Positions 1-64,000 of a stretch of DNA of 64,000 nucleotides are shown here, piece after piece. This stretch comes from Qipengyuania citrea (GTDB taxonomy: Bacteria > Pseudomonadota > Alphaproteobacteria > Sphingomonadales > Sphingomonadaceae). Location: the NCBI RefSeq assembly GCF_024171405.1, contig NZ_JALJZT010000002.1, positions 310,001 through 374,000 on the forward strand. The letters are read 5' to 3'. The notes under the pieces were generated by a model. The model saw nothing but the letters and a program-made list of their open reading frames with translations, searched no databases and was not told where the DNA came from. Every line of letters begins with the position of its first letter. Positions within the stretch are counted from its first letter, which is position 1. Both the position numbers and the translations under genes were made by a program.

Positions 1-1056
1 GAAGCGGATGTGCTCGCCGCCCTTCAGCCGCAGCTGGCGATCGAGCACCAGCGGCGAATTGATGAAGGTGTTGCGGTGCAGCCCGCCCAGCCGCGCAAAC
101 TCGGCATTCTCGAGCCCCGGGATCGTGCGGAAAAGCTCGATCTGCGCGCCGTATTTGAGTTTGGTCTGGAAGCCGACCATGTTCCAAAGCGTGCCCAGCT
201 TGTTGTCCTGCCGTAGCTGCACCACCGCATAGGGCCAGCGTCCCTGCGGGTGTTCCTCGCTGGTGTCGTAGGGATTGTCGAGGCCGACGCCCTTCATCGG
301 GCCATAGCGCAGCGTCTCGACACCGCGCGCGGCCATCACCTCGATCGGCATGCAGCCATCGAAATAGGGCGTGTCGGCTTCCCATTGCTTGAATTCGGTC
401 TTGTCGCCGTCGATCAGGCCCTGGTGGAAAGCGAGATACTGCTCCCTGGTCATCGGGCAGTTGATGTAATCGCCGTCCTCGTTGCTGGCCGCCGTGCGCT
501 TGTTCCAGCGCGACTGGATCCAGCATTTGCTCATGTCGATGCTGTCGCGGTGAATGATCGGCGCGATAGCATCGAAAAAGGCGAGGCGGTCCTGGCCGGT
601 TGCGCCAACAATACTTTCTGCCAGCGTCTGCGCGGTCAGCGGCCCTGTGGAGACAATCGTCGGCCCCTCGGCAGGCAGCGCGTCGACCCTTTCGCGCACC
701 ACGGTGACATTGGGGTGTTCTTCCAGCGTGCGCTGAACCTCGGCCGAAAAGACATCGCGGTCCACTGCCATCGCCGAACCCGCAGGCACGCGCGCGACTT
801 CGCCCGCCCGCATGACCAAGCTGTCGAGCCGGCGCATCTCGTGATGCAGCAGGCCGACGGCGTTCTTGGTATCGTCGTCCGAGCGGAAGCTGTTCGAGCA
901 CACGAGCTCGGCGAGGCCGTCGGTCTGGTGGGCGGGCGTCATCTCGCCGCTGCCGCGCATTTCGGACAGGCGGACGCGGCAGCCGCGGCGTGCGAGCTGC
1001 CATGCGGCTTCGCTCCCCGCGAGGCCGCCGCCGATTATGTGGATATCATGGGTCAT
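1..1056 (-). CDS. trmFO: TrmFO, FAD/folate-dependent tRNA U54 methyltransferase (C-terminus outside window)
   Basis: Methylates U54 in the T-loop of tRNA using methylenetetrahydrofolate and FADH2. From the ATG at 1056 the frame stays open to base 1, giving 352 codons. The family is about 450 residues, so roughly the last 100 lie left of the window. The N-terminus [19 protein letters not shown] is the Rossmann FAD-binding motif, followed by the family-typical [10 protein letters not shown] segment. The gene is divergent from the YhhN-type gene, 53 bases away. The identity is clear from the N-terminal half; nothing odd is seen. Confidence 0.93.
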
Positions 1057-1109
1057 CGCGCGCGCCCTAATGCTTGCATGGGCGGTTCGACAAGGCCTAG
1101 CGTCGCGCC

Positions 1110-1778
1110 ATGCCGCACCGTGCCCTCGTCGATCATCGCCCCTGGTTACTTATCAGCCTGATCGCCGGGATCAGCTATTTCTTCGTGAGCGACGCGCCGA
1201 TCGGCGGCATCTGGTTGATGCTGTGGAAGGGGGCGGGGGTTGCTTTCCTCGCCGTCTATGCCGCCTTTCGCGGGCGCGGGTCCGACGGGGCGCTGATTGC
1301 GGCGGCCCTGGCGTTTGGTGCGATGGGCGACATCGCGCTGGAAACCAGCTTCCTGATCGGCGGCGCGCTGTTCGCGATCGGGCATGCCATCGCGATCGTG
1401 CTCTATCTGCGCAACCGGCGCGCCAAGGCCAGTCCGAGCCAGGCGCTTGCGGGGCTGAGCCTGCTGGTGCTGACGCCGCTGATCGCGGCGCTGATGACCT
1501 ACCCCATCGAGAACTGGCTGGTGGCGACGGGCTATTCGGCGATTGTCGGCGCGATGGCAGCGGCGGCGTGGACCAGCCGCTTCCCGCGCTATCGGGTGGG
1601 CCTGGGCGCGGTCATGTTCGTCGTCAGCGACTTGCTGATCTTCGCCCGCGAGGCCGCAGTGCTACCCGATCTGGTCACCGGCTGGCTGATCTGGCCGCTC
1701 TATTACGGTGCCCAGTTCCTCATTGCGGTGGGTGTGGTCCAGACGCTCCGGAAGGATCATGACCGCGCAATAGGCTGA
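1110..1778 (+). CDS. YhhN/TMEM86 family integral membrane protein (lysoplasmalogenase-like)
   Basis: A 222-residue, almost entirely hydrophobic protein with about seven to eight membrane helices. Conserved acidic positions sit inside helices, for example GAMGDIALE near residue 70 and [11 protein letters not shown] near residue 170, which are typical of the YhhN family. TMEM86 members of this family hydrolyse the vinyl-ether bond of lysoplasmalogen. In bacteria the substrate is usually unknown, so the enzymatic role is inferred. The gene stands alone between divergent trmFO and convergent gyrA. Confidence 0.8.
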
Positions 1779-1793
1779 CCGGCCGAAGCAAAC

Positions 1794-1826
1794 AGCCCGC
1801 GCACGGCGCTGGGCCGGACGCGGGCT
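1794..1826 (-). terminator. Hairpin between convergent YhhN gene and gyrA
   Basis: An 8-bp perfect stem (AGCCCGCG at 1794-1801 with CGCGGGCT at 1819-1826) encloses a 17-base loop that can itself pair. On the leftward strand it is followed by a T-rich stretch (TGTTTGCTT), so it fits a weak intrinsic terminator for gyrA. The T tract is imperfect. Confidence 0.5.
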
Positions 1827-1855
1827 GGAAGGTGGATCGACACAGGGGCGTGCGA

Positions 1856-4693
1856 CTAGCCGCCCGGTTCCTCGTCGATGTTCTTGTCCGAATGCACAGT
1901 GGTGTAGGGCTCGGTCTTGTCGAGCCCGCCGCGGTCGGCGATTTCGTCCGCCACCGCCTCTTCCGCCTCGTTCTCGGGTTCCTCGGTCTCGTCGATGCGC
2001 GCGGCGCCGACGATCTGCTCGCCCTTGGCGACGTTGAAGATACGCACGCCCGACGATCCGCGTCCCGAGATCGAATAGCCTTCATGCGTCTCGAAACCGT
2101 CTTCGAGCATGTGGCGGAACTGCAGCGGCAGGCGGATCAGTTTCGCCCGGTCGGTCACCAGCATCAACTGCATGCCGTGGCGTACGGGGAAGCTGGCGAC
2201 GACTGGACCATTGCGATCCGGATTGCTCGTCGGTTCGCCGATATTGGTCAGGCCCTGACCGCCGCGCCCGGTGGTGCGATATTCGTACGCGGTCGAGATC
2301 TTGCCATAGCCATTGGCGGTCAGCGTCAGGATGAATTCCTCCGCCTCGGCCATCTCGGCAACCTTCGCCTCGTCGAGCGTCGGGGTGTTCTCGTTGTTCT
2401 TCCAGTCGGCGGCGCGGAGATAGGCATCGCGCACATCGGTATCGCGTTCGCCGGTTTCGAGCACCGCCATCGAGACGACCTTCTGGCCATCCTTGAGCTT
2501 CATGCCGCGGACGCCGATCCCGGTCCGGCTCTTGGTTTCGCGCGCATCGGTGGCGGAGAAGCGGATCGCCTTGCCGGCATCCGACGCAAGGAAGATTTCC
2601 TGGTCTTCCTTGAGCAGCCGCACGCCGATGAGCCGGTCACCGCTGCCTTCGACGAAGCCCATCGCGTATTTGCCATTGCTGGGCACGTTGGTGAAGGCAT
2701 CCATCGAATTGCGCCGCACCATCCCCTGTTCGGTGGCGAAAACGATGTTGAGCGTGCTCCACTCGCTTTCGTCCTCGGGCAGGGGGAGGACGTTGGTAAC
2801 GCGTTCCTCGTCGCCCAGTGGCAGCAGATTGACCATCGGACGGCCCTTGGTCTGCGGTCCGCCTTCGGGAAGCTTCCACACCTTCATGCGGTAGACGCGG
2901 CCGGTATTGGTGAAGAAAAGCACGGGGTTATGCGTCGAAGTGACGAACATTTCGACGACTGCGTCTTCTTCCTTGGTGGCCATTCCGCTGCGTCCCTTGC
3001 CGCCGCGCGCCTGGGCGCGGAAGGCATCGAGCGGGGTGCGCTTGATATAGCCGCCATGCGTGACCGTAACGACCATCTCCTCGCGCTCGATCAGGTCTTC
3101 GTCCTCGATCCCGTCCCACGCGGGGGCGATTTCGCTGATCCGAGGCGTGGCATAGGTGTTGCGGATCTCTTCGAGCTCTTCACGCAGCACGGCGTAGAGC
3201 TTCACCCGGTCGGCAAGGATCGAGAGGTATTCCTCGATCGCCAAACTGAGATCCTTGAGTTCGTCACCGATCTCGTCGCGGCCCAGTGCGGTCAGGCGAT
3301 GCAGCCGCAGATCGAGGATCGCCTTCACCTGTCGTTCGGACAGGCGATAGGTCCCGCCCGATTGTTCGTCGGTCGGTTCGATCGCTTCGACCAGCGCGAT
3401 ATACTGCGCGATATCGCCGATCGGCCATTCCTTGACGAGCAGCTTGGCGCGCGCCTCCGCCGGATTGGGCGAACTGCGGATCATCGCCACGACCTCGTCG
3501 AGGTTGGACACGGCGACGACCAGGCCAAGCAAGATGTGCGCGCGTTCGCGGGCCTTGTTCAGTTCGAACTTGGTCCGCCGCGTGATGACCTCTTCGCGGA
3601 AGGTGATGAAGGCCTGGATGAAGTCGCGAAGCGTCAGCACTTCGGGGCGGCCGCCGCGGATTGCCAGCATATTCGCGGGGAAGCTCGCCTGCGCCGGGGT
3701 ATAGCGCCAGATCTGGTTGAGCACGACTTCGGGCGAGGCATCGCGCTTGAGGTCGACGACCATCCGCACACCTTCGCGGCTCGATTCGTCGCGGATGTCG
3801 GAGACACCTTCGATCCGCTTCTCCTTCGCGGCTTCGGCGATCTTCTCGACCAATGCGTTCTTGCCGACCTGATAGGGGATCGACGTCAGCACGATCGACT
3901 GGCGGTTGCCCTTGGTTTCGATCTCGTGGCGGGCACGCTGGAGAATCGACCCGCGACCGGTGGTATAGGCCGAGCGCGCGCCCGATTTGCCGAGGATAAG
4001 CGGCGCAGTGGGGAAATCCGGCCCCGGAATGATCTCGAACAGTTCTTCGGAGGTAATCGCGGGGTTCTCGATAAAGGCGAGACAGCCGTCGATCACTTCG
4101 CCCAGATTATGCGGCGGGATATTGGTCGCCATGCCGACCGCGATGCCGCCCGCACCATTGACCAGAAGGTTCGGGAAACGCGCCGGGAGCACCGTTGGTT
4201 CGCGTCGCGAGCCATCGTAATTGTCGGTGAAATCGACGGTGTCCTTGTCGAGATCGTCGAGCAGCGAGTTGGCGACCCGCGCCAGTCGCGCTTCGGTATA
4301 ACGCATGCTAGCCGGCGGATCGGGATCCATCGAGCCGAAATTGCCCTGGCCATCGATCAGCGGGACCCGCAGCGACCAGTCTTGCGTCATGCGCGCCAGC
4401 GCATCGTAGATCGCGGAATCGCCGTGCGGGTGATAGTTACCCATCACGTCGCCAACGATCTTGGCGCTCTTGCGATAGGCTCGTCCGGCGACGAAGCCGC
4501 CTTCCTGGCTCGCAAAAAGAATGCGCCGGTGGACCGGCTTGAGGCCGTCACGCACATCGGGGAGCGCCCGGCTCACGATCACGCTCATCGCGTAATCGAG
4601 ATAGCTGGTTTTCATTTCATCGACGATGTCGATGCGCGCGTATTCTTCACCGCCGGGAGCGGGAATATCGAGAAGATCGGTATCGTCGGACAA
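1856..4693 (-). CDS. gyrA: DNA gyrase subunit A
   Basis: Type II topoisomerase subunit that cuts and rejoins DNA; with GyrB it introduces negative supercoils. The core opens with [20 protein letters not shown]. The quinolone-determining region [15 protein letters not shown] keeps the usual Ser and Asp. The catalytic Tyr is in MRYTEARLA. The GyrA box QARGGKG marks it as gyrase rather than ParC. The C-terminus is acidic. The start is taken as TTG at 4693 (product [18 protein letters not shown]), with GGA eight bases upstream, giving 945 residues. The frame continues further upstream, but that sequence is low-complexity and unlike GyrA. No partner gene is adjacent. Confidence 0.96.
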
Positions 4694-4996
4694 GATGTGT
4701 TTCCGTACTGCGAAATGCTTATGTTCTGATGGTTTGGAGCCTAGGCGAAAGGGCGCGCTAGCGCCACTCGCGAGCGGGAACCAAAGCCCGGTTTCGCGCG
4801 CTTTTTCCACATATGGGTGGTGCAGTCGCGAATAGTAACCATGAACCGGGGGGCGGAGGCGCATTCAATGCGCGTTCAGCCCCGTTCCGGTAGAAGAATT
4901 TGCAATGAGCGCCCGCACGCGGCATGTGCCGCCCAGTCCTTTTCATATCGGCGCCCGGCGCGCTCAGCCCCCTTTTCACTCTTGGGAGTTTACCAC
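4694..4996. other. 303-base intergenic region between divergent gyrA and the TPR gene
   Basis: No gene is supported here. The stretch must hold the divergent promoters of gyrA and the exported TPR gene. Visible structures are two short inverted repeats: GGCGC-GCTA-GCGCC at 4752-4765 and GCGCATT-C-AATGCGC at 4859-4873. A GGGAG ribosome-binding site sits at 4984-4988, before the TPR start. No promoter can be assigned with confidence. Confidence 0.6.
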
Positions 4997-6277
4997 ATGA
5001 TTTTCACTCGTCTCGCCCGCAAGAACGGCGCAGCTTCGACCTTCGCTCTGGCCATCGCTCTGGCGACCGGCGGCGTGATCGGCGCCGCGGCAATCGAAAC
5101 TCCGGCATTCGCGCAGAAGAAGTCGAAGCCGAAATATTCGAAGGCCTTCATCGCGACCTACCAGCCGCTCGAAGTCATCGCGACTACCGAGCCGCTCGAC
5201 TATCCCGCGCTCAAGGCGGGCTTTCCCGGCCTGATCGCAGCGACCGAGAACAATGACGACCGCTATGCGGCGGGCAGCTTCATCTATTCCAACGCTGCCA
5301 AGCAGCAGGACCAGACGGTCGCGCTGCAGGGCATGGAACTGATGCTGCAGAGCGGCAATGTGCCCGAAGAAAACATCGGCCAGTTCAACTTCGTTGCCGG
5401 GCAGCTCGCCTATGCGGCGGAGGATTATGCCAAGGCACGGCCCTACTTCCAGGCTTCGGCAGACGCCGGCTATACCGACAATGATCCGCTGATCTTCGTC
5501 GCGGAAAGCTACTTCGCGGAAGACCAGGCGCAGCAGGGTCTTACCTATCTGAGCGACCTCATCAACGCCAAGGTCGCTGCCGGTGAACCGGTCGACGAGG
5601 CATGGCTGAAGCGCGGTCTGGCGCAGGCTTACAACAACAACCTCAACGCCGAGGCCAACAAGTATTCGAGCTGGTACGTGACCCAGTACCCGGGCGAGGA
5701 CAGCTGGGGCGATGCGGTCGCCATCCTGCTGAACACCGGTGGTTACGAGAACCCCGAGATCCTCGACCTTCTGCGTCTCGGCAAGCGGGTTGGCGTCCTG
5801 CGCGACGGCAAGCTGTATCTCGAATATGTCGACGCCGCCGATTATCGCCGCCTTCCCGCGGAAGTGGTTTCGGTAATCGACGAGGGCTATGAGAAGGGCT
5901 TCCTCGACCGGACCGATCCCTATGTCACCGACACCCGCCGCCAGGCCGCCGAGCGCACGGCAGCCGACCGGGCCGATATGGACGGGCTGATTGCCGACGC
6001 GAACAAGGCGGGTGCGACTATCAACACCGTTCTCGCTGCGGGCGACACCCTGCTCAGCCACGATCGTCCGGCGGATGCGGAAACCTTCTACACGAAGGCG
6101 CTGGCCATTCCGGGTGCCAATACGGCGATGATCATGACCCGCCTTGGGATCGCCCAGTTCGACCAGGGCAAATTCGCCGAAGCCGAAGCGACCTTCAATA
6201 AGGTCGAAGGTGCGCGCAAGCCGATCGCTAATCTGTGGGCGATTTACACCGCACAGCAGGCTGCAGATACGATGTAA
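4997..6277 (+). CDS. Exported tetratricopeptide-repeat protein, unknown function
   Basis: A 426-residue protein beginning with an N-terminal signal peptide (MIFTRLARKNG, then a hydrophobic stretch to about residue 36, cleavage likely after TPAFA). The mature protein is predicted periplasmic. Helical TPR-like pairs are visible around residues 130-160 (AEDYAKARPYFQASADAGY) and near the C-terminus (DAETFYTKALAIPG; then FAEAEATF). There is no catalytic motif. The ATG at 4997 is chosen for its GGGAG eight bases upstream and because the signal peptide follows directly. It has its own promoter region and terminator and is monocistronic. The function is not recognised; such proteins often scaffold envelope complexes. 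Confidence 0.85.
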   Translation: MIFTRLARKNGAASTFALAIALATGGVIGAAAIETPAFAQKKSKPKYSKAFIATYQPLEVIATTEPLDYPALKAGFPGLIAATENNDDRYAAGSFIYSNAAKQQDQTVALQGMELMLQSGNVPEENIGQFNFVAGQLAYAAEDYAKARPYFQASADAGYTDNDPLIFVAESYFAEDQAQQGLTYLSDLINAKVAAGEPVDEAWLKRGLAQAYNNNLNAEANKYSSWYVTQYPGEDSWGDAVAILLNTGGYENPEILDLLRLGKRVGVLRDGKLYLEYVDAADYRRLPAEVVSVIDEGYEKGFLDRTDPYVTDTRRQAAERTAADRADMDGLIADANKAGATINTVLAAGDTLLSHDRPADAETFYTKALAIPGANTAMIMTRLGIAQFDQGKFAEAEATFNKVEGARKPIANLWAIYTAQQAADTM

Positions 6278-6302
6278 GAGCGTTTAGCTCGGACCGAATG
6301 AG

Positions 6303-6334
6303 AAGGGCGCGGACTGCGGTTCGCGCCCTTTTTT
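6303..6334 (+). terminator. Rho-independent terminator of the TPR gene
   Basis: A 9-bp perfect stem (AAGGGCGCG at 6303-6311, CGCGCCCTT at 6322-6330) with a 10-base loop, followed by an unbroken T run to 6334. It lies 25 bases after the TPR stop and just before the stop of the convergent NYN gene. Confidence 0.9.
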
Positions 6335-6336
6335 CG

Positions 6337-7056
6337 TCAGCGCAACCGCTTGACGAAGCTCTGGCCGTTCCCGCGGCGTTCGACCGAGAAATTGGGGATC
6401 GTCTCGATCAGATCAGTGAGCCGCGCAAACCCGTAGTTGCGGGTGTCGAAGCTCGACCGGTTGCCCGCCCGCTGACCGACTTCGGACAAATTGGCGTAAC
6501 CCTTGTCGTCGCGCTTGCTGGCGGCATAGGCATCGAACAAGAGGTCGAGCAGTTCCTTGTCGAGAACGTTCGATTCCTTGCTCGGTCCGCCTTCCTTGCG
6601 GCTGCCTTTTTCGGCCTTGATCAGCGCATTCACGTCGATGAAACGGGTGCAGGCCTGGCGGAATGCTTCGGGGGTCTTCGCGCCGCCGAAACCGTACACC
6701 GGCAGGCCGTCCTGCCGGATACGCATGGCAAGCGGCATGAAATCGCTGTCCGAACTCATGATCCCGAAGCCGTGGACGCGGCCGCGATAGAGCAGGTCCA
6801 TCGCATCGATCGTCATCTTCATGTCGGTGGCGTTCTTGCCCTTGGTCATGTCGAACTGCTGCTGCGGTTCGATGCCATAGCGGTGCATCAGGTCGATCCA
6901 GCCCTTGAGGCTGGTCTTGCGCCAATTGCCATAGGCCCGGCGGATATTCACCTGGCCCAGCTCGGCGAGGACGGTCAGGACCGGATCGATCCCCGAGGGG
7001 CTCGCATTATCCGAATCGATGAGAAGGGCGATGTTGCGCTGTTCGAATTCCGACAT
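6337..7056 (-). CDS. NYN-domain ribonuclease-like protein with C-terminal LOTUS/OST-HTH domain
   Basis: A 239-residue protein. Residues 8-150 form an NYN (PIN-like) nuclease fold. Acidic metal-site candidates are LLIDSDNAS near the N-terminus, NATDMKMTIDAMDLL in the middle and IMSSDSDFMPLA. Residues about 165-235 resemble a LOTUS/OST-HTH RNA-binding winged helix (YANLSEVGQRAG, then NYGFARLTDLIE). The family is predicted to cleave or bind RNA, but bacterial substrates are unknown. GGAG lies just upstream of the ATG. It is convergent with the TPR gene and 36 bases downstream of the carbonic anhydrase gene. Confidence 0.85.
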   Translation of the reverse strand: MSEFEQRNIALLIDSDNASPSGIDPVLTVLAELGQVNIRRAYGNWRKTSLKGWIDLMHRYGIEPQQQFDMTKGKNATDMKMTIDAMDLLYRGRVHGFGIMSSDSDFMPLAMRIRQDGLPVYGFGGAKTPEAFRQACTRFIDVNALIKAEKGSRKEGGPSKESNVLDKELLDLLFDAYAASKRDDKGYANLSEVGQRAGNRSSFDTRNYGFARLTDLIETIPNFSVERRGNGQSFVKRLR

Positions 7057-7092
7057 GCCCGCTCCATGACCGCAGTACCCGCGCGGCGCAAG

Positions 7093-7731
7093 TCACGAGG
7101 CGGGCAGGAACTCCCCGCTCGCTTCGTCGAGCAGGTGCAGGATGCCATCCGAAATCGCGAAATAGGCGCCGCGCACGGCGAGCGATCCGTCGGCTTCCTT
7201 CTCTCGCACGCAGGGGAAGGTGCGCAGGTTTTCCAGGCTGACCTTGACCGCCGCCAGTTCCATTGCGCGCTCTGCGGCGCGTCCGCTGGTGCCCTGCGTG
7301 GCGGCGATCGGTCCGCGTACCGTATCGAGCATGTCGATCCAATGCGCGACGAAGCCACCTTCGCCGAGCTCATTGCCATGCAAGTCCTGCGTCAGCGCGG
7401 CCTTGCAGCCGCCGCACATGCCGTGGCCCATAACGACCACTTCGCGCACCTTGAGGAACTGGACGGCAAATTCGAGCGCGGCCGATACGCCGTGACGTCC
7501 GGGGGTGGTTTCGAATGGCGGGACCAGCGCCGCGACATTGCGGACGACGAATATCTCGCCCGGATCGACGTCGAAAATCTGCGCCGGATCGACCCGGCTG
7601 TCCGAACAGGCGATGACCATGACCTGCGGCGACTGGCCGCCCTTGAGCTGCTCCCAGCGATCGTGCTGGCGCTGCCAGTCGCCTTCGCGGAAACGGCCAT
7701 ATCCTTCAATCATATCGGCAAATGTCTTCAT
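7093..7731 (-). CDS. Beta-class carbonic anhydrase
   Basis: Interconverts CO2 and bicarbonate. The zinc and catalytic motifs are complete: CSDSRVDP (Cys plus the Asp-Arg dyad) and GHGMCGGC (His and Cys ligands). The 212-residue length fits the family. The start is ATG at 7731, preceded by GAGG. A longer frame to 7767 exists, but its extra residues are unlike the family. It is divergent from lipA, and the NYN gene follows 36 bases downstream on the same strand. Confidence 0.94.
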   Translation of the reverse strand: MKTFADMIEGYGRFREGDWQRQHDRWEQLKGGQSPQVMVIACSDSRVDPAQIFDVDPGEIFVVRNVAALVPPFETTPGRHGVSAALEFAVQFLKVREVVVMGHGMCGGCKAALTQDLHGNELGEGGFVAHWIDMLDTVRGPIAATQGTSGRAAERAMELAAVKVSLENLRTFPCVREKEADGSLAVRGAYFAISDGILHLLDEASGEFLPAS

Positions 7732-7816
7732 GCGCCCTCCGCTGCCCGGAAACGTGGTGCGACGCAAGTACCGGTGCGACTGGCGGTGGGTTGCCGTGGG
7801 CGGGGAGGGGGCCTAG

Positions 7817-8770
7817 ATGGGCGGCGACATGAACGACCTCTCCTCCGCACCCCAGCCCGAGGGCGAACGCCCCAAGATGCAACGCAAGCCCGACTGGATC
7901 AGGGTCAAGGCGCCCGTCAGCAAGGGCTATCAGGAAACGCGCAAGCTGATGCGCGAACTCAATTTGCACACGGTGTGCGAGGAAGCGGCCTGTCCGAACA
8001 TTGGCGAATGCTGGACCAAGAAACACGCCACGGTGATGATCCTTGGCGATACCTGCACGCGCGCCTGCCGGTTCTGCAACATCAAGACGGGCATGCCGAT
8101 GCCGGTCGATCCGCTCGAGCCCGAGCACACCGCGACCGCTGCGGCGGCGATGGGGCTGGAGCATATCGTGATCACCAGCGTCGACCGCGACGATCTGCCC
8201 GATCGCGGTGCGGGACAGTTCGTCAAGGTCATCAACGCGCTGCGCCGCGAAACGCCGAATACGACGATCGAAATCCTCACGCCCGACTTCAAGGGACGGA
8301 TGAAGGAGTCGATCGCGGAAATCTGCGAAGCTGGACCCGACGTGTTCAACCACAATCTGGAAACCGTCCCGCGGCTCTATCCCACGATCCGCCCGGGTGC
8401 GCGCTATTACGCTTCGCTGCGCCTGCTCGAAGAGGCAAAGGCGAACAACCCGCTGATCTTCACCAAATCGGGCATCATGCTCGGCCTTGGGGAGGGGCGG
8501 CTCGAAGTGCACCAGGTGATGGACGACATGCGCAGTGCGGGTATCGATTTCATCACCATGGGCCAGTATCTCCAGCCCACGCCCAAGCATGCCAAGGTCG
8601 AGGATTTCGTCACGCCCAAGCAGTTCGCTGCCTATGGTTCGATCGCGCGCGCCAAGGGCTTCCTCCAGGTCGCCTCGAGCCCGCTGACCCGGTCGAGCTA
8701 TCATGCGGGTGACGATTTCGCCGAAATGCGCGCAGCGCGCGAAGCAAAGCTAGCCAAGCAGGGCGCCTGA
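7817..8770 (+). CDS. lipA: Lipoyl synthase
   Basis: Radical-SAM enzyme that inserts two sulfurs into octanoyl groups on lipoyl domains (for example PdhC, also in this window). Both [4Fe-4S] cluster motifs are present: the auxiliary one, [12 protein letters not shown], and the radical-SAM one, CTRACRFCN. The length of 317 residues is normal. A second ATG at 7829 (MNDLSSAPQ) is an equally possible start; GGGGAGGGGG precedes both. The stop overlaps the ratA start by one base (TGATG), suggesting translational coupling. Confidence 0.97.
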
Positions 8771-9225
8771 TGCCCGGCATCCGTGAGAAACGGCGGCTGC
8801 CCTACAGCCAGGAGCAGATGTTCGACCTCGTCGCCGATGTCGGCAGCTATGGCGAGTTCCTGCCGTGGGTCGTCGCGACCCGCGTGCGCAGCGACAGCGA
8901 AACCGAAATGACCGCCGACATGCTGGTCGGGTTCAAGGCAATCCGCGAGAAGTTTACCTCACGCGTCGTCAAGCAGCGGCCCGAGCATCTCGAAGTGTTC
9001 TACGTCGATGGGCCGCTCAAGGATCTCGACAACAACTGGACCTTCACGCCCACCGAAGACGGCGGATGCGAGATCGATTTCTGCGTCGATTTCACCTTCC
9101 GCAACGCCGTGTTCGAGGCGCTGGCCGGGCAGTATTTCGACCGCGCTTTCCGCAAGATGGTGCAGGCCTTCGAAGACCGCGCCGATGCGCTCTATGGCCG
9201 GGAAAACGCCGCCGCCAACCTTTAG
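8770..9225 (+). CDS. RatA/COQ10-type START-domain protein
   Basis: A 151-residue SRPBCC (START-like) protein of the COQ10/RatA family. Such proteins bind ubiquinone or related lipids and help respiratory quinone function; the E. coli homologue was described as ribosome-associating toxin RatA. It starts with the typical [20 protein letters not shown], and VGFKAIREKFTSRV lies in the middle. It is coupled to lipA by a one-base overlap, as in many alphaproteobacteria. Its stop overlaps the convergent pncC stop by four bases (TTAG). A quinone role is more likely here than a toxin role. Confidence 0.88.
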   Translation: MPGIREKRRLPYSQEQMFDLVADVGSYGEFLPWVVATRVRSDSETEMTADMLVGFKAIREKFTSRVVKQRPEHLEVFYVDGPLKDLDNNWTFTPTEDGGCEIDFCVDFTFRNAVFEALAGQYFDRAFRKMVQAFEDRADALYGRENAAANL

Positions 9226-9722
9226 GGCAGCAATAGTTCGAGCGCGCAAATCGTCGCGGCGCGGCGGATATCCGCGCGCGAGGTCGGTTCGAAGAGCTTG
9301 AGCTCGCCCTCGGGCTCACCCTCATCGCCGCGCACCACGCGCGCAAAGACGACCGTACCCACAGGCTTGAGATCGGTGCCGCCACCGGGGCCGGCAACGC
9401 CGCTGATCGCGACCGCGACATCGGCCTTGCTCTTCTCCAGCGCGCCCTTGGCCATCGCCCAGGCACAAGCGATCGACACCGCGCCGAAGGTTTCGATGAT
9501 CTCGAGCGGGACGCCGAGCGTTTCCATCTTCGATTCGTTGGAATAGGTCACGAAGCCGCGATCGAACATGGCGGACGATCCGGGAATCTCGGTCAAGGCC
9601 GCGGCGACCAGGCCACCGGTGCAACTTTCCGCCACGGCGACCTGCCGGCCGGCGGCGGAATTGGCTTCGACGACCGTGCGCGCGAGGTCTTCGATATCCG
9701 GCGGGAGAAGGGCGGTGGTCAT
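9222..9722 (-). CDS. pncC: CinA C-terminal domain protein, nicotinamide-nucleotide amidase (PncC type)
   Basis: Stand-alone CinA C-terminal domain of 166 residues, predicted to deamidate nicotinamide mononucleotide to nicotinate mononucleotide in pyridine-nucleotide recycling. Diagnostic motifs are VAVAESCTGGLVAAALTEIP, then VTYSNESK and ISGVAGPGGGT. The N-terminal MoCF-like domain of full CinA is absent, as in E. coli PncC. The start at 9722 overlaps the stop of the upstream periplasmic gene (ATGA). A longer frame to 9851 belongs to that gene's region and is not used. Confidence 0.9.
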   Translation of the reverse strand: MTTALLPPDIEDLARTVVEANSAAGRQVAVAESCTGGLVAAALTEIPGSSAMFDRGFVTYSNESKMETLGVPLEIIETFGAVSIACAWAMAKGALEKSKADVAVAISGVAGPGGGTDLKPVGTVVFARVVRGDEGEPEGELKLFEPTSRADIRRAATICALELLLP

Positions 9723-10267
9723 GGGCGGTCGGGATCGCATACCTGCGGATCCCTCACCTTGGAGACATCCAGCACGAAGGCCAGCAAGCCGCCGAAATTC
9801 TCGGGCGGCAGCGGGGCGAGCAATTCCATCGCGCGTTCGATCTTCGCGCAATCGTCGGGTTTGATCTCCTCGCCGATTTTCTGTGCGAGGAAAGCATCCA
9901 CGAAGGGACGCAGCGCTTCGGGCGGCAGGCTCCTGAACATCTCCGACCGCTCGCTCGCGGCCCCGTCCTCTTGCCCGCTGGTGGCGAAGTTCATGAATAC
10001 GCGCAGGGTTCCGGGCCAGCTTTCGGTTTGCATCGCGGCATAGGGCGCGACGAACTCCCCGCCGCGGGACGCGAAGAACCCGTCCGATTCGAGATAGGGC
10101 GTGCAGGATGCCGCGAAGCCTTCGGCAATTACCGGAACCGCATAAATTCCGGCATCGGTCAGGTCTTCAGGCGCGATGCACTGCTGCGCGAACACCGCTT
10201 GCGCGTGCAGCAGCCCAATACTCGCCACTGCTCCTGCAGCGATCTTGCCGTAGTTCGATTTGCTCAC
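9719..10267 (-). CDS. Periplasmic protein of unknown function
   Basis: A 182-residue protein with a signal peptide (MSKSNYGKIAAGAVASIGLL, predicted cleavage after AVFA). Four Cys residues follow (QQCIAPED, AASCTPY, PDDCAKI and PQVCDPDRP), compatible with two periplasmic disulfides. No known domain is recognised. The start is GTG at 10267, three bases after the ispDF stop. The gene is coupled to pncC by ATGA, so ispDF, this gene and pncC look like one operon. Confidence 0.75.
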   Translation of the reverse strand: MSKSNYGKIAAGAVASIGLLHAQAVFAQQCIAPEDLTDAGIYAVPVIAEGFAASCTPYLESDGFFASRGGEFVAPYAAMQTESWPGTLRVFMNFATSGQEDGAASERSEMFRSLPPEALRPFVDAFLAQKIGEEIKPDDCAKIERAMELLAPLPPENFGGLLAFVLDVSKVRDPQVCDPDRP

Positions 10268-10270
10268 CCG

Positions 10271-11413
10271 TTACTCCCTGATAATCGTTGCGACGGCCTG
10301 CGCCGCGATCCCTTCACCGCGTCCGGTAAACCCCAGCCGTTCGGTGGTGGTGGCCTTTACCGATATGGCATGGATGTCAACGCCGAGCAGTTCGGCGATC
10401 CGGGTCCGCATGGCTTCACGGTACGGGCCGATCTTGGGTGCCTCGCAGATGATCGTCAGGTCGATATTGCCGATCGCGTAACCGGCATCGCCAACGAGCT
10501 GCGCGGCATGGGTCAGGAAACGGTCGCTGCTGGCACCCTTCCATTGCGGGTCGCTGGGCGGGAAATGGCTACCGATGTCGCCATTGCCGATCGCTCCAAG
10601 CAGGGCATCGACGATGGCATGCAGGCCGACATCGGCATCGCTGTGCCCCGCCAGCCCCTTGTCATGCTCGATGCGGATACCGCCGAGCCAGAGTTCCTCA
10701 CCTACGGCAAGGCGGTGGACGTCGTATCCCATCCCGGTCCGTACGGGTGGCAGTCGGGTCATGAAATCCTCCGCGAAAGTCAGTTTGGCCAGACGTTCGT
10801 CACCCGTCACATGCGCGACCTCGCCGCCGGCCGCGCGCAAGACCTGTGCATCGTCTCCGGCGGGGGCATCGCCCTGCCAGGCATTGTGAGCGGCGAGGAT
10901 CGCCGCGAAGCGAAATGCCTGCGGGGTCTGCACCCGGCGCAATTGCTCGCGCGGTGCCGTCCCCGTCATCATACCGCCTGTATCGAGTGACAGGCTGTCG
11001 ACCACCGGCAGCACGGGGATCGCTCCGGCGTGGTCATCGAGAGCAGCCAGCAGGCGCGCGATGACAGCACGCGGGAGGTCAGGACGCGCTGCGTCATGGA
11101 TGAGCACGCGTTCGGCCGCGCCTAGGGCTCGCAGCGCGCGGGCGACCGATTGCTGGCGCGTCTCGCCGCCTGTCACCAGCCGAAATCCCTCGAGCCCCGC
11201 TAGCGCCGCCTGCGCCGCCTGCTCGCCATTCTCGGGCACGGCGATGACGATGGGGCTGGCACCCGCCGCAATCAGGCTTTCCACCGAGTGTCGCAGCACC
11301 GGCTTGCCCCGCCAGTGCGCAAATTGCTTGGGCAGGGGTTGTCCTGCGCGCAGGCCCTGACCGGCCGCGACCACGATCGCGGCGAAGCCGGGGAGGGGAG
11401 CTGGATCCTGCAT
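10271..11413 (-). CDS. ispDF: Bifunctional IspD/IspF enzyme of the MEP isoprenoid pathway
   Basis: A 380-residue fusion. Residues 1 to about 225 are 2-C-methyl-D-erythritol 4-phosphate cytidylyltransferase (IVVAAGQGLRAGQPLPKQF; DAARPDLP). Residues about 226-380 are 2-C-methyl-D-erythritol 2,4-cyclodiphosphate synthase (GMGYDVHRL, GHSDADVGLHA, and the signature VKATTTERLGFTGRGEGIAA). The fusion is common in alphaproteobacteria and related groups. The start is the ATG at 11413 (MQDPAPLPGF); upstream in-frame codons are non-family sequence. It is divergent from dusB over 70 bases. Confidence 0.96.
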   Translation of the reverse strand: MQDPAPLPGFAAIVVAAGQGLRAGQPLPKQFAHWRGKPVLRHSVESLIAAGASPIVIAVPENGEQAAQAALAGLEGFRLVTGGETRQQSVARALRALGAAERVLIHDAARPDLPRAVIARLLAALDDHAGAIPVLPVVDSLSLDTGGMMTGTAPREQLRRVQTPQAFRFAAILAAHNAWQGDAPAGDDAQVLRAAGGEVAHVTGDERLAKLTFAEDFMTRLPPVRTGMGYDVHRLAVGEELWLGGIRIEHDKGLAGHSDADVGLHAIVDALLGAIGNGDIGSHFPPSDPQWKGASSDRFLTHAAQLVGDAGYAIGNIDLTIICEAPKIGPYREAMRTRIAELLGVDIHAISVKATTTERLGFTGRGEGIAAQAVATIIRE

Positions 11414-11483
11414 ACGAAAGCAGCGCGCTAGCGGCTTGCCGTTTGCGCTGCAACGCACTATGTGCCTGCCCAATATTTAGGCA

Positions 11484-12515
11484 ATGAACCCCGGCATGAC
11501 CTTGCATCCCCTTCCTTCGGCTCCGCCGCAGCCGATCCTCGTCGGCGACGTGTCGATCGACACGCCGGTCGTGCTCGCGCCGATGACCGGTGTGACTGAC
11601 CTCCCGTTCCGCCGCCTGGTGCGGCGTTATGGCTCGGGCCTCAACGTGACCGAGATGATCGCGAGCGAGGCGGCCATCCGCGAAACGCGCCAGAGCGTCC
11701 AGAAGGCCGCGTGGGATGCGACCGAGGAGCCCGTCTCGATGCAGCTCGTCGGCTGCGACCCGGTGAGTATGGGCGACGCGGCGAAACTCCAGCAGGACAA
11801 TGGCGCGGCGATCATCGACATCAATTTCGGCTGTCCGGTGCGCAAGGTCGTCGGCCAGCTCGCCGGCTCGGCGCTGATGCGCGAAGTGCCGCTGGCGACG
11901 AAGCTGATGGAAGCGACGGTCAAGGCGGTTGATGTGCCGGTGACCGTCAAGATGCGGATGGGCTGGGATCATGCCGATCTCAACGCCCCCGAACTTGCGC
12001 GCATTGCCGAGGATCTGGGGGTCAAGATGATCACCGTCCACGGCCGGACGCGCAACCAGATGTATAAGGGCCACGCCGACTGGGCGTTTATCCGCAAGGT
12101 GAAGGACGCGGTTTCGATCCCGGTTATCGCCAATGGGGATATTTGCACGATCGCCGATGCCGCGGCCGCGCTTGAACAATCGGGGGCCGACGGGATCATG
12201 ATCGGGCGCGGGGCTTACGGAAAACCGTGGCTTTTGGGCCAGATCATGCATTGGTGGCGCACCGGTGAAATGCTCGAAACCCCCTCATTCGACGAGCAAT
12301 ACGACGTGCTGGTTGAGCATTACGAGTCGATGCTCGATCATTATGGCGAAGGGGTCGGCACCAAAATCGCGCGCAAGCATCTGGGCTGGTATACCAAGGG
12401 CATGCACGGCTCCGCCGAGTTCCGCAATTTCGTCAATTTCATCGACGATCCGCGCAAGGTGCTCGAGGAAATCGAAACCTTCTACGAACCCTTCCTGCGG
12501 CGCCGCGCCGCGTGA
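11484..12515 (+). CDS. dusB: tRNA-dihydrouridine synthase, DusB/NifR3 type
   Basis: FMN enzyme that reduces uridines in the tRNA D-loop. The FMN/TIM-barrel landmarks are present: [16 protein letters not shown], the active-site Cys in [12 protein letters not shown], then KMRMGW and [11 protein letters not shown]. The length is 343 residues. It is the first gene of the classical alphaproteobacterial nifR3-ntrB-ntrC series, and its stop overlaps the ntrB start (GTGA). A second ATG at 11496 is possible. Confidence 0.95.
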
Positions 12516-13573
12516 GCACACTCGCCGGCGCACCCGATGCGCGCGCTCAGCTCGCCGCGCTGATCTTCGCGGTCCTGCTGCTCGACGAGGATGACAATAT
12601 CGTCGAGGCCAACCACGCGGCCGAGGAAATGCTTGGCCGCAGCGCACGCAAGCTGTGCGAGAAGCGCTTCTGGGACGTCATCGGCATTTCCGACGAGCGC
12701 TTGAGCGAGAGGCTGGCGACGGTCGATGCGCAGGTTATCGCGCGCGGCGTCACGATCGCGACCGCTATCGGCGACCGGCGCGTCAACATCAGCAGCTCCC
12801 CCATGCATGGCGAGGCGGGGTGGCGGGTGATCACGCTTTCGGATGCGGGACAACCGGCGAATGACGAGGATGAGAACGAGCGCGTGGAATTGCGCGCGCC
12901 GGCAGTTCTCGCCCACGAAATCAAGAACCCGTTGTCGGCCATTCGCGGGGCGAGCCAGCTGCTGGCCCGGCGGGTTGCCGGCAAGGACAAGCCGCTGGCG
13001 CAGATGATCTCCGCCGAGGTGGACCGGATCGCCCAGCTGATCGACCGAATGCAGCAGCTCGGCGCGAAACCGGTGGAGATCACCGGGCCGTGCAATTTGC
13101 ACGAGGCGATCCGCAATGCCATGGCCACGGTACGCACCGGGCGCAGCGCCCCCTGCGAACTGGTCGAGGAATTCGATCCCTCGCTGCCCCCCGTGGCTGC
13201 CGATCAGGGCGCGCTGGAGCAGGTGCTGATCAATCTGATCGCCAACGCCTGCGACGCGAGCGCGGGCATGGAAAATCCCCGCGTCAGCGTGCGGACGCGT
13301 TTCGTCAGCGGGTTGGTGTTCAACACGATCCGGCTGGGCAAGGCGACGCGCCTCCCGATCGAGATCACCGTGACCGATGGCGGTGCGGGGATCGATCCGG
13401 CGCTGCGTGACCACGTGTTCGAACCCTTCGTATCGAGCAAGCCGCATGGCCAGGGCCTCGGGCTCGCGCTCGTACGCAAGCTGCTGCGCGACATGGGCGG
13501 GCGCATCTCGCATGCGCGTGACGAGCGGGCGGGCGAAACCCATTTCCGCATCAACCTGCCGGTGGCGGGCTAG
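12512..13573 (+). CDS. ntrB: Nitrogen regulation sensor histidine kinase NtrB
   Basis: Soluble PAS-histidine kinase that phosphorylates NtrC under nitrogen limitation. A PAS domain spans about residues 12-110. The phosphoacceptor His135 lies in [19 protein letters not shown]. The HATPase region has an N box ([10 protein letters not shown]), a G1 box (DGGAGIDP) and a G2 box (GQGLGLALV). The GTG start overlaps the dusB stop by four bases, so it is translationally coupled. ntrC follows eight bases later. There are no membrane segments. The NtrB role is supported by position and architecture. Confidence 0.95.
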
Positions 13574-13581
13574 GGAGAACG

Positions 13582-14994
13582 ATGGCGCATAGTGTTCTGC
13601 TGGTCGAGGACGACAAGGGCATCGCGACGGTGATTACCGAGGCGCTGCGCGAGGACGGCTTCGATGTTACTGCCTGCGAGAGCATAGCGCGGCGCGATGC
13701 CTTGCTGGCCGACAACCGCTTCGACGTGATGCTCACCGACGTGATGCTGGAAGACGGCGACGGACTGGCATCGATCGACACCGTGCGCAGGCTGGCCCCA
13801 GCCATGCCGGTCATCGTATTGTCCGCGCAAAACACGCTCGATACGGCGGTGCGTGCGAGCGACAGCGATGCGTTCGAATATTTCCCCAAGCCCTTCGACC
13901 TCGATGAACTGACGCAGGCGGTGGCGCAGGCGGTCGCCAATCGTCCGTCAGGGGAACGCGAGGAGGAGGCCGAGGATAGCGCGCTGCCGCTGATCGGGCG
14001 CAGTCCTGCGATGCAGGGCGTCTACCGCATGATCACCCGCGTGCTGCGCAACGATCTTACCGTGCTGATCACCGGCGAAAGCGGGACGGGCAAGGAACTG
14101 GTTGCCGAGGCGATCCACCAATTGGGCTCGCGCAAGACCGGACCCTTCGTTGCGGTCAATATGGCGGCGATCCCGCACGATCTGCTCGAAAGCGAGCTGT
14201 TCGGGCACGAGCGCGGCGCGTTTACCGGCGCGGTGAGCCAGCAGATCGGCAAGTTCGAGCAGGCCAATGGCGGCACGCTGTTTCTCGACGAGATCGGCGA
14301 TATGCCCGCCGAAGCGCAGACCCGCTTGCTGCGCGCGCTCCAGTCGGGACGGATCCGGCGGGTTGGCGGACGGCAGGAAATCGGCGTCGATGTGCGCATC
14401 GTCGCAGCGACCAATCGCGATCTTGCCCCCATGATTGCCGACGGCCGGTTTCGCGAAGACCTCTATTATCGGCTCAACGTCGTCCCGATCCATTTGCCGC
14501 CGCTGCGCGAACGCCCGGAAGACATCGGCGCCCTGGTGCGCCACTTCCTCGGCCAGGCGGCGGGCGAGGGGCTTCCGCTTCGCCAGGCGAGTGCCGATGG
14601 GATCGAAGCGCTCAAGGCACGGGCATGGCGCGGCAATGTCCGCGAATTGCGCAATGCGGCATTCCGGCTTGCGCTGATGGCGCGCGACGACACGATCGAC
14701 CGCGCGGCGGTTGAAGACGTGCTCCCAACCGCCCGGACCGATGCGGACGATAGCAACAAGCATGGTTTCGAGGCCGCGGTCGAGGCGTGGGTCGACGCGG
14801 CCCGCCCGGCGGATGGCGCGGTCTATCACGCCGCGCTTGCTGCCTTCGAGAAGCCCTTGTTCGAAATGGCGCTCGAACGGACCGAGGGCAATCAGCTTCG
14901 CGCGGCGCGCCTGCTGGGTATCAACCGCAACACCTTGCGCAAGCGACTTTCAGAGCTCGACATCGCGCCGGAAACCTTCACCCGCAGGCGATAG
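13582..14994 (+). CDS. ntrC: Nitrogen regulation response regulator NtrC (sigma-54 activator)
   Basis: A 470-residue enhancer-binding protein. The receiver domain has phosphoacceptor Asp53 and Lys103. The AAA+ domain has Walker A GESGTGKE (165-172), a complete sigma-54-contacting GAFTGA loop (212-217) and a Walker B region (LFLDEIGDMP). A Fis-type helix-turn-helix sits at the C-terminus (EGNQLRAARLLGINRNTLRK). GGAG precedes the ATG. It is paired with NtrB and should activate nitrogen-assimilation promoters. The intact GAFTGA contrasts with NtrX two genes downstream. Confidence 0.97.
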   Translation: MAHSVLLVEDDKGIATVITEALREDGFDVTACESIARRDALLADNRFDVMLTDVMLEDGDGLASIDTVRRLAPAMPVIVLSAQNTLDTAVRASDSDAFEYFPKPFDLDELTQAVAQAVANRPSGEREEEAEDSALPLIGRSPAMQGVYRMITRVLRNDLTVLITGESGTGKELVAEAIHQLGSRKTGPFVAVNMAAIPHDLLESELFGHERGAFTGAVSQQIGKFEQANGGTLFLDEIGDMPAEAQTRLLRALQSGRIRRVGGRQEIGVDVRIVAATNRDLAPMIADGRFREDLYYRLNVVPIHLPPLRERPEDIGALVRHFLGQAAGEGLPLRQASADGIEALKARAWRGNVRELRNAAFRLALMARDDTIDRAAVEDVLPTARTDADDSNKHGFEAAVEAWVDAARPADGAVYHAALAAFEKPLFEMALERTEGNQLRAARLLGINRNTLRKRLSELDIAPETFTRRR

Positions 14995-15033
14995 CGTCGA
15001 CATCCATCCGCTGCCGTCCACAACTGATCGAAT

Positions 15034-15053
15034 TTGCACTTGCAACTTTGCAA
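15034..15053. promoter_or_regulatory. Clustered TTGCA repeats upstream of ntrY
   Basis: TTGCA occurs at 15034, 15040 and 15048. The last two form TTGCAA-CT-TTGCAA, which contains CAA-N2-TTG. It sits 24 bases before the preferred ntrY ATG. CAA-N(2-5)-TTG has, to my recollection, been described as an NtrX-binding pattern in rhizobia, so autoregulation is possible. This is unproven. Confidence 0.35.
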
Positions 15054-15077
15054 CAGTCCCGTTGTATGTGCGCCACG

Positions 15078-17309
15078 ATGACGACAAGCATAGCAGGAAC
15101 AAGGCGGCAGATACCGCGCTGGTGGCGCAGGTTCGTGGTTACCTCGCGGCGGCAGAACCTGTTTGGCTATATCGAAGTCACTGCAGCGGTTGCTTTCCTG
15201 ATCATGGTGGCCAGCACCTGGGCCACTTTCACCAATGCGCCGCCCGATGGTGCATTGCTGCCATCGCGTCAGGTCGCAGGTCTGCTTATCGGCACGCTTA
15301 TTCCCGCCATGGCGCTGCTGGTGCTGGCGGGCCGGCGCGTGGCGCTGAAGCGTGCAGCCGGAAGCACGGCGCGGCTGCATGTCAGGCTGGTGTTCTTCTT
15401 CTCGCTGATCGCGGCGGTGCCGACGCTGCTGGTCGCGGGCTTCGCTGCCTTCCTGTTCCAGTCGGGGGTGGACTTCTGGTTCTCGGACAATTCGCGCGGG
15501 CTGATGGAGAATGCCAACCAACTGGCCGAAGGATATTACGAGGAGAACCAGCTCGATCTCGGCAATGAGACGATCTCGATGGCGATGGACATGCGCGCTA
15601 TCCTCGGCCGGGTCGAAGTGACCGATCCCAATTTTGCGCTCGTCTATCAATACCAGGCCGAACCGCGCGATGTGATCGAGAGCGCCATCCTGCAGGCGAT
15701 GCCCGATGGTTCGATGCGCACCGCGGTGGTTTACGGTCTCAATGAAACCAGCGACCCGCGCGCCTTCGCGCAGAACTCGCTGGAGCGGTTGTCGAGCGGC
15801 GAACAGGTGGCGGTGCGCGGCAGCGCCGAGCGGATCGAAGCGGTCGCACCGATCGATCGCGCCGCCGGGATCTACCTCTATACTGCGCGCAATGCGGAAG
15901 CAGGCTCGTTCCGCAGCTGGCAATCGGCGCGCTCGATCTCGACCGCCTATGACGAACTGACCAAACGGGCGCGCGCGCTGCAGCTGCGGTTCAATCTGGC
16001 GCTGTTCTTCGTTTCGCTCGCATTGGTTGGCCTCGCAGTGTGGTTTGCGCTGCGCTTTGCCGACCGCCAGGTCGAGCCACTGACCGAGCTGGTGGCGGCG
16101 GCGCACAAGGTGGGGGCGGGCAATTTCGCGCTGCGCGTCGAAGGGCGCACCGGGGCGGATGAAATCGGCCTGCTCAACCGCGCTTTCAACCGCATGACCG
16201 CACAGCTCGAGAAGCAGACCGACGCGCTGCTCTCAGCCAATACCGAGTTGGAAGAGCGCCGCAGCTTCATCGAGGCGGTGCTGGAATCGGTCAGTGCCGG
16301 AATTATCTCGGTCGATGCCGATCTCAACGTCCTGCTGATGAATGCCGGCGCGCAGGCGATGCTCGGCAACGAGACCGGGGAAGGGCACCTGCCCGAGACC
16401 CTCGACGAGCTTGCCCCGCAGATTGGTGCGATGGTCCGTGCGGGGCTCTCGCGAGGGGTCATCTCGCACAGTCGCAATGGCGAACTGCTTACGCTGGCGG
16501 TCAAGATCGGCCCCGAAAGCGATGGCCATGTGATCACCTTCGAGGACATCACCCGCCAATTGCTCGACCAGCGTCAGGCCGCCTGGTCCGATGTGGCGCG
16601 GCGGATCGCGCATGAGATCAAGAATCCGCTAACGCCGATCCAGCTCGCGACCGAACGCCTAAAGCGGCGCTATCGCAAGCAGATCGAAATCGACGGCGAG
16701 CTGTTCGACGAGCTTACCAATACGATCGTGCGGCAGGTCGGCGACCTGCGGAAGATGGTCGACGAGTTTTCCAGCTTCGCGCGGCTACCCAAGCCGACCT
16801 TCCGCACTGAGGATGCGATCGACCTTATCCGCCAGTCGCTGTTCCTGCAGGAAGTGGCGCATCAGAACGTGGATTACCGCTTCCACACCACTGCAGCCCC
16901 CCCAGTGCGGATCCAGTGTGACCGGCATCAATTGGGGCAAGCGCTGACCAATACGCTCAAGAACGCCTATGAGGCGATCGAGGCGAAGGCGCACACTGCC
17001 GATGTCGATTACCGCGGCAAGATCACGGTCGAGGTCGAACCCGGGGACGAGGACGTCACCGTGTCGATCGAGGACAATGGCATCGGCCTGCCGCAGGACC
17101 GCGTGAACATCCTCGAACCCTATGTGACGACACGCGAGAAGGGCACCGGCCTCGGGCTCGCGATCGTCAACAAGATCGTCGAGGAACACGGCGGCGAAAT
17201 GACATTCACCTCGGTCGAAACCGGGGGCACGCGCGTGACCATGCGGTTCGCACGCGATCCGCTCGCCCTCGATGGCGACGCGCAGACAAGCATGAAAAAA
17301 GAAGGATAG
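15078..17309 (+). CDS. ntrY: Membrane sensor histidine kinase NtrY
   Basis: A 743-residue kinase of the NtrYX system (nitrogen metabolism, envelope and redox control in alphaproteobacteria). Membrane helices lie near residues 31-51, 69-87 and 104-127, followed by an extracytoplasmic domain and a fourth helix near 300. A HAMP segment (FADRQVEPLTELVAAAHKVG), a PAS domain, HisKA with His512 ([17 protein letters not shown]) and an HATPase domain (NTLKNAYEAI; DNGIGLP; GTGLGLAIV) follow. The start is ATG 15078; ATG 15066 is also possible. The frame upstream of that overlaps ntrC and is not coding in this frame. It ends six bases before ntrX. Confidence 0.93.
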   Translation: MTTSIAGTRRQIPRWWRRFVVTSRRQNLFGYIEVTAAVAFLIMVASTWATFTNAPPDGALLPSRQVAGLLIGTLIPAMALLVLAGRRVALKRAAGSTARLHVRLVFFFSLIAAVPTLLVAGFAAFLFQSGVDFWFSDNSRGLMENANQLAEGYYEENQLDLGNETISMAMDMRAILGRVEVTDPNFALVYQYQAEPRDVIESAILQAMPDGSMRTAVVYGLNETSDPRAFAQNSLERLSSGEQVAVRGSAERIEAVAPIDRAAGIYLYTARNAEAGSFRSWQSARSISTAYDELTKRARALQLRFNLALFFVSLALVGLAVWFALRFADRQVEPLTELVAAAHKVGAGNFALRVEGRTGADEIGLLNRAFNRMTAQLEKQTDALLSANTELEERRSFIEAVLESVSAGIISVDADLNVLLMNAGAQAMLGNETGEGHLPETLDELAPQIGAMVRAGLSRGVISHSRNGELLTLAVKIGPESDGHVITFEDITRQLLDQRQAAWSDVARRIAHEIKNPLTPIQLATERLKRRYRKQIEIDGELFDELTNTIVRQVGDLRKMVDEFSSFARLPKPTFRTEDAIDLIRQSLFLQEVAHQNVDYRFHTTAAPPVRIQCDRHQLGQALTNTLKNAYEAIEAKAHTADVDYRGKITVEVEPGDEDVTVSIEDNGIGLPQDRVNILEPYVTTREKGTGLGLAIVNKIVEEHGGEMTFTSVETGGTRVTMRFARDPLALDGDAQTSMKKEG

Positions 17310-17315
17310 GGACGC

Positions 17316-18701
17316 ATGGCGCTGGATATTCTCATCGTCGACGACGAACGCGACATCCGCGAACTGGTTGCCGGAGTGCTGAGCGACGAGGGCTATGAAT
17401 GCCGCACCGCGGGCGACAGCACCTCGGCGCTCGAGGCGATCGACGACAAGCGGCCGAGCCTGGTCCTGCTCGACGTGTGGCTGCACGGCAGCCCGATGGA
17501 CGGGCTGGAGGTGCTCGACGCGATCAAGGCACGCGAGCCTGACCTGCCGGTGATCATCTTTTCGGGCCACGGCAATATCGACACTGCGGTCAGCGCGGTC
17601 AGCCGCGGCGCGGTCGATTTCATCGAGAAGCCGTTCGAGGCCGAGCGCCTCCTGCATCTGGTCGAGCGTGCCACCGAGACCGAACGCCTGCGCCGCGAGA
17701 ACACGCGCCTGCGCGAGAACCAGGGGCAGGGCGACGAGTTCACCGGCAACTCGGCGGTCATCAACGCCGTGCGCGCCACGCTCAAGCGGGTCGCCAGCAC
17801 AGGGAGCCGGGTACTGGTGACCGGTCCTGCCGGCGCCGGCAAAGAGGTCGCCGCGCGCCTGCTCCACAGCTGGAGCTCGCGGACGGACAAGGCCTTCGTC
17901 ATTGTCAATTCTGCGCGGATTACGCCCGAGCGGTTCGAAGAGGAACTGTTCGGCGAGGAAGCCGATGGCAAGCTGGTCCGCCCGGGACTGCTGGAAACCG
18001 CGGATGGGGGCACGCTGTATCTCGACGAAGTGGCCGACATGCCGCTGTCGACGCAGGCCCGCATCCTGCGTGTCCTGACCGAGCAGAGTTTCGTCCGTGT
18101 CGGCGGGACACGGCAGATCGGCGTCGATGTGCGCGTCGTCTCCTCGACCTCGCGCGATCTGGCGGGTGAAATGGAAGAGAAACGCTTTCGCGAGGATCTG
18201 TTCTACCGGCTGAACGTCGTTCCGGTGGAAGTCCCCTCGCTGGCCGCGCGGCGCGACGACATCCCGGCGCTCGCCGACAGCTTTTTTGCCCGCTATGCGA
18301 CCGAGCAGGGCCTGCGGCCACCCACGATCAGCGAAGAGGCGATGGCCGCACTCCAAGCCTATGACTGGCCTGGAAATGTGCGCCAGCTGCGCAATGTGGT
18401 CGAGCGCACGATCATCCTGACCCCGCGCGACAGCCTTGAACGGATCGAGGTCGACATGCTTCCCGAAGAAGTGCTTGGCGGCAAGGCCGGCGGCAGCGGC
18501 GGAGTGGGGGCGATGATGGGCGCCCCGCTACGCGAAGCGCGCGAGAATTTCGAACGCGAATATCTGACCGTGCAGATCCGCCGGTTTTCGGGGAATATCT
18601 CGAAGACCGCGAACTTCATCGGGATGGAACGCTCGGCGCTGCACCGCAAACTCAAGCTGCTGGGTATGGTCGAGCGCAAGGGACCGGAGCGGAAGAACTG
18701 A
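17316..18701 (+). CDS. ntrX: Response regulator NtrX, without the sigma-54 GAFTGA loop
   Basis: A 461-residue NtrC-family regulator. The receiver has phosphoacceptor Asp53 (VLLDVWLHG). The AAA+ domain has Walker A GPAGAGKE (170-177) and the Walker B region LYLDEVADMP. The C-terminal Fis-type HTH is ISKTANFIGMERSALHRKL. Where NtrC has ELFGHERGAFTGA, this protein reads LFGEEADGKLVRPG, so the sigma-54 contact loop is missing and the region is four residues shorter. It probably regulates transcription without remodelling sigma-54 holoenzyme. AGGGA precedes the ATG. It is the last ntr gene before hfq. Confidence 0.95.
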   Translation: MALDILIVDDERDIRELVAGVLSDEGYECRTAGDSTSALEAIDDKRPSLVLLDVWLHGSPMDGLEVLDAIKAREPDLPVIIFSGHGNIDTAVSAVSRGAVDFIEKPFEAERLLHLVERATETERLRRENTRLRENQGQGDEFTGNSAVINAVRATLKRVASTGSRVLVTGPAGAGKEVAARLLHSWSSRTDKAFVIVNSARITPERFEEELFGEEADGKLVRPGLLETADGGTLYLDEVADMPLSTQARILRVLTEQSFVRVGGTRQIGVDVRVVSSTSRDLAGEMEEKRFREDLFYRLNVVPVEVPSLAARRDDIPALADSFFARYATEQGLRPPTISEEAMAALQAYDWPGNVRQLRNVVERTIILTPRDSLERIEVDMLPEEVLGGKAGGSGGVGAMMGAPLREARENFEREYLTVQIRRFSGNISKTANFIGMERSALHRKLKLLGMVERKGPERKN

Positions 18702-18723
18702 CGCGTCCCGCGAAAGTTGGGCA

Positions 18724-18776
18724 TTGTCTGACAAAACAAGGAATCCGTTGCGCTACTTGGGATTGTCTTCCACAAT
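18724..18776. promoter_or_regulatory. Two TTGT...ACAA inverted repeats upstream of hfq
   Basis: TTGTC-T-GACAA at 18724-18734 and ATTGT-CTTCC-ACAAT at 18762-18776 share the TTGTCT half and are about 40 bases apart. They lie in the 167-base gap between ntrX and hfq. They look like paired operator sites. A -35/-10 candidate, TTGCGC-N17-CACAAT, overlaps the second repeat. No regulator is known. Confidence 0.35.
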
Positions 18777-18868
18777 AGGCGGGTCCGCGAAGATTTGCGG
18801 ATACACTCGGGCGTGGTGGGCGCCCAGATTGCGGCCTTTCCACGGGCTGCCAAAAACGGGAAAAGTAC

Positions 18869-19408
18869 ATGTCCGGCGATCGAACACTTTCGGCACGACC
18901 GCGCCCAAAATCGCCCGAAACGGGCCCGGCAAGCCGCCCTGCCAACCTGCAGGACGCCTTCCTCAACCTGCTCCGCAAGAACAAGGCTCCGGTGACCATG
19001 TTTCTGGTCAAGGGCGTCAAGCTTCAGGGCATCGTCACGTGGTTCGACAATTTCTCGATCCTGCTGCGCCGCGATGGCCAGTCGCAGCTTGTCTACAAGC
19101 ATGCGATCAGCACGATCATGCCTTCGCAGCCGGTCGATACCACGCAATTCGCCAGCCAGGGTTCCTCCGCCAAGCAGCGCCTGTTGCAGGACGTTTTCCT
19201 CAGCCGGGTGCGCCAGGCCGAAGCCCAGGTGACCATGTTCCTCGTCAATGGGGTCATGCTCCAGGGGCGGATCGCCGCTTACGACCTCTTCTGCATGCTG
19301 CTCGAGCGCGACGGCTACGTCCAGCTGGCCTATAAGCACGCCGTGTCGACGATCCAGCCAGCCACTCCGGTCGATCTGACCGAGGAGTGGGAAGAAGACG
19401 AAAACTGA
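18869..19408 (+). CDS. hfq: Hfq RNA chaperone with two tandem Sm domains
   Basis: RNA chaperone pairing small RNAs with mRNAs. The 179-residue chain is nearly twice the usual length. After a 25-residue basic/proline-rich tail, domain 1 spans about 26-87 ([28 protein letters not shown]) and domain 2 about 104-166 ([21 protein letters not shown]), with an acidic tail [11 protein letters not shown]. Both keep the YKHA proximal-site motif. Domain 1 keeps a basic rim (RKNK); domain 2 has RQAE there and Met in place of the Lys of KLQG. Three double-domain chains could form the usual six-Sm ring. ntrX-hfq-hflX order supports identity. Confidence 0.95.
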
Positions 19409-20721
19409 GCTTCGACGATGACCTGATGGGCGAGGTTTCGCGCGGGGCGCGGGCACTGGTGGTGTGCCCGGACATCCGCGGGATGGCCTATGATCTCGAC
19501 GCGCAGTCGCGGCTTGCCGAAGCCGAGGGGCTGGCGCTGGCGATCGGCATTGCCATTGCCGACAGCTTCGTGCTGCCGGTGCGCGAAGTGCGCCCGAACC
19601 TGCTGTTCGGGGCGGGGCAGGTCGACAATATCCGCATCGCCTGCGAGCAGAACGAGGCCGAGCTTGTCGTCGTGGACGGGGCGCTGAGCCCGATCCAGCA
19701 GCGCAATCTGGAAGAAAAGCTCGCGCGCAAGGTCATCGACCGGACCGGACTAATCCTCGAGATATTCGGCGAGCGTGCGGCGACTGCCGAAGGCCGGTTG
19801 CAGGTCGAACTCGCGCATCTCGATTACCAGCAAAGCCGCCTCGTGCGCAGCTGGACCCACCTTGAACGCCAACGCGGTGGCTTCGGCTTCCTCGGCGGTC
19901 CGGGTGAAACCCAGATCGAGGCCGATCGCCGGATGATCCGCCAGCGGATGGGGCGGCTGCGCAAGGAGCTCGAACAGGTCCGCAAGACGCGCGGGTTGCA
20001 TCGCGAGCGGCGCGAACGTGCGCCATGGCCGGTGGTGGCGCTGGTCGGTTATACCAATGCAGGCAAGTCGACGCTGTTCAACCGCCTGACCGGGGCTGCG
20101 GTGATGGCGGAAGACCTGCTGTTCGCGACGCTCGACCCGACCATGCGCGCGATCACCCTGCCGGGGGTGGAAAAGGCCATCCTGTCGGATACGGTGGGCT
20201 TCATCTCCGATCTCCCGACGCAGCTGGTCGCCGCTTTTCGCGCGACGCTAGAGGAAGTCACCTCGGCCGATGTCATCTGCCACATCCGCGATATTTCCAA
20301 CCCCTCGACCGCTGCGCAAAAAGCGCAGGTGTTGCAGATCCTGCGCGATCTCGATGTGATCGAGGGGGAAGGGGAGGCATCCTCGATCCCGATCCTCGAA
20401 GTGTGGAACAAATGGGACCAGCTTGAGCCTACCCTGGCCGAGGAATTGGCCGCCCAGGCCGAGGCGAATGAGGATATCGTCACCACATCGGCGTTGACCG
20501 GCGAGGGGGTGGACCTTCTGCTCGAACGCCTGGGTGAGATGCTGACCCGAAATGCCGCGCTGCGCACCTTCGAAGTTCCGGCGGGCGATGGACGCCGGAT
20601 CGCCTGGCTCCACGCGCATGGGGAAGTGATCGAGGACATCGAGAGCGAGGACGGCGGTTCGCGGCAGATCACCGTAAGGCTCAACCCCAAGGAACTGGGG
20701 CAGTACGAGGCGCTGGCCTAG
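19387..20721 (+). CDS. hflX: Ribosome-associated GTPase HflX
   Basis: GTPase that binds and splits stalled 70S ribosomes. It has the N-terminal HflX domain ([14 protein letters not shown]), a coiled middle ([15 protein letters not shown]) and a G domain with Walker [11 protein letters not shown]3 DTVGF and G4 NKWD. The start used is GTG at 19387, which overlaps hfq by 22 bases and gives 444 residues. ATG at 19426 ([11 protein letters not shown]) is an alternative that removes the overlap. Its stop overlaps the convergent mazG stop in CTAG. hfq-hflX adjacency is conserved as in E. coli. Confidence 0.95.
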
Positions 20722-21482
20722 CCGGTTTCGCGCTTGGCGCGCTGCCAGTATTCTTCCTGCCGATCGAGATCGAGCGCGGTGAAATCCTCACCTTCGTTCT
20801 CGGCAAGCTGTTCCATTACCTTGAAACGGCGTTCGAATTTGGCGTTGGAGGCGCGCAAGGCCTGTTCCGGATCGACGCCGTAGCGGCGCACGATATTGAC
20901 CGCGACGAAGAGGACATCGCCGGCTTCGAGCAGGCGTTCCTCGTCGGTCTGGGCCTGATCAAGTTCCGCCAGTTCTTCTTTCAGTTTTTCGAGCGGGCCC
21001 GCGCTATCGGGCCATTCGAACCCGACGCGCGCCGCGCGTTTCTGTAGCTTGTGCGAGCGGAGCAAGGCCGGCAGAGCCTTGGCAACGCCGTCCATGGCGC
21101 TGGTCGCACCCGATACTTCACGCTCGGCCGCCTTGAGATCTTCCCAGCGGCTGTCTTCCATGACGCCGCCTTCATTGCCGAAGATATGCGGATGCCGCGC
21201 CTCCATCTTGTCGCAGATATCGCGCGCGACATCGGCATAGGTGAAGCTGCTGGCTTCCTCGGCCATGCGCGCGTGGAAGACGACCTGGAACAGCAGGTCG
21301 CCAAGCTCTCCGCGCAGATCGTCCATGTCGCCGCGTTCGATCGCATCGGCGACCTCATACGCTTCCTCGATTGTATACGGCGCAATGGTCGCGAAATTCT
21401 GCGCCGTGTCCCATTCGCACCCGGTTTGCGGATCGCGCAGGCGTGCCATGATGGCGAGGAGTCGGTCGGTTTGCTTGGACAT
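20718..21482 (-). CDS. mazG: Nucleoside triphosphate pyrophosphohydrolase MazG
   Basis: Hydrolyses (d)NTPs to monophosphates and pyrophosphate, cleaning the nucleotide pool. The 254-residue protein has two MazG repeats: the N-terminal one with CEWDTAQNFATIAPYTIEEA and the metal-binding EEAYEV...DDLRGELGDLLFQ pattern, and the C-terminal one with KEELAEL...EAGDVLFVAVN. The start is ATG 21482; a TTG six bases upstream is possible. It is convergent with hflX, sharing CTAG. Confidence 0.94.
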   Translation of the reverse strand: MSKQTDRLLAIMARLRDPQTGCEWDTAQNFATIAPYTIEEAYEVADAIERGDMDDLRGELGDLLFQVVFHARMAEEASSFTYADVARDICDKMEARHPHIFGNEGGVMEDSRWEDLKAAEREVSGATSAMDGVAKALPALLRSHKLQKRAARVGFEWPDSAGPLEKLKEELAELDQAQTDEERLLEAGDVLFVAVNIVRRYGVDPEQALRASNAKFERRFKVMEQLAENEGEDFTALDLDRQEEYWQRAKRETG

Positions 21483-21557
21483 GGTCAAGACTTACCGCCG
21501 AGGGGTAGCAATCGGAAGGGCTCCTCTGGCGGCTTCCACGGCAAGAATGTCAGTGTG

Positions 21558-21571
21558 ATAATACATATTAT
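21558..21571. promoter_or_regulatory. AT-rich palindrome upstream of mazG
   Basis: A perfect inverted repeat, ATAATA-CA-TATTAT, 76 bases upstream of the mazG ATG, in an AT-rich patch that stands out in this high-GC region. It could be an operator or hold a -10 element for mazG. No specific regulator is assigned. Confidence 0.4.
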
Positions 21572-21588
21572 GTTAAATTAAGGGTAGT

Positions 21589-21756
21589 CTAGCGGGCCAG
21601 ATCGATAAACAGGATCACGACCGCGAATATACCCGCCCACGCGCCCGCCATGAAAAACCCCTTCCTCCAGCCGACCTCGTGCGCCCGAAACCCGGCGGCA
21701 ACCAGGACCAGGAAGCCTGTCAGCGAAATCAGCGAGACAATCTGGTGTTCGTTCAC
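21589..21756 (-). CDS. Small two-helix membrane protein, unknown function
   Basis: A 55-residue protein starting at GTG 21756, which overlaps the MBL-hydrolase stop (GTGA). It starts MNEHQIVSLISLTGFLVLV and has two hydrophobic segments (about 7-21 and 35-51) separated by a short charged loop (RAHEVGWRKG). A longer frame extends upstream to 21939, but it overlaps the hydrolase and is unlike protein. It is the last gene of the long leftward operon. No family is recognised; the coupled start and two clean helices argue that it is real. Confidence 0.65.
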   Translation of the reverse strand: MNEHQIVSLISLTGFLVLVAAGFRAHEVGWRKGFFMAGAWAGIFAVVILFIDLAR

Positions 21757-22520
21757 GCGGTCATCACCAGTCCGTCGAAACCGACCGTTACATGATCCGG
21801 CACGTCCGCGCACAGGCTGCGGTAATCCATGCTCTTGTCCATATGCGTCAGCACGGTGCGTTTGACCTTCGCCTTGCGCGCGAGATCGATCGCCATGTCG
21901 AGATGCGCATGCGTGGGATGCGGCCGCCTGCGGAGGCAATCCACCACGAGGATGTCGGCGCCCGCGAAGCAGCGGACCATCGCAGGCGTTATCTCGCTGA
22001 AATCAGTCGCATAAACGATTGACTTGCCGTCCGCGTCGAAGCGAAAACCCGTGCTCGTCACCGGTCCGTGCGGCATTTCGACATGGTCGAAGGAAAAGCC
22101 CGCAACCAGTTGAACATCGTTGATATCTTTGAGCGATACCATCGTCGGATAACCGAACTGGCCTTCGAAGACATAATCGAACCGCCGCCGCAGCCGCTCG
22201 CAGGTCACGCTGCTGGCGAAACCCGGCAAGGGATTGCTGCGGTCGTAGCGCATGACGCGCAAATCGTCGATTCCATGACAATGGTCGGCATGGTCATGCG
22301 TCCAGAACACCGCATCGACCTTCTCGATATTGTTGCCGAGCAATTGCGCACGCAAATCGGTCGAGGTGTCGACGAGGATCTTCTGGCCGGCGTCGTTTTC
22401 GACGATCACCGACACGCGCGAGCGCCGGTTGCGCGGTTCGGCGGGATCGCACTCACCCCAGTCATTGCCAATCCGCGGCACCCCGGTGGAGGTGCCAGAG
22501 CCGAGCATCAGTACCTTCAC
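21753..22520 (-). CDS. MBL-fold metallohydrolase, PhnP-like
   Basis: A 255-residue metallo-beta-lactamase-fold hydrolase. The metal signature is THDHADHCHGIDDLR (HxHxDH). Further ligands are the His in EMPHGPV, the Asp in YATDFSE and the His in LTHMDKSMDY. The N-terminus, LGSGTSTGVPRIG, is typical of the PhnP/cyclic-phosphodiesterase group. The precise substrate is unknown. The GTG start overlaps the tatD stop by four bases (GTGA). It lies in the operon tatD-MBL-small membrane protein. Confidence 0.88.
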   Translation of the reverse strand: MKVLMLGSGTSTGVPRIGNDWGECDPAEPRNRRSRVSVIVENDAGQKILVDTSTDLRAQLLGNNIEKVDAVFWTHDHADHCHGIDDLRVMRYDRSNPLPGFASSVTCERLRRRFDYVFEGQFGYPTMVSLKDINDVQLVAGFSFDHVEMPHGPVTSTGFRFDADGKSIVYATDFSEITPAMVRCFAGADILVVDCLRRRPHPTHAHLDMAIDLARKAKVKRTVLTHMDKSMDYRSLCADVPDHVTVGFDGLVMTA

Positions 22521-23293
22521 GCGGCCGCCTTGCTGAAGAGCGCGTAGAAGTTGCGTGTCGTATAGTCCGCCAGGCTCTCAAGGCTTTCCCCACGCAGATC
22601 GGCAAGGAATTGCGCCGTATCGCGGACGAAGCCCGGCTCGCATGGCCTGCCGCGGTGCGGTACGGGCGCGAGGAACGGGCTGTCGGTTTCGACCAGCAGC
22701 CGGTCTTGCGGGATATCCTTGGCGAATGCCTGCAAGTCCTTCGCATTCTTGAAGGTCACGATCCCCGAGATCGAGACCGACAGGCCGAGGTCAAGCACCC
22801 GCTCGCCGAATTCGGCGGAGGCGGTGAAGCAGTGGATCAGCGCGGGGAAGGCCCCCTTCCCCAGCTCGTCCTCGAGGATCGCCAGCGTATCCTCCTCCGC
22901 ATCGCGGGTATGGATGATTACGGGAAGCTGCACTTCACGCGCGACGTCGATGTGCAGGCGGAACAGGCGCTGCTGTGCTGCGCGGTCCGAATGGTCGTAA
23001 TAATAATCGAGCCCGGTCTCGCCGATCCCGATGACGTTGGAATCGCGCGTGGCTTCGAGCAATTCGGTGCGGGTCAGGTCGAGGTGTTCGTCGGCGTTAT
23101 GGGGATGGATACCCACGCTGGCGAAGACATCCGCCTTTGCCTGCGCGGTCCCGACGACCTGATCCCATTCGGCCCGCTTGGTGGAGATATTGAGAAAGGC
23201 CTCGACCCCTGCCCCGCGCGCGCGGTCGAGCGCGGCGGACTGATCTTCGACCAGACCTTCGTATTCGAGATGGCAATGGCTATCGACAAGCAT
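22517..23293 (-). CDS. tatD: TatD-family metal-dependent hydrolase (DNase)
   Basis: A 258-residue TIM-barrel metallohydrolase; family members are 3'-5' exonucleases or deoxyribonucleases. Motifs are DSHCHLE (first metal ligands), SVGIHPHNA, IGETGLDYYYD, VIIHTRDAE, LIHCFTAS and VETDSPFLAP. The ATG at 23293 overlaps the metG stop by one base (TGATG); metG followed by tatD is a common bacterial order. The frame extends upstream to 23386, but that part lies inside metG. Confidence 0.93.
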   Translation of the reverse strand: MLVDSHCHLEYEGLVEDQSAALDRARGAGVEAFLNISTKRAEWDQVVGTAQAKADVFASVGIHPHNADEHLDLTRTELLEATRDSNVIGIGETGLDYYYDHSDRAAQQRLFRLHIDVAREVQLPVIIHTRDAEEDTLAILEDELGKGAFPALIHCFTASAEFGERVLDLGLSVSISGIVTFKNAKDLQAFAKDIPQDRLLVETDSPFLAPVPHRGRPCEPGFVRDTAQFLADLRGESLESLADYTTRNFYALFSKAAA

Positions 23294-24852
23294 CAGGCTG
23301 CCTCCTCTTGCACCAGCTCGAGCCGCGGGAAGACGGGAGTCGGCTTGTCGATCGTGTGGCCCGCAGCCGCGAGCCCTTCGAACCATGCCGTATCGGCGAG
23401 ATCGGCGTAGTTCCGCCGGTCACCCGCAATTCCCAATTGATCGAGCACTGCACCGGCCTTTTCGGGGACCACTGGCTGGATAGCGATCGCGAGGTCGCGA
23501 ATGGCGATGAACAGCGTTTGCAGCACGGCTTTCATGCGTTCGGGATCGGTCTTCTTGAGCGCCCAGGGCGCCTGTTCGTCGACATAGGCATTGCAGGCAT
23601 AAACCGCCTTGAGCCATGCCTCGATCCCGACCGAGAAGTTGAGGCTCTCGAATTCGCGCGGCAGAATCTCGGCGCAGGCTTCGCCGACCTTGGCCAGCAA
23701 CGTTTTGTCGTCTGCTGCCGGGGCGAAGCTCTCGAGCTTGCCGTCCATGTTCTTGGCGATCATCGAAAGCGTGCGCTGGGCAAGGTTGCCGAAGCTGTTG
23801 GCCAGTTCGGCATTCACCTTGTTTACAAGTGCTTCTGCCGAATAGCTGCCATCCTGCCCGAAGGTGACCTCGGCCATGAGGAAGTACCGCAGTGCATCGA
23901 CGCCGAATGTCTCTGCGAGTTCCATCGGGTCGGTGACATTGCCCGCCGATTTCGATTCCTTCACCCCGCGATTGAGCAGGAAGCCGTGTCCGAACACCTT
24001 CTTCGGCAGCGGCAAATCGGCGCTCATCAGGAAGGCGGGCCAGTAGATCGTGTGGAAACGGACGATGTCCTTGCCGATCAGGTGCAAATCGGCGGGCCAG
24101 AATTTCTCCCACATCTCACCGCCATCGGGATAGCCGACACCGGTGATGTAATTGGTCAGCGCATCGACCCAGACATACATCACATGCGCGTCGTCGCCCG
24201 GAACCTTCACGCCCCAGTCGAAGCTCGTCCGGCTGACCGATAGGTCCTGCAATCCGCGCTCGACGAAGGCGATCATTTCATTGCGGCGGCTCGCCGGCTC
24301 GATGAAACCGGGTGTTGCGAGCAATTCGAGCAAGGCCTCTGCATAGTTCGACAGGCGGAAGAACCAGGTTACTTCCTCGGTCCATTCGACCGGCGTGCCC
24401 TGCGGCGACAGTTTTTGCCCGCCTTCGCCCTCGACCAGTTCCTTCTCGTCGTAATAGGCTTCGTCGCGGATCGAGTACCACCCCTCATAGCGATCGAGAT
24501 AGAGATCGCCCTTGGCTTCCATCGCCTGCCAGATCGCCTGGCTCGCGCGGTGGTGATCGGCATCGGTCGTGCGGATGAAGCGATCATAGGAAATGTTCAA
24601 AATATCGAACAATTCCCTGAAATGTCCGGACATTTCGTCGGCCAATTCGCGCGGGGTAACGCCCAGGTCGCGCGCCTTCTGCGCCATCTTCAGCCCGTGT
24701 TCGTCGGTGCCGGTCTGGAAGCGTACTTCGCGCCCTTGCAGGCGCTGGAAGCGGGCGATTACGTCGGCCGCGATCGTCTCATAGGCATGGCCGATATGCG
24801 GCTTGCCATTGGGATAGTGGATCGCGGTCGTCAGATAATAGGGTTCAGCCAT
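23293..24852 (-). CDS. metG: Methionyl-tRNA synthetase
   Basis: Charges tRNA-Met with methionine. The 519-residue class I enzyme carries the HIGH motif in NGKPHIGHAYETIAAD. The KMSKS loop reads KESKS (residues 298-302), so Glu replaces the usual Met while both Lys and both Ser are kept. The anticodon-binding domain follows; no C-terminal dimerisation (Trbp) domain is present. The start overlaps the holB stop by eight bases and the end overlaps tatD by one. Confidence 0.96.
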   Translation of the reverse strand: MAEPYYLTTAIHYPNGKPHIGHAYETIAADVIARFQRLQGREVRFQTGTDEHGLKMAQKARDLGVTPRELADEMSGHFRELFDILNISYDRFIRTTDADHHRASQAIWQAMEAKGDLYLDRYEGWYSIRDEAYYDEKELVEGEGGQKLSPQGTPVEWTEEVTWFFRLSNYAEALLELLATPGFIEPASRRNEMIAFVERGLQDLSVSRTSFDWGVKVPGDDAHVMYVWVDALTNYITGVGYPDGGEMWEKFWPADLHLIGKDIVRFHTIYWPAFLMSADLPLPKKVFGHGFLLNRGVKESKSAGNVTDPMELAETFGVDALRYFLMAEVTFGQDGSYSAEALVNKVNAELANSFGNLAQRTLSMIAKNMDGKLESFAPAADDKTLLAKVGEACAEILPREFESLNFSVGIEAWLKAVYACNAYVDEQAPWALKKTDPERMKAVLQTLFIAIRDLAIAIQPVVPEKAGAVLDQLGIAGDRRNYADLADTAWFEGLAAAGHTIDKPTPVFPRLELVQEEAA

Positions 24853-25795
24853 CGGCCCGCTCGCTAGCCGTAGCGGCGTTGGCGAGCAAGGTGCCGATTT
24901 CCATCGCGAGCAATCCGGCGTCGAAATTATAGGTTGGCTGTTCGCCCGTGAGCCGGACCAGCTCGCTATGCGTATCGATCACCGGACGCGGATCGGCGAG
25001 GCTGGGGTCGAGCCGCTGCGCGACTACCGAGCGCGCCAGTTCGAGCACCGCACGGATCCGGTCGCGGTCGGGCCTTGCGCCGATCAGCCCGGCGAGCGTG
25101 CCGCGCAGCTGGAAATCTGGATCGCCGCGGTCGAGAATGTTGCGCATTGCCTGTGCGACCTTGCCGAGTTCCATGTCGACGAACTGGAGCGCTGCGCCGA
25201 GCGATCCGGCTGCGGCGGCAATGGCCGCCGCGCGTGTCAGATCGTCTGCGTTGGGGGCCAGATCCGCGAGCAGGCGATCCATGTCGATATCGGCAACAGT
25301 CGGGAAGCGCAGCACCCGGCAGCGCGAGCGGATCGTCGGGAGCAAGCGTGCGGGACTGTGCGCGACCAGCAGGAAGAACGTGCCCACCGGTGGCTCCTCG
25401 AGGCTCTTGAGCAGCGCATTGGCGGCGTTCCGCTCGAGGTCGTCGGCGGGATCGATGATGATCGCGCGGCGCTCGCCCAGGGTCGGGCGGGTGCTGAGGC
25501 GGGTCTGCATGGCGCGGATTTGCGCGATACGGATACTGCGCGCCTGCTCAAAAGGCTTGCCATCGGCGCGCTTGCGCTCTTCCTTGTCGTCCTTGGGCCC
25601 GTAGGTCAGCGTGTGGATGTCGGGATGGTGCGCTGGATCCCCCTCGCCGGCGCCGACCAGCGCGCGCGCCGCGGCCAGCGCGAAGCTGGCTTTACCAAGC
25701 CCCCGGCGACCGGCGAGCAGCCAGGCATGATGCATCCGCTCCCCGCCGAGCGCTTCGCGCCATTCGCGCCAGGCGGTCTCGTGACCGAGCAGCAT
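24845..25795 (-). CDS. holB: DNA polymerase III delta' subunit
   Basis: Clamp-loader subunit. The 316-residue AAA+ protein starts MLLGHETAWREWREAL. Its degenerate P-loop, GRRGLGKAS, and the SRC-like motif IRSRCRVLRFP are typical of delta'. The start is ATG 25795, which overlaps the tmk stop (TGATG); a TTG six bases upstream is an alternative. tmk-holB is a conserved pair in bacteria. Moderate sequence divergence is normal for this family. Confidence 0.92.
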   Translation of the reverse strand: MLLGHETAWREWREALGGERMHHAWLLAGRRGLGKASFALAAARALVGAGEGDPAHHPDIHTLTYGPKDDKEERKRADGKPFEQARSIRIAQIRAMQTRLSTRPTLGERRAIIIDPADDLERNAANALLKSLEEPPVGTFFLLVAHSPARLLPTIRSRCRVLRFPTVADIDMDRLLADLAPNADDLTRAAAIAAAAGSLGAALQFVDMELGKVAQAMRNILDRGDPDFQLRGTLAGLIGARPDRDRIRAVLELARSVVAQRLDPSLADPRPVIDTHSELVRLTGEQPTYNFDAGLLAMEIGTLLANAATASERADG

Positions 25796-26433
25796 CAGCA
25801 AGCTGTCCCTAAGTGCCGCTTAATGGCACCGAGAACGCGCTGGTGGACCTGATCGACCGTCCCATTGCCATCGACGATCGCGAAGCGTCCGGGTTCGCTG
25901 CGCGCAAACTTCAGGAACGCTGAATTGACCGAAGCGTGATAGTCCGCCGCGCGTCCGCCGATCGCATCGCTGGTTGCCCCATCGCGCTGCACAAGACGTG
26001 CTGCGACATCTGCCGGCGGGACGTCGATGACGATCGTCAGATCGGGCAGCAGGCCTGCGCTGCCTATTTCGTGCAACGCTGTGACACTGGCGTCTCCGAG
26101 CCCCCCGGCCATCCCCTGGTAGGCGCGGCTCGAATCGAGAAAGCGGTCGCACACCACCCAGGCGCCGGCATCGAGCGCAGGGCTGATCCGGCGTGCGACA
26201 TGGTCGGCGCGAGCAGCGGCGAACAGCAGCGCTTCGGCCTCAAGCGTCCAGCCCTCGCCCGGCGGCGCGAGAAGCAGGGCGCGGATCGCTTCGGCGCCCG
26301 GCGTACCGCCCGGTTCGCGCGTCAGTTCGACTTCATGGCCCTGTTCGCGCAGGTGCTCGGCAAGCAGGCGCGCCTGGGTGGATTTGCCCATGCCCTCCCC
26401 GCCCTCGAAGGCGATGAATGTCCCGCGGGTCAA
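25795..26433 (-). CDS. tmk: Thymidylate kinase
   Basis: Phosphorylates dTMP to dTDP. The 212-residue P-loop kinase has Walker A EGGEGMGKST, the DRX motif CDRFLDSS, and LTREPGGTPGAE near the dTMP site. It starts at TTG 26433, which overlaps the stop of the upstream D,D-carboxypeptidase gene (TTGA), so translation is probably coupled. It lies upstream of holB in the same operon. Confidence 0.95.
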   Translation of the reverse strand: MTRGTFIAFEGGEGMGKSTQARLLAEHLREQGHEVELTREPGGTPGAEAIRALLLAPPGEGWTLEAEALLFAAARADHVARRISPALDAGAWVVCDRFLDSSRAYQGMAGGLGDASVTALHEIGSAGLLPDLTIVIDVPPADVAARLVQRDGATSDAIGGRAADYHASVNSAFLKFARSEPGRFAIVDGNGTVDQVHQRVLGAIKRHLGTAC

Positions 26434-27590
26434 GCGACCCAGCTCCGCATGGCATTGAACACGCGCTGGAGCATGGTTGCCTCGAGCACCTCTTCGCTGG
26501 CGACGAGCGGGACGCGGTGGTCGGGCATGCCCTCGATCGAGACGATCAGTTCGGCGACTTCCTCGCCCTTGGCGATCGGCGCCTGCAACGGGCCTTCATA
26601 GCGCAGCGCCAGCGAAACCTCGGGCTCGGTTCCCTTGGGCACCGATATCCGCACCGGCCCCGCCGCGGTCAGCCCGACTTCGCCCGCCCCGCCCTGTTGC
26701 ACGCGGGCGCTGGCGATGCGCGCACCATTGGTGAACAGCACACGGCTATCGAAATGCTGGAAACCCCATTCGATGAATTGGCGCGAGGCCGCATTGCGCT
26801 CCCGCCCACCCGGGCTGCCCGCGACGACCATGACCAGCCGCCGCCCGTCGCGCTGCGCCGAGCCGAGGAAGCCGAACCCCGCCTGGTTGGTGTAGCCGGT
26901 CTTGATCCCGTCCGCTCCCGGCACCACCCCGATGATGGGGTCGTGGTTGCGTTGCTCGATCCCGTTGTATTTGAGGCCCTTCGCACCGACGAAATGGCGG
27001 TATTTCGTCGGGTGGCGGGTCACCATGGCCTGCGCCAGTGTCCCCAGATCGCGCGCGGTGACGAAGGTCTTGCCGTCGTCCATCCAGCCATTGGGATTGC
27101 CGAAATGGCTATCCGCCATGCCGATATCGCGCGCCTTGGCATTCATCGCGGCAACCCAGTCTTCGACCGATCCGGCAGCGCCTTCGGCAAGAACGACGGC
27201 GCCATCATTGGCCGAAACGGTGGTTACGCCGTGGAGCAGATCGTCGACCGTCACCCGCGCATCGGCAGGCAGGAACATGGTCGATCCCTTGCGGTGCCAC
27301 TTGCGGAAGGTGTCGGGCCGGACGCCATAGACCTGCTGCGGGAACAGCCGCCCCTCTTCCATCCATTCGAAGGCGAGGAAGGTCGTCATGACCTTCGTGA
27401 TCGAGGCGGGCATGAAGCGGCGGTCGATATCGCGCGCGTAGAGGATCTGCCCGCTCGACGCGTCGAGCAGATAGGCGATCGGCGCATTCTCTGCGGGCGG
27501 GATCCGCGCGCCCGGTGCGCTTTGTGCACCGAGCGGTGAAGCGACAAGGGCTGTTGCCAATACAGCCAGCGAATTCAGGCAATTACGCAA
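26430..27590 (-). CDS. D-alanyl-D-alanine carboxypeptidase (PBP5/6 type)
   Basis: Trims the terminal D-Ala of peptidoglycan stem peptides in the periplasm. The 386-residue protein has a signal peptide (to about GAQSA, residue 25). The penicillin-binding motifs are Ser63-x-x-Lys66 in PASITKVM, Ser126-Ala-Asn128 and Lys230-Thr-Gly in GIKTGYTN. The C-terminal PBP5-type beta domain spans about residues 285-365. It starts at TTG 27590, with GGGAG five bases upstream; no ATG lies near. Its stop overlaps the tmk start (TTGA). Confidence 0.93.
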   Translation of the reverse strand: MRNCLNSLAVLATALVASPLGAQSAPGARIPPAENAPIAYLLDASSGQILYARDIDRRFMPASITKVMTTFLAFEWMEEGRLFPQQVYGVRPDTFRKWHRKGSTMFLPADARVTVDDLLHGVTTVSANDGAVVLAEGAAGSVEDWVAAMNAKARDIGMADSHFGNPNGWMDDGKTFVTARDLGTLAQAMVTRHPTKYRHFVGAKGLKYNGIEQRNHDPIIGVVPGADGIKTGYTNQAGFGFLGSAQRDGRRLVMVVAGSPGGRERNAASRQFIEWGFQHFDSRVLFTNGARIASARVQQGGAGEVGLTAAGPVRISVPKGTEPEVSLALRYEGPLQAPIAKGEEVAELIVSIEGMPDHRVPLVASEEVLEATMLQRVFNAMRSWVA

Positions 27591-27623
27591 GTGTGCTCCC
27601 GGCCGGGCGAGAGCCGCGGCGTA

Positions 27624-28619
27624 TCAATCGAGTGAACGTATTTCCGCGTCGCTATAACCGCGCTCGCGCAGCTTGGCGAGCGCCTGCTCCGCCTGTCCAC
27701 GGGTGGCGAAGGGGCCGACCCGGACAAGCGCGAGATTGCCGCTGGTCTCGACATAGCCCTGGACCTCGCGCGCCAGCCGGTCGGCATTGGCGCGGACCGA
27801 AAAGGCCCCGAGTTGGACCGTGTAGGTCCCATCCGCGGTCACCGGGACCATCAGCGGTGCACGCGCTGGGCCGCCCTCGACCGCCATCGGCAGTTCGGGG
27901 CGGGTAACCGCGCTATCTTCGGCGGGAGCCGGCGAGCTATCGGGATCGTCCTGGGTCGGGGCCACCGCAGCTTCCTCGTCGGGGTCGAGCGTGGCGATAG
28001 CGCCGGGAACCGGCGCGGTGCCACTGACCTGTGCCTGCCTTGCATCCCCCAGCGGCGCCGAACCGCGTTCGGGCAAACGCCGCTTGAGCACTTCGAGCAG
28101 GCCCGCAGGCGTATCCATCCTCGGCGGTGCCTCGCCCCCGGCGCGCAGCTGCGCGCGTTGCTCTTCGGGCGGATTGACCCGGCGCATCCGCACCGGCGCA
28201 CCTTCGCCAATGCCCAGCTGCGCCAAAGCCGCTTCGGAAAGCGAGACGAGGCGGTCGTTGGTCATCGGTCCGCGCCGTTCGATCCGGACGAGCACGGTGC
28301 GTCCCGTATCGAGCGCGGTGATCTCGACATAGCTGGGTAGCGGCAATGTGCGGTGCGCGCCCGTGACGCCCGCAGCGCCGGGCTCGTCGACGGTGGCATA
28401 GCCCACCTGGTCGTAATTCATCGTGTCGACCGGGGTGTAGGTGACACCGTCCACCGTGAACGGATCGCCGACCACCACCGGATAATCCGCCGCCGGTCCG
28501 TTCGCGATCGAACGCTCCACCGGACGGGAAGCAGTCTGCGCAGTGCTGGCGCAGGCGCCGAGGCTGAGCAGCGCGAGACCCGCGACCGAGGCGAACGATA
28601 TCCTAATTGGCAATCTCAT
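27624..28619 (-). CDS. rlpA: RlpA-like septal lipoprotein with SPOR domain
   Basis: A 331-residue predicted lipoprotein (lipobox LSLGAC, Cys23). A double-psi beta-barrel (RlpA-like) domain spans about residues 60-145 (LPSYVEITALDTGRTVLVRI), then a low-complexity Pro/Ala/Glu linker, then a C-terminal SPOR domain from about 263 (GTYTVQLGAFSVRANADRLA) that binds denuded septal glycan. RlpA enzymes are lytic transglycosylases in some bacteria; activity here is inferred. The start overlaps the mltB-like stop by 17 bases, and dac follows. Confidence 0.88.
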   Translation of the reverse strand: MRLPIRISFASVAGLALLSLGACASTAQTASRPVERSIANGPAADYPVVVGDPFTVDGVTYTPVDTMNYDQVGYATVDEPGAAGVTGAHRTLPLPSYVEITALDTGRTVLVRIERRGPMTNDRLVSLSEAALAQLGIGEGAPVRMRRVNPPEEQRAQLRAGGEAPPRMDTPAGLLEVLKRRLPERGSAPLGDARQAQVSGTAPVPGAIATLDPDEEAAVAPTQDDPDSSPAPAEDSAVTRPELPMAVEGGPARAPLMVPVTADGTYTVQLGAFSVRANADRLAREVQGYVETSGNLALVRVGPFATRGQAEQALAKLRERGYSDAEIRSLD

Positions 28620-29625
28620 CTGCCAGCAGCCCTACACTCATCGCGTAATAGTTCGAGCAATTATACTCGAGGATCACCCGATAATTCGAGGTTAAGAGCC
28701 AGGCCGGTGTTCCCGGACCGTCGGGCTGGAACAGCGTGACGAGTGTATTCTCGTCGAGCGCGCGCTGGGGCTGGACGCCCAATGCACGCCATTCGGCCAC
28801 GGTCTTGTAGACACTGTGCCGCTCGTGGACCCGCGAACACACCGGCGCGACGATGCGCGTGCGATGCGCAGCGACATCGAAGCCCGAGGGCAGGTAAGCG
28901 CGCACACCCCAGGGCTGGCCGGTGCGCCACCCGGCATCGCGGAAGTAGTTCGCGATCGAGGCCAGCGCATCGGCGCCGTTGTTCATGATGTCGGCGCGCC
29001 CGTCGCCATTGCCGTCGGCGGCCAGCCGCAGATAGACCGAAGGCAGGAATTGCGGATTGCCGAAGGCGCCCGCCCAGCTGCCCTTGAGTTCGGAGCGTGA
29101 ATAACCCTTGTCGGCCACTTTCATCAGAGCGACCCACTCGCTCGAGAAGAGCTCGCGGCGGCGCCCTTCCCACGCGAGTGTTGCCAAGGCCTGCGACAGG
29201 TCGAACCCGCCCTTTACCGCGCCATAAGCGGTTTCATGCCCCCAGATCGCGACCAGAACCTCGCTGGGGACGCCATATTCGCGCTCTATCGCGCGCAGCG
29301 ATCCCGACCAGCTTGCGCGCGCGTCACGGCCGCCGCGAATCCGCGCCGCATCGACATGCGAGGCGATGTATGGCGCGAGCGGCGGATAGCCCGTGCTGGT
29401 GGGCGCGCCGGGTTGGCCGCGATCGAGTTCGATCACCCGGTAATTGGGCGCGAGCCCCGCGGTCATACGCTGGAGCGTGCCCTCGCCCACCCCTTCGGCC
29501 CTGGCCCGCGCCATGAGCAGCTGGAGGTAGGCGTCGAAGCTCAAGCCCTCCTGCGCCTGGGCGGGGATGGCGGGAAGCGAAAGGGCGATGGCCCCGAGGG
29601 CAGCGAGCAAGCGTCGGAAAATCAT
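28603..29625 (-). CDS. MltB-type lytic murein transglycosylase
   Basis: Cleaves the MurNAc-GlcNAc bond in peptidoglycan. The 340-residue protein has a signal peptide (cleavage near PAQA, residue 24). The catalytic Glu lies in AIWGHETAYG. Family landmarks are GSWAGAFGNPQFLPSVYLR, DGNGDGRADIMNNGADALAS and SNYRVILEYNCSNYYAMSVG at the C-terminus. It is the first gene of the leftward envelope-replication operon. The tRNA-Ser gene lies divergently upstream. Confidence 0.93.
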   Translation of the reverse strand: MIFRRLLAALGAIALSLPAIPAQAQEGLSFDAYLQLLMARARAEGVGEGTLQRMTAGLAPNYRVIELDRGQPGAPTSTGYPPLAPYIASHVDAARIRGGRDARASWSGSLRAIEREYGVPSEVLVAIWGHETAYGAVKGGFDLSQALATLAWEGRRRELFSSEWVALMKVADKGYSRSELKGSWAGAFGNPQFLPSVYLRLAADGNGDGRADIMNNGADALASIANYFRDAGWRTGQPWGVRAYLPSGFDVAAHRTRIVAPVCSRVHERHSVYKTVAEWRALGVQPQRALDENTLVTLFQPDGPGTPAWLLTSNYRVILEYNCSNYYAMSVGLLADEIAN

Positions 29626-29710
29626 GCGCTGATTGTCGCAGAGCGAAGCTGAACGGCAAGTGTCATTCGTCGTTTACGGGAAACCTCCCGTCCCTGTTCC
29701 TGGAAATGCG

Positions 29711-29738
29711 TGACAAGCCGCGGCGATTTGACTAGCTA
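29711..29738 (+). promoter_or_regulatory. Candidate promoter of the tRNA-Ser gene
   Basis: TGACAA (29711-29716), a 16-base spacer and TAGCTA (29733-29738), with the mature tRNA 5' end 14 bases downstream. This fits a housekeeping promoter by position and spacing only. Confidence 0.4.
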
Positions 29739-29751
29739 GCGCCGCGCTCGC

Positions 29752-29841
29752 GGAGAGGTGGCAGAGCGGTTGAATGCACCGGTCTTGAAAACCGGCAAGG
29801 GTGCAAGCCCTTCGTGGGTTCGAATCCCACCCTCTCCGCCA
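29752..29841 (+). tRNA. tRNA-Ser, anticodon UGA
   Basis: Class II tRNA of 90 bases. The acceptor stem GGAGAGG pairs with CCTCTCC, followed by discriminator G and an encoded CCA (29839-29841). The anticodon stem CCGGT/ACCGG has loop CTTGAAA, with anticodon TGA at 29786-29788. The long variable arm CAAGGGTGCAAGCCCTT is typical of serine tRNAs, and the T-loop is GTTCGAATC. It reads UCA codons. Confidence 0.97.
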
Positions 29842-29851
29842 CGATCCCCGG

Positions 29852-30037
29852 TCAGTCCTTGTCGCCCGGTTTGCGGACCAGCGACTGGGCCTTGCGATCG
29901 CCCTTCGGATAGTCCTCCGGATCGATCGATGACTGGTTCTGCAATGCCTTGTGATCCTTGATCGTCTTGCTGTCATCGGCGTCCTGCGCCGCGTCGTCCT
30001 GGGCTTGCGGGGTATCGCGTTCGGGAATGGTCATCAT
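29852..30037 (-). CDS. Small acidic hydrophilic protein, unknown function
   Basis: A 61-residue protein starting MMTIPERDTPQAQDDAAQDA, very rich in Asp, Glu, Gln and Lys, with no hydrophobic segment; it is probably intrinsically disordered and cytoplasmic. AGGAG sits six bases before the second ATG (30034), which may be the real start. It lies 44 bases downstream of the KefB-type gene and ends ten bases from the tRNA-Ser. No family is recognised. The strong ribosome-binding site supports a real gene. Confidence 0.6.
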   Translation of the reverse strand: MMTIPERDTPQAQDDAAQDADDSKTIKDHKALQNQSSIDPEDYPKGDRKAQSLVRKPGDKD

Positions 30038-30081
30038 GGTCTCCTTTTCCCACCAACGCCCGTCATGCCGACAAGTTGCGT

Positions 30082-31941
30082 CTAGCGGCCCCGCGCGGCG
30101 ATCTCGTCCATCGCCTCGCGCAGCTTGGGGTCCCATTCGGCCTTGAGTTCCCTGATCTTGGCGAGCAGTTCCTCGTTCTCGTAGGCAGGGATGTCGAGCC
30201 GGTAGGTATCGGCCACCTCGCGCATCGAGGTCCGGTCCATCGTCTCGAAGGCCTCCACCATGGCGATGGCGGACTGGCGATCGAAGCCCAGCGCCTCATA
30301 GACCGAGCGGCCCATCCGCAGGCTGCTGTCATAGGTTTCGCGCACGATGTCGCGGCAGCCCATCGCCCACAGGTGATAGACATGGTCGCGGTCCTTCGCG
30401 CGCGCGACGACGTGCAATTGCGGGAAGTTGGCGCAGGCATAGCGCACCAGCTTGTCGATCTGCTCGCGCTCGTCGAGCGCTACTACGAGGATACGCGCGC
30501 GTTCGATCCCCGCGCTGGCGAGCAGGTCGGGCCGGGTGGCGTCGCCGTAATAGGTCGAGACGCCGAACTTCTTCAGGACCTCGAGATGCTCGCTGTTGTA
30601 GTCGATCACCGTGGCGCGGTGGCCCGAGGCATCGAGCATCCGGTCGACGATCCCGCCGACCCGCCCGCGCCCGGCGATGATGATCGGGTTGTCCTCGTCG
30701 ATCGCATCGGCCTCGCGGTCGCGCTGCCCCGCGTAATAGGCATGTGCGATCAGTTTGTCATAGGCGATGAACAACAGCGGGGTGACGAGCATGGTCAACG
30801 CGACGATGAGCAAGAGCTGGGCCGCGAACTCGGGGGCAAAGACCGCATTGGCGACGCCGAAGGCGATCAGCACGAAGGCGAACTCGCCCGCCTGCGGGAG
30901 GCTGAGGCAGAACAGCCACAGCGCCTGCCGCCGCAGCCCGTAGAGCCAGCCGACGACCAGCAGCACCGCCATCTTGGCGGCAATGGTGACCGCGGCCCAG
31001 AACAGCACCGAATCCCAGATCGTCGCGGCGAGGCCGAAGTCGATCCCCGCCCCCACGGTGATGAAGAACAGGCCCAGCAGCAGCCCCTTGAACGGGTTGA
31101 TGTCGCTTTCGAGCTCGTGGCGGTACTCGCTGGTCGCAAGCACCACGCCGGCGATGAAGGCGCCGAGCGCGGGCGAGAGGCCGACCAGCGACATCAGCAA
31201 CGCGATCCCGATCACCACCACCAGCGCGGCGGCGGTGAACAGTTCGCGCAGATTTGCGCGGGCGATGTAGCGGAACAGCGGGCGGATCGCGAAGATGCCG
31301 ATCGCGATCACCGCCGCAACCGCGCCTACGCGGGTCGCCGCCGCTACCCAGATCGACATGGGCGCGGTGAGGTCGATCCCGCCATGCGCCCCGCCCTCGC
31401 CGTGACTTGTGGCCAGTGACGCAAGCTCGGGCAGCGCGAGCAGCGGCACCAGCGCGAGGATCGGGATGACTGCGACATCCTGCACCAGCAGCACCGAGAA
31501 GCTGGCCTCGCCGCCCTGTGTGCGCATCAGCCCCTTTTCGGTCAGCGTCTGGACGATGATCGCGGTCGAGCTCAGCGCGAGGACCATGCCGACCGCCAGC
31601 GCGGTCTGCCAGGGTTGGTCGGCGAGCAGCGCGATACCGGTCAGCACCAGCGTGGTCAGCACCACCTGCCCGCCGCCGAGTCCGGCGAGCTTGCCGCGCA
31701 TCGCCCACAGCCGCTTGGGTTCCATTTCGAGCCCGATGATGAACAGCATCATCACCACGCCGAATTCGGCGAACACCTGCAGCGCCTCGACATCGACCGA
31801 CAGCGCTGCGAGCAGCGGCGCTATCGCCATGCCTGCAAGCAGGTAGCCGAGCACCGAGCCAAGCCCGAGGCGGGTGGCCAGCGGCACCGCGAGGACCCCG
31901 GCCAGGAGGATCAGGAAAGCCAGGATCAGGAAACCGGTCAC
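30082..31941 (-). CDS. KefB/KefC-type monovalent cation:proton antiporter (CPA2) with RCK domain
   Basis: A 619-residue membrane antiporter. About twelve helices fill residues 1-390, with the CPA2 motif SSTAIIVQTLTEKG. An RCK-N nucleotide-binding domain starts near 405 (IIIAGRGRVGGIVDRML; VIDYNSEHLEVLKKFG; YYGDATRPDLL). No C-terminal TrkA-C domain is evident. Related proteins extrude K+ in exchange for H+ during electrophile stress or pH change; ligand and ion are inferred. The GTG start lies 37 bases after the lpd stop. Confidence 0.9.
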   Translation of the reverse strand: MTGFLILAFLILLAGVLAVPLATRLGLGSVLGYLLAGMAIAPLLAALSVDVEALQVFAEFGVVMMLFIIGLEMEPKRLWAMRGKLAGLGGGQVVLTTLVLTGIALLADQPWQTALAVGMVLALSSTAIIVQTLTEKGLMRTQGGEASFSVLLVQDVAVIPILALVPLLALPELASLATSHGEGGAHGGIDLTAPMSIWVAAATRVGAVAAVIAIGIFAIRPLFRYIARANLRELFTAAALVVVIGIALLMSLVGLSPALGAFIAGVVLATSEYRHELESDINPFKGLLLGLFFITVGAGIDFGLAATIWDSVLFWAAVTIAAKMAVLLVVGWLYGLRRQALWLFCLSLPQAGEFAFVLIAFGVANAVFAPEFAAQLLLIVALTMLVTPLLFIAYDKLIAHAYYAGQRDREADAIDEDNPIIIAGRGRVGGIVDRMLDASGHRATVIDYNSEHLEVLKKFGVSTYYGDATRPDLLASAGIERARILVVALDEREQIDKLVRYACANFPQLHVVARAKDRDHVYHLWAMGCRDIVRETYDSSLRMGRSVYEALGFDRQSAIAMVEAFETMDRTSMREVADTYRLDIPAYENEELLAKIRELKAEWDPKLREAMDEIAARGR

Positions 31942-31978
31942 GCTGTCATCCCCCTCGCGCCGCGGCGCGTGTCAGGCC

Positions 31979-33394
31979 TCAGATATGAAGCGCGCGGCCA
32001 TAGCTCGCAAGCACGCTCTCATGCATCGATTCGCTGATCGTGGGATGCGGGAACACCGTCTGCATCAGCTCGGCCTCGGTGGTCTCGAGCGTCTTGCCGA
32101 CGACGAAGCCCTGGATCATCTCGGTGACTTCGGCGCCGATCATATGCGCGCCGAGCAGTTCGCCGGTCTTCGCATCGAACACGGTCTTCACGAAGCCCTC
32201 GGCCTCGCCCAGCGCGATCGCCTTGCCGTTGCCGATGAAGGGGAAGGTGCCCGCCTTCACTGCGTGACCCGCTTCCTTCGCCTTCGCCTCGGTCAGTCCG
32301 ACGCTGGCGATTTGCGGGCGGCAATAGGTGCAGCCCGGGATGTTGGCGCGGTCGAGCGGGTGCGGGTGGACGTCCTTATTGCCCAGCTCCTTGGCGATGG
32401 CTTCGGCTGTGGTGACGCCCTCGTGGCTCGCCTTGTGCGCCAGCCACGGGCCCGGCGTGCAGTCGCCGATCGCCCACAGGCCCTTCGATTTGGTGCGGCC
32501 GTAATCGTCGATCTGGATGAAGCCGCGGTCCATTTCGGCCAGCTTTTCCAGCCCGACATTCTCGGTGTTGGGCACGATGCCGATCGCGGTGATGCAATGG
32601 CTGAACTCGGTCTCGGTTACCTTGCCCTTGCTGTCCTTGATCTTGGCGGTCACGCCCTTGGCGGTGACCTTGAGGTCCTCGACCCCCGCGCCGGTCATGA
32701 TCGTCATGCCCTGCTTGGTCAGGCTCTTCTCGAGGAAGGCGGAGACGTCCGCGTCCTCGACCGGCACCACGCGGTCGAGCATTTCGACCACGGTCACGTC
32801 GACGCCCATGTCGTTGTAGAAGCTGGCGAACTCGATCCCGATTGCGCCGCTGCCGATTACCAGCAACTTTGTGGGCATTTCCTTGGGCGTCATCGCGTGG
32901 CGGTAGGTCCATACGCGTTCGCCGTCCGCCGGGGCGAAGGGCAGGTCGCGTGCGCGCGCGCCGGTGGCGACGATCACATGCTTGGCGGTGAGCTTCTCCT
33001 CGCCCTTCTCGCCCTTCACGGTCAGGCTGGTGGGGCCGGTCAGCGTGCCCTCGCCCATATGCACCGCGATCTTGTTCTTCTTCATCAGGTGCGTGACGCC
33101 CTGGTTGAGCTGCTTCGCCACTCCGCGGCTGCGCTTGACCACCGCCTCGAGATCGGCCTCGATCGCGCCTGCGATCTTGAGCCCGTAATCCTTGGCGTGC
33201 TGCGCATAATGCAGGATCTCGGCTGAACGCAGCAGCGCCTTGGTCGGGATGCAGCCCCAGTTGAGGCAGATCCCGCCGAGCAGTTCGCGTTCGACGATGG
33301 CGGTCTTGAGCCCCAGCTGCGCGCAGCGGATCGCCGCGACATAGCCGCCCGGGCCGCTGCCGAGCACGATGACGTCGTATTTGGTGTCAGCCAT
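31979..33394 (-). CDS. lpdA: Dihydrolipoyl dehydrogenase (E3)
   Basis: FAD enzyme that reoxidises dihydrolipoyl groups of 2-oxoacid dehydrogenase complexes, making NADH. The 471-residue protein has an FAD motif (LGSGPGGYVAAIRCAQLG), the redox disulfide CLNWGC in GGICLNWGCIPTKALL, an NAD motif (VIGSGAIGIEFASFYNDMG) and the C-terminal catalytic HPTISE. It lies on the same strand downstream of pdhC and a thioesterase, so it probably serves pyruvate dehydrogenase. E1 genes are not in the window. Confidence 0.96.
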   Translation of the reverse strand: MADTKYDVIVLGSGPGGYVAAIRCAQLGLKTAIVERELLGGICLNWGCIPTKALLRSAEILHYAQHAKDYGLKIAGAIEADLEAVVKRSRGVAKQLNQGVTHLMKKNKIAVHMGEGTLTGPTSLTVKGEKGEEKLTAKHVIVATGARARDLPFAPADGERVWTYRHAMTPKEMPTKLLVIGSGAIGIEFASFYNDMGVDVTVVEMLDRVVPVEDADVSAFLEKSLTKQGMTIMTGAGVEDLKVTAKGVTAKIKDSKGKVTETEFSHCITAIGIVPNTENVGLEKLAEMDRGFIQIDDYGRTKSKGLWAIGDCTPGPWLAHKASHEGVTTAEAIAKELGNKDVHPHPLDRANIPGCTYCRPQIASVGLTEAKAKEAGHAVKAGTFPFIGNGKAIALGEAEGFVKTVFDAKTGELLGAHMIGAEVTEMIQGFVVGKTLETTEAELMQTVFPHPTISESMHESVLASYGRALHI

Positions 33395-33571
33395 GATTCG
33401 TCTCTGTAATCTCTCGTTTGGTCGCAGACATGGACCGGGTATTACACGGTCCAGGCGAAGAAAATCCGTGGCGCGCGGGACCGCGAATTGCGGCGGTCCG
33501 GAGCGGGGAATGAGTACGGCTCATGCGGGTGCGTATCGCATGGGCCCGGGCCTGTAGGACAGCGCTCATAG

Positions 33572-33596
33572 CCCCTCTCCCCTCGCGGGAGAGGGG
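33572..33596. repeat. GC-rich hairpin repeat in the 230-base thioesterase-lpd gap
   Basis: A 10-bp perfect inverted repeat, CCCCTCTCCC and GGGAGAGGGG, around the loop CTCGC. It is followed by another GGGGAGAGGGGG copy at 33600-33611. The shape and sequence resemble dispersed intergenic palindromes seen in many proteobacterial genomes. It may end transcription or process mRNA between the thioesterase and lpd. Nothing else is recognised in 33395-33624. Confidence 0.6.
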
Positions 33597-33624
33597 GTGG
33601 GGAGAGGGGGCTCCGACATTCCTA

Positions 33625-34002
33625 TCAAGCCCACCGCTCCGCCACCGCGCGGGGCCGGTCGTTTTCGTCGAGCAGGACGAATTTGAACGTGCCTTGCGCC
33701 ACTCGGGTTTCGGCCTCGCCATTACGCTCGCGCCCGATCGCTTCGGCAGTGATGGTGAGCGAGGTGGTGCCGGTTGCGGCGATATCGCAATAGACCGACA
33801 ACTCGTCGCCCACCCGCATCGCGCCGGGAAAGGCGAAATCACTTGCCGAGACGACCACCGCCTTGCCCTTCCCCTCGCGGCTCGCAAGCGACCCTGCGCC
33901 GAGCGCCATCTGGCTCATCAGCCACCCGCCGAATACCCCGCCATAGGGGTTGAGGTCAGTCGGCATGGCCGTAATGCGGATTTGGGGGAAGCGGTCAGTC
34001 AT
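33625..34002 (-). CDS. Acyl-CoA thioesterase, hot-dog fold (YciA type)
   Basis: A 125-residue hot-dog-fold thioesterase that hydrolyses acyl-CoA. It starts [20 protein letters not shown]; the MPTDLNPYGGVFGGWLMSQM segment holds the catalytic Asp and the acyl-CoA contact Gly residues seen in YciA/BACH enzymes. The ATG 34002 start overlaps the stop of the upstream membrane gene by eight bases. Substrate chain length is not predictable. Confidence 0.88.
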   Translation of the reverse strand: MTDRFPQIRITAMPTDLNPYGGVFGGWLMSQMALGAGSLASREGKGKAVVVSASDFAFPGAMRVGDELSVYCDIAATGTTSLTITAEAIGRERNGEAETRVAQGTFKFVLLDENDRPRAVAERWA

Positions 34003-34408
34003 TTTCGATCTGCTGTCGATCATCAGCATGAAGGACATACCACAGTGCTGCGGACAGAAGCCCAGCTGGCAAACCAAGAAGTGGTCCCATGACCAGAGAA
34101 AACAGGTCGGGCGTCGAAAAGAGGAATAGCAGGGATACCGACAGTATCCCTGCTATCGCACCGAGACCAAGAACCTTCCAAATATCCTCGTGCCAGTTCA
34201 TATTTTTGGCAAGAGTCCACGCCGGCAGACCAAACACGAGCCCCCCAGTGCAGGCCAAAGGAAAAGTGATGCCAAACGCAAGCATGTAAAGCTCGAAAGG
34301 AGGGCTTTCGCCGTCGAGTGCCAAGAGGATCAGAAAATAGATCGGCATCACCATCGCTAGTGCCGCCGCTACGAGGAAGAAGCGGCCGATTTTGACCAGA
34401 ATTTTCAA
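33995..34408 (-). CDS. Low-GC integral membrane protein, unknown function
   Basis: A 137-residue protein with four hydrophobic segments (about 8-30, 40-63, 78-98 and 103-128) and a charged C-terminus ([11 protein letters not shown]). It starts at TTG 34408, inside the pdhC stop (TTGA), and ends eight bases into the thioesterase gene, so it is coupled at both ends. Its DNA is visibly AT-richer than its neighbours, suggesting recent acquisition or relaxed constraint. It contains a 13-bp perfect inverted repeat at 34126-34156. No family is recognised. Confidence 0.7.
34126..34156. repeat. 13-bp perfect inverted repeat inside the membrane-protein gene
   Basis: ATAGCAGGGATAC (34126-34138), loop CGACA, and GTATCCCTGCTAT (34144-34156). 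It lies within the coding sequence for [12 protein letters not shown] of the low-GC membrane protein. A stem this long inside coding sequence is unlikely by chance and could fold strongly in mRNA. Confidence 0.8.
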
Positions 34409-35727
34409 ACCACCAGCCCCATCGGGTTCTCACAAAGCTGCTGGAAGGCTTCCATCAGCCGCGCGCCGTCGGCGCCGTCGATGGCGCGGTGGTCGAAGCT
34501 GCCGGTGGCGCTCATCACCGTGGCGACGCCCAATGCGCCGTCGATCACATGCGGGCGCTGTTCGCCTGCGCCGACCGCGAGGATCATCGCCTGCGGCGGG
34601 TTGATCACCGCGTCGAACTGCTTGGTGCCGAACATGCCGAGATTGGACAGGCTGGCGGTGCCGCCCTGGTATTCCTGCGGCTGCAGCTTGTTGTCCTTCG
34701 CCTTGGTCGCCAGTTCCTTCATCTCGGTGCTGATCTGCGCGAGACCCTTCCTGCCCGCATCGCGGATAATCGGGGTGATCAGGCCCGAGGGCGCGGCGAC
34801 CGCGACCGAGATATCCTCGCGCGAATACTGGTACAGCTCGTCGCCCTGGAAGCTGACATTACATGCCGGAACGCGCTGGAGCGCGCGAGCGAGCGCCTTG
34901 ATCAGCAGGTCGTTGACCGAGAGCTTGACGCCATCGGCTTCGAGGCTGGCATTGAGCTGCTTGCGCAGGTCGAGCAGCGCATCGAGCCGCACATCGACAG
35001 TGAGATAGATATGCGGGATCGTCTGCTTGGCTTCGGTCAGGCGGCGCGCGATGACCTTGCGGACATTGTTGAGCTTGGTCGCTTCATAAGGCGCATCGAG
35101 ATCGCCGCCGAGCGTCGCGGGCCTGGGCGGCGCGCTGGCTGCGGGCGCGGACGCTTCGGCCTTGGCGGGGGCCGCCCCGGCTTCGAGCCCTTCGACATCG
35201 GCCTTGATGATCCGGCCGCGCGGGCCGGAGCCGGTCACCTCCGCAAGATCGACGCCCTTCTGCTCGGCGATCCGGCGCGCAAGCGGTGAGGCGATGATGC
35301 GATCCTTGTCCGTCGCCCCAGCGGAAGCTGGGGTCGCTTTCGGTTGCGCGGAGCTGTCGGCGGTCCCAGCTTTCGCTGGGACGACGTCCGTTTTTTCGGA
35401 CTTAGCGGGGGTGGCTTCTGTCTCGCTTTCCGCTTCGCTTGCCGTATCCGCCGGCGCGGCAGCGGCCGCTTCGTCGAGATCCTCGCCTTCCTCGGCGAGC
35501 ATCGCGATCACGGTGCCGACCTTTACGCCCTCGCTGCCTTCCTCGACTGCGATGCTGGCAATCGTGCCTTCATCGACCGCTTCGAATTCCATCGTCGCCT
35601 TGTCGGTTTCGATCTCGGCCATGATGTCGCCGGCCTCGACCTTGTCCCCCGGCTTTACCAGCCATTTGGCGAGCGTGCCCTCCTCCATGGTGGGCGACAG
35701 GGCGGGCATCTTGATCGGCGTGGGCAT
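34405..35727 (-). CDS. pdhC: Pyruvate dehydrogenase E2, dihydrolipoamide acetyltransferase
   Basis: Transfers acetyl groups from the lipoyl arm to CoA. The 440-residue protein has an N-terminal lipoyl domain ([20 protein letters not shown]; lipoyl Lys in ETDKATMEF), an Ala/Glu-rich linker (about 85-140), a peripheral-subunit-binding domain ([19 protein letters not shown]) and a catalytic domain ending [14 protein letters not shown] with the active-site His and Asp. The linker is unusual: it includes [12 protein letters not shown] and [12 protein letters not shown], which are translated copies of a palindromic REP-like element. A coupled membrane gene follows. Confidence 0.95.
35311..35336 (+). 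repeat. REP-like palindromic unit 1, inside pdhC
   Basis: A 26-base unit with stem CCCCAGC (35316-35322) and GCTGGGG (35327-35333) around the loop GGAA. It matches the reverse complement of unit 2 at most positions and lies in the pdhC linker frame (encoding [11 protein letters not shown]). Confidence 0.75.
35361..35386 (-). repeat. REP-like palindromic unit 2, inverted, inside pdhC
   Basis: A 26-base unit with stem GTCCCAGC (35363-35370) and GCTGGGAC (35375-35382) around a four-base loop. It is inverted relative to unit 1, with 24 bases between them, giving a head-to-head doublet like REPIN/BIME elements. On the pdhC strand it encodes DVVPAKAGT. Confidence 0.75.
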
Positions 35728-35858
35728 GGTCTGACGTTACGTCCTCGCTGGGGAGAGAGTTGTGCCGCGACCTCTGCCGAAGATGCCTCTGCGCTGCAAG
35801 GTCCTTGCGCAGAATACGAATTTACGGGTAACCCGCGCGCAAGGATCGGGGAGCAATT

Positions 35859-36311
35859 ATGCGCACATACCTTGTCGTGATGGACGAGACCGAGGAGGCC
35901 AAGCAGGCGCTGCGGTTTGCCTCGCTGCGCGCGCAAAAAACCGGCGGATCGGTGCATATCCTCGCGCTCGTGCCGCAGCAGACCTTCAACGCCTTCGGCG
36001 GAGTCCAGGCGACGATCGAACAGGAAGCGCGCGAACGCGCCGAGGTGATGGCCAATTCCGCCGCGGGCAACATCTTCGCCGAAAGCGGGAAGATGCCCAC
36101 TATCGCGGTGCGGCCGGGATCACCCGCCGATGTCATCCGCAAATATATCGACGAGCACGGCAATATCGCCGCGCTGGTGCTGGCGACGCATGCCGAGGGC
36201 GGCTCGGGCCCGCTGGTGACGCATTTCGCGGCGCATGCGGGGCAATTGCCCTGCCCGCTCTATCTCGTCCCCGGCGGGCTTAGCCGCGAAGACATCGACC
36301 GCCTCGCCTGA
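35859..36311 (+). CDS. Universal stress protein (UspA family)
   Basis: A 150-residue single-domain Usp protein. It starts MRTYLVVMDETEEAKQALRF, typical of the fold. The C-terminal GSGPLVTHFAAHAG approximates, but does not perfectly match, the ATP-binding G-2x-G-9x-G-S/T motif. A GGGGAG ribosome-binding site precedes the ATG. It is divergent from pdhC and convergent with the peroxiredoxin gene, four bases apart. The stress role is inferred from the family. Confidence 0.88.
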   Translation: MRTYLVVMDETEEAKQALRFASLRAQKTGGSVHILALVPQQTFNAFGGVQATIEQEARERAEVMANSAAGNIFAESGKMPTIAVRPGSPADVIRKYIDEHGNIAALVLATHAEGGSGPLVTHFAAHAGQLPCPLYLVPGGLSREDIDRLA

Positions 36312-36315
36312 GCGA

Positions 36316-36837
36316 TCAGGTCAGTGTGCCGCGGGTGGGATAATCCTTGTCCAGCGTGAAGCTGATACCGCTCAGCAGGTCATCGAGATCGGGCCGCGTG
36401 AACGGCGCGTTCTGGACCACGGCGAAATGCAGCGTGCCATCGGGCTTGACCAGGAACAGCCCCGGCTCGGAGAAGATGTCGGGTTCCTCGCTGCCGTCAC
36501 GCTTTTCGCTGATGTAGAGGCCCCATTCGCGCGCCTTGTCCTCGCTCAGCGAATGCGCCAGCGGGACGTCGCCCGTGTCCCATTCCTCATGGCTGACCGC
36601 GGCGCGCTCGGGGCTGTCCATCGACACCGCGAAGACTTTGATGCCCTTGTCGGTGAACTGGTCGAGCTTGCCGCTCAGCTCGGTAAGGTACTTCTTGCAG
36701 ATCGGGCAATGCTTGCCGCGATAGAACACCAGCATGGTGAACGCTTCGGGCTGCTGCTTCGACAGTTCGAAGCGCGCATCGATGGTGAGCGGCAGGTCGA
36801 GATCGGGGACGGTCTGGCCGGGGATAAGCTGGGTCAT
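36316..36837 (-). CDS. Peroxiredoxin-like AhpC/TSA protein
   Basis: A 173-residue thioredoxin-fold protein. The active-site-like motif is FYRGKHCPICKKYLTEL, a CPIC redox pair where classical peroxiredoxins have PxxxTxxC. It starts MTQLIPGQTVPDLDLPL. It is likely a peroxiredoxin-like thiol reductase of the AhpC-TSA superfamily acting in the cytoplasm; exact activity is unknown. A longer frame to 37047 overlaps rnr and is not used. It lies downstream of rnr on the same strand. Confidence 0.83.
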   Translation of the reverse strand: MTQLIPGQTVPDLDLPLTIDARFELSKQQPEAFTMLVFYRGKHCPICKKYLTELSGKLDQFTDKGIKVFAVSMDSPERAAVSHEEWDTGDVPLAHSLSEDKAREWGLYISEKRDGSEEPDIFSEPGLFLVKPDGTLHFAVVQNAPFTRPDLDDLLSGISFTLDKDYPTRGTLT

Positions 36838-36883
36838 GAAGGCTCCTTCACCAACCCAATGAGCAGTCCCCCGGCCCGTTCCG

Positions 36884-39193
36884 TCACTTCTTCTTGCGGC
36901 CCTGGTGGCGGATGTTGCCCGGCCGACCGCGCTTGCCCGCGGGATGCGACTGGCGCGGGGCACCCTGCGCCTTCTTCGGGCCCTTGTTCTGGTGCGTCCG
37001 TTTCTTTTCCGGGGCGCGGTTGCCGCGCGGTTCGATCCCCGCGCCATCGCTGTCGGGCACTTCGAACTTGAGCGCGCCGGTCAGCGCATTGGCTTCGGCA
37101 AGCTTGAGCTTGAGCCGGTCGCCCACCGCATATTCAGTGCCGCTGCGTTCACCGACGAGCTTGCGCGCGCCTTCGTCATAGCTGAAATATTCGCGGCCCA
37201 GCGTGCTAACCGGGACCAGCCCGTCGCCGCCGAGCTGCTCGATCGTGGCGAAGAAGCCGAAGCCCTGCACCCCGGTGATGCGCGTGTCGAAAGTCTCGCC
37301 CACGCGGCCCGAGAGCCAGGCCGCGACATAGCGGTCGATCGTGTCGCGTTCGGCCTCCATCGCGCGGCGTTCGGTCTGGCTGATCGCGTCGGTGATCTGG
37401 TGCAGCGCGGTCTTGTCACGATCGGACAGGCCCGAGCCTTCGGGCAGGTCGACCTTGGGTTTGGGCTGTTCGAGCTTGTAGGCATCGACCAGCGCGCGGT
37501 GCACCAGCAGGTCGGCATAGCGCCGGATCGGCGAGGTGAAATGTGCATAGCTGCCGAGCGAGAGGCCGAAGTGGCCCGCATTCTGCGGCCCGTAGAAGGC
37601 CTGCGTCTGGCTGCGCAGCACCGCTTCCATGATCAGCGCCTTTTCGGCCGGCTCGGAAATGTCCTTGAGCATGCGATTGAACAGGCCCGGCGTGATCACC
37701 TGCCCCAGTGCGAACTTCTTGCCCTGCGTGGCGAGATATTCGCGGAAGGCGAGCAGCTTCTCGCGGCTCGGCTGTTCGTGGACGCGGTAGACCACCGGCG
37801 CGGCCTTGGCCTCGAGCGCCTTGGCCGCCGCGACATTGGCAGCGATCATGAAATCCTCGACCACGCGGTGCGCGTCGAGCCGTTCGCGGATTGCGATCTC
37901 CTCGATCACGCCCTCGTCATTGAGGCGGACCTGCCGTTCGGGCAGTTCGAGATCGAGCGGGTCGCGTGCCTGCCGCGCCTTGAACAGCAGCTTCCACGCG
38001 CCCCACAGGTTCTGCAGATATTCGGGCGCATCGCCCGCATCGATCGCGGCCTGTGCGTCCTCGTAGGCAATGTTCTTCGCCAGCCGGACGATAGCGCGGG
38101 TGAAGCGCCAGTCGCTGACCTTGCCGTGCTTGTCGATGCTTATGTGGCAGGCCATCGCGGCGCGGTCGACATCCTGTTTGAGGCTGCAGACATCGGCGCT
38201 GAGCACTTCGGGGAGCATCGGCACGACGCGGTCGGGGAAATAGACCGAATTGCCGCGCTTGCGCGCCTCGCGGTCGAGATCGCCGCCGGGGCGGACGTAA
38301 TAGCTGACATCGGCAATCGCGATGATCGCGCGGTAACCGCCTTTCCCGTTGGGCTCGGCCCAGATCGCATCGTCATGGTCGCGCGCATCGGCGGGATCGA
38401 TCGCGACGATGGGGACGTCGCGCAAATCCTCGCGATGGTCGGGCGAGAGCGGCAGGTCGACCGCGCGCTCCGCCTCGGCGATGGTTTCGCCCGGGAAAAC
38501 ATGCGGAATGCCGTGCTTGGCGATGGCGATCAGGCTGAACGCCTTGGGCGCCAGCGGATCGCCGATCACCTCGACCACCTTGACCTTCGCGCGGGCGGAT
38601 TTGCCCATGCGCTCGGCCAGCACCAACTCGCCTGCCTGCGCTTCGCCCAGGTCTCCGATCGGCGCACTTTCGCGCACGCGCTTGTCGACCGGAGCGAGCC
38701 AAGGCTTGCCCGCACCATCGAATTCGACGACGCCCATCATGCCTTCGGTGCGCGCGGGAAGCTTCTTCATCGGCGTCGCGCGCCAGCCGTCACCGGTTTC
38801 CTCGTTGCGCGCGAGGATCCGGTCGCCGCGCTTCAGCGCCGCCATCTTGGTCGTTTCGCGCACCACCAGCCGCGGCGGCTTTTCCTTGCTGTCGGGGGCC
38901 CAATTTTCGGGCTCGGCAATTACTTCGCCATCCTCGATCGCGACGACCTTGAGCACGGTCACCTTGGGCACGCCGCCCATCCTGTGATAGGCAGTGCGCT
39001 TGCCGTCGATGAGGCCTTCTTCGGCCATGTCCTTGAGACGCTTTTTCAGCGTGATCTTTTCCTGACCCTTGAGGCCGAAGGCCTTGGCGATTTCGCGCTT
39101 GCCCGCGGGCGTGTCGGAGGTCTGGATAAATTCGAGTATCTGTTCTTTCGACGGCATCCCCTGACGCCGCCGGTTCGTGTTCTGTTTTGTCAT
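36884..39193 (-). CDS. rnr: Ribonuclease R
   Basis: Processive 3'-5' exoribonuclease that degrades structured RNA. The 769-residue protein has an N-terminal helix-turn-helix (MPSKEQILEFIQTSDTPAGK), cold-shock domains, and an RNB catalytic domain with IDPADARDHDDAIWAE (the acidic metal cluster) and SPIRRYADLLVHRAL. A C-terminal S1 domain (about 640-720) and a Lys/Arg-rich tail (KRGRPGNIRHQGRKKK) follow. The start is uncertain: ATG 39193 is used; ATG 39157 (MPSKEQ) is also possible. It is downstream of proS. Confidence 0.95.
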   Translation of the reverse strand: MTKQNTNRRRQGMPSKEQILEFIQTSDTPAGKREIAKAFGLKGQEKITLKKRLKDMAEEGLIDGKRTAYHRMGGVPKVTVLKVVAIEDGEVIAEPENWAPDSKEKPPRLVVRETTKMAALKRGDRILARNEETGDGWRATPMKKLPARTEGMMGVVEFDGAGKPWLAPVDKRVRESAPIGDLGEAQAGELVLAERMGKSARAKVKVVEVIGDPLAPKAFSLIAIAKHGIPHVFPGETIAEAERAVDLPLSPDHREDLRDVPIVAIDPADARDHDDAIWAEPNGKGGYRAIIAIADVSYYVRPGGDLDREARKRGNSVYFPDRVVPMLPEVLSADVCSLKQDVDRAAMACHISIDKHGKVSDWRFTRAIVRLAKNIAYEDAQAAIDAGDAPEYLQNLWGAWKLLFKARQARDPLDLELPERQVRLNDEGVIEEIAIRERLDAHRVVEDFMIAANVAAAKALEAKAAPVVYRVHEQPSREKLLAFREYLATQGKKFALGQVITPGLFNRMLKDISEPAEKALIMEAVLRSQTQAFYGPQNAGHFGLSLGSYAHFTSPIRRYADLLVHRALVDAYKLEQPKPKVDLPEGSGLSDRDKTALHQITDAISQTERRAMEAERDTIDRYVAAWLSGRVGETFDTRITGVQGFGFFATIEQLGGDGLVPVSTLGREYFSYDEGARKLVGERSGTEYAVGDRLKLKLAEANALTGALKFEVPDSDGAGIEPRGNRAPEKKRTHQNKGPKKAQGAPRQSHPAGKRGRPGNIRHQGRKKK

Positions 39194-39235
39194 GCGCGCC
39201 ATATGGGGACGGCAAGCCCCCATGTCACGGGGTGC

Positions 39236-40783
39236 CTAATACGCCTTGGCCAGCAGCACGCGTTCCACTGCGGGTTCGCCGGTGAAGATGCAGACGCCAT
39301 CGACCGCCTCGGCTCCGATCGGCACGTTGCGGATGGTGAGCTTATGCTCCTTCAGCCGCTCGACGACCTTTTCCAGCGACGCGCCCGTGGGCTTGGACCA
39401 TTGCACCTCGACCCAGCCGGGATAGCGCGAGGCGGAGAAGTGCTTTTCCACCTCGGCGAAATCGGTGACTCCGCGGGTGATGTTCGCATCGCGGCGCTCG
39501 GCAGCCTGGGCTAGCAGCACTGCCTGCATGTCGGTGAGGATCGCGGGAATGGCCTCCCCTGCGGCTTCACGCGTCGGGTTCTCGAAGGCGGGCTTGCCGG
39601 TTTCGGCATCCCACAAACGGTCGCGGCGCAGCATGCTGACGACGCCATTGTCCATGTCGCGCCCGCCGACTTCGACGATCACCGGCGCGCCCTTGCGGAC
39701 GTAATCCCAGCGCTTCTGCGCCGCCTTGCCGGGCCGCGTGTCGAGCAGCACGCGGAGCGGTTCGCCAAGCACGCTCTGGCCGGCCAGCGTCGCGCGCAGC
39801 GTCTCGCAATAGTCGATCAGCGCCTGGTCTTCGGGCTTGTCGCGCAGCATCGGCAGGATGACGACCTGCTGCGGCGCGATCTTGGGCGGCAGGCGCAGGC
39901 CGTCGTCGTCGCCATGCGTCATGATGACGCCGCCGACCATCCGCGTCGAAACGCCCCAGCTGGTGGTATGCGCGAGGCTCTCGCCGCCTTCGCGGTTCTG
40001 GTACTTGATCCCCGATGCCTGTGCGAAATTGGTTCCGAGATAGTGGCTGGTGCCCGCCTGCAGCGCCTTGCCGTCCTGCATCATCGCCTCGATCGACCAG
40101 GTCTCGACAGCGCCCGGGAAACGCTCGTTCTCGGGCTTTTCACCGGGCACCACCGCCAGCGCGAGGTCCTCGTCGGCAAAGGCGCGGTAAACCTCGAGCA
40201 TGGTCAGCGTGTGCTCTTTCGCCTCGGCCTCGTCGGCATGCGCGGTATGGCCTTCCTGCCACAGGAATTCGCTCGTGCGCAGGAACATGCGCGTGCGCAT
40301 TTCCCAGCGTACGACATTGGCCCACTGGTTGAGCTTCAGCGGCAGGTCGCGCCAGCTCTGGATCCAGCGCGCCATGGCATCGCCGATGATCGTTTCCGAG
40401 GTCGGGCGCACCACCAGCGGTTCTTCCAGCTTGGCTTCGGGATCGGGGATCAGCCCACCATCCTTGCCCGCGATCAGCCGGTGATGCGTAACCACCGCCA
40501 TTTCCTTGGCGAAGCCTTCGACATGCTGTGCCTCGCGCTCGAAATTGGAGAGCGGGATGAAGATCGGGAAATAGGCGTTTTCATGCCCGGTCGCCTTGAT
40601 CCGGTCGTCGAGCAGCCGCTGCATCCGTTCCCAGATGCCGAAGCCCCACGGGCGGATCACCATGCACCCGCGCACGCCCGATTCCTCGGCCATTTCGGCG
40701 GAGCTGATGACGTCCTGGTACCAGGCGGCGAAATCATCGTCGCGGCGCGTGTTCAAGGCATGGCGGATCTGGGCCACGGTCAA
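39236..40783 (-). CDS. proS: Prolyl-tRNA synthetase, archaeal/eukaryotic (type 3-like)
   Basis: Charges tRNA-Pro. The 515-residue class II synthetase resembles Thermus, archaeal and eukaryotic ProRS rather than the short alphaproteobacterial type: VVRPTSETIIG, RWEMRTRMFLRTSEFLWQEG, HTTSWG, MTHGDD and a C-terminus ending LLAKAY, where the final Tyr is characteristic. The editing insertion of bacterial type 1 is absent. The C-terminal Zn site seen in Thermus is mostly lost (GVCIFTGEPA keeps one Cys). The start is TTG 40783; GTG 40777 is an alternative. rnr follows. Confidence 0.94.
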   Translation of the reverse strand: MTVAQIRHALNTRRDDDFAAWYQDVISSAEMAEESGVRGCMVIRPWGFGIWERMQRLLDDRIKATGHENAYFPIFIPLSNFEREAQHVEGFAKEMAVVTHHRLIAGKDGGLIPDPEAKLEEPLVVRPTSETIIGDAMARWIQSWRDLPLKLNQWANVVRWEMRTRMFLRTSEFLWQEGHTAHADEAEAKEHTLTMLEVYRAFADEDLALAVVPGEKPENERFPGAVETWSIEAMMQDGKALQAGTSHYLGTNFAQASGIKYQNREGGESLAHTTSWGVSTRMVGGVIMTHGDDDGLRLPPKIAPQQVVILPMLRDKPEDQALIDYCETLRATLAGQSVLGEPLRVLLDTRPGKAAQKRWDYVRKGAPVIVEVGGRDMDNGVVSMLRRDRLWDAETGKPAFENPTREAAGEAIPAILTDMQAVLLAQAAERRDANITRGVTDFAEVEKHFSASRYPGWVEVQWSKPTGASLEKVVERLKEHKLTIRNVPIGAEAVDGVCIFTGEPAVERVLLAKAY

Positions 40784-40826
40784 TATCCCGTAATTGCTGG
40801 TCGGAGCGGCGCGCGGGCCGATGCCG

Positions 40827-41369
40827 TCATTTGCTCATCTCGTCCAGCTTCTTCTGCATCGCGGCCATCTGCGCGCGCATTTCGGCAAGGTCGTCGGACT
40901 GTTCGGGCTTGGGGGACTTGGACGCGGCGGGGATGAACGCCTCGGCGGCATTCTGCATCATCTTGAAATTGGCCTCGGCCATTTTCGCAAGCGGATTGGC
41001 TTCGATGCCCTTGGCGAAGGCCGACTGGATCTGTTCGCGGTTGCGGTGCAAATTCGCCATGCTGGCTTCGAGATAGCTCGGCATCATCGCCTGCATCGAA
41101 TTGCCATACATGCTGATCAGGTCGCGCAGGAAGCTGACCGGGAGCATGTGCGTGCCGTGGCTTTCTTCCTCGACGATGATCTGCGTCAGGATGGTATGCG
41201 TGATATCGTCGCCCGACTTGGCATCGAGGACATTGAAGTCGACATTTTCGCGGACCATCTTGGCCAGATCGTCCAGCGTGATGTAGCTGCTCGTATCGGT
41301 GTTGTAGAGCCGCCTGTTGGCGTACTTCTTGATGATGATCGGTTCGCCCTCGGCGGTCCGCTTGGCCAT
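40827..41369 (-). CDS. phaR: Polyhydroxyalkanoate synthesis repressor PhaR
   Basis: Transcriptional repressor that senses PHA granules and controls phasin and PHA genes. The 180-residue protein has the N-terminal PHA-accumulation DNA-binding domain (IIIKKYANRRLYNTDTSSYI) and PHB_acc repeats (LPVSFLRDLISMYGNSM), then a Gln/Met-rich coiled coil at the C-terminus (AEMRAQMAAMQKKLDEMSK). The start is ATG 41369, with GGGGAG upstream. No other PHA gene lies in the window. It is downstream of alr on the same strand with a 75-base gap holding a possible operator. Confidence 0.93.
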   Translation of the reverse strand: MAKRTAEGEPIIIKKYANRRLYNTDTSSYITLDDLAKMVRENVDFNVLDAKSGDDITHTILTQIIVEEESHGTHMLPVSFLRDLISMYGNSMQAMMPSYLEASMANLHRNREQIQSAFAKGIEANPLAKMAEANFKMMQNAAEAFIPAASKSPKPEQSDDLAEMRAQMAAMQKKLDEMSK

Positions 41370-41386
41370 TCTCGCATGCTCCCCAA

Positions 41387-41419
41387 TTGTGCAATGCAAG
41401 ACGCTTAGCACGTGCACAA
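41387..41419. promoter_or_regulatory. TGC/GCA-rich inverted repeat upstream of phaR
   Basis: TTGTGCA (41387-41393) and TGCACAA (41413-41419) form a perfect 7-bp inverted repeat 19 bases apart; the first half continues as TTGTGCAATGCAA, itself nearly palindromic. It lies 18 bases upstream of the phaR ATG. PhaR proteins are known to bind TGC/GCA-containing sites and to repress themselves, so this is a plausible autoregulatory operator. Confidence 0.4.
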
Positions 41420-41444
41420 AGTGCGACGCAACACAGCGCGCCGA

Positions 41445-42479
41445 TCAGCCGAAGCGGTGGCCGAGGATTGTCAGCAATTCATATTGCGAAAGAGTGGTTT
41501 GCCGCGCAGCATCGGGCAGGTGATAGGGCAGCGCGACCCAGTCGCCCTCCCCCACGTCCGGCGCATCGGACAGGTCGAGGACGATCATGTCCATCGACAC
41601 CTTGCCAAGGATCGGCAGGCTGCGCTCGCCATGCGTGAAATGCGCCCCTGCCCAGCTGCGCAGGATGCCATCGGCATAGCCCAGCGACACCACGCCGATG
41701 CGCATGGCGCCGGATGCGGTAAAGGTGGCGTTGTAGCCGACGGTCTCCCCCGCCCCGATCTCGCGGCACTGGATCACCCGCGCTTCGGGATAGGCCACCT
41801 GCTGGATATCGGCTGCCAGTTCGCTGCGCGGGATGCCGCCATAGAGCGACAGTCCGGGGCGGGTCAGATCGAAGGCATAGTCGCGGCCCAGTGCGATGCC
41901 GGCGCTGTTGGCGAGGCTGGCCTCCTTGTAGCGGACCGCGGAGCGGCAGGTGCGGAAGGCGTCCATCTGGCGCGCATTCATCGCGCTGTCCTCGTCGGCG
42001 CAGGCCAAATGGCTCATCAGCACTGCGATCTCGAGCTGCTGGACGGCCGGGTCGGACAGGTCGGCGGGGGATATGCCGAGGCGGTTGATCCCGGTGTCGA
42101 TCATAAGATTGCACAGGCCGCCACCGCTCTCGAGCCACAGGCGCGCCTGCCGCAGGCTGTCGATGACCGGCCTGACCCCTACCGACCGCGCGTAGGCGGC
42201 TTCCCCGGCGTCGATCGGACCATGCAGCACCGCCACCTGCCCGGCCGGGACATGGCGCAGCACGGCGGGCACTTCGCTCCAATGCGCGACGAAGAAATCG
42301 CGGCACCCGGCCTCGCGCAGCACCGGCACGCAGGTCTCGACGCCCAGACCATAGCAATCCGCCTTCACCGCCGCGCCGGCGCGCGCGCTGCCCGACAGCG
42401 CATCGAGCGCGCGCCAGTTATGAGCGAGGGCATCGCGATCGATACGCAGCCGCAGGGTCGGCGGCGGGAGCGTGGTCAT
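41445..42479 (-). CDS. alr: Alanine racemase
   Basis: PLP enzyme converting L- to D-alanine for peptidoglycan. The 344-residue fold-type III enzyme has its PLP Lys in AVKADCYGLG, INRLGI, the PLP-site segment TRPGLSLYGGIP and the second catalytic Tyr region GYNATFTASG/VSLGYADG; the C-terminal beta domain has KVSMDMIVLDL. The start is ATG 42479, seven bases after the MHS-transporter stop. The longer frame to 42626 overlaps that gene. Confidence 0.92.
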   Translation of the reverse strand: MTTLPPPTLRLRIDRDALAHNWRALDALSGSARAGAAVKADCYGLGVETCVPVLREAGCRDFFVAHWSEVPAVLRHVPAGQVAVLHGPIDAGEAAYARSVGVRPVIDSLRQARLWLESGGGLCNLMIDTGINRLGISPADLSDPAVQQLEIAVLMSHLACADEDSAMNARQMDAFRTCRSAVRYKEASLANSAGIALGRDYAFDLTRPGLSLYGGIPRSELAADIQQVAYPEARVIQCREIGAGETVGYNATFTASGAMRIGVVSLGYADGILRSWAGAHFTHGERSLPILGKVSMDMIVLDLSDAPDVGEGDWVALPYHLPDAARQTTLSQYELLTILGHRFG

Positions 42480-42486
42480 CGGCGGC

Positions 42487-44133
42487 TCACGGAAGGACGG
42501 GAGACGCGGGCGGATCCTGCCCGCTGTCTTCGAAATCGCGCGGCGGGCCCTCGGGCAGGCCCCACCACGCCACGACCAGCCCGAAGCCGACCACCACCAT
42601 CGTGTACCACAGCCCCGAATAGGCATTGCCGGTCATCGCCACGATATAGCCCGCGATCAACGGCAGGAAGCCGCCGAGATAGCCCGCCCCGATATGATAG
42701 GGGATCGACATCGAGCTGTAGCGGATCCGCGCGGGGAACATCTCCGACAAAAGCGCGGCGACCGAGCCATAGGTCAGCGCCGACAACAGGCCGAGCACCA
42801 GCAGCAGGCCGATGATCCCGGCGATGCTCGCGAGTGGCGGCGTCTGGCGTTCGAAGGAATAGCCATTGGCTTCTAGCCAGCTCTGGATGATCGCGCGGCG
42901 CGTATCCTCGGGCAAGGCCTCGTAGCCATAGGTTGCGTTGCCGATCGCCAGTTCGGTGCGCGTATCTTCGGTAATGGCATAGGGAACGCCAAGCGCGGTC
43001 AGGTCCTGCAACGCGCGGCCGCAGGCGCTGGCCTGGACCTCGGCGAAGGGATCGTATTCGCATTCGGCTCCGCTGATGGTGACGGGCGCGGCGCGCGCGC
43101 TGTCCTGCAGGCCCGGATTGGCGAGCGCGCCGATCCCCCAGAACACGGGGAACAGCAGCGCAAGCGCGGCGATCGCTCCGATGATGATCGGCTTCTTGCG
43201 CCCCACCCTGTCGGACCATTTCCCGACCACGATGTAGAACCCCATCGACAGCGTGCCCGCGATCAGCAGCATCCATTCGACCACGCCTTCATCCACGCGC
43301 ATCGGTCCGCGCAGGAACGACAGGCCCGAGAAGAAAGCGGTGTACCAGATCGTCGTGAGCACGCCGGTGATGCCGAACAGCGCCACGAAGATGCGCTTGG
43401 GATTGCCCGGATAGGTGAGGCTTTCCTTGAACGGATTGGCGCTGGTTTCGCCTGCGGCCTTCATTGCCTGGAACACCGGACTTTCGGACAGCTTGAGCCG
43501 CATCCAGAGCGAGATGAACAGCAGCACGATCGACAGCAGGAAGGGAATGCGCCAGCCCCATGCGGCGAAATCGTCGGCCGGGATCAGCGCGCGGCAGGCG
43601 ATCACCACTGCGATCGACAGCACGAAACCGCCGACCACGCTGGCCTGGATGAAGCTGGTGTAGAAGCCGCGCTTTTCGGGCGGGGCATGCTCGGCGACAT
43701 AGATCGCTGCGCCGCCATATTCGCCGCCCAGCGCCAGTCCCTGCAGGATGCGCAGGCCGATCACGATCAGCGGCGCGGCGATACCGATGCTTGCCGCGCT
43801 CGGGATCAGGCCAACGCCGGCGGTGGCGATCCCCATCAGCGTCACGGTGATGAGGAAAGTGTATTTGCGCCCCAACCGGTCGCCGAGGAAGCCGAACAGG
43901 ATCGCGCCGAGCGGGCGGAAGCCGAAACCGACCGCGAAACCGGCCCAGACCAGCAGGATTTCCAGCGTCTCGTTATCGCTCGGGAAAAAGGCTGCGCCGA
44001 TCAGCGCGGCGAGCGTGCCGTAGATGAAGAAATCGTACCATTCGAAGATCGTCCCCGCGCTGCTCGCGGCGATGACCAGGCGGATTTCCTTTTCGGACGG
44101 CTCCCTGTGCGGTGTGACGGCACCCTCGGGCAT
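42487..44133 (-). CDS. MFS transporter, metabolite:H+ symporter type, with periplasmic insert
   Basis: A 548-residue major-facilitator transporter of the metabolite:H+ symporter (MHS) type. EWYDFFIYGTLAALIG is the MHS N-terminal signature, and GFLGDRLGRKY and GKWSDRVGRKK are the MFS loop motifs. An insert of about 95 residues (336-432) with two Cys (358 and 371) interrupts the C-terminal half between helices; it is longer than in typical MHS members and is probably extracytoplasmic. The substrate is unknown (organic acids or osmolytes in relatives). GGGAGGGAG precedes ATG 44133. Confidence 0.88.
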   Translation of the reverse strand: MPEGAVTPHREPSEKEIRLVIAASSAGTIFEWYDFFIYGTLAALIGAAFFPSDNETLEILLVWAGFAVGFGFRPLGAILFGFLGDRLGRKYTFLITVTLMGIATAGVGLIPSAASIGIAAPLIVIGLRILQGLALGGEYGGAAIYVAEHAPPEKRGFYTSFIQASVVGGFVLSIAVVIACRALIPADDFAAWGWRIPFLLSIVLLFISLWMRLKLSESPVFQAMKAAGETSANPFKESLTYPGNPKRIFVALFGITGVLTTIWYTAFFSGLSFLRGPMRVDEGVVEWMLLIAGTLSMGFYIVVGKWSDRVGRKKPIIIGAIAALALLFPVFWGIGALANPGLQDSARAAPVTISGAECEYDPFAEVQASACGRALQDLTALGVPYAITEDTRTELAIGNATYGYEALPEDTRRAIIQSWLEANGYSFERQTPPLASIAGIIGLLLVLGLLSALTYGSVAALLSEMFPARIRYSSMSIPYHIGAGYLGGFLPLIAGYIVAMTGNAYSGLWYTMVVVGFGLVVAWWGLPEGPPRDFEDSGQDPPASPVLP

Positions 44134-44177
44134 GTCGCGCTCCCTCCCTCGCGATTGTTCTTGGCGTGAACGCGGGT

Positions 44178-44612
44178 TTAGCGGGGGTCGCGGGGCTTGG
44201 AAAGCGCGTCCAGCGCGGCTCTCCACGGCAAGAGAATCGCCTCGTGACGCCCGCGGTGCGGACGGGCCGGTTCCAGCAGCGCGAGCCGGGGGAGAAGCGA
44301 GCTTGGCGCCTCGCCCTCGAGCCATTCGGTCAGCGACTGCAGGGTGCGCGCGATCGCCGCTGAATCCATGCCGCGCGCCTCGCGCGCGAAAATCGCCGCG
44401 GAGGCCTGGCCCACCGCGCAGGCGGTGACCTTGAGGCCAATGGTTTCGAGCCGGTCACCTTGGCTGGACGACAGGTCGATCACGCTGCCGCAACTGCGCG
44501 AGCGGGCAGTGCCGCATGCAATGGCCGCGGGGTCGTAGGGATAGTCGGCTAGTTCCACCGCCAGGGCGAGCAGCTTGGGCGAATAGAGCGCAGGCGCGCG
44601 GGCTGCCGCCAT
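44178..44612 (-). CDS. NifU/IscU-like iron-sulfur scaffold homologue with incomplete Cys set
   Basis: A 144-residue NifU_N-type protein starting MAAARAPALYSPKLLALAVE. It keeps CGSVIDL (Cys41) and KVTACAVGQASAA (Cys65), the first two scaffold cysteines. At the third position (IscU LHCSIL) it has RHEAILLPW, so the third Cys is Glu. It could be a partial scaffold or a repurposed binding protein. It is coupled to cvpA by a one-base overlap (TGATG) and is not near isc or suf genes. Confidence 0.8.
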   Translation of the reverse strand: MAAARAPALYSPKLLALAVELADYPYDPAAIACGTARSRSCGSVIDLSSSQGDRLETIGLKVTACAVGQASAAIFAREARGMDSAAIARTLQSLTEWLEGEAPSSLLPRLALLEPARPHRGRHEAILLPWRAALDALSKPRDPR

Positions 44613-45133
44613 CACTCGGGCGCGGCGGCCTGCTCGCGCAGGATGGCGCGGCGATCGGCCAGCACCTCGACCAGCGCGCGCGAGCTGGCATCGACCAGTT
44701 CGTAGCTGCGCGCCGTGGTGATCCAGGTGGGCCGCCCCTTGAAGCCCCACACCGTATCGTAGCCCAGCACCAGCAGCGAGAAGGCGATCACCACGATGAC
44801 CATGCCCTTGAGCGCTCCGAAACCGAAGCCGAGGACGCGGTCGACCGGGCCCAGCACCGAGCCGCGCGAAGCAGTCCCGACATTGTTGGCGATGACTTTC
44901 ATCGCGGCATAGGGGATCAGCAGCAGCAGGGTGAACGACAGCAGCGAGGTGGTGATATGCGAACCGATGTACTCCTGCAGCGCAGTCGTCAGCGGCGTAT
45001 GCAGGAACCGGATCGCAAAAGCGGCCAGCACCCACGCGGCGAGCGAAAGCACTTCCTGCATGAATCCACGCAGGAAACCGCCCACGGCGGCGATGCCGAC
45101 GATCAGCAGGACAATGTAATCGAAACCCGTCAT
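44612..45133 (-). CDS. cvpA: CvpA family inner-membrane protein
   Basis: A 173-residue membrane protein starting MTGFDYIVLLIVGIAAVGGF, with four predicted helices and the family-typical GFLRGFMQEVLSLAAWVLA segment. CvpA was named for colicin V export; in other bacteria it affects envelope integrity, and the biochemical role is unknown. radA lies 21 bases upstream and the NifU-like gene is coupled downstream. Confidence 0.9.
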   Translation of the reverse strand: MTGFDYIVLLIVGIAAVGGFLRGFMQEVLSLAAWVLAAFAIRFLHTPLTTALQEYIGSHITTSLLSFTLLLLIPYAAMKVIANNVGTASRGSVLGPVDRVLGFGFGALKGMVIVVIAFSLLVLGYDTVWGFKGRPTWITTARSYELVDASSRALVEVLADRRAILREQAAAPE

Positions 45134-45154
45134 TTCTCTACCATGGACCGGGAC

Positions 45155-46522
45155 TTATGAATTCCCGATTATCCGGTCAACGAGATTGGCCAATTGTCCC
45201 AAGCCGTCATAGGTCAGCGCCTCCGACCCGCCCTTCACATCCGCCGGTCCGAAACCGCGGTCGAAGCCGAGCTTGGCGGCTTCGCGCAGGCGCAGTCCGC
45301 CATGCGCGACCGGGCGGATTTCCCCGGCGAGCGAGACTTCACCCAGCCACACGCTGCGCGGCGGCAGCGGTTTGTCGGCCATCGCGCTGACCAGCGCCGC
45401 GGCCACCGCGAGATCGGCCGCGGGATCGGACAGGCGATAGCCGCCCGCGACATTGAGATAGACCTCGGCCGAAGAGAAATTGAGCCCGCAGCGCGATTCG
45501 AGCACGGCGAGCAGCATGGCGAGCCGCCCGCTGTCCCACCCTACCACCGCACGGCGCGGGGTGGCGCCCGATTGCAACCGCACGATCAGCGCCTGGATCT
45601 CGACCAGCACCGGGCGCGTGCCCTCGATCGCGGGGAAGACCGCGCTGCCTGCCATCGGCTCGTCGCGGCCCGAGAGGAACAGCATGGAGGGGTTGTCGAC
45701 TTCCTCCAACCCCTCCCCCGCCATGGCGAAGACGCCGATCTCGTCGACTGCGCCGAAGCGGTTCTTGAGCGCGCGTAGGATGCGGTACTGGTGGCTGCGC
45801 TCGCCCTCGAAGCTCATCACCACATCGACCATGTGTTCGAGCACGCGCGGCCCGGCGATGCTGCCATCCTTGGTGACGTGCCCCACCAGTACCAGCGCAA
45901 CGCCGTTTTCCTTGGCGTAGCGGATCAGTTCGAAGGCGCAGCCGCGCACCTGGCTGACCGTCCCGGGCGCGCCTTCGATCGTGTCCGAATGCATCGTCTG
46001 GATCGAATCGATCACCAGCAGCTTGGGCGCGTCCATCGAACCCAGCGTGGTCAGGATATCGCGCACCCCGGTCGCGGCGGCGAGCTTGATCGGCGCGTCC
46101 GACAGCCCGAGCCGCGCGGCGCGCATGCGGATTTGCCCGGCAGCTTCCTCGCCGCTGACATAGACGACGCCATGCCCGCCGCGGGCGATCTTGGCCGCGG
46201 CTTGAAGCAGTAATGTCGATTTGCCGATGCCCGGATCGCCGCCGAGCAGGATCGCCGATCCCGGGACCAGCCCGCCGCCCAGCGCGCGATCGAATTCGGC
46301 AAGGCCGGTGGGCTGGCGCGTCGGCAGGGCGCCGGGCTTGTCGAGCTCGACGAACTCGACCGCGCGCCCCCCGCTCGACAGATCGTGTTTCATCGAGAAC
46401 ACCGTCGCCGGGGCATCCTCCGCCAGCGTGTTCCATTCGGCGCAATCGGGGCATTGCCCCTGCCAGCGATTGGATACGCCGCCACAGGCCTGACAGACAT
46501 AGCGTTTCTTGGGTTTCGCCAT
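45155..46522 (-). CDS. radA: DNA repair protein RadA
   Basis: RecA-like ATPase that processes recombination intermediates by branch migration. The 455-residue protein has an N-terminal C4 zinc finger (YVCQACGGVSNRWQGQCPDC), Walker A GGDPGIGKST, the RadA-specific KNRFG in ALKNRFGAVDE, and a C-terminal Lon-protease-like domain (about 290-455). ATG 46522. It is divergent from the patatin-like gene over 72 bases; radA-cvpA order is common in alphaproteobacteria. Confidence 0.95.
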   Translation of the reverse strand: MAKPKKRYVCQACGGVSNRWQGQCPDCAEWNTLAEDAPATVFSMKHDLSSGGRAVEFVELDKPGALPTRQPTGLAEFDRALGGGLVPGSAILLGGDPGIGKSTLLLQAAAKIARGGHGVVYVSGEEAAGQIRMRAARLGLSDAPIKLAAATGVRDILTTLGSMDAPKLLVIDSIQTMHSDTIEGAPGTVSQVRGCAFELIRYAKENGVALVLVGHVTKDGSIAGPRVLEHMVDVVMSFEGERSHQYRILRALKNRFGAVDEIGVFAMAGEGLEEVDNPSMLFLSGRDEPMAGSAVFPAIEGTRPVLVEIQALIVRLQSGATPRRAVVGWDSGRLAMLLAVLESRCGLNFSSAEVYLNVAGGYRLSDPAADLAVAAALVSAMADKPLPPRSVWLGEVSLAGEIRPVAHGGLRLREAAKLGFDRGFGPADVKGGSEALTYDGLGQLANLVDRIIGNS

Positions 46523-46594
46523 GCGCGCTTGCTAACTGGAACATTTCGCGAACGCAATTGCCTTTGTCGGTTTATCCCGTCATGAGGTCCGGCA

Positions 46595-48907
46595 ATGCGT
46601 CAAAAGGAATTGCGGATAGCGCTGGTCTGCTACGGCGGAGTGAGCTTGGCCATCTATATGCATGGCGTGACGCGCGAGCTGTGGCAGCTGGCCCGCGCCA
46701 GTCGCGATTTCCATGCGCAGGGGCCCGCGCGCGGCGGAGTGGAAGCGGTCTATCGCGGTCTGCTCGAACGGATCGCCGACGAACACGACCTGCGCTTGCG
46801 CGTGCTCCCCGATATCATGAGCGGGGCGAGCGCGGGCGGGATCAATGCCGTGTTCCTCGCGCAGGCGGTCCATTCGGGCCAGTCGCTCGAACCGCTGACC
46901 GACCTGTGGCTCGAACTGGCCGATGTCGACGAACTGGTCGACCCCGCGGCCCGCCTCAAATGGCGGTTTTCGAAGATGTGGGCGCAGCCCTTCGCCACCT
47001 GGCTGCTCAGCCGGCCCGGCAGCAATCTGGCCGATGCGGTGGCCCCCGAAACGCAGGCCGAGGTCGAGCGCAAGGTGTCGCACCTGATTCGCGGCCGGTG
47101 GTTCGAACCGCCGTTCTCGGGCCTCGGCTTCTCGCGCATGCTCGAACGGGCCTTCTCGGCCATGGCCGCGAGCCCGGTGGAAGAGCCGCTGCTGCCGCCC
47201 GGCCATCCGCTCGACCTCTATGTCACCGCGACCGATTTTCACGGCTATCTCGAATTGCTGCGACTGCACAGCCCGCCGGTGGTCGAGGACACCGAACACC
47301 GCATGCCAATTTCCTTCCGGACGCGCACGCCGATGACAGGCGGCATCGATATCGCCAATCCGCTCGAGCTGGTGTTCGCTGCCCGCGCGACAGCCAGTTT
47401 CCCGGGGGCCTTCCCGCCGCTGCGGATCGAGGAAATCGACCAATTGTCCGACCTCACCGAACGCAGGTGGCCGGAGAGGGAGGCGTTTCTCGAACGGATC
47501 ATGCCGGTGCATGTCGCGCGGGAAACAATTGATAATGTGTCGCTTATCGACGGGTCGGTGCTGGTCAACAAGCCATTCGCCGGGGCCATCGCCGCCTTGC
47601 ATGAACGCCCCGCGCAGCGCGAGGTCGACCGCCGGTTCCTCTATGTCGATCCGCGCCCCGACCGCTATGGCGATGATGGCGGCAAGCGCGAGCCGGTGGG
47701 CTTCTTCTCGGCCATTTTCGGGTCGCTTTCGACGCTCCCGCGCGAACAGCCGATCCGCGACAATCTGGAACAGCTCGAAGAGCAAAGCCGCGAGGCCGAG
47801 CGGCTCAGCCGCATGGTCGCCGCGCTGCGCCCCGAAGTCGATGCCGCGGTCGATCGCCTCTTCGGGCGAACGCTGTTTCTCGACCGGCCCACCCCTGCAA
47901 GGCTGAAAGCGTGGCGGCAGAAGGCGCAGCAGGCCGCCGCCGAGCGTGCGGGTTATGCCTTTCACGCCTATGCGCAAGCGAAGTTCACCGGTATCGTCGT
48001 CCGCCTCGCGCGGTTGGCATTGGCCGCTGCGCCCAAGCTGGGCTTCGACGATCCCGCCCCGATCGAGGCGGTGCTGCGCGAGGAGTTGATCCGGCGCGGC
48101 CTGAACACGCTGGCTGCGCCCTCGGGCGGTGCATCGCCCGAAGCGATCGCCTTCTTCCGCGAACACGACATCGGTTTCCGCATTCGCCGGTTGCGTCTGC
48201 TCGCGCGGCGGCTCGCGCGCGACTGGGAGGCCGATCCCGACATTTCCGACGAGGCGCTCGAACAGGGCCGCGATACGGTTTACCAGATACTCGCGCTCTA
48301 TTTCGAACGCGAGGGCGTTGCCGCGCTGGGCGCGGATTTCGTGCCGCTGGCGGAGGGGGTGATGCGCGACCCGGGATCGCTGCTCGACATGATCGAGGCG
48401 AAGCGTCTGCTACCCGGGCTCGACGACCGCGCCGAGGAAATGCTCGCTGCCGCGCTCGAGCAGATGCCCAAGAACCTGCGCCGCCGCATGCTGCTGAGCT
48501 ATCTGGGCTTTCCATTCTACGATGTCGCCACGCTGCCGCTGCTGCGCAATGAAGGACTGACCGAATTCGACCCGGTCAAGGTCGACCGCATCAGCCCCGA
48601 CGATGCGCGCAGCATCCGCGAAGGCGGTACGCCGGCCACGCTGCGCGGGGTCGAGTTCTATAATTTCGGCGCCTTCTTCAGCCGGGCTTACCGCGAGAAC
48701 GATTATCTGTGGGGCCGGCTGCACGGGGCGGAGCGGATGATCGACCTGGTCTGTTCGACGCTGGAAAAGCCCTTTGCCGCCGAAACCTGCCGCCACTTCA
48801 AGCGCGCGGCCTTCCACGCGATCCTCGACGAAGAACAGATGGCGCAGCGATGTACGCAGCGCCTGATCGACGAGATCCGCGCCGAGCTTGTCGAACGAAT
48901 GCCCTAG
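46595..48907 (+). CDS. Large patatin-like phospholipase-related protein
   Basis: A 770-residue protein with a patatin-like domain in roughly the first 330 residues: the nucleophile elbow MSGASAGGIN (GxSxG) and the catalytic Asp motif LIDGSVLVNKPF. The remaining about 440 residues are helical and charged, without a recognised domain; this layout matches long patatin-related proteins (DUF3376 type). Predicted function is lipid acyl hydrolysis; no signal peptide is seen (MRQKELRIALVCYGGVSLA). The stop overlaps the convergent DUF6445-like stop in CTAG. Confidence 0.87.
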   Translation: MRQKELRIALVCYGGVSLAIYMHGVTRELWQLARASRDFHAQGPARGGVEAVYRGLLERIADEHDLRLRVLPDIMSGASAGGINAVFLAQAVHSGQSLEPLTDLWLELADVDELVDPAARLKWRFSKMWAQPFATWLLSRPGSNLADAVAPETQAEVERKVSHLIRGRWFEPPFSGLGFSRMLERAFSAMAASPVEEPLLPPGHPLDLYVTATDFHGYLELLRLHSPPVVEDTEHRMPISFRTRTPMTGGIDIANPLELVFAARATASFPGAFPPLRIEEIDQLSDLTERRWPEREAFLERIMPVHVARETIDNVSLIDGSVLVNKPFAGAIAALHERPAQREVDRRFLYVDPRPDRYGDDGGKREPVGFFSAIFGSLSTLPREQPIRDNLEQLEEQSREAERLSRMVAALRPEVDAAVDRLFGRTLFLDRPTPARLKAWRQKAQQAAAERAGYAFHAYAQAKFTGIVVRLARLALAAAPKLGFDDPAPIEAVLREELIRRGLNTLAAPSGGASPEAIAFFREHDIGFRIRRLRLLARRLARDWEADPDISDEALEQGRDTVYQILALYFEREGVAALGADFVPLAEGVMRDPGSLLDMIEAKRLLPGLDDRAEEMLAAALEQMPKNLRRRMLLSYLGFPFYDVATLPLLRNEGLTEFDPVKVDRISPDDARSIREGGTPATLRGVEFYNFGAFFSRAYRENDYLWGRLHGAERMIDLVCSTLEKPFAAETCRHFKRAAFHAILDEEQMAQRCTQRLIDEIRAELVERMP

Positions 48908-49527
48908 CCCGCGGCGCGGCCGAAGAAGAGCAGCATCACCAGCCGCGCGCTTTCGGCGTCGGTACCGAAGCCCGGGGCGGCATTGTGGAACTGCCAGGGT
49001 GAAAACAGCACGAGCCGGTTGAAGCGCATCGGGACGCGCATCACGCGCTCCCATTTGCCCGGCTGCGTGGTGTCCTTGTTGACCACATCGCCCACCAGCG
49101 TGTCGAGATCGGCATAACCCGACGCCGCGAGCTCGGCGCCATTGGCGGGCACGCGTTCGAGGCCGGTACGCTTGTGGCGGAAGAAATCGGTCCCGCCGGC
49201 CCCCGGTCTGGCGCAATCTTCTGGGCGCGAGAGGTAGAGGATGCCCGAGTAGAAAGCGGGGTCGATATGCACCCCGCTGCGGCCCTTGTCCGCTTTGAGC
49301 GTCATCCGGCAATGGCCATGCTCGGTCTTGTCCGCCCCCTTGAGCGCGAGCCCGAGATGCCGCGAGACCGAAGCGTTAATCCCGTCCATCGGCAACGCGC
49401 TGGTAGAATCGCGGCCCGGATAATTTCCGCCCGTCCCCGGCGGCGCATAGTCGAGCGCGAGCGCAGCCCGCCGCGCGGCCCAGGGGTCGGACAGGAAATC
49501 GTCGATGATCGTCAGCGAAGGCAGCAT
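48904..49527 (-). CDS. DUF6445-like protein, probable Fe(II)/2-oxoglutarate-type oxygenase fold
   Basis: A 207-residue protein that I assign tentatively to the DUF6445 group. It starts MLPSLTIIDDFLSDPWAARR. A possible iron triad is His-x-Asp in SGVHIDPAFYSG and the later His in SPWQFHNAAPGFG, with Arg about 13 residues further (SARLVMLLFF), as in double-stranded beta-helix dioxygenases. The substrate is unknown. It is convergent with the patatin-like gene and followed at 49527 by a 37-base gap to dnaJ. Confidence 0.7.
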   Translation of the reverse strand: MLPSLTIIDDFLSDPWAARRAALALDYAPPGTGGNYPGRDSTSALPMDGINASVSRHLGLALKGADKTEHGHCRMTLKADKGRSGVHIDPAFYSGILYLSRPEDCARPGAGGTDFFRHKRTGLERVPANGAELAASGYADLDTLVGDVVNKDTTQPGKWERVMRVPMRFNRLVLFSPWQFHNAAPGFGTDAESARLVMLLFFGRAAG

Positions 49528-49564
49528 GGGCCGCGCTTATCGCCAGCGCAGCCCTGCTTGGCAA

Positions 49565-50686
49565 TCACCCGCCGATCACATCCTTGAGCTTGTTGAAGAA
49601 GCCGCGGCTTTCAGGGCATTCGTCGCCGGTTTCCAGCTCGCGGAACTGTTCGAGCAGCGCGCGCTGTTCCTTGCTCAGCTTGGTCGGGGTCTCGACCGCG
49701 ATTTCGACCACCAGGTCACCGCGTCCGCGGCCCTGCAGCACGGGCATGCCCGCGCCCCGATGGCGCAATTGCTTGCCCGACTGGATCCCCGCCGGAATTT
49801 CGATCGTCACATCCTCGCCATCGAGGTTGGGAATATCGATCGATCCGCCCAGCGCAGCCGCAGTGAAGCTGATCGGGACGCGCGTGGCGAGCGTGGTGCC
49901 TTCGCGCTGGAAGATCGCATGCGGTTTCACATGGAGGAAAATATAGAGATCGCCCGGAGGCGCGCCGCGTGGTCCGGCCTCGCCCTTGCCCGACAGGCGG
50001 ATGCGCGTGCCGGTATCGACGCCGGGCGGGATTTCGACTTCGAGCGACTGCGCCTTGTCCACACGTCCCTCGCCGCGGCAATCGCGGCATGGCGAGCTGA
50101 TGACTTCGCCGCTGCCGTGGCAATTGGGGCACGGACGTTCGACGACGAAGAAGCCCTGCTTGGCGCGGACCTGGCCCTGGCCGTGGCACAGGTTGCAGGT
50201 GCGTGCGCGCGTTCCGGGCGTTGCGCCCGAGCCGTGGCAGGTTTCGCAATTCTGCGAGACTTCGATCTCGATTTCGGTCGATTTGCCGTGGAAGGCTTCC
50301 TCGAGTTCGATCTGCAGATCGTAACGCAGATCGGCACCGCGGCGCGGACGGGCACGCCCACCGCCGCCAAATGCGCTGCCGAAGATGGTCTCGAAAATAT
50401 CCCCGATATCGCCGAAATCGGCGCCGGGATGGCCGCCGCCACCGGGGCCGCCCTGCTGGAAAGCGGCATGCCCGAAGCGGTCGTAGGCGGCGCGCTTCTG
50501 CGGGTCCTTGAGCACTTCATAGGCGGCGCTGAGCGCCTTGAACTTGCCTTCGCTCTCGGTGCAGCCGGGGTTGCGGTCGGGATGGTGCTTCATGGCGAGC
50601 TTGCGATAGGCCGACTTGATCGTCGCCCCGTCGGCATCGCGGCTCACTCCGAGCAATTCGTATAGTTCGGTTTCGGTAGTCGACAT
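49565..50686 (-). CDS. dnaJ: Chaperone DnaJ
   Basis: Hsp40 co-chaperone stimulating DnaK ATPase. The 373-residue type I DnaJ has a J domain with HPD ([13 protein letters not shown]), a G/F-rich linker ([15 protein letters not shown]), four CxxCxGxG zinc repeats ([32 protein letters not shown]) and C-terminal substrate-binding domains. The start is ATG 50686; upstream in-frame codons reach into the hairpin region. It is downstream of dnaK, separated by a strong stem-loop. Confidence 0.97.
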
Positions 50687-50701
50687 GGCTTCCCAATGAC
50701 T

Positions 50702-50737
50702 AATCGCCACCGGTGCGCTGGGGCACCGGTGGCGATT
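50702..50737. promoter_or_regulatory. 15-bp perfect stem-loop between dnaK and dnaJ
   Basis: AATCGCCACCGGTGC (50702-50716), a six-base loop (50717-50722) and its exact complement (50723-50737). In the dnaK-to-dnaJ direction no T run follows, so it looks less like a full terminator than an mRNA-stabilising or attenuating hairpin that lowers dnaJ relative to dnaK. A T run exists only on the opposite side. Confidence 0.75.
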
Positions 50738-50754
50738 GGTTTTTCATCGTCCGA

Positions 50755-52683
<1,929 letters not shown>

Positions 52684-52784
52684 GGTTTCCCCATCTGTTT
52701 CAAGTCGTTGGACACCGCACTTTGGGTTCCCCAAAGCTGGCGGAACCGGTTGGCGGCTCTATCCGGTGGTGTGTTACCCGCGTG

Positions 52785-52812
52785 ATATAGGTGCGGTTTT
52801 CCTTGGCACAAG
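52785..52812 (-). promoter_or_regulatory. RpoH (sigma-32) type promoter of dnaK
   Basis: Reading leftward: CTTG (52812-52809), 17-base spacer, CCTATAT (52791-52785). This fits the alphaproteobacterial heat-shock consensus CTTG-N17/18-CYTATNT. It lies about 100 bases before the dnaK ATG. No CIRCE inverted repeat is seen nearby. Confidence 0.7.
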
Positions 52813-52860
52813 GGAGAGCGCGCGCTAGTTTTTGTGCAGGACGAAGAGGGGATGAAATCC

Positions 52861-53340
52861 ATGAAATTCACGTATTTCGCACCAGCAGCGCTGGCTTTCG
52901 CTACGGTTACACTGGCCGCTTGTTCGGGCGGCACCGAGGAAGCGGCGGCACCCGCGGTCGACGAGGTGGCACTGGAACTGAGCGACGCGCGGCTGATGCT
53001 GCCGGCGGTGTCGGGCAATCCGGGCGCGATCTATTTCACCGTCGCCAATACCGGCGAGCGCAATTACGCGATCCGCCGCGCCGATGTCGCAGGCGCCGGC
53101 CGTGCAGAACTCCACGCATCGATGCAGATGGATGGCGAAATGACCATGGACAGCGTGGGCCAGGTATTGGTCAATGCGGGCGATGAAGAGACTTTCGAAC
53201 CCGGCGGCTACCACGTCATGGTTTTCGATCTCGACCCGGCAATCGCGGCGGGCGACACGGCCGAGATGACGCTGACCGTGGTGGGCGGCAAGCTGAAGAG
53301 CTTCCCGGTCGAAGTCCGCGCCGCGGGTGACGAACGCTGA
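52861..53340 (+). CDS. PCu(A)C periplasmic copper chaperone, predicted lipoprotein
   Basis: A 159-residue copper chaperone that delivers Cu(I) to cytochrome oxidase CuA sites. It starts MKFTYFAPAALAFATVTLAA with lipobox LAAC. The H(M)x10Mx21HxM copper motif is represented by ELHASMQMDGEMTMD and, later, GGYHVMVFD. Starts at 52834 or 52852 are also in frame; 52861 is preferred because GAGGGG lies about ten bases upstream. It is divergent from dnaK. No Sco/SenC gene is adjacent. Confidence 0.9.
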   Translation: MKFTYFAPAALAFATVTLAACSGGTEEAAAPAVDEVALELSDARLMLPAVSGNPGAIYFTVANTGERNYAIRRADVAGAGRAELHASMQMDGEMTMDSVGQVLVNAGDEETFEPGGYHVMVFDLDPAIAAGDTAEMTLTVVGGKLKSFPVEVRAAGDER

Positions 53341-53420
53341 GCAATGGGGGCGACACGCTGGGGGTTGCTGCCCATGACGAAGCGGTCGCGCCAACCTGCC
53401 CCGTAGGAGGGGAACGTCCG

Positions 53421-53876
53421 CTGACAGCGGGCGAGATTGCGCTCGCCCGATCGGTTTTCGGGCACGCGATCGATTATGCCAGGGTGACGATCCGGCGGCG
53501 GAAGTGGTTTCCGTTCCAGCCCCGCCGGATCACCATGGCCCCGCGCGGCCATCTCCATTTCCACCCTCGCGGCGATGCCTATTGCGATGATTTCTCGACC
53601 ACGCATGTGCTGCGCCAGGGGTTGCTGATCCACGAGCTGGTGCATGTCTGGCAGGTCCAGACCAGGGGCGACTGGTACCTGCTCACCCGGCGGATGCCCT
53701 GGGCGCGCTATGATTATGCGCTCAAGCCGGGCTGGCCGCTCGAACGCTACGGGATCGAACAGCAGGCCGAGATCGTGAAACACGCCTTCTGGCTACGCAA
53801 CGGCGTGAAAGTCGCGGGCATCGCCGATCCCGCAGCATACGACCTGCTGGTCCGCTTCCCGGGGGCCGAGCGCTAG
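53421..53876 (+). CDS. Vgr-related-type protein with non-standard or disrupted start
   Basis: A family I recognise only loosely, annotated as Vgr-related in sphingomonads. Downstream of GTG 53484 it reads MTIRRRKWFPFQPRRITMAP, LIHELVHVWQVQTRG (an HExxH-like HELVH) and GIEQQAEIVKHAFW, suggesting a small zinc-binding, peptidase-like fold. But conserved-looking sequence LTAGEIALARSVFGHAIDYA precedes it in frame, without ATG, GTG or TTG. AGGAGG (53405-53410) lies ten bases before CTG 53421, the start used here (151 residues). GTG 53484 is the fallback start (130 residues). Confidence 0.6.
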   Translation: MTAGEIALARSVFGHAIDYARVTIRRRKWFPFQPRRITMAPRGHLHFHPRGDAYCDDFSTTHVLRQGLLIHELVHVWQVQTRGDWYLLTRRMPWARYDYALKPGWPLERYGIEQQAEIVKHAFWLRNGVKVAGIADPAAYDLLVRFPGAER

Positions 53877-53899
53877 GCCCCGCGGGCAGCCGATGCGAA

Positions 53900-53926
53900 A
53901 AGGGCCGCCCATGCGGGACGGCCCTT
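53900..53926. terminator. Bidirectional terminator between convergent genes
   Basis: AAGGGCCG (53900-53907) pairs with CGGCCCTT (53919-53926); the inner CCC and GGG can extend the stem. On the leftward strand a TTTT run follows the stem; on the rightward strand TTGTTCGTTC follows. It separates the Vgr-related and glycine-zipper genes. Confidence 0.8.
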
Positions 53927-53960
53927 GTTCGTTCGGTCGGATGTTCATCCGGCCAGGCGA

Positions 53961-54254
53961 TCAGCGCCAGTAGCGAGCGTAGCGATCGTCATCGCGGCAG
54001 TCGTCGTCGACATAGCGGCCATCGCCGTAATAGCCGTCGCAATCGTCGTCCTTGTCGCTGACATAGCCGATCACTCCGCCGATCGCGGCACCGGCTAGCG
54101 CGTAGGTTTCGAGGTCTTCACCCAGCAATGCGCTCAGCCCGGCACCGGCAGCCGCACCGGCAGCTGCGCCCTCGACCGCGTAATTCTGCGCGCAGGCGCC
54201 CAGACCGAGGCTCGAGGCGAGTAGCGCGGGTGCGAGTAACAACTTGGTGTTCAT
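53961..54254 (-). CDS. Glycine-zipper outer-membrane lipoprotein-like protein
   Basis: A 97-residue predicted lipoprotein: MNTKLLLAPALLASSLGLGA, then Cys (lipobox LGAC). A glycine-zipper core follows (GAAAGAAAGAGLSALLG; ALAGAAIGGVIGYVSD), then an Asp/Tyr-rich tail (DDDCDGYYGDGRYVDDDC) that could bind metal ions. It resembles small SmpA/YMGG-type lipoproteins; function unknown. GGAGA precedes the ATG. It ends at the shared terminator and lies downstream of the DUF885 gene. Confidence 0.8.
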   Translation of the reverse strand: MNTKLLLAPALLASSLGLGACAQNYAVEGAAAGAAAGAGLSALLGEDLETYALAGAAIGGVIGYVSDKDDDCDGYYGDGRYVDDDCRDDDRYARYWR

Positions 54255-54313
54255 GGTATCTCTCCGTTTGCGTCCCTGTCGGATCACATACGGACGAGCG
54301 GCCTCGCCGTTCC

Positions 54314-56065
54314 TCAGTCGTAGGTCACGCCGGGCAGTCCCTGCCCGCCATCGGCGATAAAGGCATCGATCCGCGCTTCGAGCGCGGGCAGCGGCACCGA
54401 ACCGAGCGACAGCACCACATCGTGGAACTTGCGAATATCGAAGCGTTCGCCGAGTTCCTCTTCCGCCTTCGCGCGGACGCGGCGTATCGTCATCTCGCCC
54501 AGCTTGTAGGCCAAGGCCTGACCCGGCCAACTGATGTAGCGATCGATCTCGGTGCCCACTTCGCGGTCGGACAGGGCAGTATGGCTCGACAGGTAATCGA
54601 CCGCCTGTTCGCGGCTCCAGCCATAGTGGTGGATGCCGGTATCGATCACCAGCCGCGCCGCGCGCCACATCTCGTAGGACAGCCGCCCGAACTTCTCATA
54701 GGGCGTGCGATAGATCCCCATCTCCTCGCCGAGATATTCGACATAGAGCCCCCACCCCTCACCAAAGCCCGAAAAATAGGTCTGGCGGCGGAACCGCGGG
54801 GCTTCCTCCTGTTCGAGCGCGACCGCGCCCTGGAAACTGTGCCCGGGCGCGCATTCGTGCAGCGTCAGCGCGGGGATGTTGTAGAGCGGGCGCGAAGGCA
54901 GGTCGTAGGTGTTCATCTGGCACGCATCGAGCCCGCCGCGCCCCGCGGTGTAGAAGGGGGCGATGGCGGGATCGACCGGGCGGATCGTGAACCGGTGACG
55001 CGGCAGGAAGCCGAAATAATCGGTAAGTTTCCCATCGACGCGCTTGGCGACATAGGAGGAAAGCCCCATCAGCTCGTCACCGCTGCGCGCCACGAATTGC
55101 GGGTCGGTGCGCAGGAAGGTGACGAATTCGGCCAGCGTGCCGTCGAAGCCCGCCTCGTCCTTCACCTTTTCCATTTCGGCGGTGATCCGCGCGACCTCGT
55201 CGAGGCCGATCCGGTGGATCTGCTCGGCGGTCAGGTCGAGCGTGGTGTATTGGCGGATCTGCTGCGCGTAATAGGCCGCGCCATCGGGGAGCTCGCTCGC
55301 GCCAAGGGTCGTGCGCGTATTGGGCAGATATTCCTCGCGGAAGAAGGCGAGCCATTGGGCATAGGCGGGCGTCACCTGCTCAGCGATTGCCGCGCGCCCG
55401 GCTTCGCGCAGGCGCTTCTGCTCGTCGGCAGGAATGCTGCGCGGCATATCGGCGAAGGGCGCCCAGAAGGGGCTCTGCTTGGGATCGTCGACGACATAGG
55501 ATGCGATCGACACATCGCGCCCTTCCAGCGTCACCCGCGGAACCGAAAACCCGCGCGCCAGCCCGGCCCGCGCATTGGCGGTCTGCTCGGAAAAGTAGCG
55601 CGGGATATCGCGCATCCGGCCGATGTAGTTCCAATATTCTTCGGCCGTGGTGAAGCCGCCACGCGGGGCCAGGTAGGACCAGAAATTGCTGTCGCTGTCG
55701 AAGGGCATTTCCCATTCGGCAAAGCGCGCATCGCCGATATCGGCCTCGAGCAGCGTGTGAAGGACCAGCGCATTGGTCCGCCCCTTGGCACCCAGCGCCG
55801 TCCGGTCGATGGCCTCCAGCTCACTAAGGTATTCTACGTAGCGTGCCGCCCGTGCCCGCTGCGCTTCGGGCGTGACCGACCATAGCGTCGCGCCCCGGTC
55901 GGTGCTGCCATTGGCGTTTTCGGTCAGCCCGAATTGCTCGAGCTGGTAATCGTAATAGCTGTCCGCCAGCTCCGCGAGCCGCGCATCGGCCGCCTCTTCG
56001 GCAGCGAGCGGGGATGCGGAAACGACGGCAAGGGCGCATGCGGCCGCCCCAAAAATCCAATGCAT
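54314..56065 (-). CDS. DUF885 family predicted zinc metallopeptidase, exported
   Basis: A 583-residue protein with a signal peptide (cleavage near PLAA, about residue 22). DUF885 landmarks are LHECAPGHSFQ (HE...PGH metal motif), FGEGWGLYVEYLG and SWPGQALAYKLGE. Related proteins are annotated as carboxypeptidase-like or lipoprotein peptidases; substrate unknown. GGAGGG lies six bases before ATG 56065. It starts two bases after the VWA gene stop, in the same transcription unit. Confidence 0.88.
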   Translation of the reverse strand: MHWIFGAAACALAVVSASPLAAEEAADARLAELADSYYDYQLEQFGLTENANGSTDRGATLWSVTPEAQRARAARYVEYLSELEAIDRTALGAKGRTNALVLHTLLEADIGDARFAEWEMPFDSDSNFWSYLAPRGGFTTAEEYWNYIGRMRDIPRYFSEQTANARAGLARGFSVPRVTLEGRDVSIASYVVDDPKQSPFWAPFADMPRSIPADEQKRLREAGRAAIAEQVTPAYAQWLAFFREEYLPNTRTTLGASELPDGAAYYAQQIRQYTTLDLTAEQIHRIGLDEVARITAEMEKVKDEAGFDGTLAEFVTFLRTDPQFVARSGDELMGLSSYVAKRVDGKLTDYFGFLPRHRFTIRPVDPAIAPFYTAGRGGLDACQMNTYDLPSRPLYNIPALTLHECAPGHSFQGAVALEQEEAPRFRRQTYFSGFGEGWGLYVEYLGEEMGIYRTPYEKFGRLSYEMWRAARLVIDTGIHHYGWSREQAVDYLSSHTALSDREVGTEIDRYISWPGQALAYKLGEMTIRRVRAKAEEELGERFDIRKFHDVVLSLGSVPLPALEARIDAFIADGGQGLPGVTYD

Positions 56066-56067
56066 TA

Positions 56068-57018
56068 TCAACCCTCCGTTCTTGTCCCGCCAGTGGCCGT
56101 GCCATCAAGGAACGGAATCATTGCTTGGATTAATGAGCCGCCCTCTTCTACGAAACCCGACTGCGGGTAAAACTCGCTCACGCGGTAGTCGAGCCCAATC
56201 CCGATGGGCGTGATATGCTCGCGCTTCTCGATCTCAGACATGGCCTCAACCATATCTTTGAACAAGAAACTGTTCCCGTTCGCTGCGAGCGTGGCGTCAT
56301 CCACTGGCGCCCCATCCGACAGAACGACAAGCATCTTGTTGGGTGTTCGCTCCTGAACCAATCGGTCCGCCGCCCATCGAAGCGCTTCGCCATCGACGTT
56401 CTCCCGAAGAATATCCGTCCTGAGCAGCGCATCCCAGTCATCGTCGCCACCGGGCGAACCGAAATCGGAAACAACAATATGAACTAGGGCGCACAATCGC
56501 CCGGGGTATTCGGGCGATCCATCTGCAAGCCATTTTTTCCGTACCGGACCGCCCCGCCAGCCGCGGGTTGTGAAACCATACACCGCTACGTTCGACTCAT
56601 GCTTCGTGAGCCATTCCGAAATTGCCCTGACTTCTCCTAGCACTTCCGGTAGCCGCTTTGCCATCGATCCAGACAGATCAATCAGAAGGCAAACCGACGC
56701 CGGTGGCTTGGGAGGGCGAAACTCGACCAAACGAGAAATACCGTGCGCACGCGCTGCAAGGTATGCTTCCCTTCGCCTATCGATATCCCGCTCGAAATCA
56801 CCGCTGGGGCTCTCACCAGCAGTCCCATCGGCGTCGAGCAGAGCGGGAAGGTCTCGTGCCCTTATCTCGAGATCAAATTCCTCAGTATATGACGAGTATG
56901 CCTGCTCAGGCCAGTCCGCGACCGCCGAGACAGGGCGCGCCGGAGCCCGCCTCCCAAGCCACCATAGGAACAAGATGACGGCGCCCCAAAAAATGCCGGT
57001 CAGGGCGCCGTTCAGCAC
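56068..57018 (-). CDS. Membrane-anchored VWA protein resembling the CobT C-terminal domain
   Basis: A 316-residue protein: an N-terminal helix (about 8-22, GIFWGAVILFLWWLG), then from about 107 a von Willebrand A domain with complete MIDAS (Asp114-x-Ser116-x-Ser118 in LLIDLSGSM; Thr150; Asp235). GFTTRGWRGG, ENVDGEALRWAADRL and LSDGAPVDDATLAANG closely match the C-terminal VWA part of cobaltochelatase CobT, but the CobT N-terminal region and a CobS AAA+ partner are absent. Its DNA is AT-richer than its flanks. The GTG start is six bases after grpE; DUF885 follows. Confidence 0.85.
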   Translation of the reverse strand: MLNGALTGIFWGAVILFLWWLGRRAPARPVSAVADWPEQAYSSYTEEFDLEIRARDLPALLDADGTAGESPSGDFERDIDRRREAYLAARAHGISRLVEFRPPKPPASVCLLIDLSGSMAKRLPEVLGEVRAISEWLTKHESNVAVYGFTTRGWRGGPVRKKWLADGSPEYPGRLCALVHIVVSDFGSPGGDDDWDALLRTDILRENVDGEALRWAADRLVQERTPNKMLVVLSDGAPVDDATLAANGNSFLFKDMVEAMSEIEKREHITPIGIGLDYRVSEFYPQSGFVEEGGSLIQAMIPFLDGTATGGTRTEG

Positions 57019-57024
57019 AGGCTA

Positions 57025-57621
57025 TCAGTCCGGCTTTTTCGCGACGCCGACCATGGCCGGGCGCAGCAAGCGGTCCTTGATCATGTAGCCGGCCTGCATT
57101 TCCTGCACGATCGTGCCCGGTTCTACTTCGTCGCTCGGCACTTCCATCATCGCCTGATGCTGGTTGGGATCGAGCGGCATGCCCTTGGCGGCGATACGCG
57201 TGATGCCATTGCCGGCAAACACCTTCTCGAGCTCGCGCTGGGTGGCTTCGATGCCCGAAATGAAGTTCTTGGCCTTCTCGAGCTCGCGCAATTCGTCGGG
57301 CACATGGTCGAGTGCGCGCGCCAGATTGTCCGCGACGCTGAGGATATCGCGCGCGAAGTTGGTCGCAGCATAATTGCGCGCGTCCTGGACGTCCTTTTCG
57401 AGGCGGCGGCGCACGTTCTGCGTCTCGGCGCGCGCGTAGAGCACGTCCTGCATGGCGGTTTCGAGATCGCCCTTGAGCTTGCCGAGTGCATCATCGAGCG
57501 AGCTTTCCTCGCTGTCCTCATCGGTATCGCCACGCAGGTGCTCGGGCACGCCTTCCATTTCGCGTAGCACTTCGTCGTCGACCGCCTTTTTCTGCGGTTC
57601 GTTGTTGTTTTCGTCGGTCAC
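57025..57621 (-). CDS. grpE: Nucleotide exchange factor GrpE
   Basis: Releases ADP from DnaK. The 198-residue protein has an acidic N-terminus (TDEDSEESSLDD), a long coiled coil (about 45-110) and the conserved beta-wing (NQHQAMMEVPSDEVEPGTIV; LRPAMVGVAK). It starts at GTG 57621, 12 bases after the hrcA stop, so hrcA-grpE is an operon. The VWA gene follows six bases downstream and would be co-transcribed. Confidence 0.95.
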   Translation of the reverse strand: MTDENNNEPQKKAVDDEVLREMEGVPEHLRGDTDEDSEESSLDDALGKLKGDLETAMQDVLYARAETQNVRRRLEKDVQDARNYAATNFARDILSVADNLARALDHVPDELRELEKAKNFISGIEATQRELEKVFAGNGITRIAAKGMPLDPNQHQAMMEVPSDEVEPGTIVQEMQAGYMIKDRLLRPAMVGVAKKPD

Positions 57622-57633
57622 GTAATAACCCTG

Positions 57634-58677
57634 TCAGCCTATGCGTTTGCCCAATGATCGGGCGGTGAAATCAACCATGGGGACGACCCGCGCGTAATTC
57701 AACCGCGTCGGGCCGATCACCCCCAGCACGCCGACCACCCTGCCCTCGCGGTCGCGATAGGGCGAGGCGATGACCGACGAGCCCGAAAGCGAGAACAGCC
57801 GGTTCTCGGCGCCGATAAATATCCGCATCGCTTCGGCGCGGCGTGCGCGCTCGAGCAGGCTGGCGACCGACTGCTTGCTTTCGAGATCGTCGAGCAGCGA
57901 GCGGACGCGTTCGATATCGCCCAGCGCGGCTTCGTCGAGCAAATTGGCCTGCCCGCGGACGATCATGACCGGGCGCTTGGCCGCATCCTCGCTCCATGTC
58001 GCGAGCCCGCGGCGCACCAGGTCGCTGCTGGCTTCGTCGAGCGCGGACTTCCCGCTGGCGATCTCTGCTTCGACCGTGCTGGCCGCCTCCGCCAGGGTGC
58101 GACCGGAACTGCGTGCGGTGAGGTAATTGCTCGCCTGTTCGAGCGAGGTGCCGAGTGCTTCGGCGGGAAGCGTGATGATACGGTTTTCGATCTGGCCATC
58201 TTCGCCGACCAGCACCGCCAGCACGCGGTGTGTGTCGAGTGCGGTCAGCGAGACCTGCGCCAGACGCGGCTCGCGCGTCGGGACCATGACCATGCCCGCT
58301 GCCCCCGAAAGGTCGGACAGCAGCGCGCTGGTTTCCTCGAGTGCGCGTTCGATCGGACCGGGTTCGCCCAATCGCTGCTCGATCGCGTCGCGTTCCTCGC
58401 GCGTCGGTTCGGCCACCTGCATCATCGCGTCGACGAACAGCCGCAATCCGGTATCGGTCGGCATCCGCCCCGCGCTCGTATGCGGCGCCGCCAGCAGCCC
58501 GCGCGCCTCGAGATCGGCCAGCACGTTGCGGATCGAAGCGGGGGAGAGATTGACCTGCCCGCCGCCCGCCAGCGCTTTCGATCCTACCGGCGAGCCGCTG
58601 TCGAGATAGCCTTCGACCACGAGGCGGAAGATCTCGCGAGCGCGGTCGGACAGATCGTTGAGCGGCGGAGAATTCAT
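57634..58677 (-). CDS. hrcA: Heat-inducible transcription repressor HrcA
   Basis: Repressor that binds CIRCE operators, classically at groESL. The 347-residue protein has an N-terminal winged helix ([22 protein letters not shown] would be its helix-turn-helix; visible as [19 protein letters not shown]) and a GAF-like C-terminal domain ending [20 protein letters not shown] 58677. No CIRCE sequence is seen upstream of hrcA or dnaK, so its target is probably elsewhere (groESL, not in the window). Confidence 0.95.
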
Positions 58678-58684
58678 GCCCCCT

Positions 58685-58712
58685 ATCTAACCACTCCCCT
58701 TGCGGCCTCAAG
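58685..58712 (-). promoter_or_regulatory. Candidate RpoH-type promoter of hrcA-grpE
   Basis: Reading leftward: CTTG (58712-58709), 17-base spacer, GTTAGAT (58691-58685), only a few bases before the hrcA ATG. The -35 and spacing fit the heat-shock consensus; the -10 is weak. CTTG also sits in the inverted repeat CCCCTTG/CAAGGGG (58696-58715). Confidence 0.4.
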
Positions 58713-58761
58713 GGGCTTGCGCCACAGGCAGTCGCGAGATTCGACTGCAATGGAGAACCCC

Positions 58762-59478
58762 ATGCGACCTTCCGGCCGGGCGCCCGACGAAATGCGCGCC
58801 ATCACTATCGAAACCGGTTACACCAAGCACGCCGAAGGTAGCTGCCTGATCAGCTTCGGCGAAACCCGCGTATTGTGCACCGCCAGCGTCGAAGAACGCA
58901 TCCCGCCGTGGCTGCGCGGCAAGGGCGAAGGCTGGGTCACCGGCGAATATTCGATGCTCCCGCGCGCCACGCATACGCGCGGCCAGCGCGAGGCGGCCAA
59001 GGGCAAGCAGAGCGGCCGGACGCAGGAAATCCAGCGACTTATCGGGCGCAGCTTGCGCGCGGTGGTCGATCACAAGAAGCTCGGCGAACGGCAGATCACG
59101 CTCGATTGCGACGTGATCCAGGCCGACGGCGGCACGCGCACGGCTTCGATCTCCGGCGCCTGGGTCGCACTGCGCCTCGCGGTCGACGGCCTGATGAAGT
59201 CGGGCGACATCACGCAGGACCCGATCACCGCGAAGGTCGCGGCGGTTTCCTGTGGGGTCTACCAGGGCACGCCCGTGCTCGACCTCGACTACCCCGAAGA
59301 CAGCAATGCCGATGCCGATGCCAATTTCGTGCTGATCGAAGGCGGCAAGATCGCTGAAGCGCAGGCGACCGCCGAAGGCGCGCCCTATGACGAGGAAGCC
59401 TTCCTCCGCCTGCTGCGACTGGCGCAAATGGGCTGCGCGCAGATCTTCAAGGCGCAGGACGAGGCCACGCGTAAATGA
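58762..59478 (+). CDS. rph: Ribonuclease PH
   Basis: Phosphorolytic 3' trimming of tRNA precursors. The 238-residue protein starts [20 protein letters not shown]; further landmarks are [24 protein letters not shown] and [19 protein letters not shown]. The start is ATG 58762, with GGAG about six bases upstream; ATG 58750 is also in frame. It is divergent from hrcA and its stop overlaps the rdgB start (ATGA). The hrcA/rph-rdgB arrangement is common in alphaproteobacteria. Confidence 0.96.
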
Positions 59479-60101
59479 CGCGCCGGCTCGGTTCGGGCTC
59501 GCTCGTGATTGCCACGCATAACGCCGGCAAGCTGAAAGAGATTTCCGCGCTGCTCGAACCGCATGGCATGAAATGCCTGTCGGCCGGGTCGCTGGGTCTG
59601 CCCGAACCGGCCGAAACCGGCACCACCTTCGTCCAGAACGCGCTGCTCAAGGCGCGGGCTGCGGCGGAGGCGTCGGGCATCGTCGCGCTCGCCGACGACA
59701 GCGGCCTGTCGGTCGCCGCCCTCGGCGGGCGGCCGGGCGTCTATACCGCCGACTGGGCCGAGCGGCAGTGGTTCGAAGGCGATCCGGGCCGCGACTGGTA
59801 CATGGCGATGGGCAAGGTCGAGGGGCTGTTGCAGGAACAGGGCGCGGACGTTGACCGGTCCTGCGCGTTCCACTGCGTGCTGGCACTGGCATGGCCCGAT
59901 GGCGAGCACGCGGTCTACGAAGGCACCGCTCCCGGCAGCCTGACCTGGCCGCCGCGTGGCGAAATGGGTTTCGGTTACGATCCGGTGTTCGTGCCCGAAG
60001 GCAGCGAGCAGACCTTTGCCGAGATCGAACCGGCGCAGAAACACGCGATCAGTCACCGCGCCGATGCGTTTGCGAAGCTGGTCTCCGAACAGTTCGGCTA
60101 A
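59475..60101 (+). CDS. rdgB: XTP/dITP diphosphatase (RdgB/HAM1)
   Basis: Removes non-canonical purine nucleotides (dITP, XTP) from the pool. The 208-residue protein starts [56 protein letters not shown] and [15 protein letters not shown] are family motifs. It is coupled to rph by a four-base ATGA overlap. It is convergent with the CAP-domain gene, three bases apart. Confidence 0.96.
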
Positions 60102-60104
60102 GCG

Positions 60105-60701
60105 TCAGTAGGCTTTCTGGCCCCAGACATTTCCGGCGGGCCAATAGCGGCAGACCAGCACATCGTTGCCCGCGGCGGTGGCCACCGCGCAGCCGACTTC
60201 CTGCGTGTCGCGCCAGACCACCTGCGCGTAATGCCCGACGTCGGCCCAGTTCCCCGTTTTCGAAATGTCGGGGAAATGCGCGTGGCGGTAATGCTTTTTC
60301 TCGGCAATGAACATGCCGACCATGGTTTCGACCTGCCAGTGTCCGGCGGTGCCCATCCAGAGGTTTTCGCCCGTCTGGTTGCGGCCCTTCTGGCTGGCGT
60401 GCTGCAACATGCCCTTGCGCGACAAGTGACGCGCCCAGTCCTGTGCTTCTCGCTCGAGATGGGTGTTCCACTTGAGGGGTTGCAGACGCAGGCGCAGGCG
60501 CTCGTCATTGTGCGGCCGCAGGATGCGTGCGGCCAGATGGACGTCCGAGCTTCCCCGGCCATCGATCGACCGCGATGCGGGAATCGGCTTGTCCTGCGAA
60601 AGCCAGCTTGACGATCCGCTTGCGGCCACGGCAGTCCCCGTGGCACAGAGTAGAGCAACAGCGCCCATCAGCGGCGCGATCCAGTTCTTCGTCCCATTCA
60701 T
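60105..60701 (-). CDS. Secreted CAP-domain (SCP/PR-1-like) protein
   Basis: A 198-residue protein with a signal peptide (cleavage near AVAA, about residue 27). The CAP domain follows: LRPHNDERLRLRLQPLKWN, HASQKGRNQTGENLWMGT, DVGHYAQVVWRDTQEVGC and VCRYWPAGN. The His and Glu positions typical of CAP cavities are kept (HN, GEN, GHY). Two Cys (EVGC and VLVC) may pair. Bacterial CAP proteins have no settled function. It is divergent from hemW. Confidence 0.9.
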   Translation of the reverse strand: MNGTKNWIAPLMGAVALLCATGTAVAASGSSSWLSQDKPIPASRSIDGRGSSDVHLAARILRPHNDERLRLRLQPLKWNTHLEREAQDWARHLSRKGMLQHASQKGRNQTGENLWMGTAGHWQVETMVGMFIAEKKHYRHAHFPDISKTGNWADVGHYAQVVWRDTQEVGCAVATAAGNDVLVCRYWPAGNVWGQKAY

Positions 60702-60748
60702 GGGTCCGGCTCTTCAGCCGATATAGTTAAGAATGATTGAAGGCACTT

Positions 60749-61903
60749 TTGGCCCGCGCACTCTACATCCATTGGCCCTATTGCATCGCCAAATGCCCCT
60801 ATTGCGATTTCAACAGCCATGTCCGCAAAACCGCCGATATGGCGGAATGGAAGACAGCGCTGCTGGCGGATATGCGCCACGAATTCTACGCGACCGGGTC
60901 TGAGGAACGCCTCGCAAGTATCTTTTTCGGCGGCGGAACTCCGTCGCTGATGCCGCCGTCTCTGGTGGCAGATTTGCTGCGCGAGGCGGAGCGTTTGTGG
61001 GGCTTCGATCGGGCGATCGAGATCACGCTGGAGGCCAATCCGAGCAGCGTCGAGGCTGCGAAATTCGCCGATCTGGCGGCGGTCGGGGTCAATCGCGTGT
61101 CGCTGGGCGTGCAAAGCCTGCGCGATGAAGCGTTGCGTTTTCTCGGTCGGTTGCATGGGGTCGAGGAGGCACTGACCGCGCTCGAGCTGGCGCAGAGCCA
61201 CTTTCAGCGCGTGTCGCTCGACCTGATCTATGCCCGACCCGGACAGAGCATGGCCGATTGGCGCACCGAGCTTGGCGAAGCACTGGCGCTCGGCACCGAT
61301 CACATGTCGCTCTACCAGCTGACCATCGAACCCGCGACGCGCTTCGCGACCGATGTCCGCCGCGGGATGTTCGAACCGCTCGACGACGACAATGCCGCCG
61401 ACCTGTTCGCGCTGACCCGCGAGATGACCGTCGCCGCGGGCCTGCCCGCCTACGAGATCAGCAACCATGCCCGCCCCGGCGAGGAAAGCCGCCACAATCT
61501 GACCTATTGGCGCTACCAGGACTATATCGGGATCGGCCCTGGCGCGCATGGACGGCGCGGCGACGTGGCCACGACGCGGCACCGCAAGCCCGAGAACTAT
61601 ATTGCCGCGGTGGCCGAGACGGGTCACGGGATCGCCGAAACGCGCCCGCTCGACCGGAGCGAACAGGCAAGCGAAGCGCTGCTGATGGGTCTGCGTCTGG
61701 CCGAAGGGGTCGATTTGGCCGCCCTCGCCCGCCGGTTCGCTGTCCCGCCCGCCGGATTGATCGACCCTGCCAAGCTTGCGCTTTACCGCGACCTTGGACT
61801 GGTGCGTACGGATGACGGATGGATCGGCGTCACACCGCAGGGCATGCCGCTGCTCGATGCGCTGCTGGGCGAGCTGGTCCAGGCCGATCTCGTCGCCTCA
61901 TGA
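60749..61903 (+). CDS. hemW: Radical-SAM heme chaperone HemW
   Basis: Radical-SAM family protein that inserts heme into respiratory enzymes; formerly confused with HemN. The Cys triplet YIHWPYCIAKCPYCDF is the CxxxCxxC of HemW (HemN differs). Also FGGGTPSLM, EANPSSVE, GVQSLRDEALRFLGRLH and GPGAHGRRG. The start used is TTG 60749 (MARALYIHWPYC), with AAGG five bases upstream, 384 residues; TTG 60737 is possible. It is coupled to xerC by ATGA. Confidence 0.93.
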   Translation: MARALYIHWPYCIAKCPYCDFNSHVRKTADMAEWKTALLADMRHEFYATGSEERLASIFFGGGTPSLMPPSLVADLLREAERLWGFDRAIEITLEANPSSVEAAKFADLAAVGVNRVSLGVQSLRDEALRFLGRLHGVEEALTALELAQSHFQRVSLDLIYARPGQSMADWRTELGEALALGTDHMSLYQLTIEPATRFATDVRRGMFEPLDDDNAADLFALTREMTVAAGLPAYEISNHARPGEESRHNLTYWRYQDYIGIGPGAHGRRGDVATTRHRKPENYIAAVAETGHGIAETRPLDRSEQASEALLMGLRLAEGVDLAALARRFAVPPAGLIDPAKLALYRDLGLVRTDDGWIGVTPQGMPLLDALLGELVQADLVAS

Positions 61904-62796
61904 GCCGGGCGGAACTGCTCGAAGCGTGGCATGGCCATCTCGCGCTCGGGCTGCGGCGTTCGCCGCATACGGTGCGCGCCTATGGGAAGGCGGCCGAACG
62001 GCTGCTGACCCGGCTGGACCTGGCGGAATGGGACGATGTCGCCGAGCTATCGACCGCGGCGCTGCGCACCCATCTGGCGTCACGCCGCGCCGACGGCCTG
62101 TCGAACGCTTCGACCGCACGCGAACTCTCCGCGCTCAAGGGGTTCATCGGTTTTGCGCGGACGCAGGCGGGACACGCGGTATCCGACCCCCCGCGCCTGC
62201 GCGGCCCGCGGATCAAGAAAGGCCTCCCGCGCCCGGTCACCCCCGACGATGCCATCGGTCTTGCGGATACGGTGGAAGCGCTCGCCGCCGACGACTGGAT
62301 CGGGGCGCGTGACCGCGCGGTGCTGCTGCTGCTCTATGGCGCGGGCATGCGGATTGCCGAGGCGCTGTCGCTGACCGCATCCGCGCTGCCGCTGGGCGAG
62401 CGGCTGACCGTGACCGGCAAGGGCGGCAAGCAGCGCGTCGTTCCCCTCATTCCCATCGTGCGCGAGGCGGTGGCGGACTATGCCGCGCGCTGTCCCTGGC
62501 CCTTGCCCCCGCAGGAGCCGCTGTTTCGCGGCGCGAAGGGTGGGCCGCTCGTACAGGGGGTCGTGCAGCGGACCACCGCGCGCGCGCGCAAGGCGCTGGG
62601 CCTGCCCGACAGCGCCACGCCGCATGCGCTGCGGCACAGCTTCGCCACGCATCTGCTGGGTGCGGGCGCAGATTTGCGCAGCCTGCAGGAATTGCTTGGC
62701 CATGCCAGCCTCGGGTCGACGCAGATCTATACCAAGGTCGATGCGGCCAGCCTGCTCGAAACTTATCGCAACGCCCATCCGCGTGAACGGGACTAG
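61900..62796 (+). CDS. xerC: Tyrosine recombinase XerC
   Basis: Resolves chromosome dimers at dif together with XerD. The 298-residue protein has a SAM-like N-terminal core-binding domain (MSRAELLEAWHGHLALGLRR) and a catalytic domain with Arg in YGAGMRIAEAL, HALRHSFATHLLGAGAD (HxxR), LLGHASLGSTQIY with nucleophile Tyr. ATG 61900 overlaps the hemW stop (ATGA). Its stop shares CTAG with the convergent DedA gene. It could be a related Xer protein; no integrase features are seen. Confidence 0.92.
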   Translation: MSRAELLEAWHGHLALGLRRSPHTVRAYGKAAERLLTRLDLAEWDDVAELSTAALRTHLASRRADGLSNASTARELSALKGFIGFARTQAGHAVSDPPRLRGPRIKKGLPRPVTPDDAIGLADTVEALAADDWIGARDRAVLLLLYGAGMRIAEALSLTASALPLGERLTVTGKGGKQRVVPLIPIVREAVADYAARCPWPLPPQEPLFRGAKGGPLVQGVVQRTTARARKALGLPDSATPHALRHSFATHLLGAGADLRSLQELLGHASLGSTQIYTKVDAASLLETYRNAHPRERD

Positions 62797-63398
62797 CGCT
62801 CGGCGCGCGGTTTCCAGCTGACGACCCGCCACAAATAGCCGGCGAGCGTCAGCCCGAGCAGGCCGAGCGTGATCCAGCCGAGCACCTCCTGCGATTCGGC
62901 GAGCCATACCGCCAGCCGCCGACCGCTTTCGACCAGCAACAGGTTCCAGATGAACGCCCCGGCAAAGGTGAAGCCGAGGAACCGCCACAGGCCCATATGC
63001 GCGAGCCCTGCGGGGAGCGAGATCATCGTGCGGAAGACCGGGGTGAAGCGGAACACGAAGACCACCCAGGGGCCATGCCGCTGGAAGAAGCGCTGTGCGC
63101 GTTCGACGTCTTCCCATTCCATCGTCAGCCAGCGCGCCCAGCGGTTCACGAAGGGTTCGAGCCGGGTCCGCCCCCAATGGTCGCCGAGCCAGTACCAGAC
63201 GTAATTGCCCGCGGTCGATCCAATGGTGCCGACGATCATCAGCGGCCAGAAATCGATCGTGCCGCGCGACACCGCGACCCCGCCCAGCCCCATGATCACT
63301 TCGGACGGGATCGGCGGAAAGATGTTCTCGACCGCCATGAGCAGGAAAATGCCCAGCAGCCCGCCCTGCTCGATCGCGCGGATAATGAGTTCGTGCAT
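62793..63398 (-). CDS. DedA family membrane protein
   Basis: A 201-residue inner-membrane protein starting MHELIIRAIEQGGLLGIFLL. DedA landmarks: ENIFPPIPSEVIMGLGG, GNYVWYWLGDHWG and FRFTPVFRTMISLPAG. DedA proteins are implicated in undecaprenyl-phosphate or phospholipid translocation and membrane homeostasis. ATG 63398; the longer frame to 63551 overlaps gshB. It is downstream of gshB and convergent with xerC. Confidence 0.93.
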   Translation of the reverse strand: MHELIIRAIEQGGLLGIFLLMAVENIFPPIPSEVIMGLGGVAVSRGTIDFWPLMIVGTIGSTAGNYVWYWLGDHWGRTRLEPFVNRWARWLTMEWEDVERAQRFFQRHGPWVVFVFRFTPVFRTMISLPAGLAHMGLWRFLGFTFAGAFIWNLLLVESGRRLAVWLAESQEVLGWITLGLLGLTLAGYLWRVVSWKPRAER

Positions 63399-63430
63399 GA
63401 AACCGTAACCAGCGGGCCCGCGAAGCGGTC

Positions 63431-64000
63431 CTAGAGCTCCGCGTGGCGGCGCTTGATCGCATCCCAGATCAGCCCGGCGGTGTCGGTGCCGTTGAACTTG
63501 TCGATCGCGACGATGCCCGTCGGCGAGGTGACGTTGATCTCGGTCAGCCACTTGCCGCCGATCACGTCAATTCCAACGAATACCAGCCCGCGGCGCTTCA
63601 ATTCGGGGCCCATCGCGGCGCAGATCTCTTCCTCACGCGCGGTCAGCGTCGTCGCTTCGGCATGGCCGCCCTGCGCAAGGTTCGAACGGAACTCACCTTC
63701 ACCCGGGAAGCGATTGATCGCCCCGGCAAATTCGCCGTCGACCAGCACGATACGCTTGTCGCCCTCGCTCACCTCGGGGAGGAAGGGCTGGACCATATGC
63801 GGTTCGGGCCAGGTCTGGTCGAAGACTTCCGACAGCGCCGACAGATTGGTCCCGTGCTTGTCGATACGGAAAATCGCCTTGCCGCCATTGCCGTGCAGCG
63901 GTTTGACCACGACCGAGCCGTGCTTCTTCTGAAAATCGCGCAGATCGTCGAGATGCCGCGCGACCAGCGTCGGCGGCATGTATTGCGCATAGTCGAGCAC
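63431..64000 (-). CDS. gshB: Glutathione synthetase, C-terminal part (5' end outside window)
   Basis: ATP-grasp enzyme joining gamma-glutamylcysteine and glycine. 189 residues are visible; the family has about 315, so roughly 125 N-terminal residues lie beyond base 64000. Visible landmarks are VVVKPLHGNGGKAIFRI (ATP-grasp), VDGEFAGAINRFPGEGEFR, ARTL-like ATTLTAREEEI and GIDVIGGKWLTEINVTSPTG near the C-terminus. Confidence 0.93.
   Translation of the reverse strand: MLDYAQYMPPTLVARHLDDLRDFQKKHGSVVVKPLHGNGGKAIFRIDKHGTNLSALSEVFDQTWPEPHMVQPFLPEVSEGDKRIVLVDGEFAGAINRFPGEGEFRSNLAQGGHAEATTLTAREEEICAAMGPELKRRGLVFVGIDVIGGKWLTEINVTSPTGIVAIDKFNGTDTAGLIWDAIKRRHAEL

Follow-up and report, generated by a model that had tools for sequence, protein, structure and literature searches.

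Hfq chains with two Sm-like domains were described by Yang et al. 2010 (PMC2877685) in Zymomonas (ZMO0347) and in six other members of the Sphingomonadales, and these authors also asked whether three such chains make a ring. Two hfq-like copies are recorded for Novosphingobium aromaticivorans (PMC3474761), which fits the doubled Novosphingobium Hfq mentioned in an initial annotation of the DNA studied here. An hfq insertion mutant of Z. mobilis is available (PMC2877685). The 161 amino acid Hfq of Z. mobilis was expressed as a GST fusion in a study (PMC4004385) the available part of which contains no oligomer data. Both the tandem architecture and the three-chain idea are already known.

The available parts of PMC9797736, PMC5770649 and PMC10725011 contain nothing on the two-domain question. 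A search of the open-access literature by titles and abstract openings found neither a domain asymmetry nor a structure of a tandem Hfq, and no oligomer mass for a tandem Hfq was found in the literature. A phmmer search of the PDB gave 35 sequences, the longest of 114 residues and each with a single matched stretch; no tandem Hfq structure was among them.

The tandem hfq gene and its locus

The window, the whole stretch of 64,000 nucleotides of Qipengyuania citrea DNA that was analysed, contains an hfq gene at 18869..19408 (+ strand, ATG to TGA). Searches of Pfam, NCBIfam and the PDB all identify its 179 amino acid product as Hfq. Two Sm domains in this one chain had been claimed in the initial annotation, and profile searches bear this out, with PF17209 matching twice in one uninterrupted frame (107.7 bits for domain 1 and 84.6 bits for domain 2; cut-off 27). 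Residues 18–178 match NF010691, a model for the whole tandem chain (300.5 bits; cut-off 270); an LSM profile gives a weak match below its cut-off (E 0.042). Since two Sm domains occupy 179 residues here, against one in about 70–100, the window chain is an Hfq variant rather than a typical member.

All parts of the gene lie on the + strand. The N-terminal extension (residues 1–25; 18869..18943) possesses a TL[ST][AVP]R motif; in the window chain the initiator is followed by no further Met ahead of domain 1. A pattern search located this motif in the extension of 68 of 141 tandem chains, the carriers including Novosphingobium (L053, L054) and an uncultured Erythrobacter (L060). Domain 1 (residues 26–85, corresponding to E. 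coli positions 6–64; 18944..19123) keeps the residues of all three RNA-binding surfaces. It is followed by an inter-domain linker with KQR at its end (residues 86–104; 19124..19180) and by domain 2 (residues 105–164; 19181..19360), in which the proximal site is kept, the rim charge is reduced and position 31 is changed. The last feature is an acidic C-terminal tail of 15 residues with a net charge of -7 (19361..19405). The span 18944..19366 assigned initially covers the two domains but omits the 25-residue N-terminal extension and the acidic tail.

The two domain copies are old, showing 58% amino acid identity over the aligned core and 64% nucleotide identity. A profile search of the genome itself revealed two Hfq matches, both inside the ORF at 18869–19408, and no second, separate hfq gene of the hfq2 type.

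Upstream of hfq lies a gene (17316..18701, + strand) for a putative ntrX-like response regulator, and downstream one (19387..20721, + strand) for a putative hflX-like GTPase. An hflX-like homolog is present at 184 of the 186 loci examined, so the window gene occupies the ordinary hfq locus and is no extra copy; the two loci without it (L097, L104) end at hfq or just past it. The hflX-like frame, read from a GTG start at 19387, shares its first 22 bases (19387–19408) with the end of hfq, and the true start may be further downstream. The ntrX-like gene is found near hfq in most loci of the window's family. It was not found in 30 loci of other families (L003–L018, L020–L032 and L121, with flanks of up to about 1.5 kb), so that the upstream neighbour seems to switch at the family border; nor was it found at L144.

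Distribution and origin of the two-domain chain

The distribution of tandem Hfq was investigated in 296 genomes drawn from the order, 213 of them in the window's family. Two Hfq matches were present in 202 of these 213 and one match in the remaining 11. Among the other families 77 genomes had an Hfq match and none a tandem; the second match of one of them (G001) is a 51-residue fragment on a separate contig. Six genomes, all outside the window's family, had no Hfq match. In wider samples NF010691 scored above its cut-off in 4 of 289 genomes of the class and 12 of 299 of the phylum, all of the same family, a cut-off that could miss a much diverged tandem, so that rare tandems outside the family are possible. 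A further family member in the phylum listing, G053, has a single-domain Hfq.

From loci found in the genome searches, which cover part of the 202 genomes and may include the same species twice, 144 complete two-domain chains were extracted, the window's included and each in one frame; removal of three identical chains left 141 non-redundant ones. Rows removed before counting were L001 and L002 (the window itself), L135, L136 and L138–L141 (second-domain copies of loci already included) and L137 (a 51-residue fragment at a contig end). L104, whose contig ends inside domain 2, belongs to a 145-row set and was left out of the set of 144. For comparison 41 single-domain rows were used, 34 of them distinct: 11 from the window's family and 30 from other families, all with N28 and K31.

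Plasmids were searched as well, and 84 records had a match. Among the best 15 of these 84, 14 consisted of two query pieces on one stretch of less than 300 bases, that is, of a single-domain Hfq, and one, from Sphingomonas parapaucimobilis, matched most of the chain in a single piece. The S. parapaucimobilis replicon concerned (NZ_CP155749.1; 880 kb) is filed as a plasmid and, given its hfq match of tandem length, could be a second chromosome.

Five metagenome proteins of 241–248 amino acids (P0009, P0012, P0015, P0023, P0060) show three Hfq domains with long repeated stretches. As their contigs measure 791–1621 bases and each has one member, they were set aside as possible misassemblies and not counted as further expansions; they may be either misassembly or real expansion. 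Two three-domain chains would, like three tandem chains, give six domains. No genome listed for the 296-genome sample of the order had three Hfq matches. Four proteins of 138–144 residues, which scored above the identical match in a protein search and were considered as a different tandem type, were rejected as pieces of the same type. In all, 31 proteins were inspected: the five with three domains, a single-domain one (P0200) and 25 tandem pieces, cut at one end or internally shortened.

One of the single-domain Hfqs of the window's family (L019) is identical to that of Sphingosinicella microcystinivorans, a species placed in the Sphingosinicellaceae in NCBI taxonomy. In a tree of HflX+NtrX from 50 loci, the eight single-domain genomes of the family that were used form one clade (100, starred). 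The tandem genomes are not one clade in the free HflX and HflX+NtrX trees, the free gene tree having been built on 110 of the 186 loci. Constraining them to one clade gave higher likelihoods in both (by 17.7 units for HflX and 8.8 units for HflX+NtrX), with p-AU of 0.73 and 0.80. A tree of the domains, drawn from 35 tandem chains, 17 single-domain chains and two references on only 65 columns, placed the 35 domain-1 rows in one clade (98, starred) and the 35 domain-2 rows in another (88, not starred). A single duplication, later than the branching-off of the Sphingosinicellaceae, is the most likely origin suggested by these trees, and the simplest reading is that gene conversion between the domains did not follow.

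RNA-binding surfaces of the two domains

Residues were counted in the 141 non-redundant tandem chains using E. coli numbering; 14 of the chains belong to one much diverged genus (g12) and 127 to the rest. At the proximal site Q8 and K56 are present in 141/141 chains in each domain, Y55 in 141/141 copies of domain 1 and 134/141 of domain 2 (the other seven having F), and H57 in 137/141 and 141/141, respectively. Outside g12, the window included, Q8, Y55, K56 and H57 occur in both domains of all 127 chains. The initial annotation had given YKHA for both domains, RKNK and RQAE for the two rims, K (domain 1) and M (domain 2) at position 31, and the domain boundaries; on checking the sequence all of these proved right.

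The distal adenosine site includes Q33, L32 and Q52 as well as the K31 backbone amide, and the purine site is formed by two neighbouring subunits (PMC6422490). Q52 is present in 141/141 chains in each domain, and Q33 in 141 copies of domain 1 and 131 of domain 2; Q33, Q52 and T61 are found in both domains of the 127/127 chains outside g12, the window among them. Two positions have changed in a reciprocal manner. At position 28 all 41 single-domain Hfqs have N, and every tandem chain (141/141, g12 included) has K in domain 1 (Lys48 in the window chain, 19010..19012). At position 31 the same 41 have K, which domain 2 has exchanged for M in 134/141 tandem chains, among them 127/127 outside g12 (Met130, 19256..19258). 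K28 in domain 1 and a non-basic residue 31 in domain 2 occur together in 139/141 chains, both exceptions being in g12. N28 presumably faces the distal side. The K-to-M change of KLQG had been grouped with the rim and its partner N28K missed; since K31 is a distal-site residue (PMC6422490), K31M is a distal-face asymmetry separate from that of the rim. In the same source the role of K31 is assigned to its backbone amide and not to its side chain, and the effect that N28K and K31M may have on RNA binding is uncertain.

The rim residues of Hfq are N13, R16, R17, R19, S38, F39 and K47 (PMC4337610, PMC5379935). Positions 16–19 read RKNK in domain 1 of the window (18974..18985) and RQAE in domain 2 (19211..19222). 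Basic residues occupy positions 16, 17 and 19 together in 34/34 single-domain chains, 135/141 copies of domain 1 and 3/141 copies of domain 2, and the net charge of the rim is +4 or +5 in 136/141 copies of domain 1 and +1 or less in 106/141 of domain 2. N13 is found in 141/141 and 17/141 copies, respectively; position 39 is F in all 141 copies of domain 1 and Y (82), F (48) or H (11) in domain 2. Over the core the median net charges are +4 for single-domain chains, +5 for domain 1 and -1 for domain 2. The claim that domain 2 lacks rim residues is partly right, the basic triplet being lost in most chains but not in all, and goes too far for the window chain, which keeps R16; domain 2 retains R16 in 106/141 chains. 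K or R is found at position 17 of domain 2 in 42/141 chains and, since 34 of the 127 chains outside g12 are among these, domain 2 tends strongly to lose its rim charge without this being a rule. The search for tandems across the Sphingomonadales and the alignment of each domain, as had been proposed, showed that the asymmetry in functional residues is conserved family-wide and is not peculiar to the Qipengyuania citrea genome.

Domain 2 has further residues of its own. It is hydrophobic at positions 41 (125/141), 50 (118/141) and 51 (121/141), where 0, 2 and 3 of the 41 single-domain Hfqs are so, and it is nearly fixed for L41 (120/141) and A37 (122/141). Outside g12, Q63 and M31 are each found in 127/127 copies. 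In seven columns a residue is present in at least 80% of the copies of one domain and in none of the 41 single-domain chains.

The linker, taken from after P64 of domain 1 through position 6 of domain 2, measures 15–24 residues (median 21); the eight residues at its end are net positive in 127/144 chains. An acidic tail is present after domain 2 only; its median charge is -6 (-2 or lower in 127/127 chains outside g12), and that of single-domain tails is -4.

Both domains are constrained, domain 2 more loosely. Domain 1 has a median dN/dS of 0.12 and domain 2 one of 0.20 over 521 pairs of moderate synonymous divergence, pairs which are not independent and whose synonymous sites are probably partly saturated; domain 1 is the more conserved in 9776 of 10296 chain pairs. 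In g12 the acidic tail has been lost from nine chains (L126–L134, from genomes of 2.1–2.6 Mb), all nine with G in place of W38 in domain 1 and six of them without K or R at domain-1 position 19; the five tailed chains of this genus keep both W38 and K19 (loss 0/5 each). As the nine form one clade in the gene tree, the loss of tail and W38 counts as one event, which agrees with a coupling of tail and rim and is no proof of it.

Models of the ring and comparison with known systems

From these residue patterns we infer the composition of the ring, the docking of its tails and the effects on RNA. The preferred reading, to which we give a probability of about 0.6, is a pseudo-hexamer made of three chains, in which the proximal face would be six-fold and the basic rim three-fold and each acidic tail would gate the rim of a neighbouring domain 1. 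Three chains would close into one ring of six Sm domains in which domains 1 and 2 alternate. The proximal face would stay six-fold because the uridine-binding residues are kept in both domains, and the rim would be three-fold because the full basic rim, the promoter of sRNA-mRNA annealing, is found only in domain 1. Each pair of domains holds two lysines over positions 28 and 31 taken together, both now on domain 1. The acidic tail has been replaced by the linker after domain 1 and retained after domain 2. With the tail after domain 2 only and the basic rim on domain 1, three tails would face three rims, and this match is our main argument for an alternating ring of three chains.

The acidic tail of Caulobacter Hfq docks on basic rim residues of the neighbour, as observed in a crystal in which tails also pack on neighbouring hexamers; its CTD is 15 residues long, and E75 bonds with the neighbouring protomer within the hexamer (PMC6561178). 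Because those 15 residues reach the neighbouring protomer, a linker of 15–24 residues plausibly spans neighbours as well. A more demanding version is put forward tentatively, at slightly less than an even chance. Here the (1-2)3 alternation would be obligate, the uridine face six-fold and the annealing rim three-fold; the six distal lysines would be redistributed to every second subunit, and each of the three acidic tails would gate one active rim. Covariation between the domains showed no clear pattern in its top pairs, the effective number of sequences (9.6) being too low to test neighbour contacts.

Same-type domains could instead assemble with one another, giving a domain-1 homohexamer with domain 2 either hanging outside or forming a second, stacked ring (six chains, twelve domains). 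The linker, with its median of 21 residues, may be long enough for either arrangement, and only domain 1, the more conserved copy in the 9776 of 10296 pairs, possesses the residues of every Hfq surface. We nevertheless consider such an assembly unlikely, since Q8, Q52, K56 and H57 are kept in 141/141 copies of domain 2, as expected of a ring member, and since the lysine lost from domain 2 has a counterpart in the one gained by domain 1, a pairing that makes better sense if the two share one face; both points are indirect.

Less likely again is that the outer edge of domain 2 is no empty rim but has become a surface on which a protein partner or another ring docks, a role compatible with the alternating ring. 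The common polar-to-hydrophobic changes of domain 2 at positions 41, 50 and 51 and its near-fixed L41 and A37 speak for such a site, but no partner is known from this analysis. That domain 2 is simply carried along and decays without a specific role, its rim lost by drift, would suit its faster evolution (median dN/dS 0.20 vs 0.12) and its strong divergence in g12, and is nonetheless very improbable: M31 and Q63 are fixed in the 127 chains outside g12 and not scattered, dN/dS is well below 1, and two matches are kept in 202/213 family genomes. An assembly or sequencing artefact that duplicated one domain, foreseen in the initial annotation as its refutation, is itself refuted by the difference between the domains at 42% of aligned residues, the same architecture in 143 chains from other loci, the two matches in those 202 genomes and the 144 in-frame chains.

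The tandem chain bears on questions that are hard to ask of the normal Hfq ring of six identical subunits, such as the need for each rim and tail and the hand-over of RNA between faces. As two kinds of domain are fixed in one chain across most of the family, each class of site could be mutated separately in a laboratory strain.

What is new here is the regular, family-wide and reciprocal change at positions 28 and 31 together with the one-sided rim. The model NF010691 (PRK14091, RNA chaperone Hfq, 176 positions) matches the whole chain and, consisting of a name and a profile only, is silent on the roles of the domains. The best sequence match among solved structures is 6gwk, which we take to be the Hfq of Caulobacter crescentus. 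C. crescentus Hfq has an acidic tail and a basic rim of the same kind as the window chain, but one domain per chain and six identical rims and tails (PMC6561178). The ZMO0347-type tandem resembles the window chain in having two Sm-like domains in one chain and in its occurrence in the Sphingomonadales; differing binding residues between its domains are not given in the available text of PMC2877685. Burkholderia, with hfq and hfq2, likewise has more than one Hfq-type domain per genome, but in two separate genes (PMC3474761). Eukaryotic LSm/Sm rings are also built of different subunits, but these are seven separate, unfused gene products (PMC2877685). If the obligate alternating ring is real, this naturally symmetry-broken Hfq would be the bacterial, single-gene equivalent of the transition from homomeric to heteromeric Sm rings. 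The fused chain also shows, with a position on a tree, how an Sm ring of identical subunits could turn into a heteromeric one.
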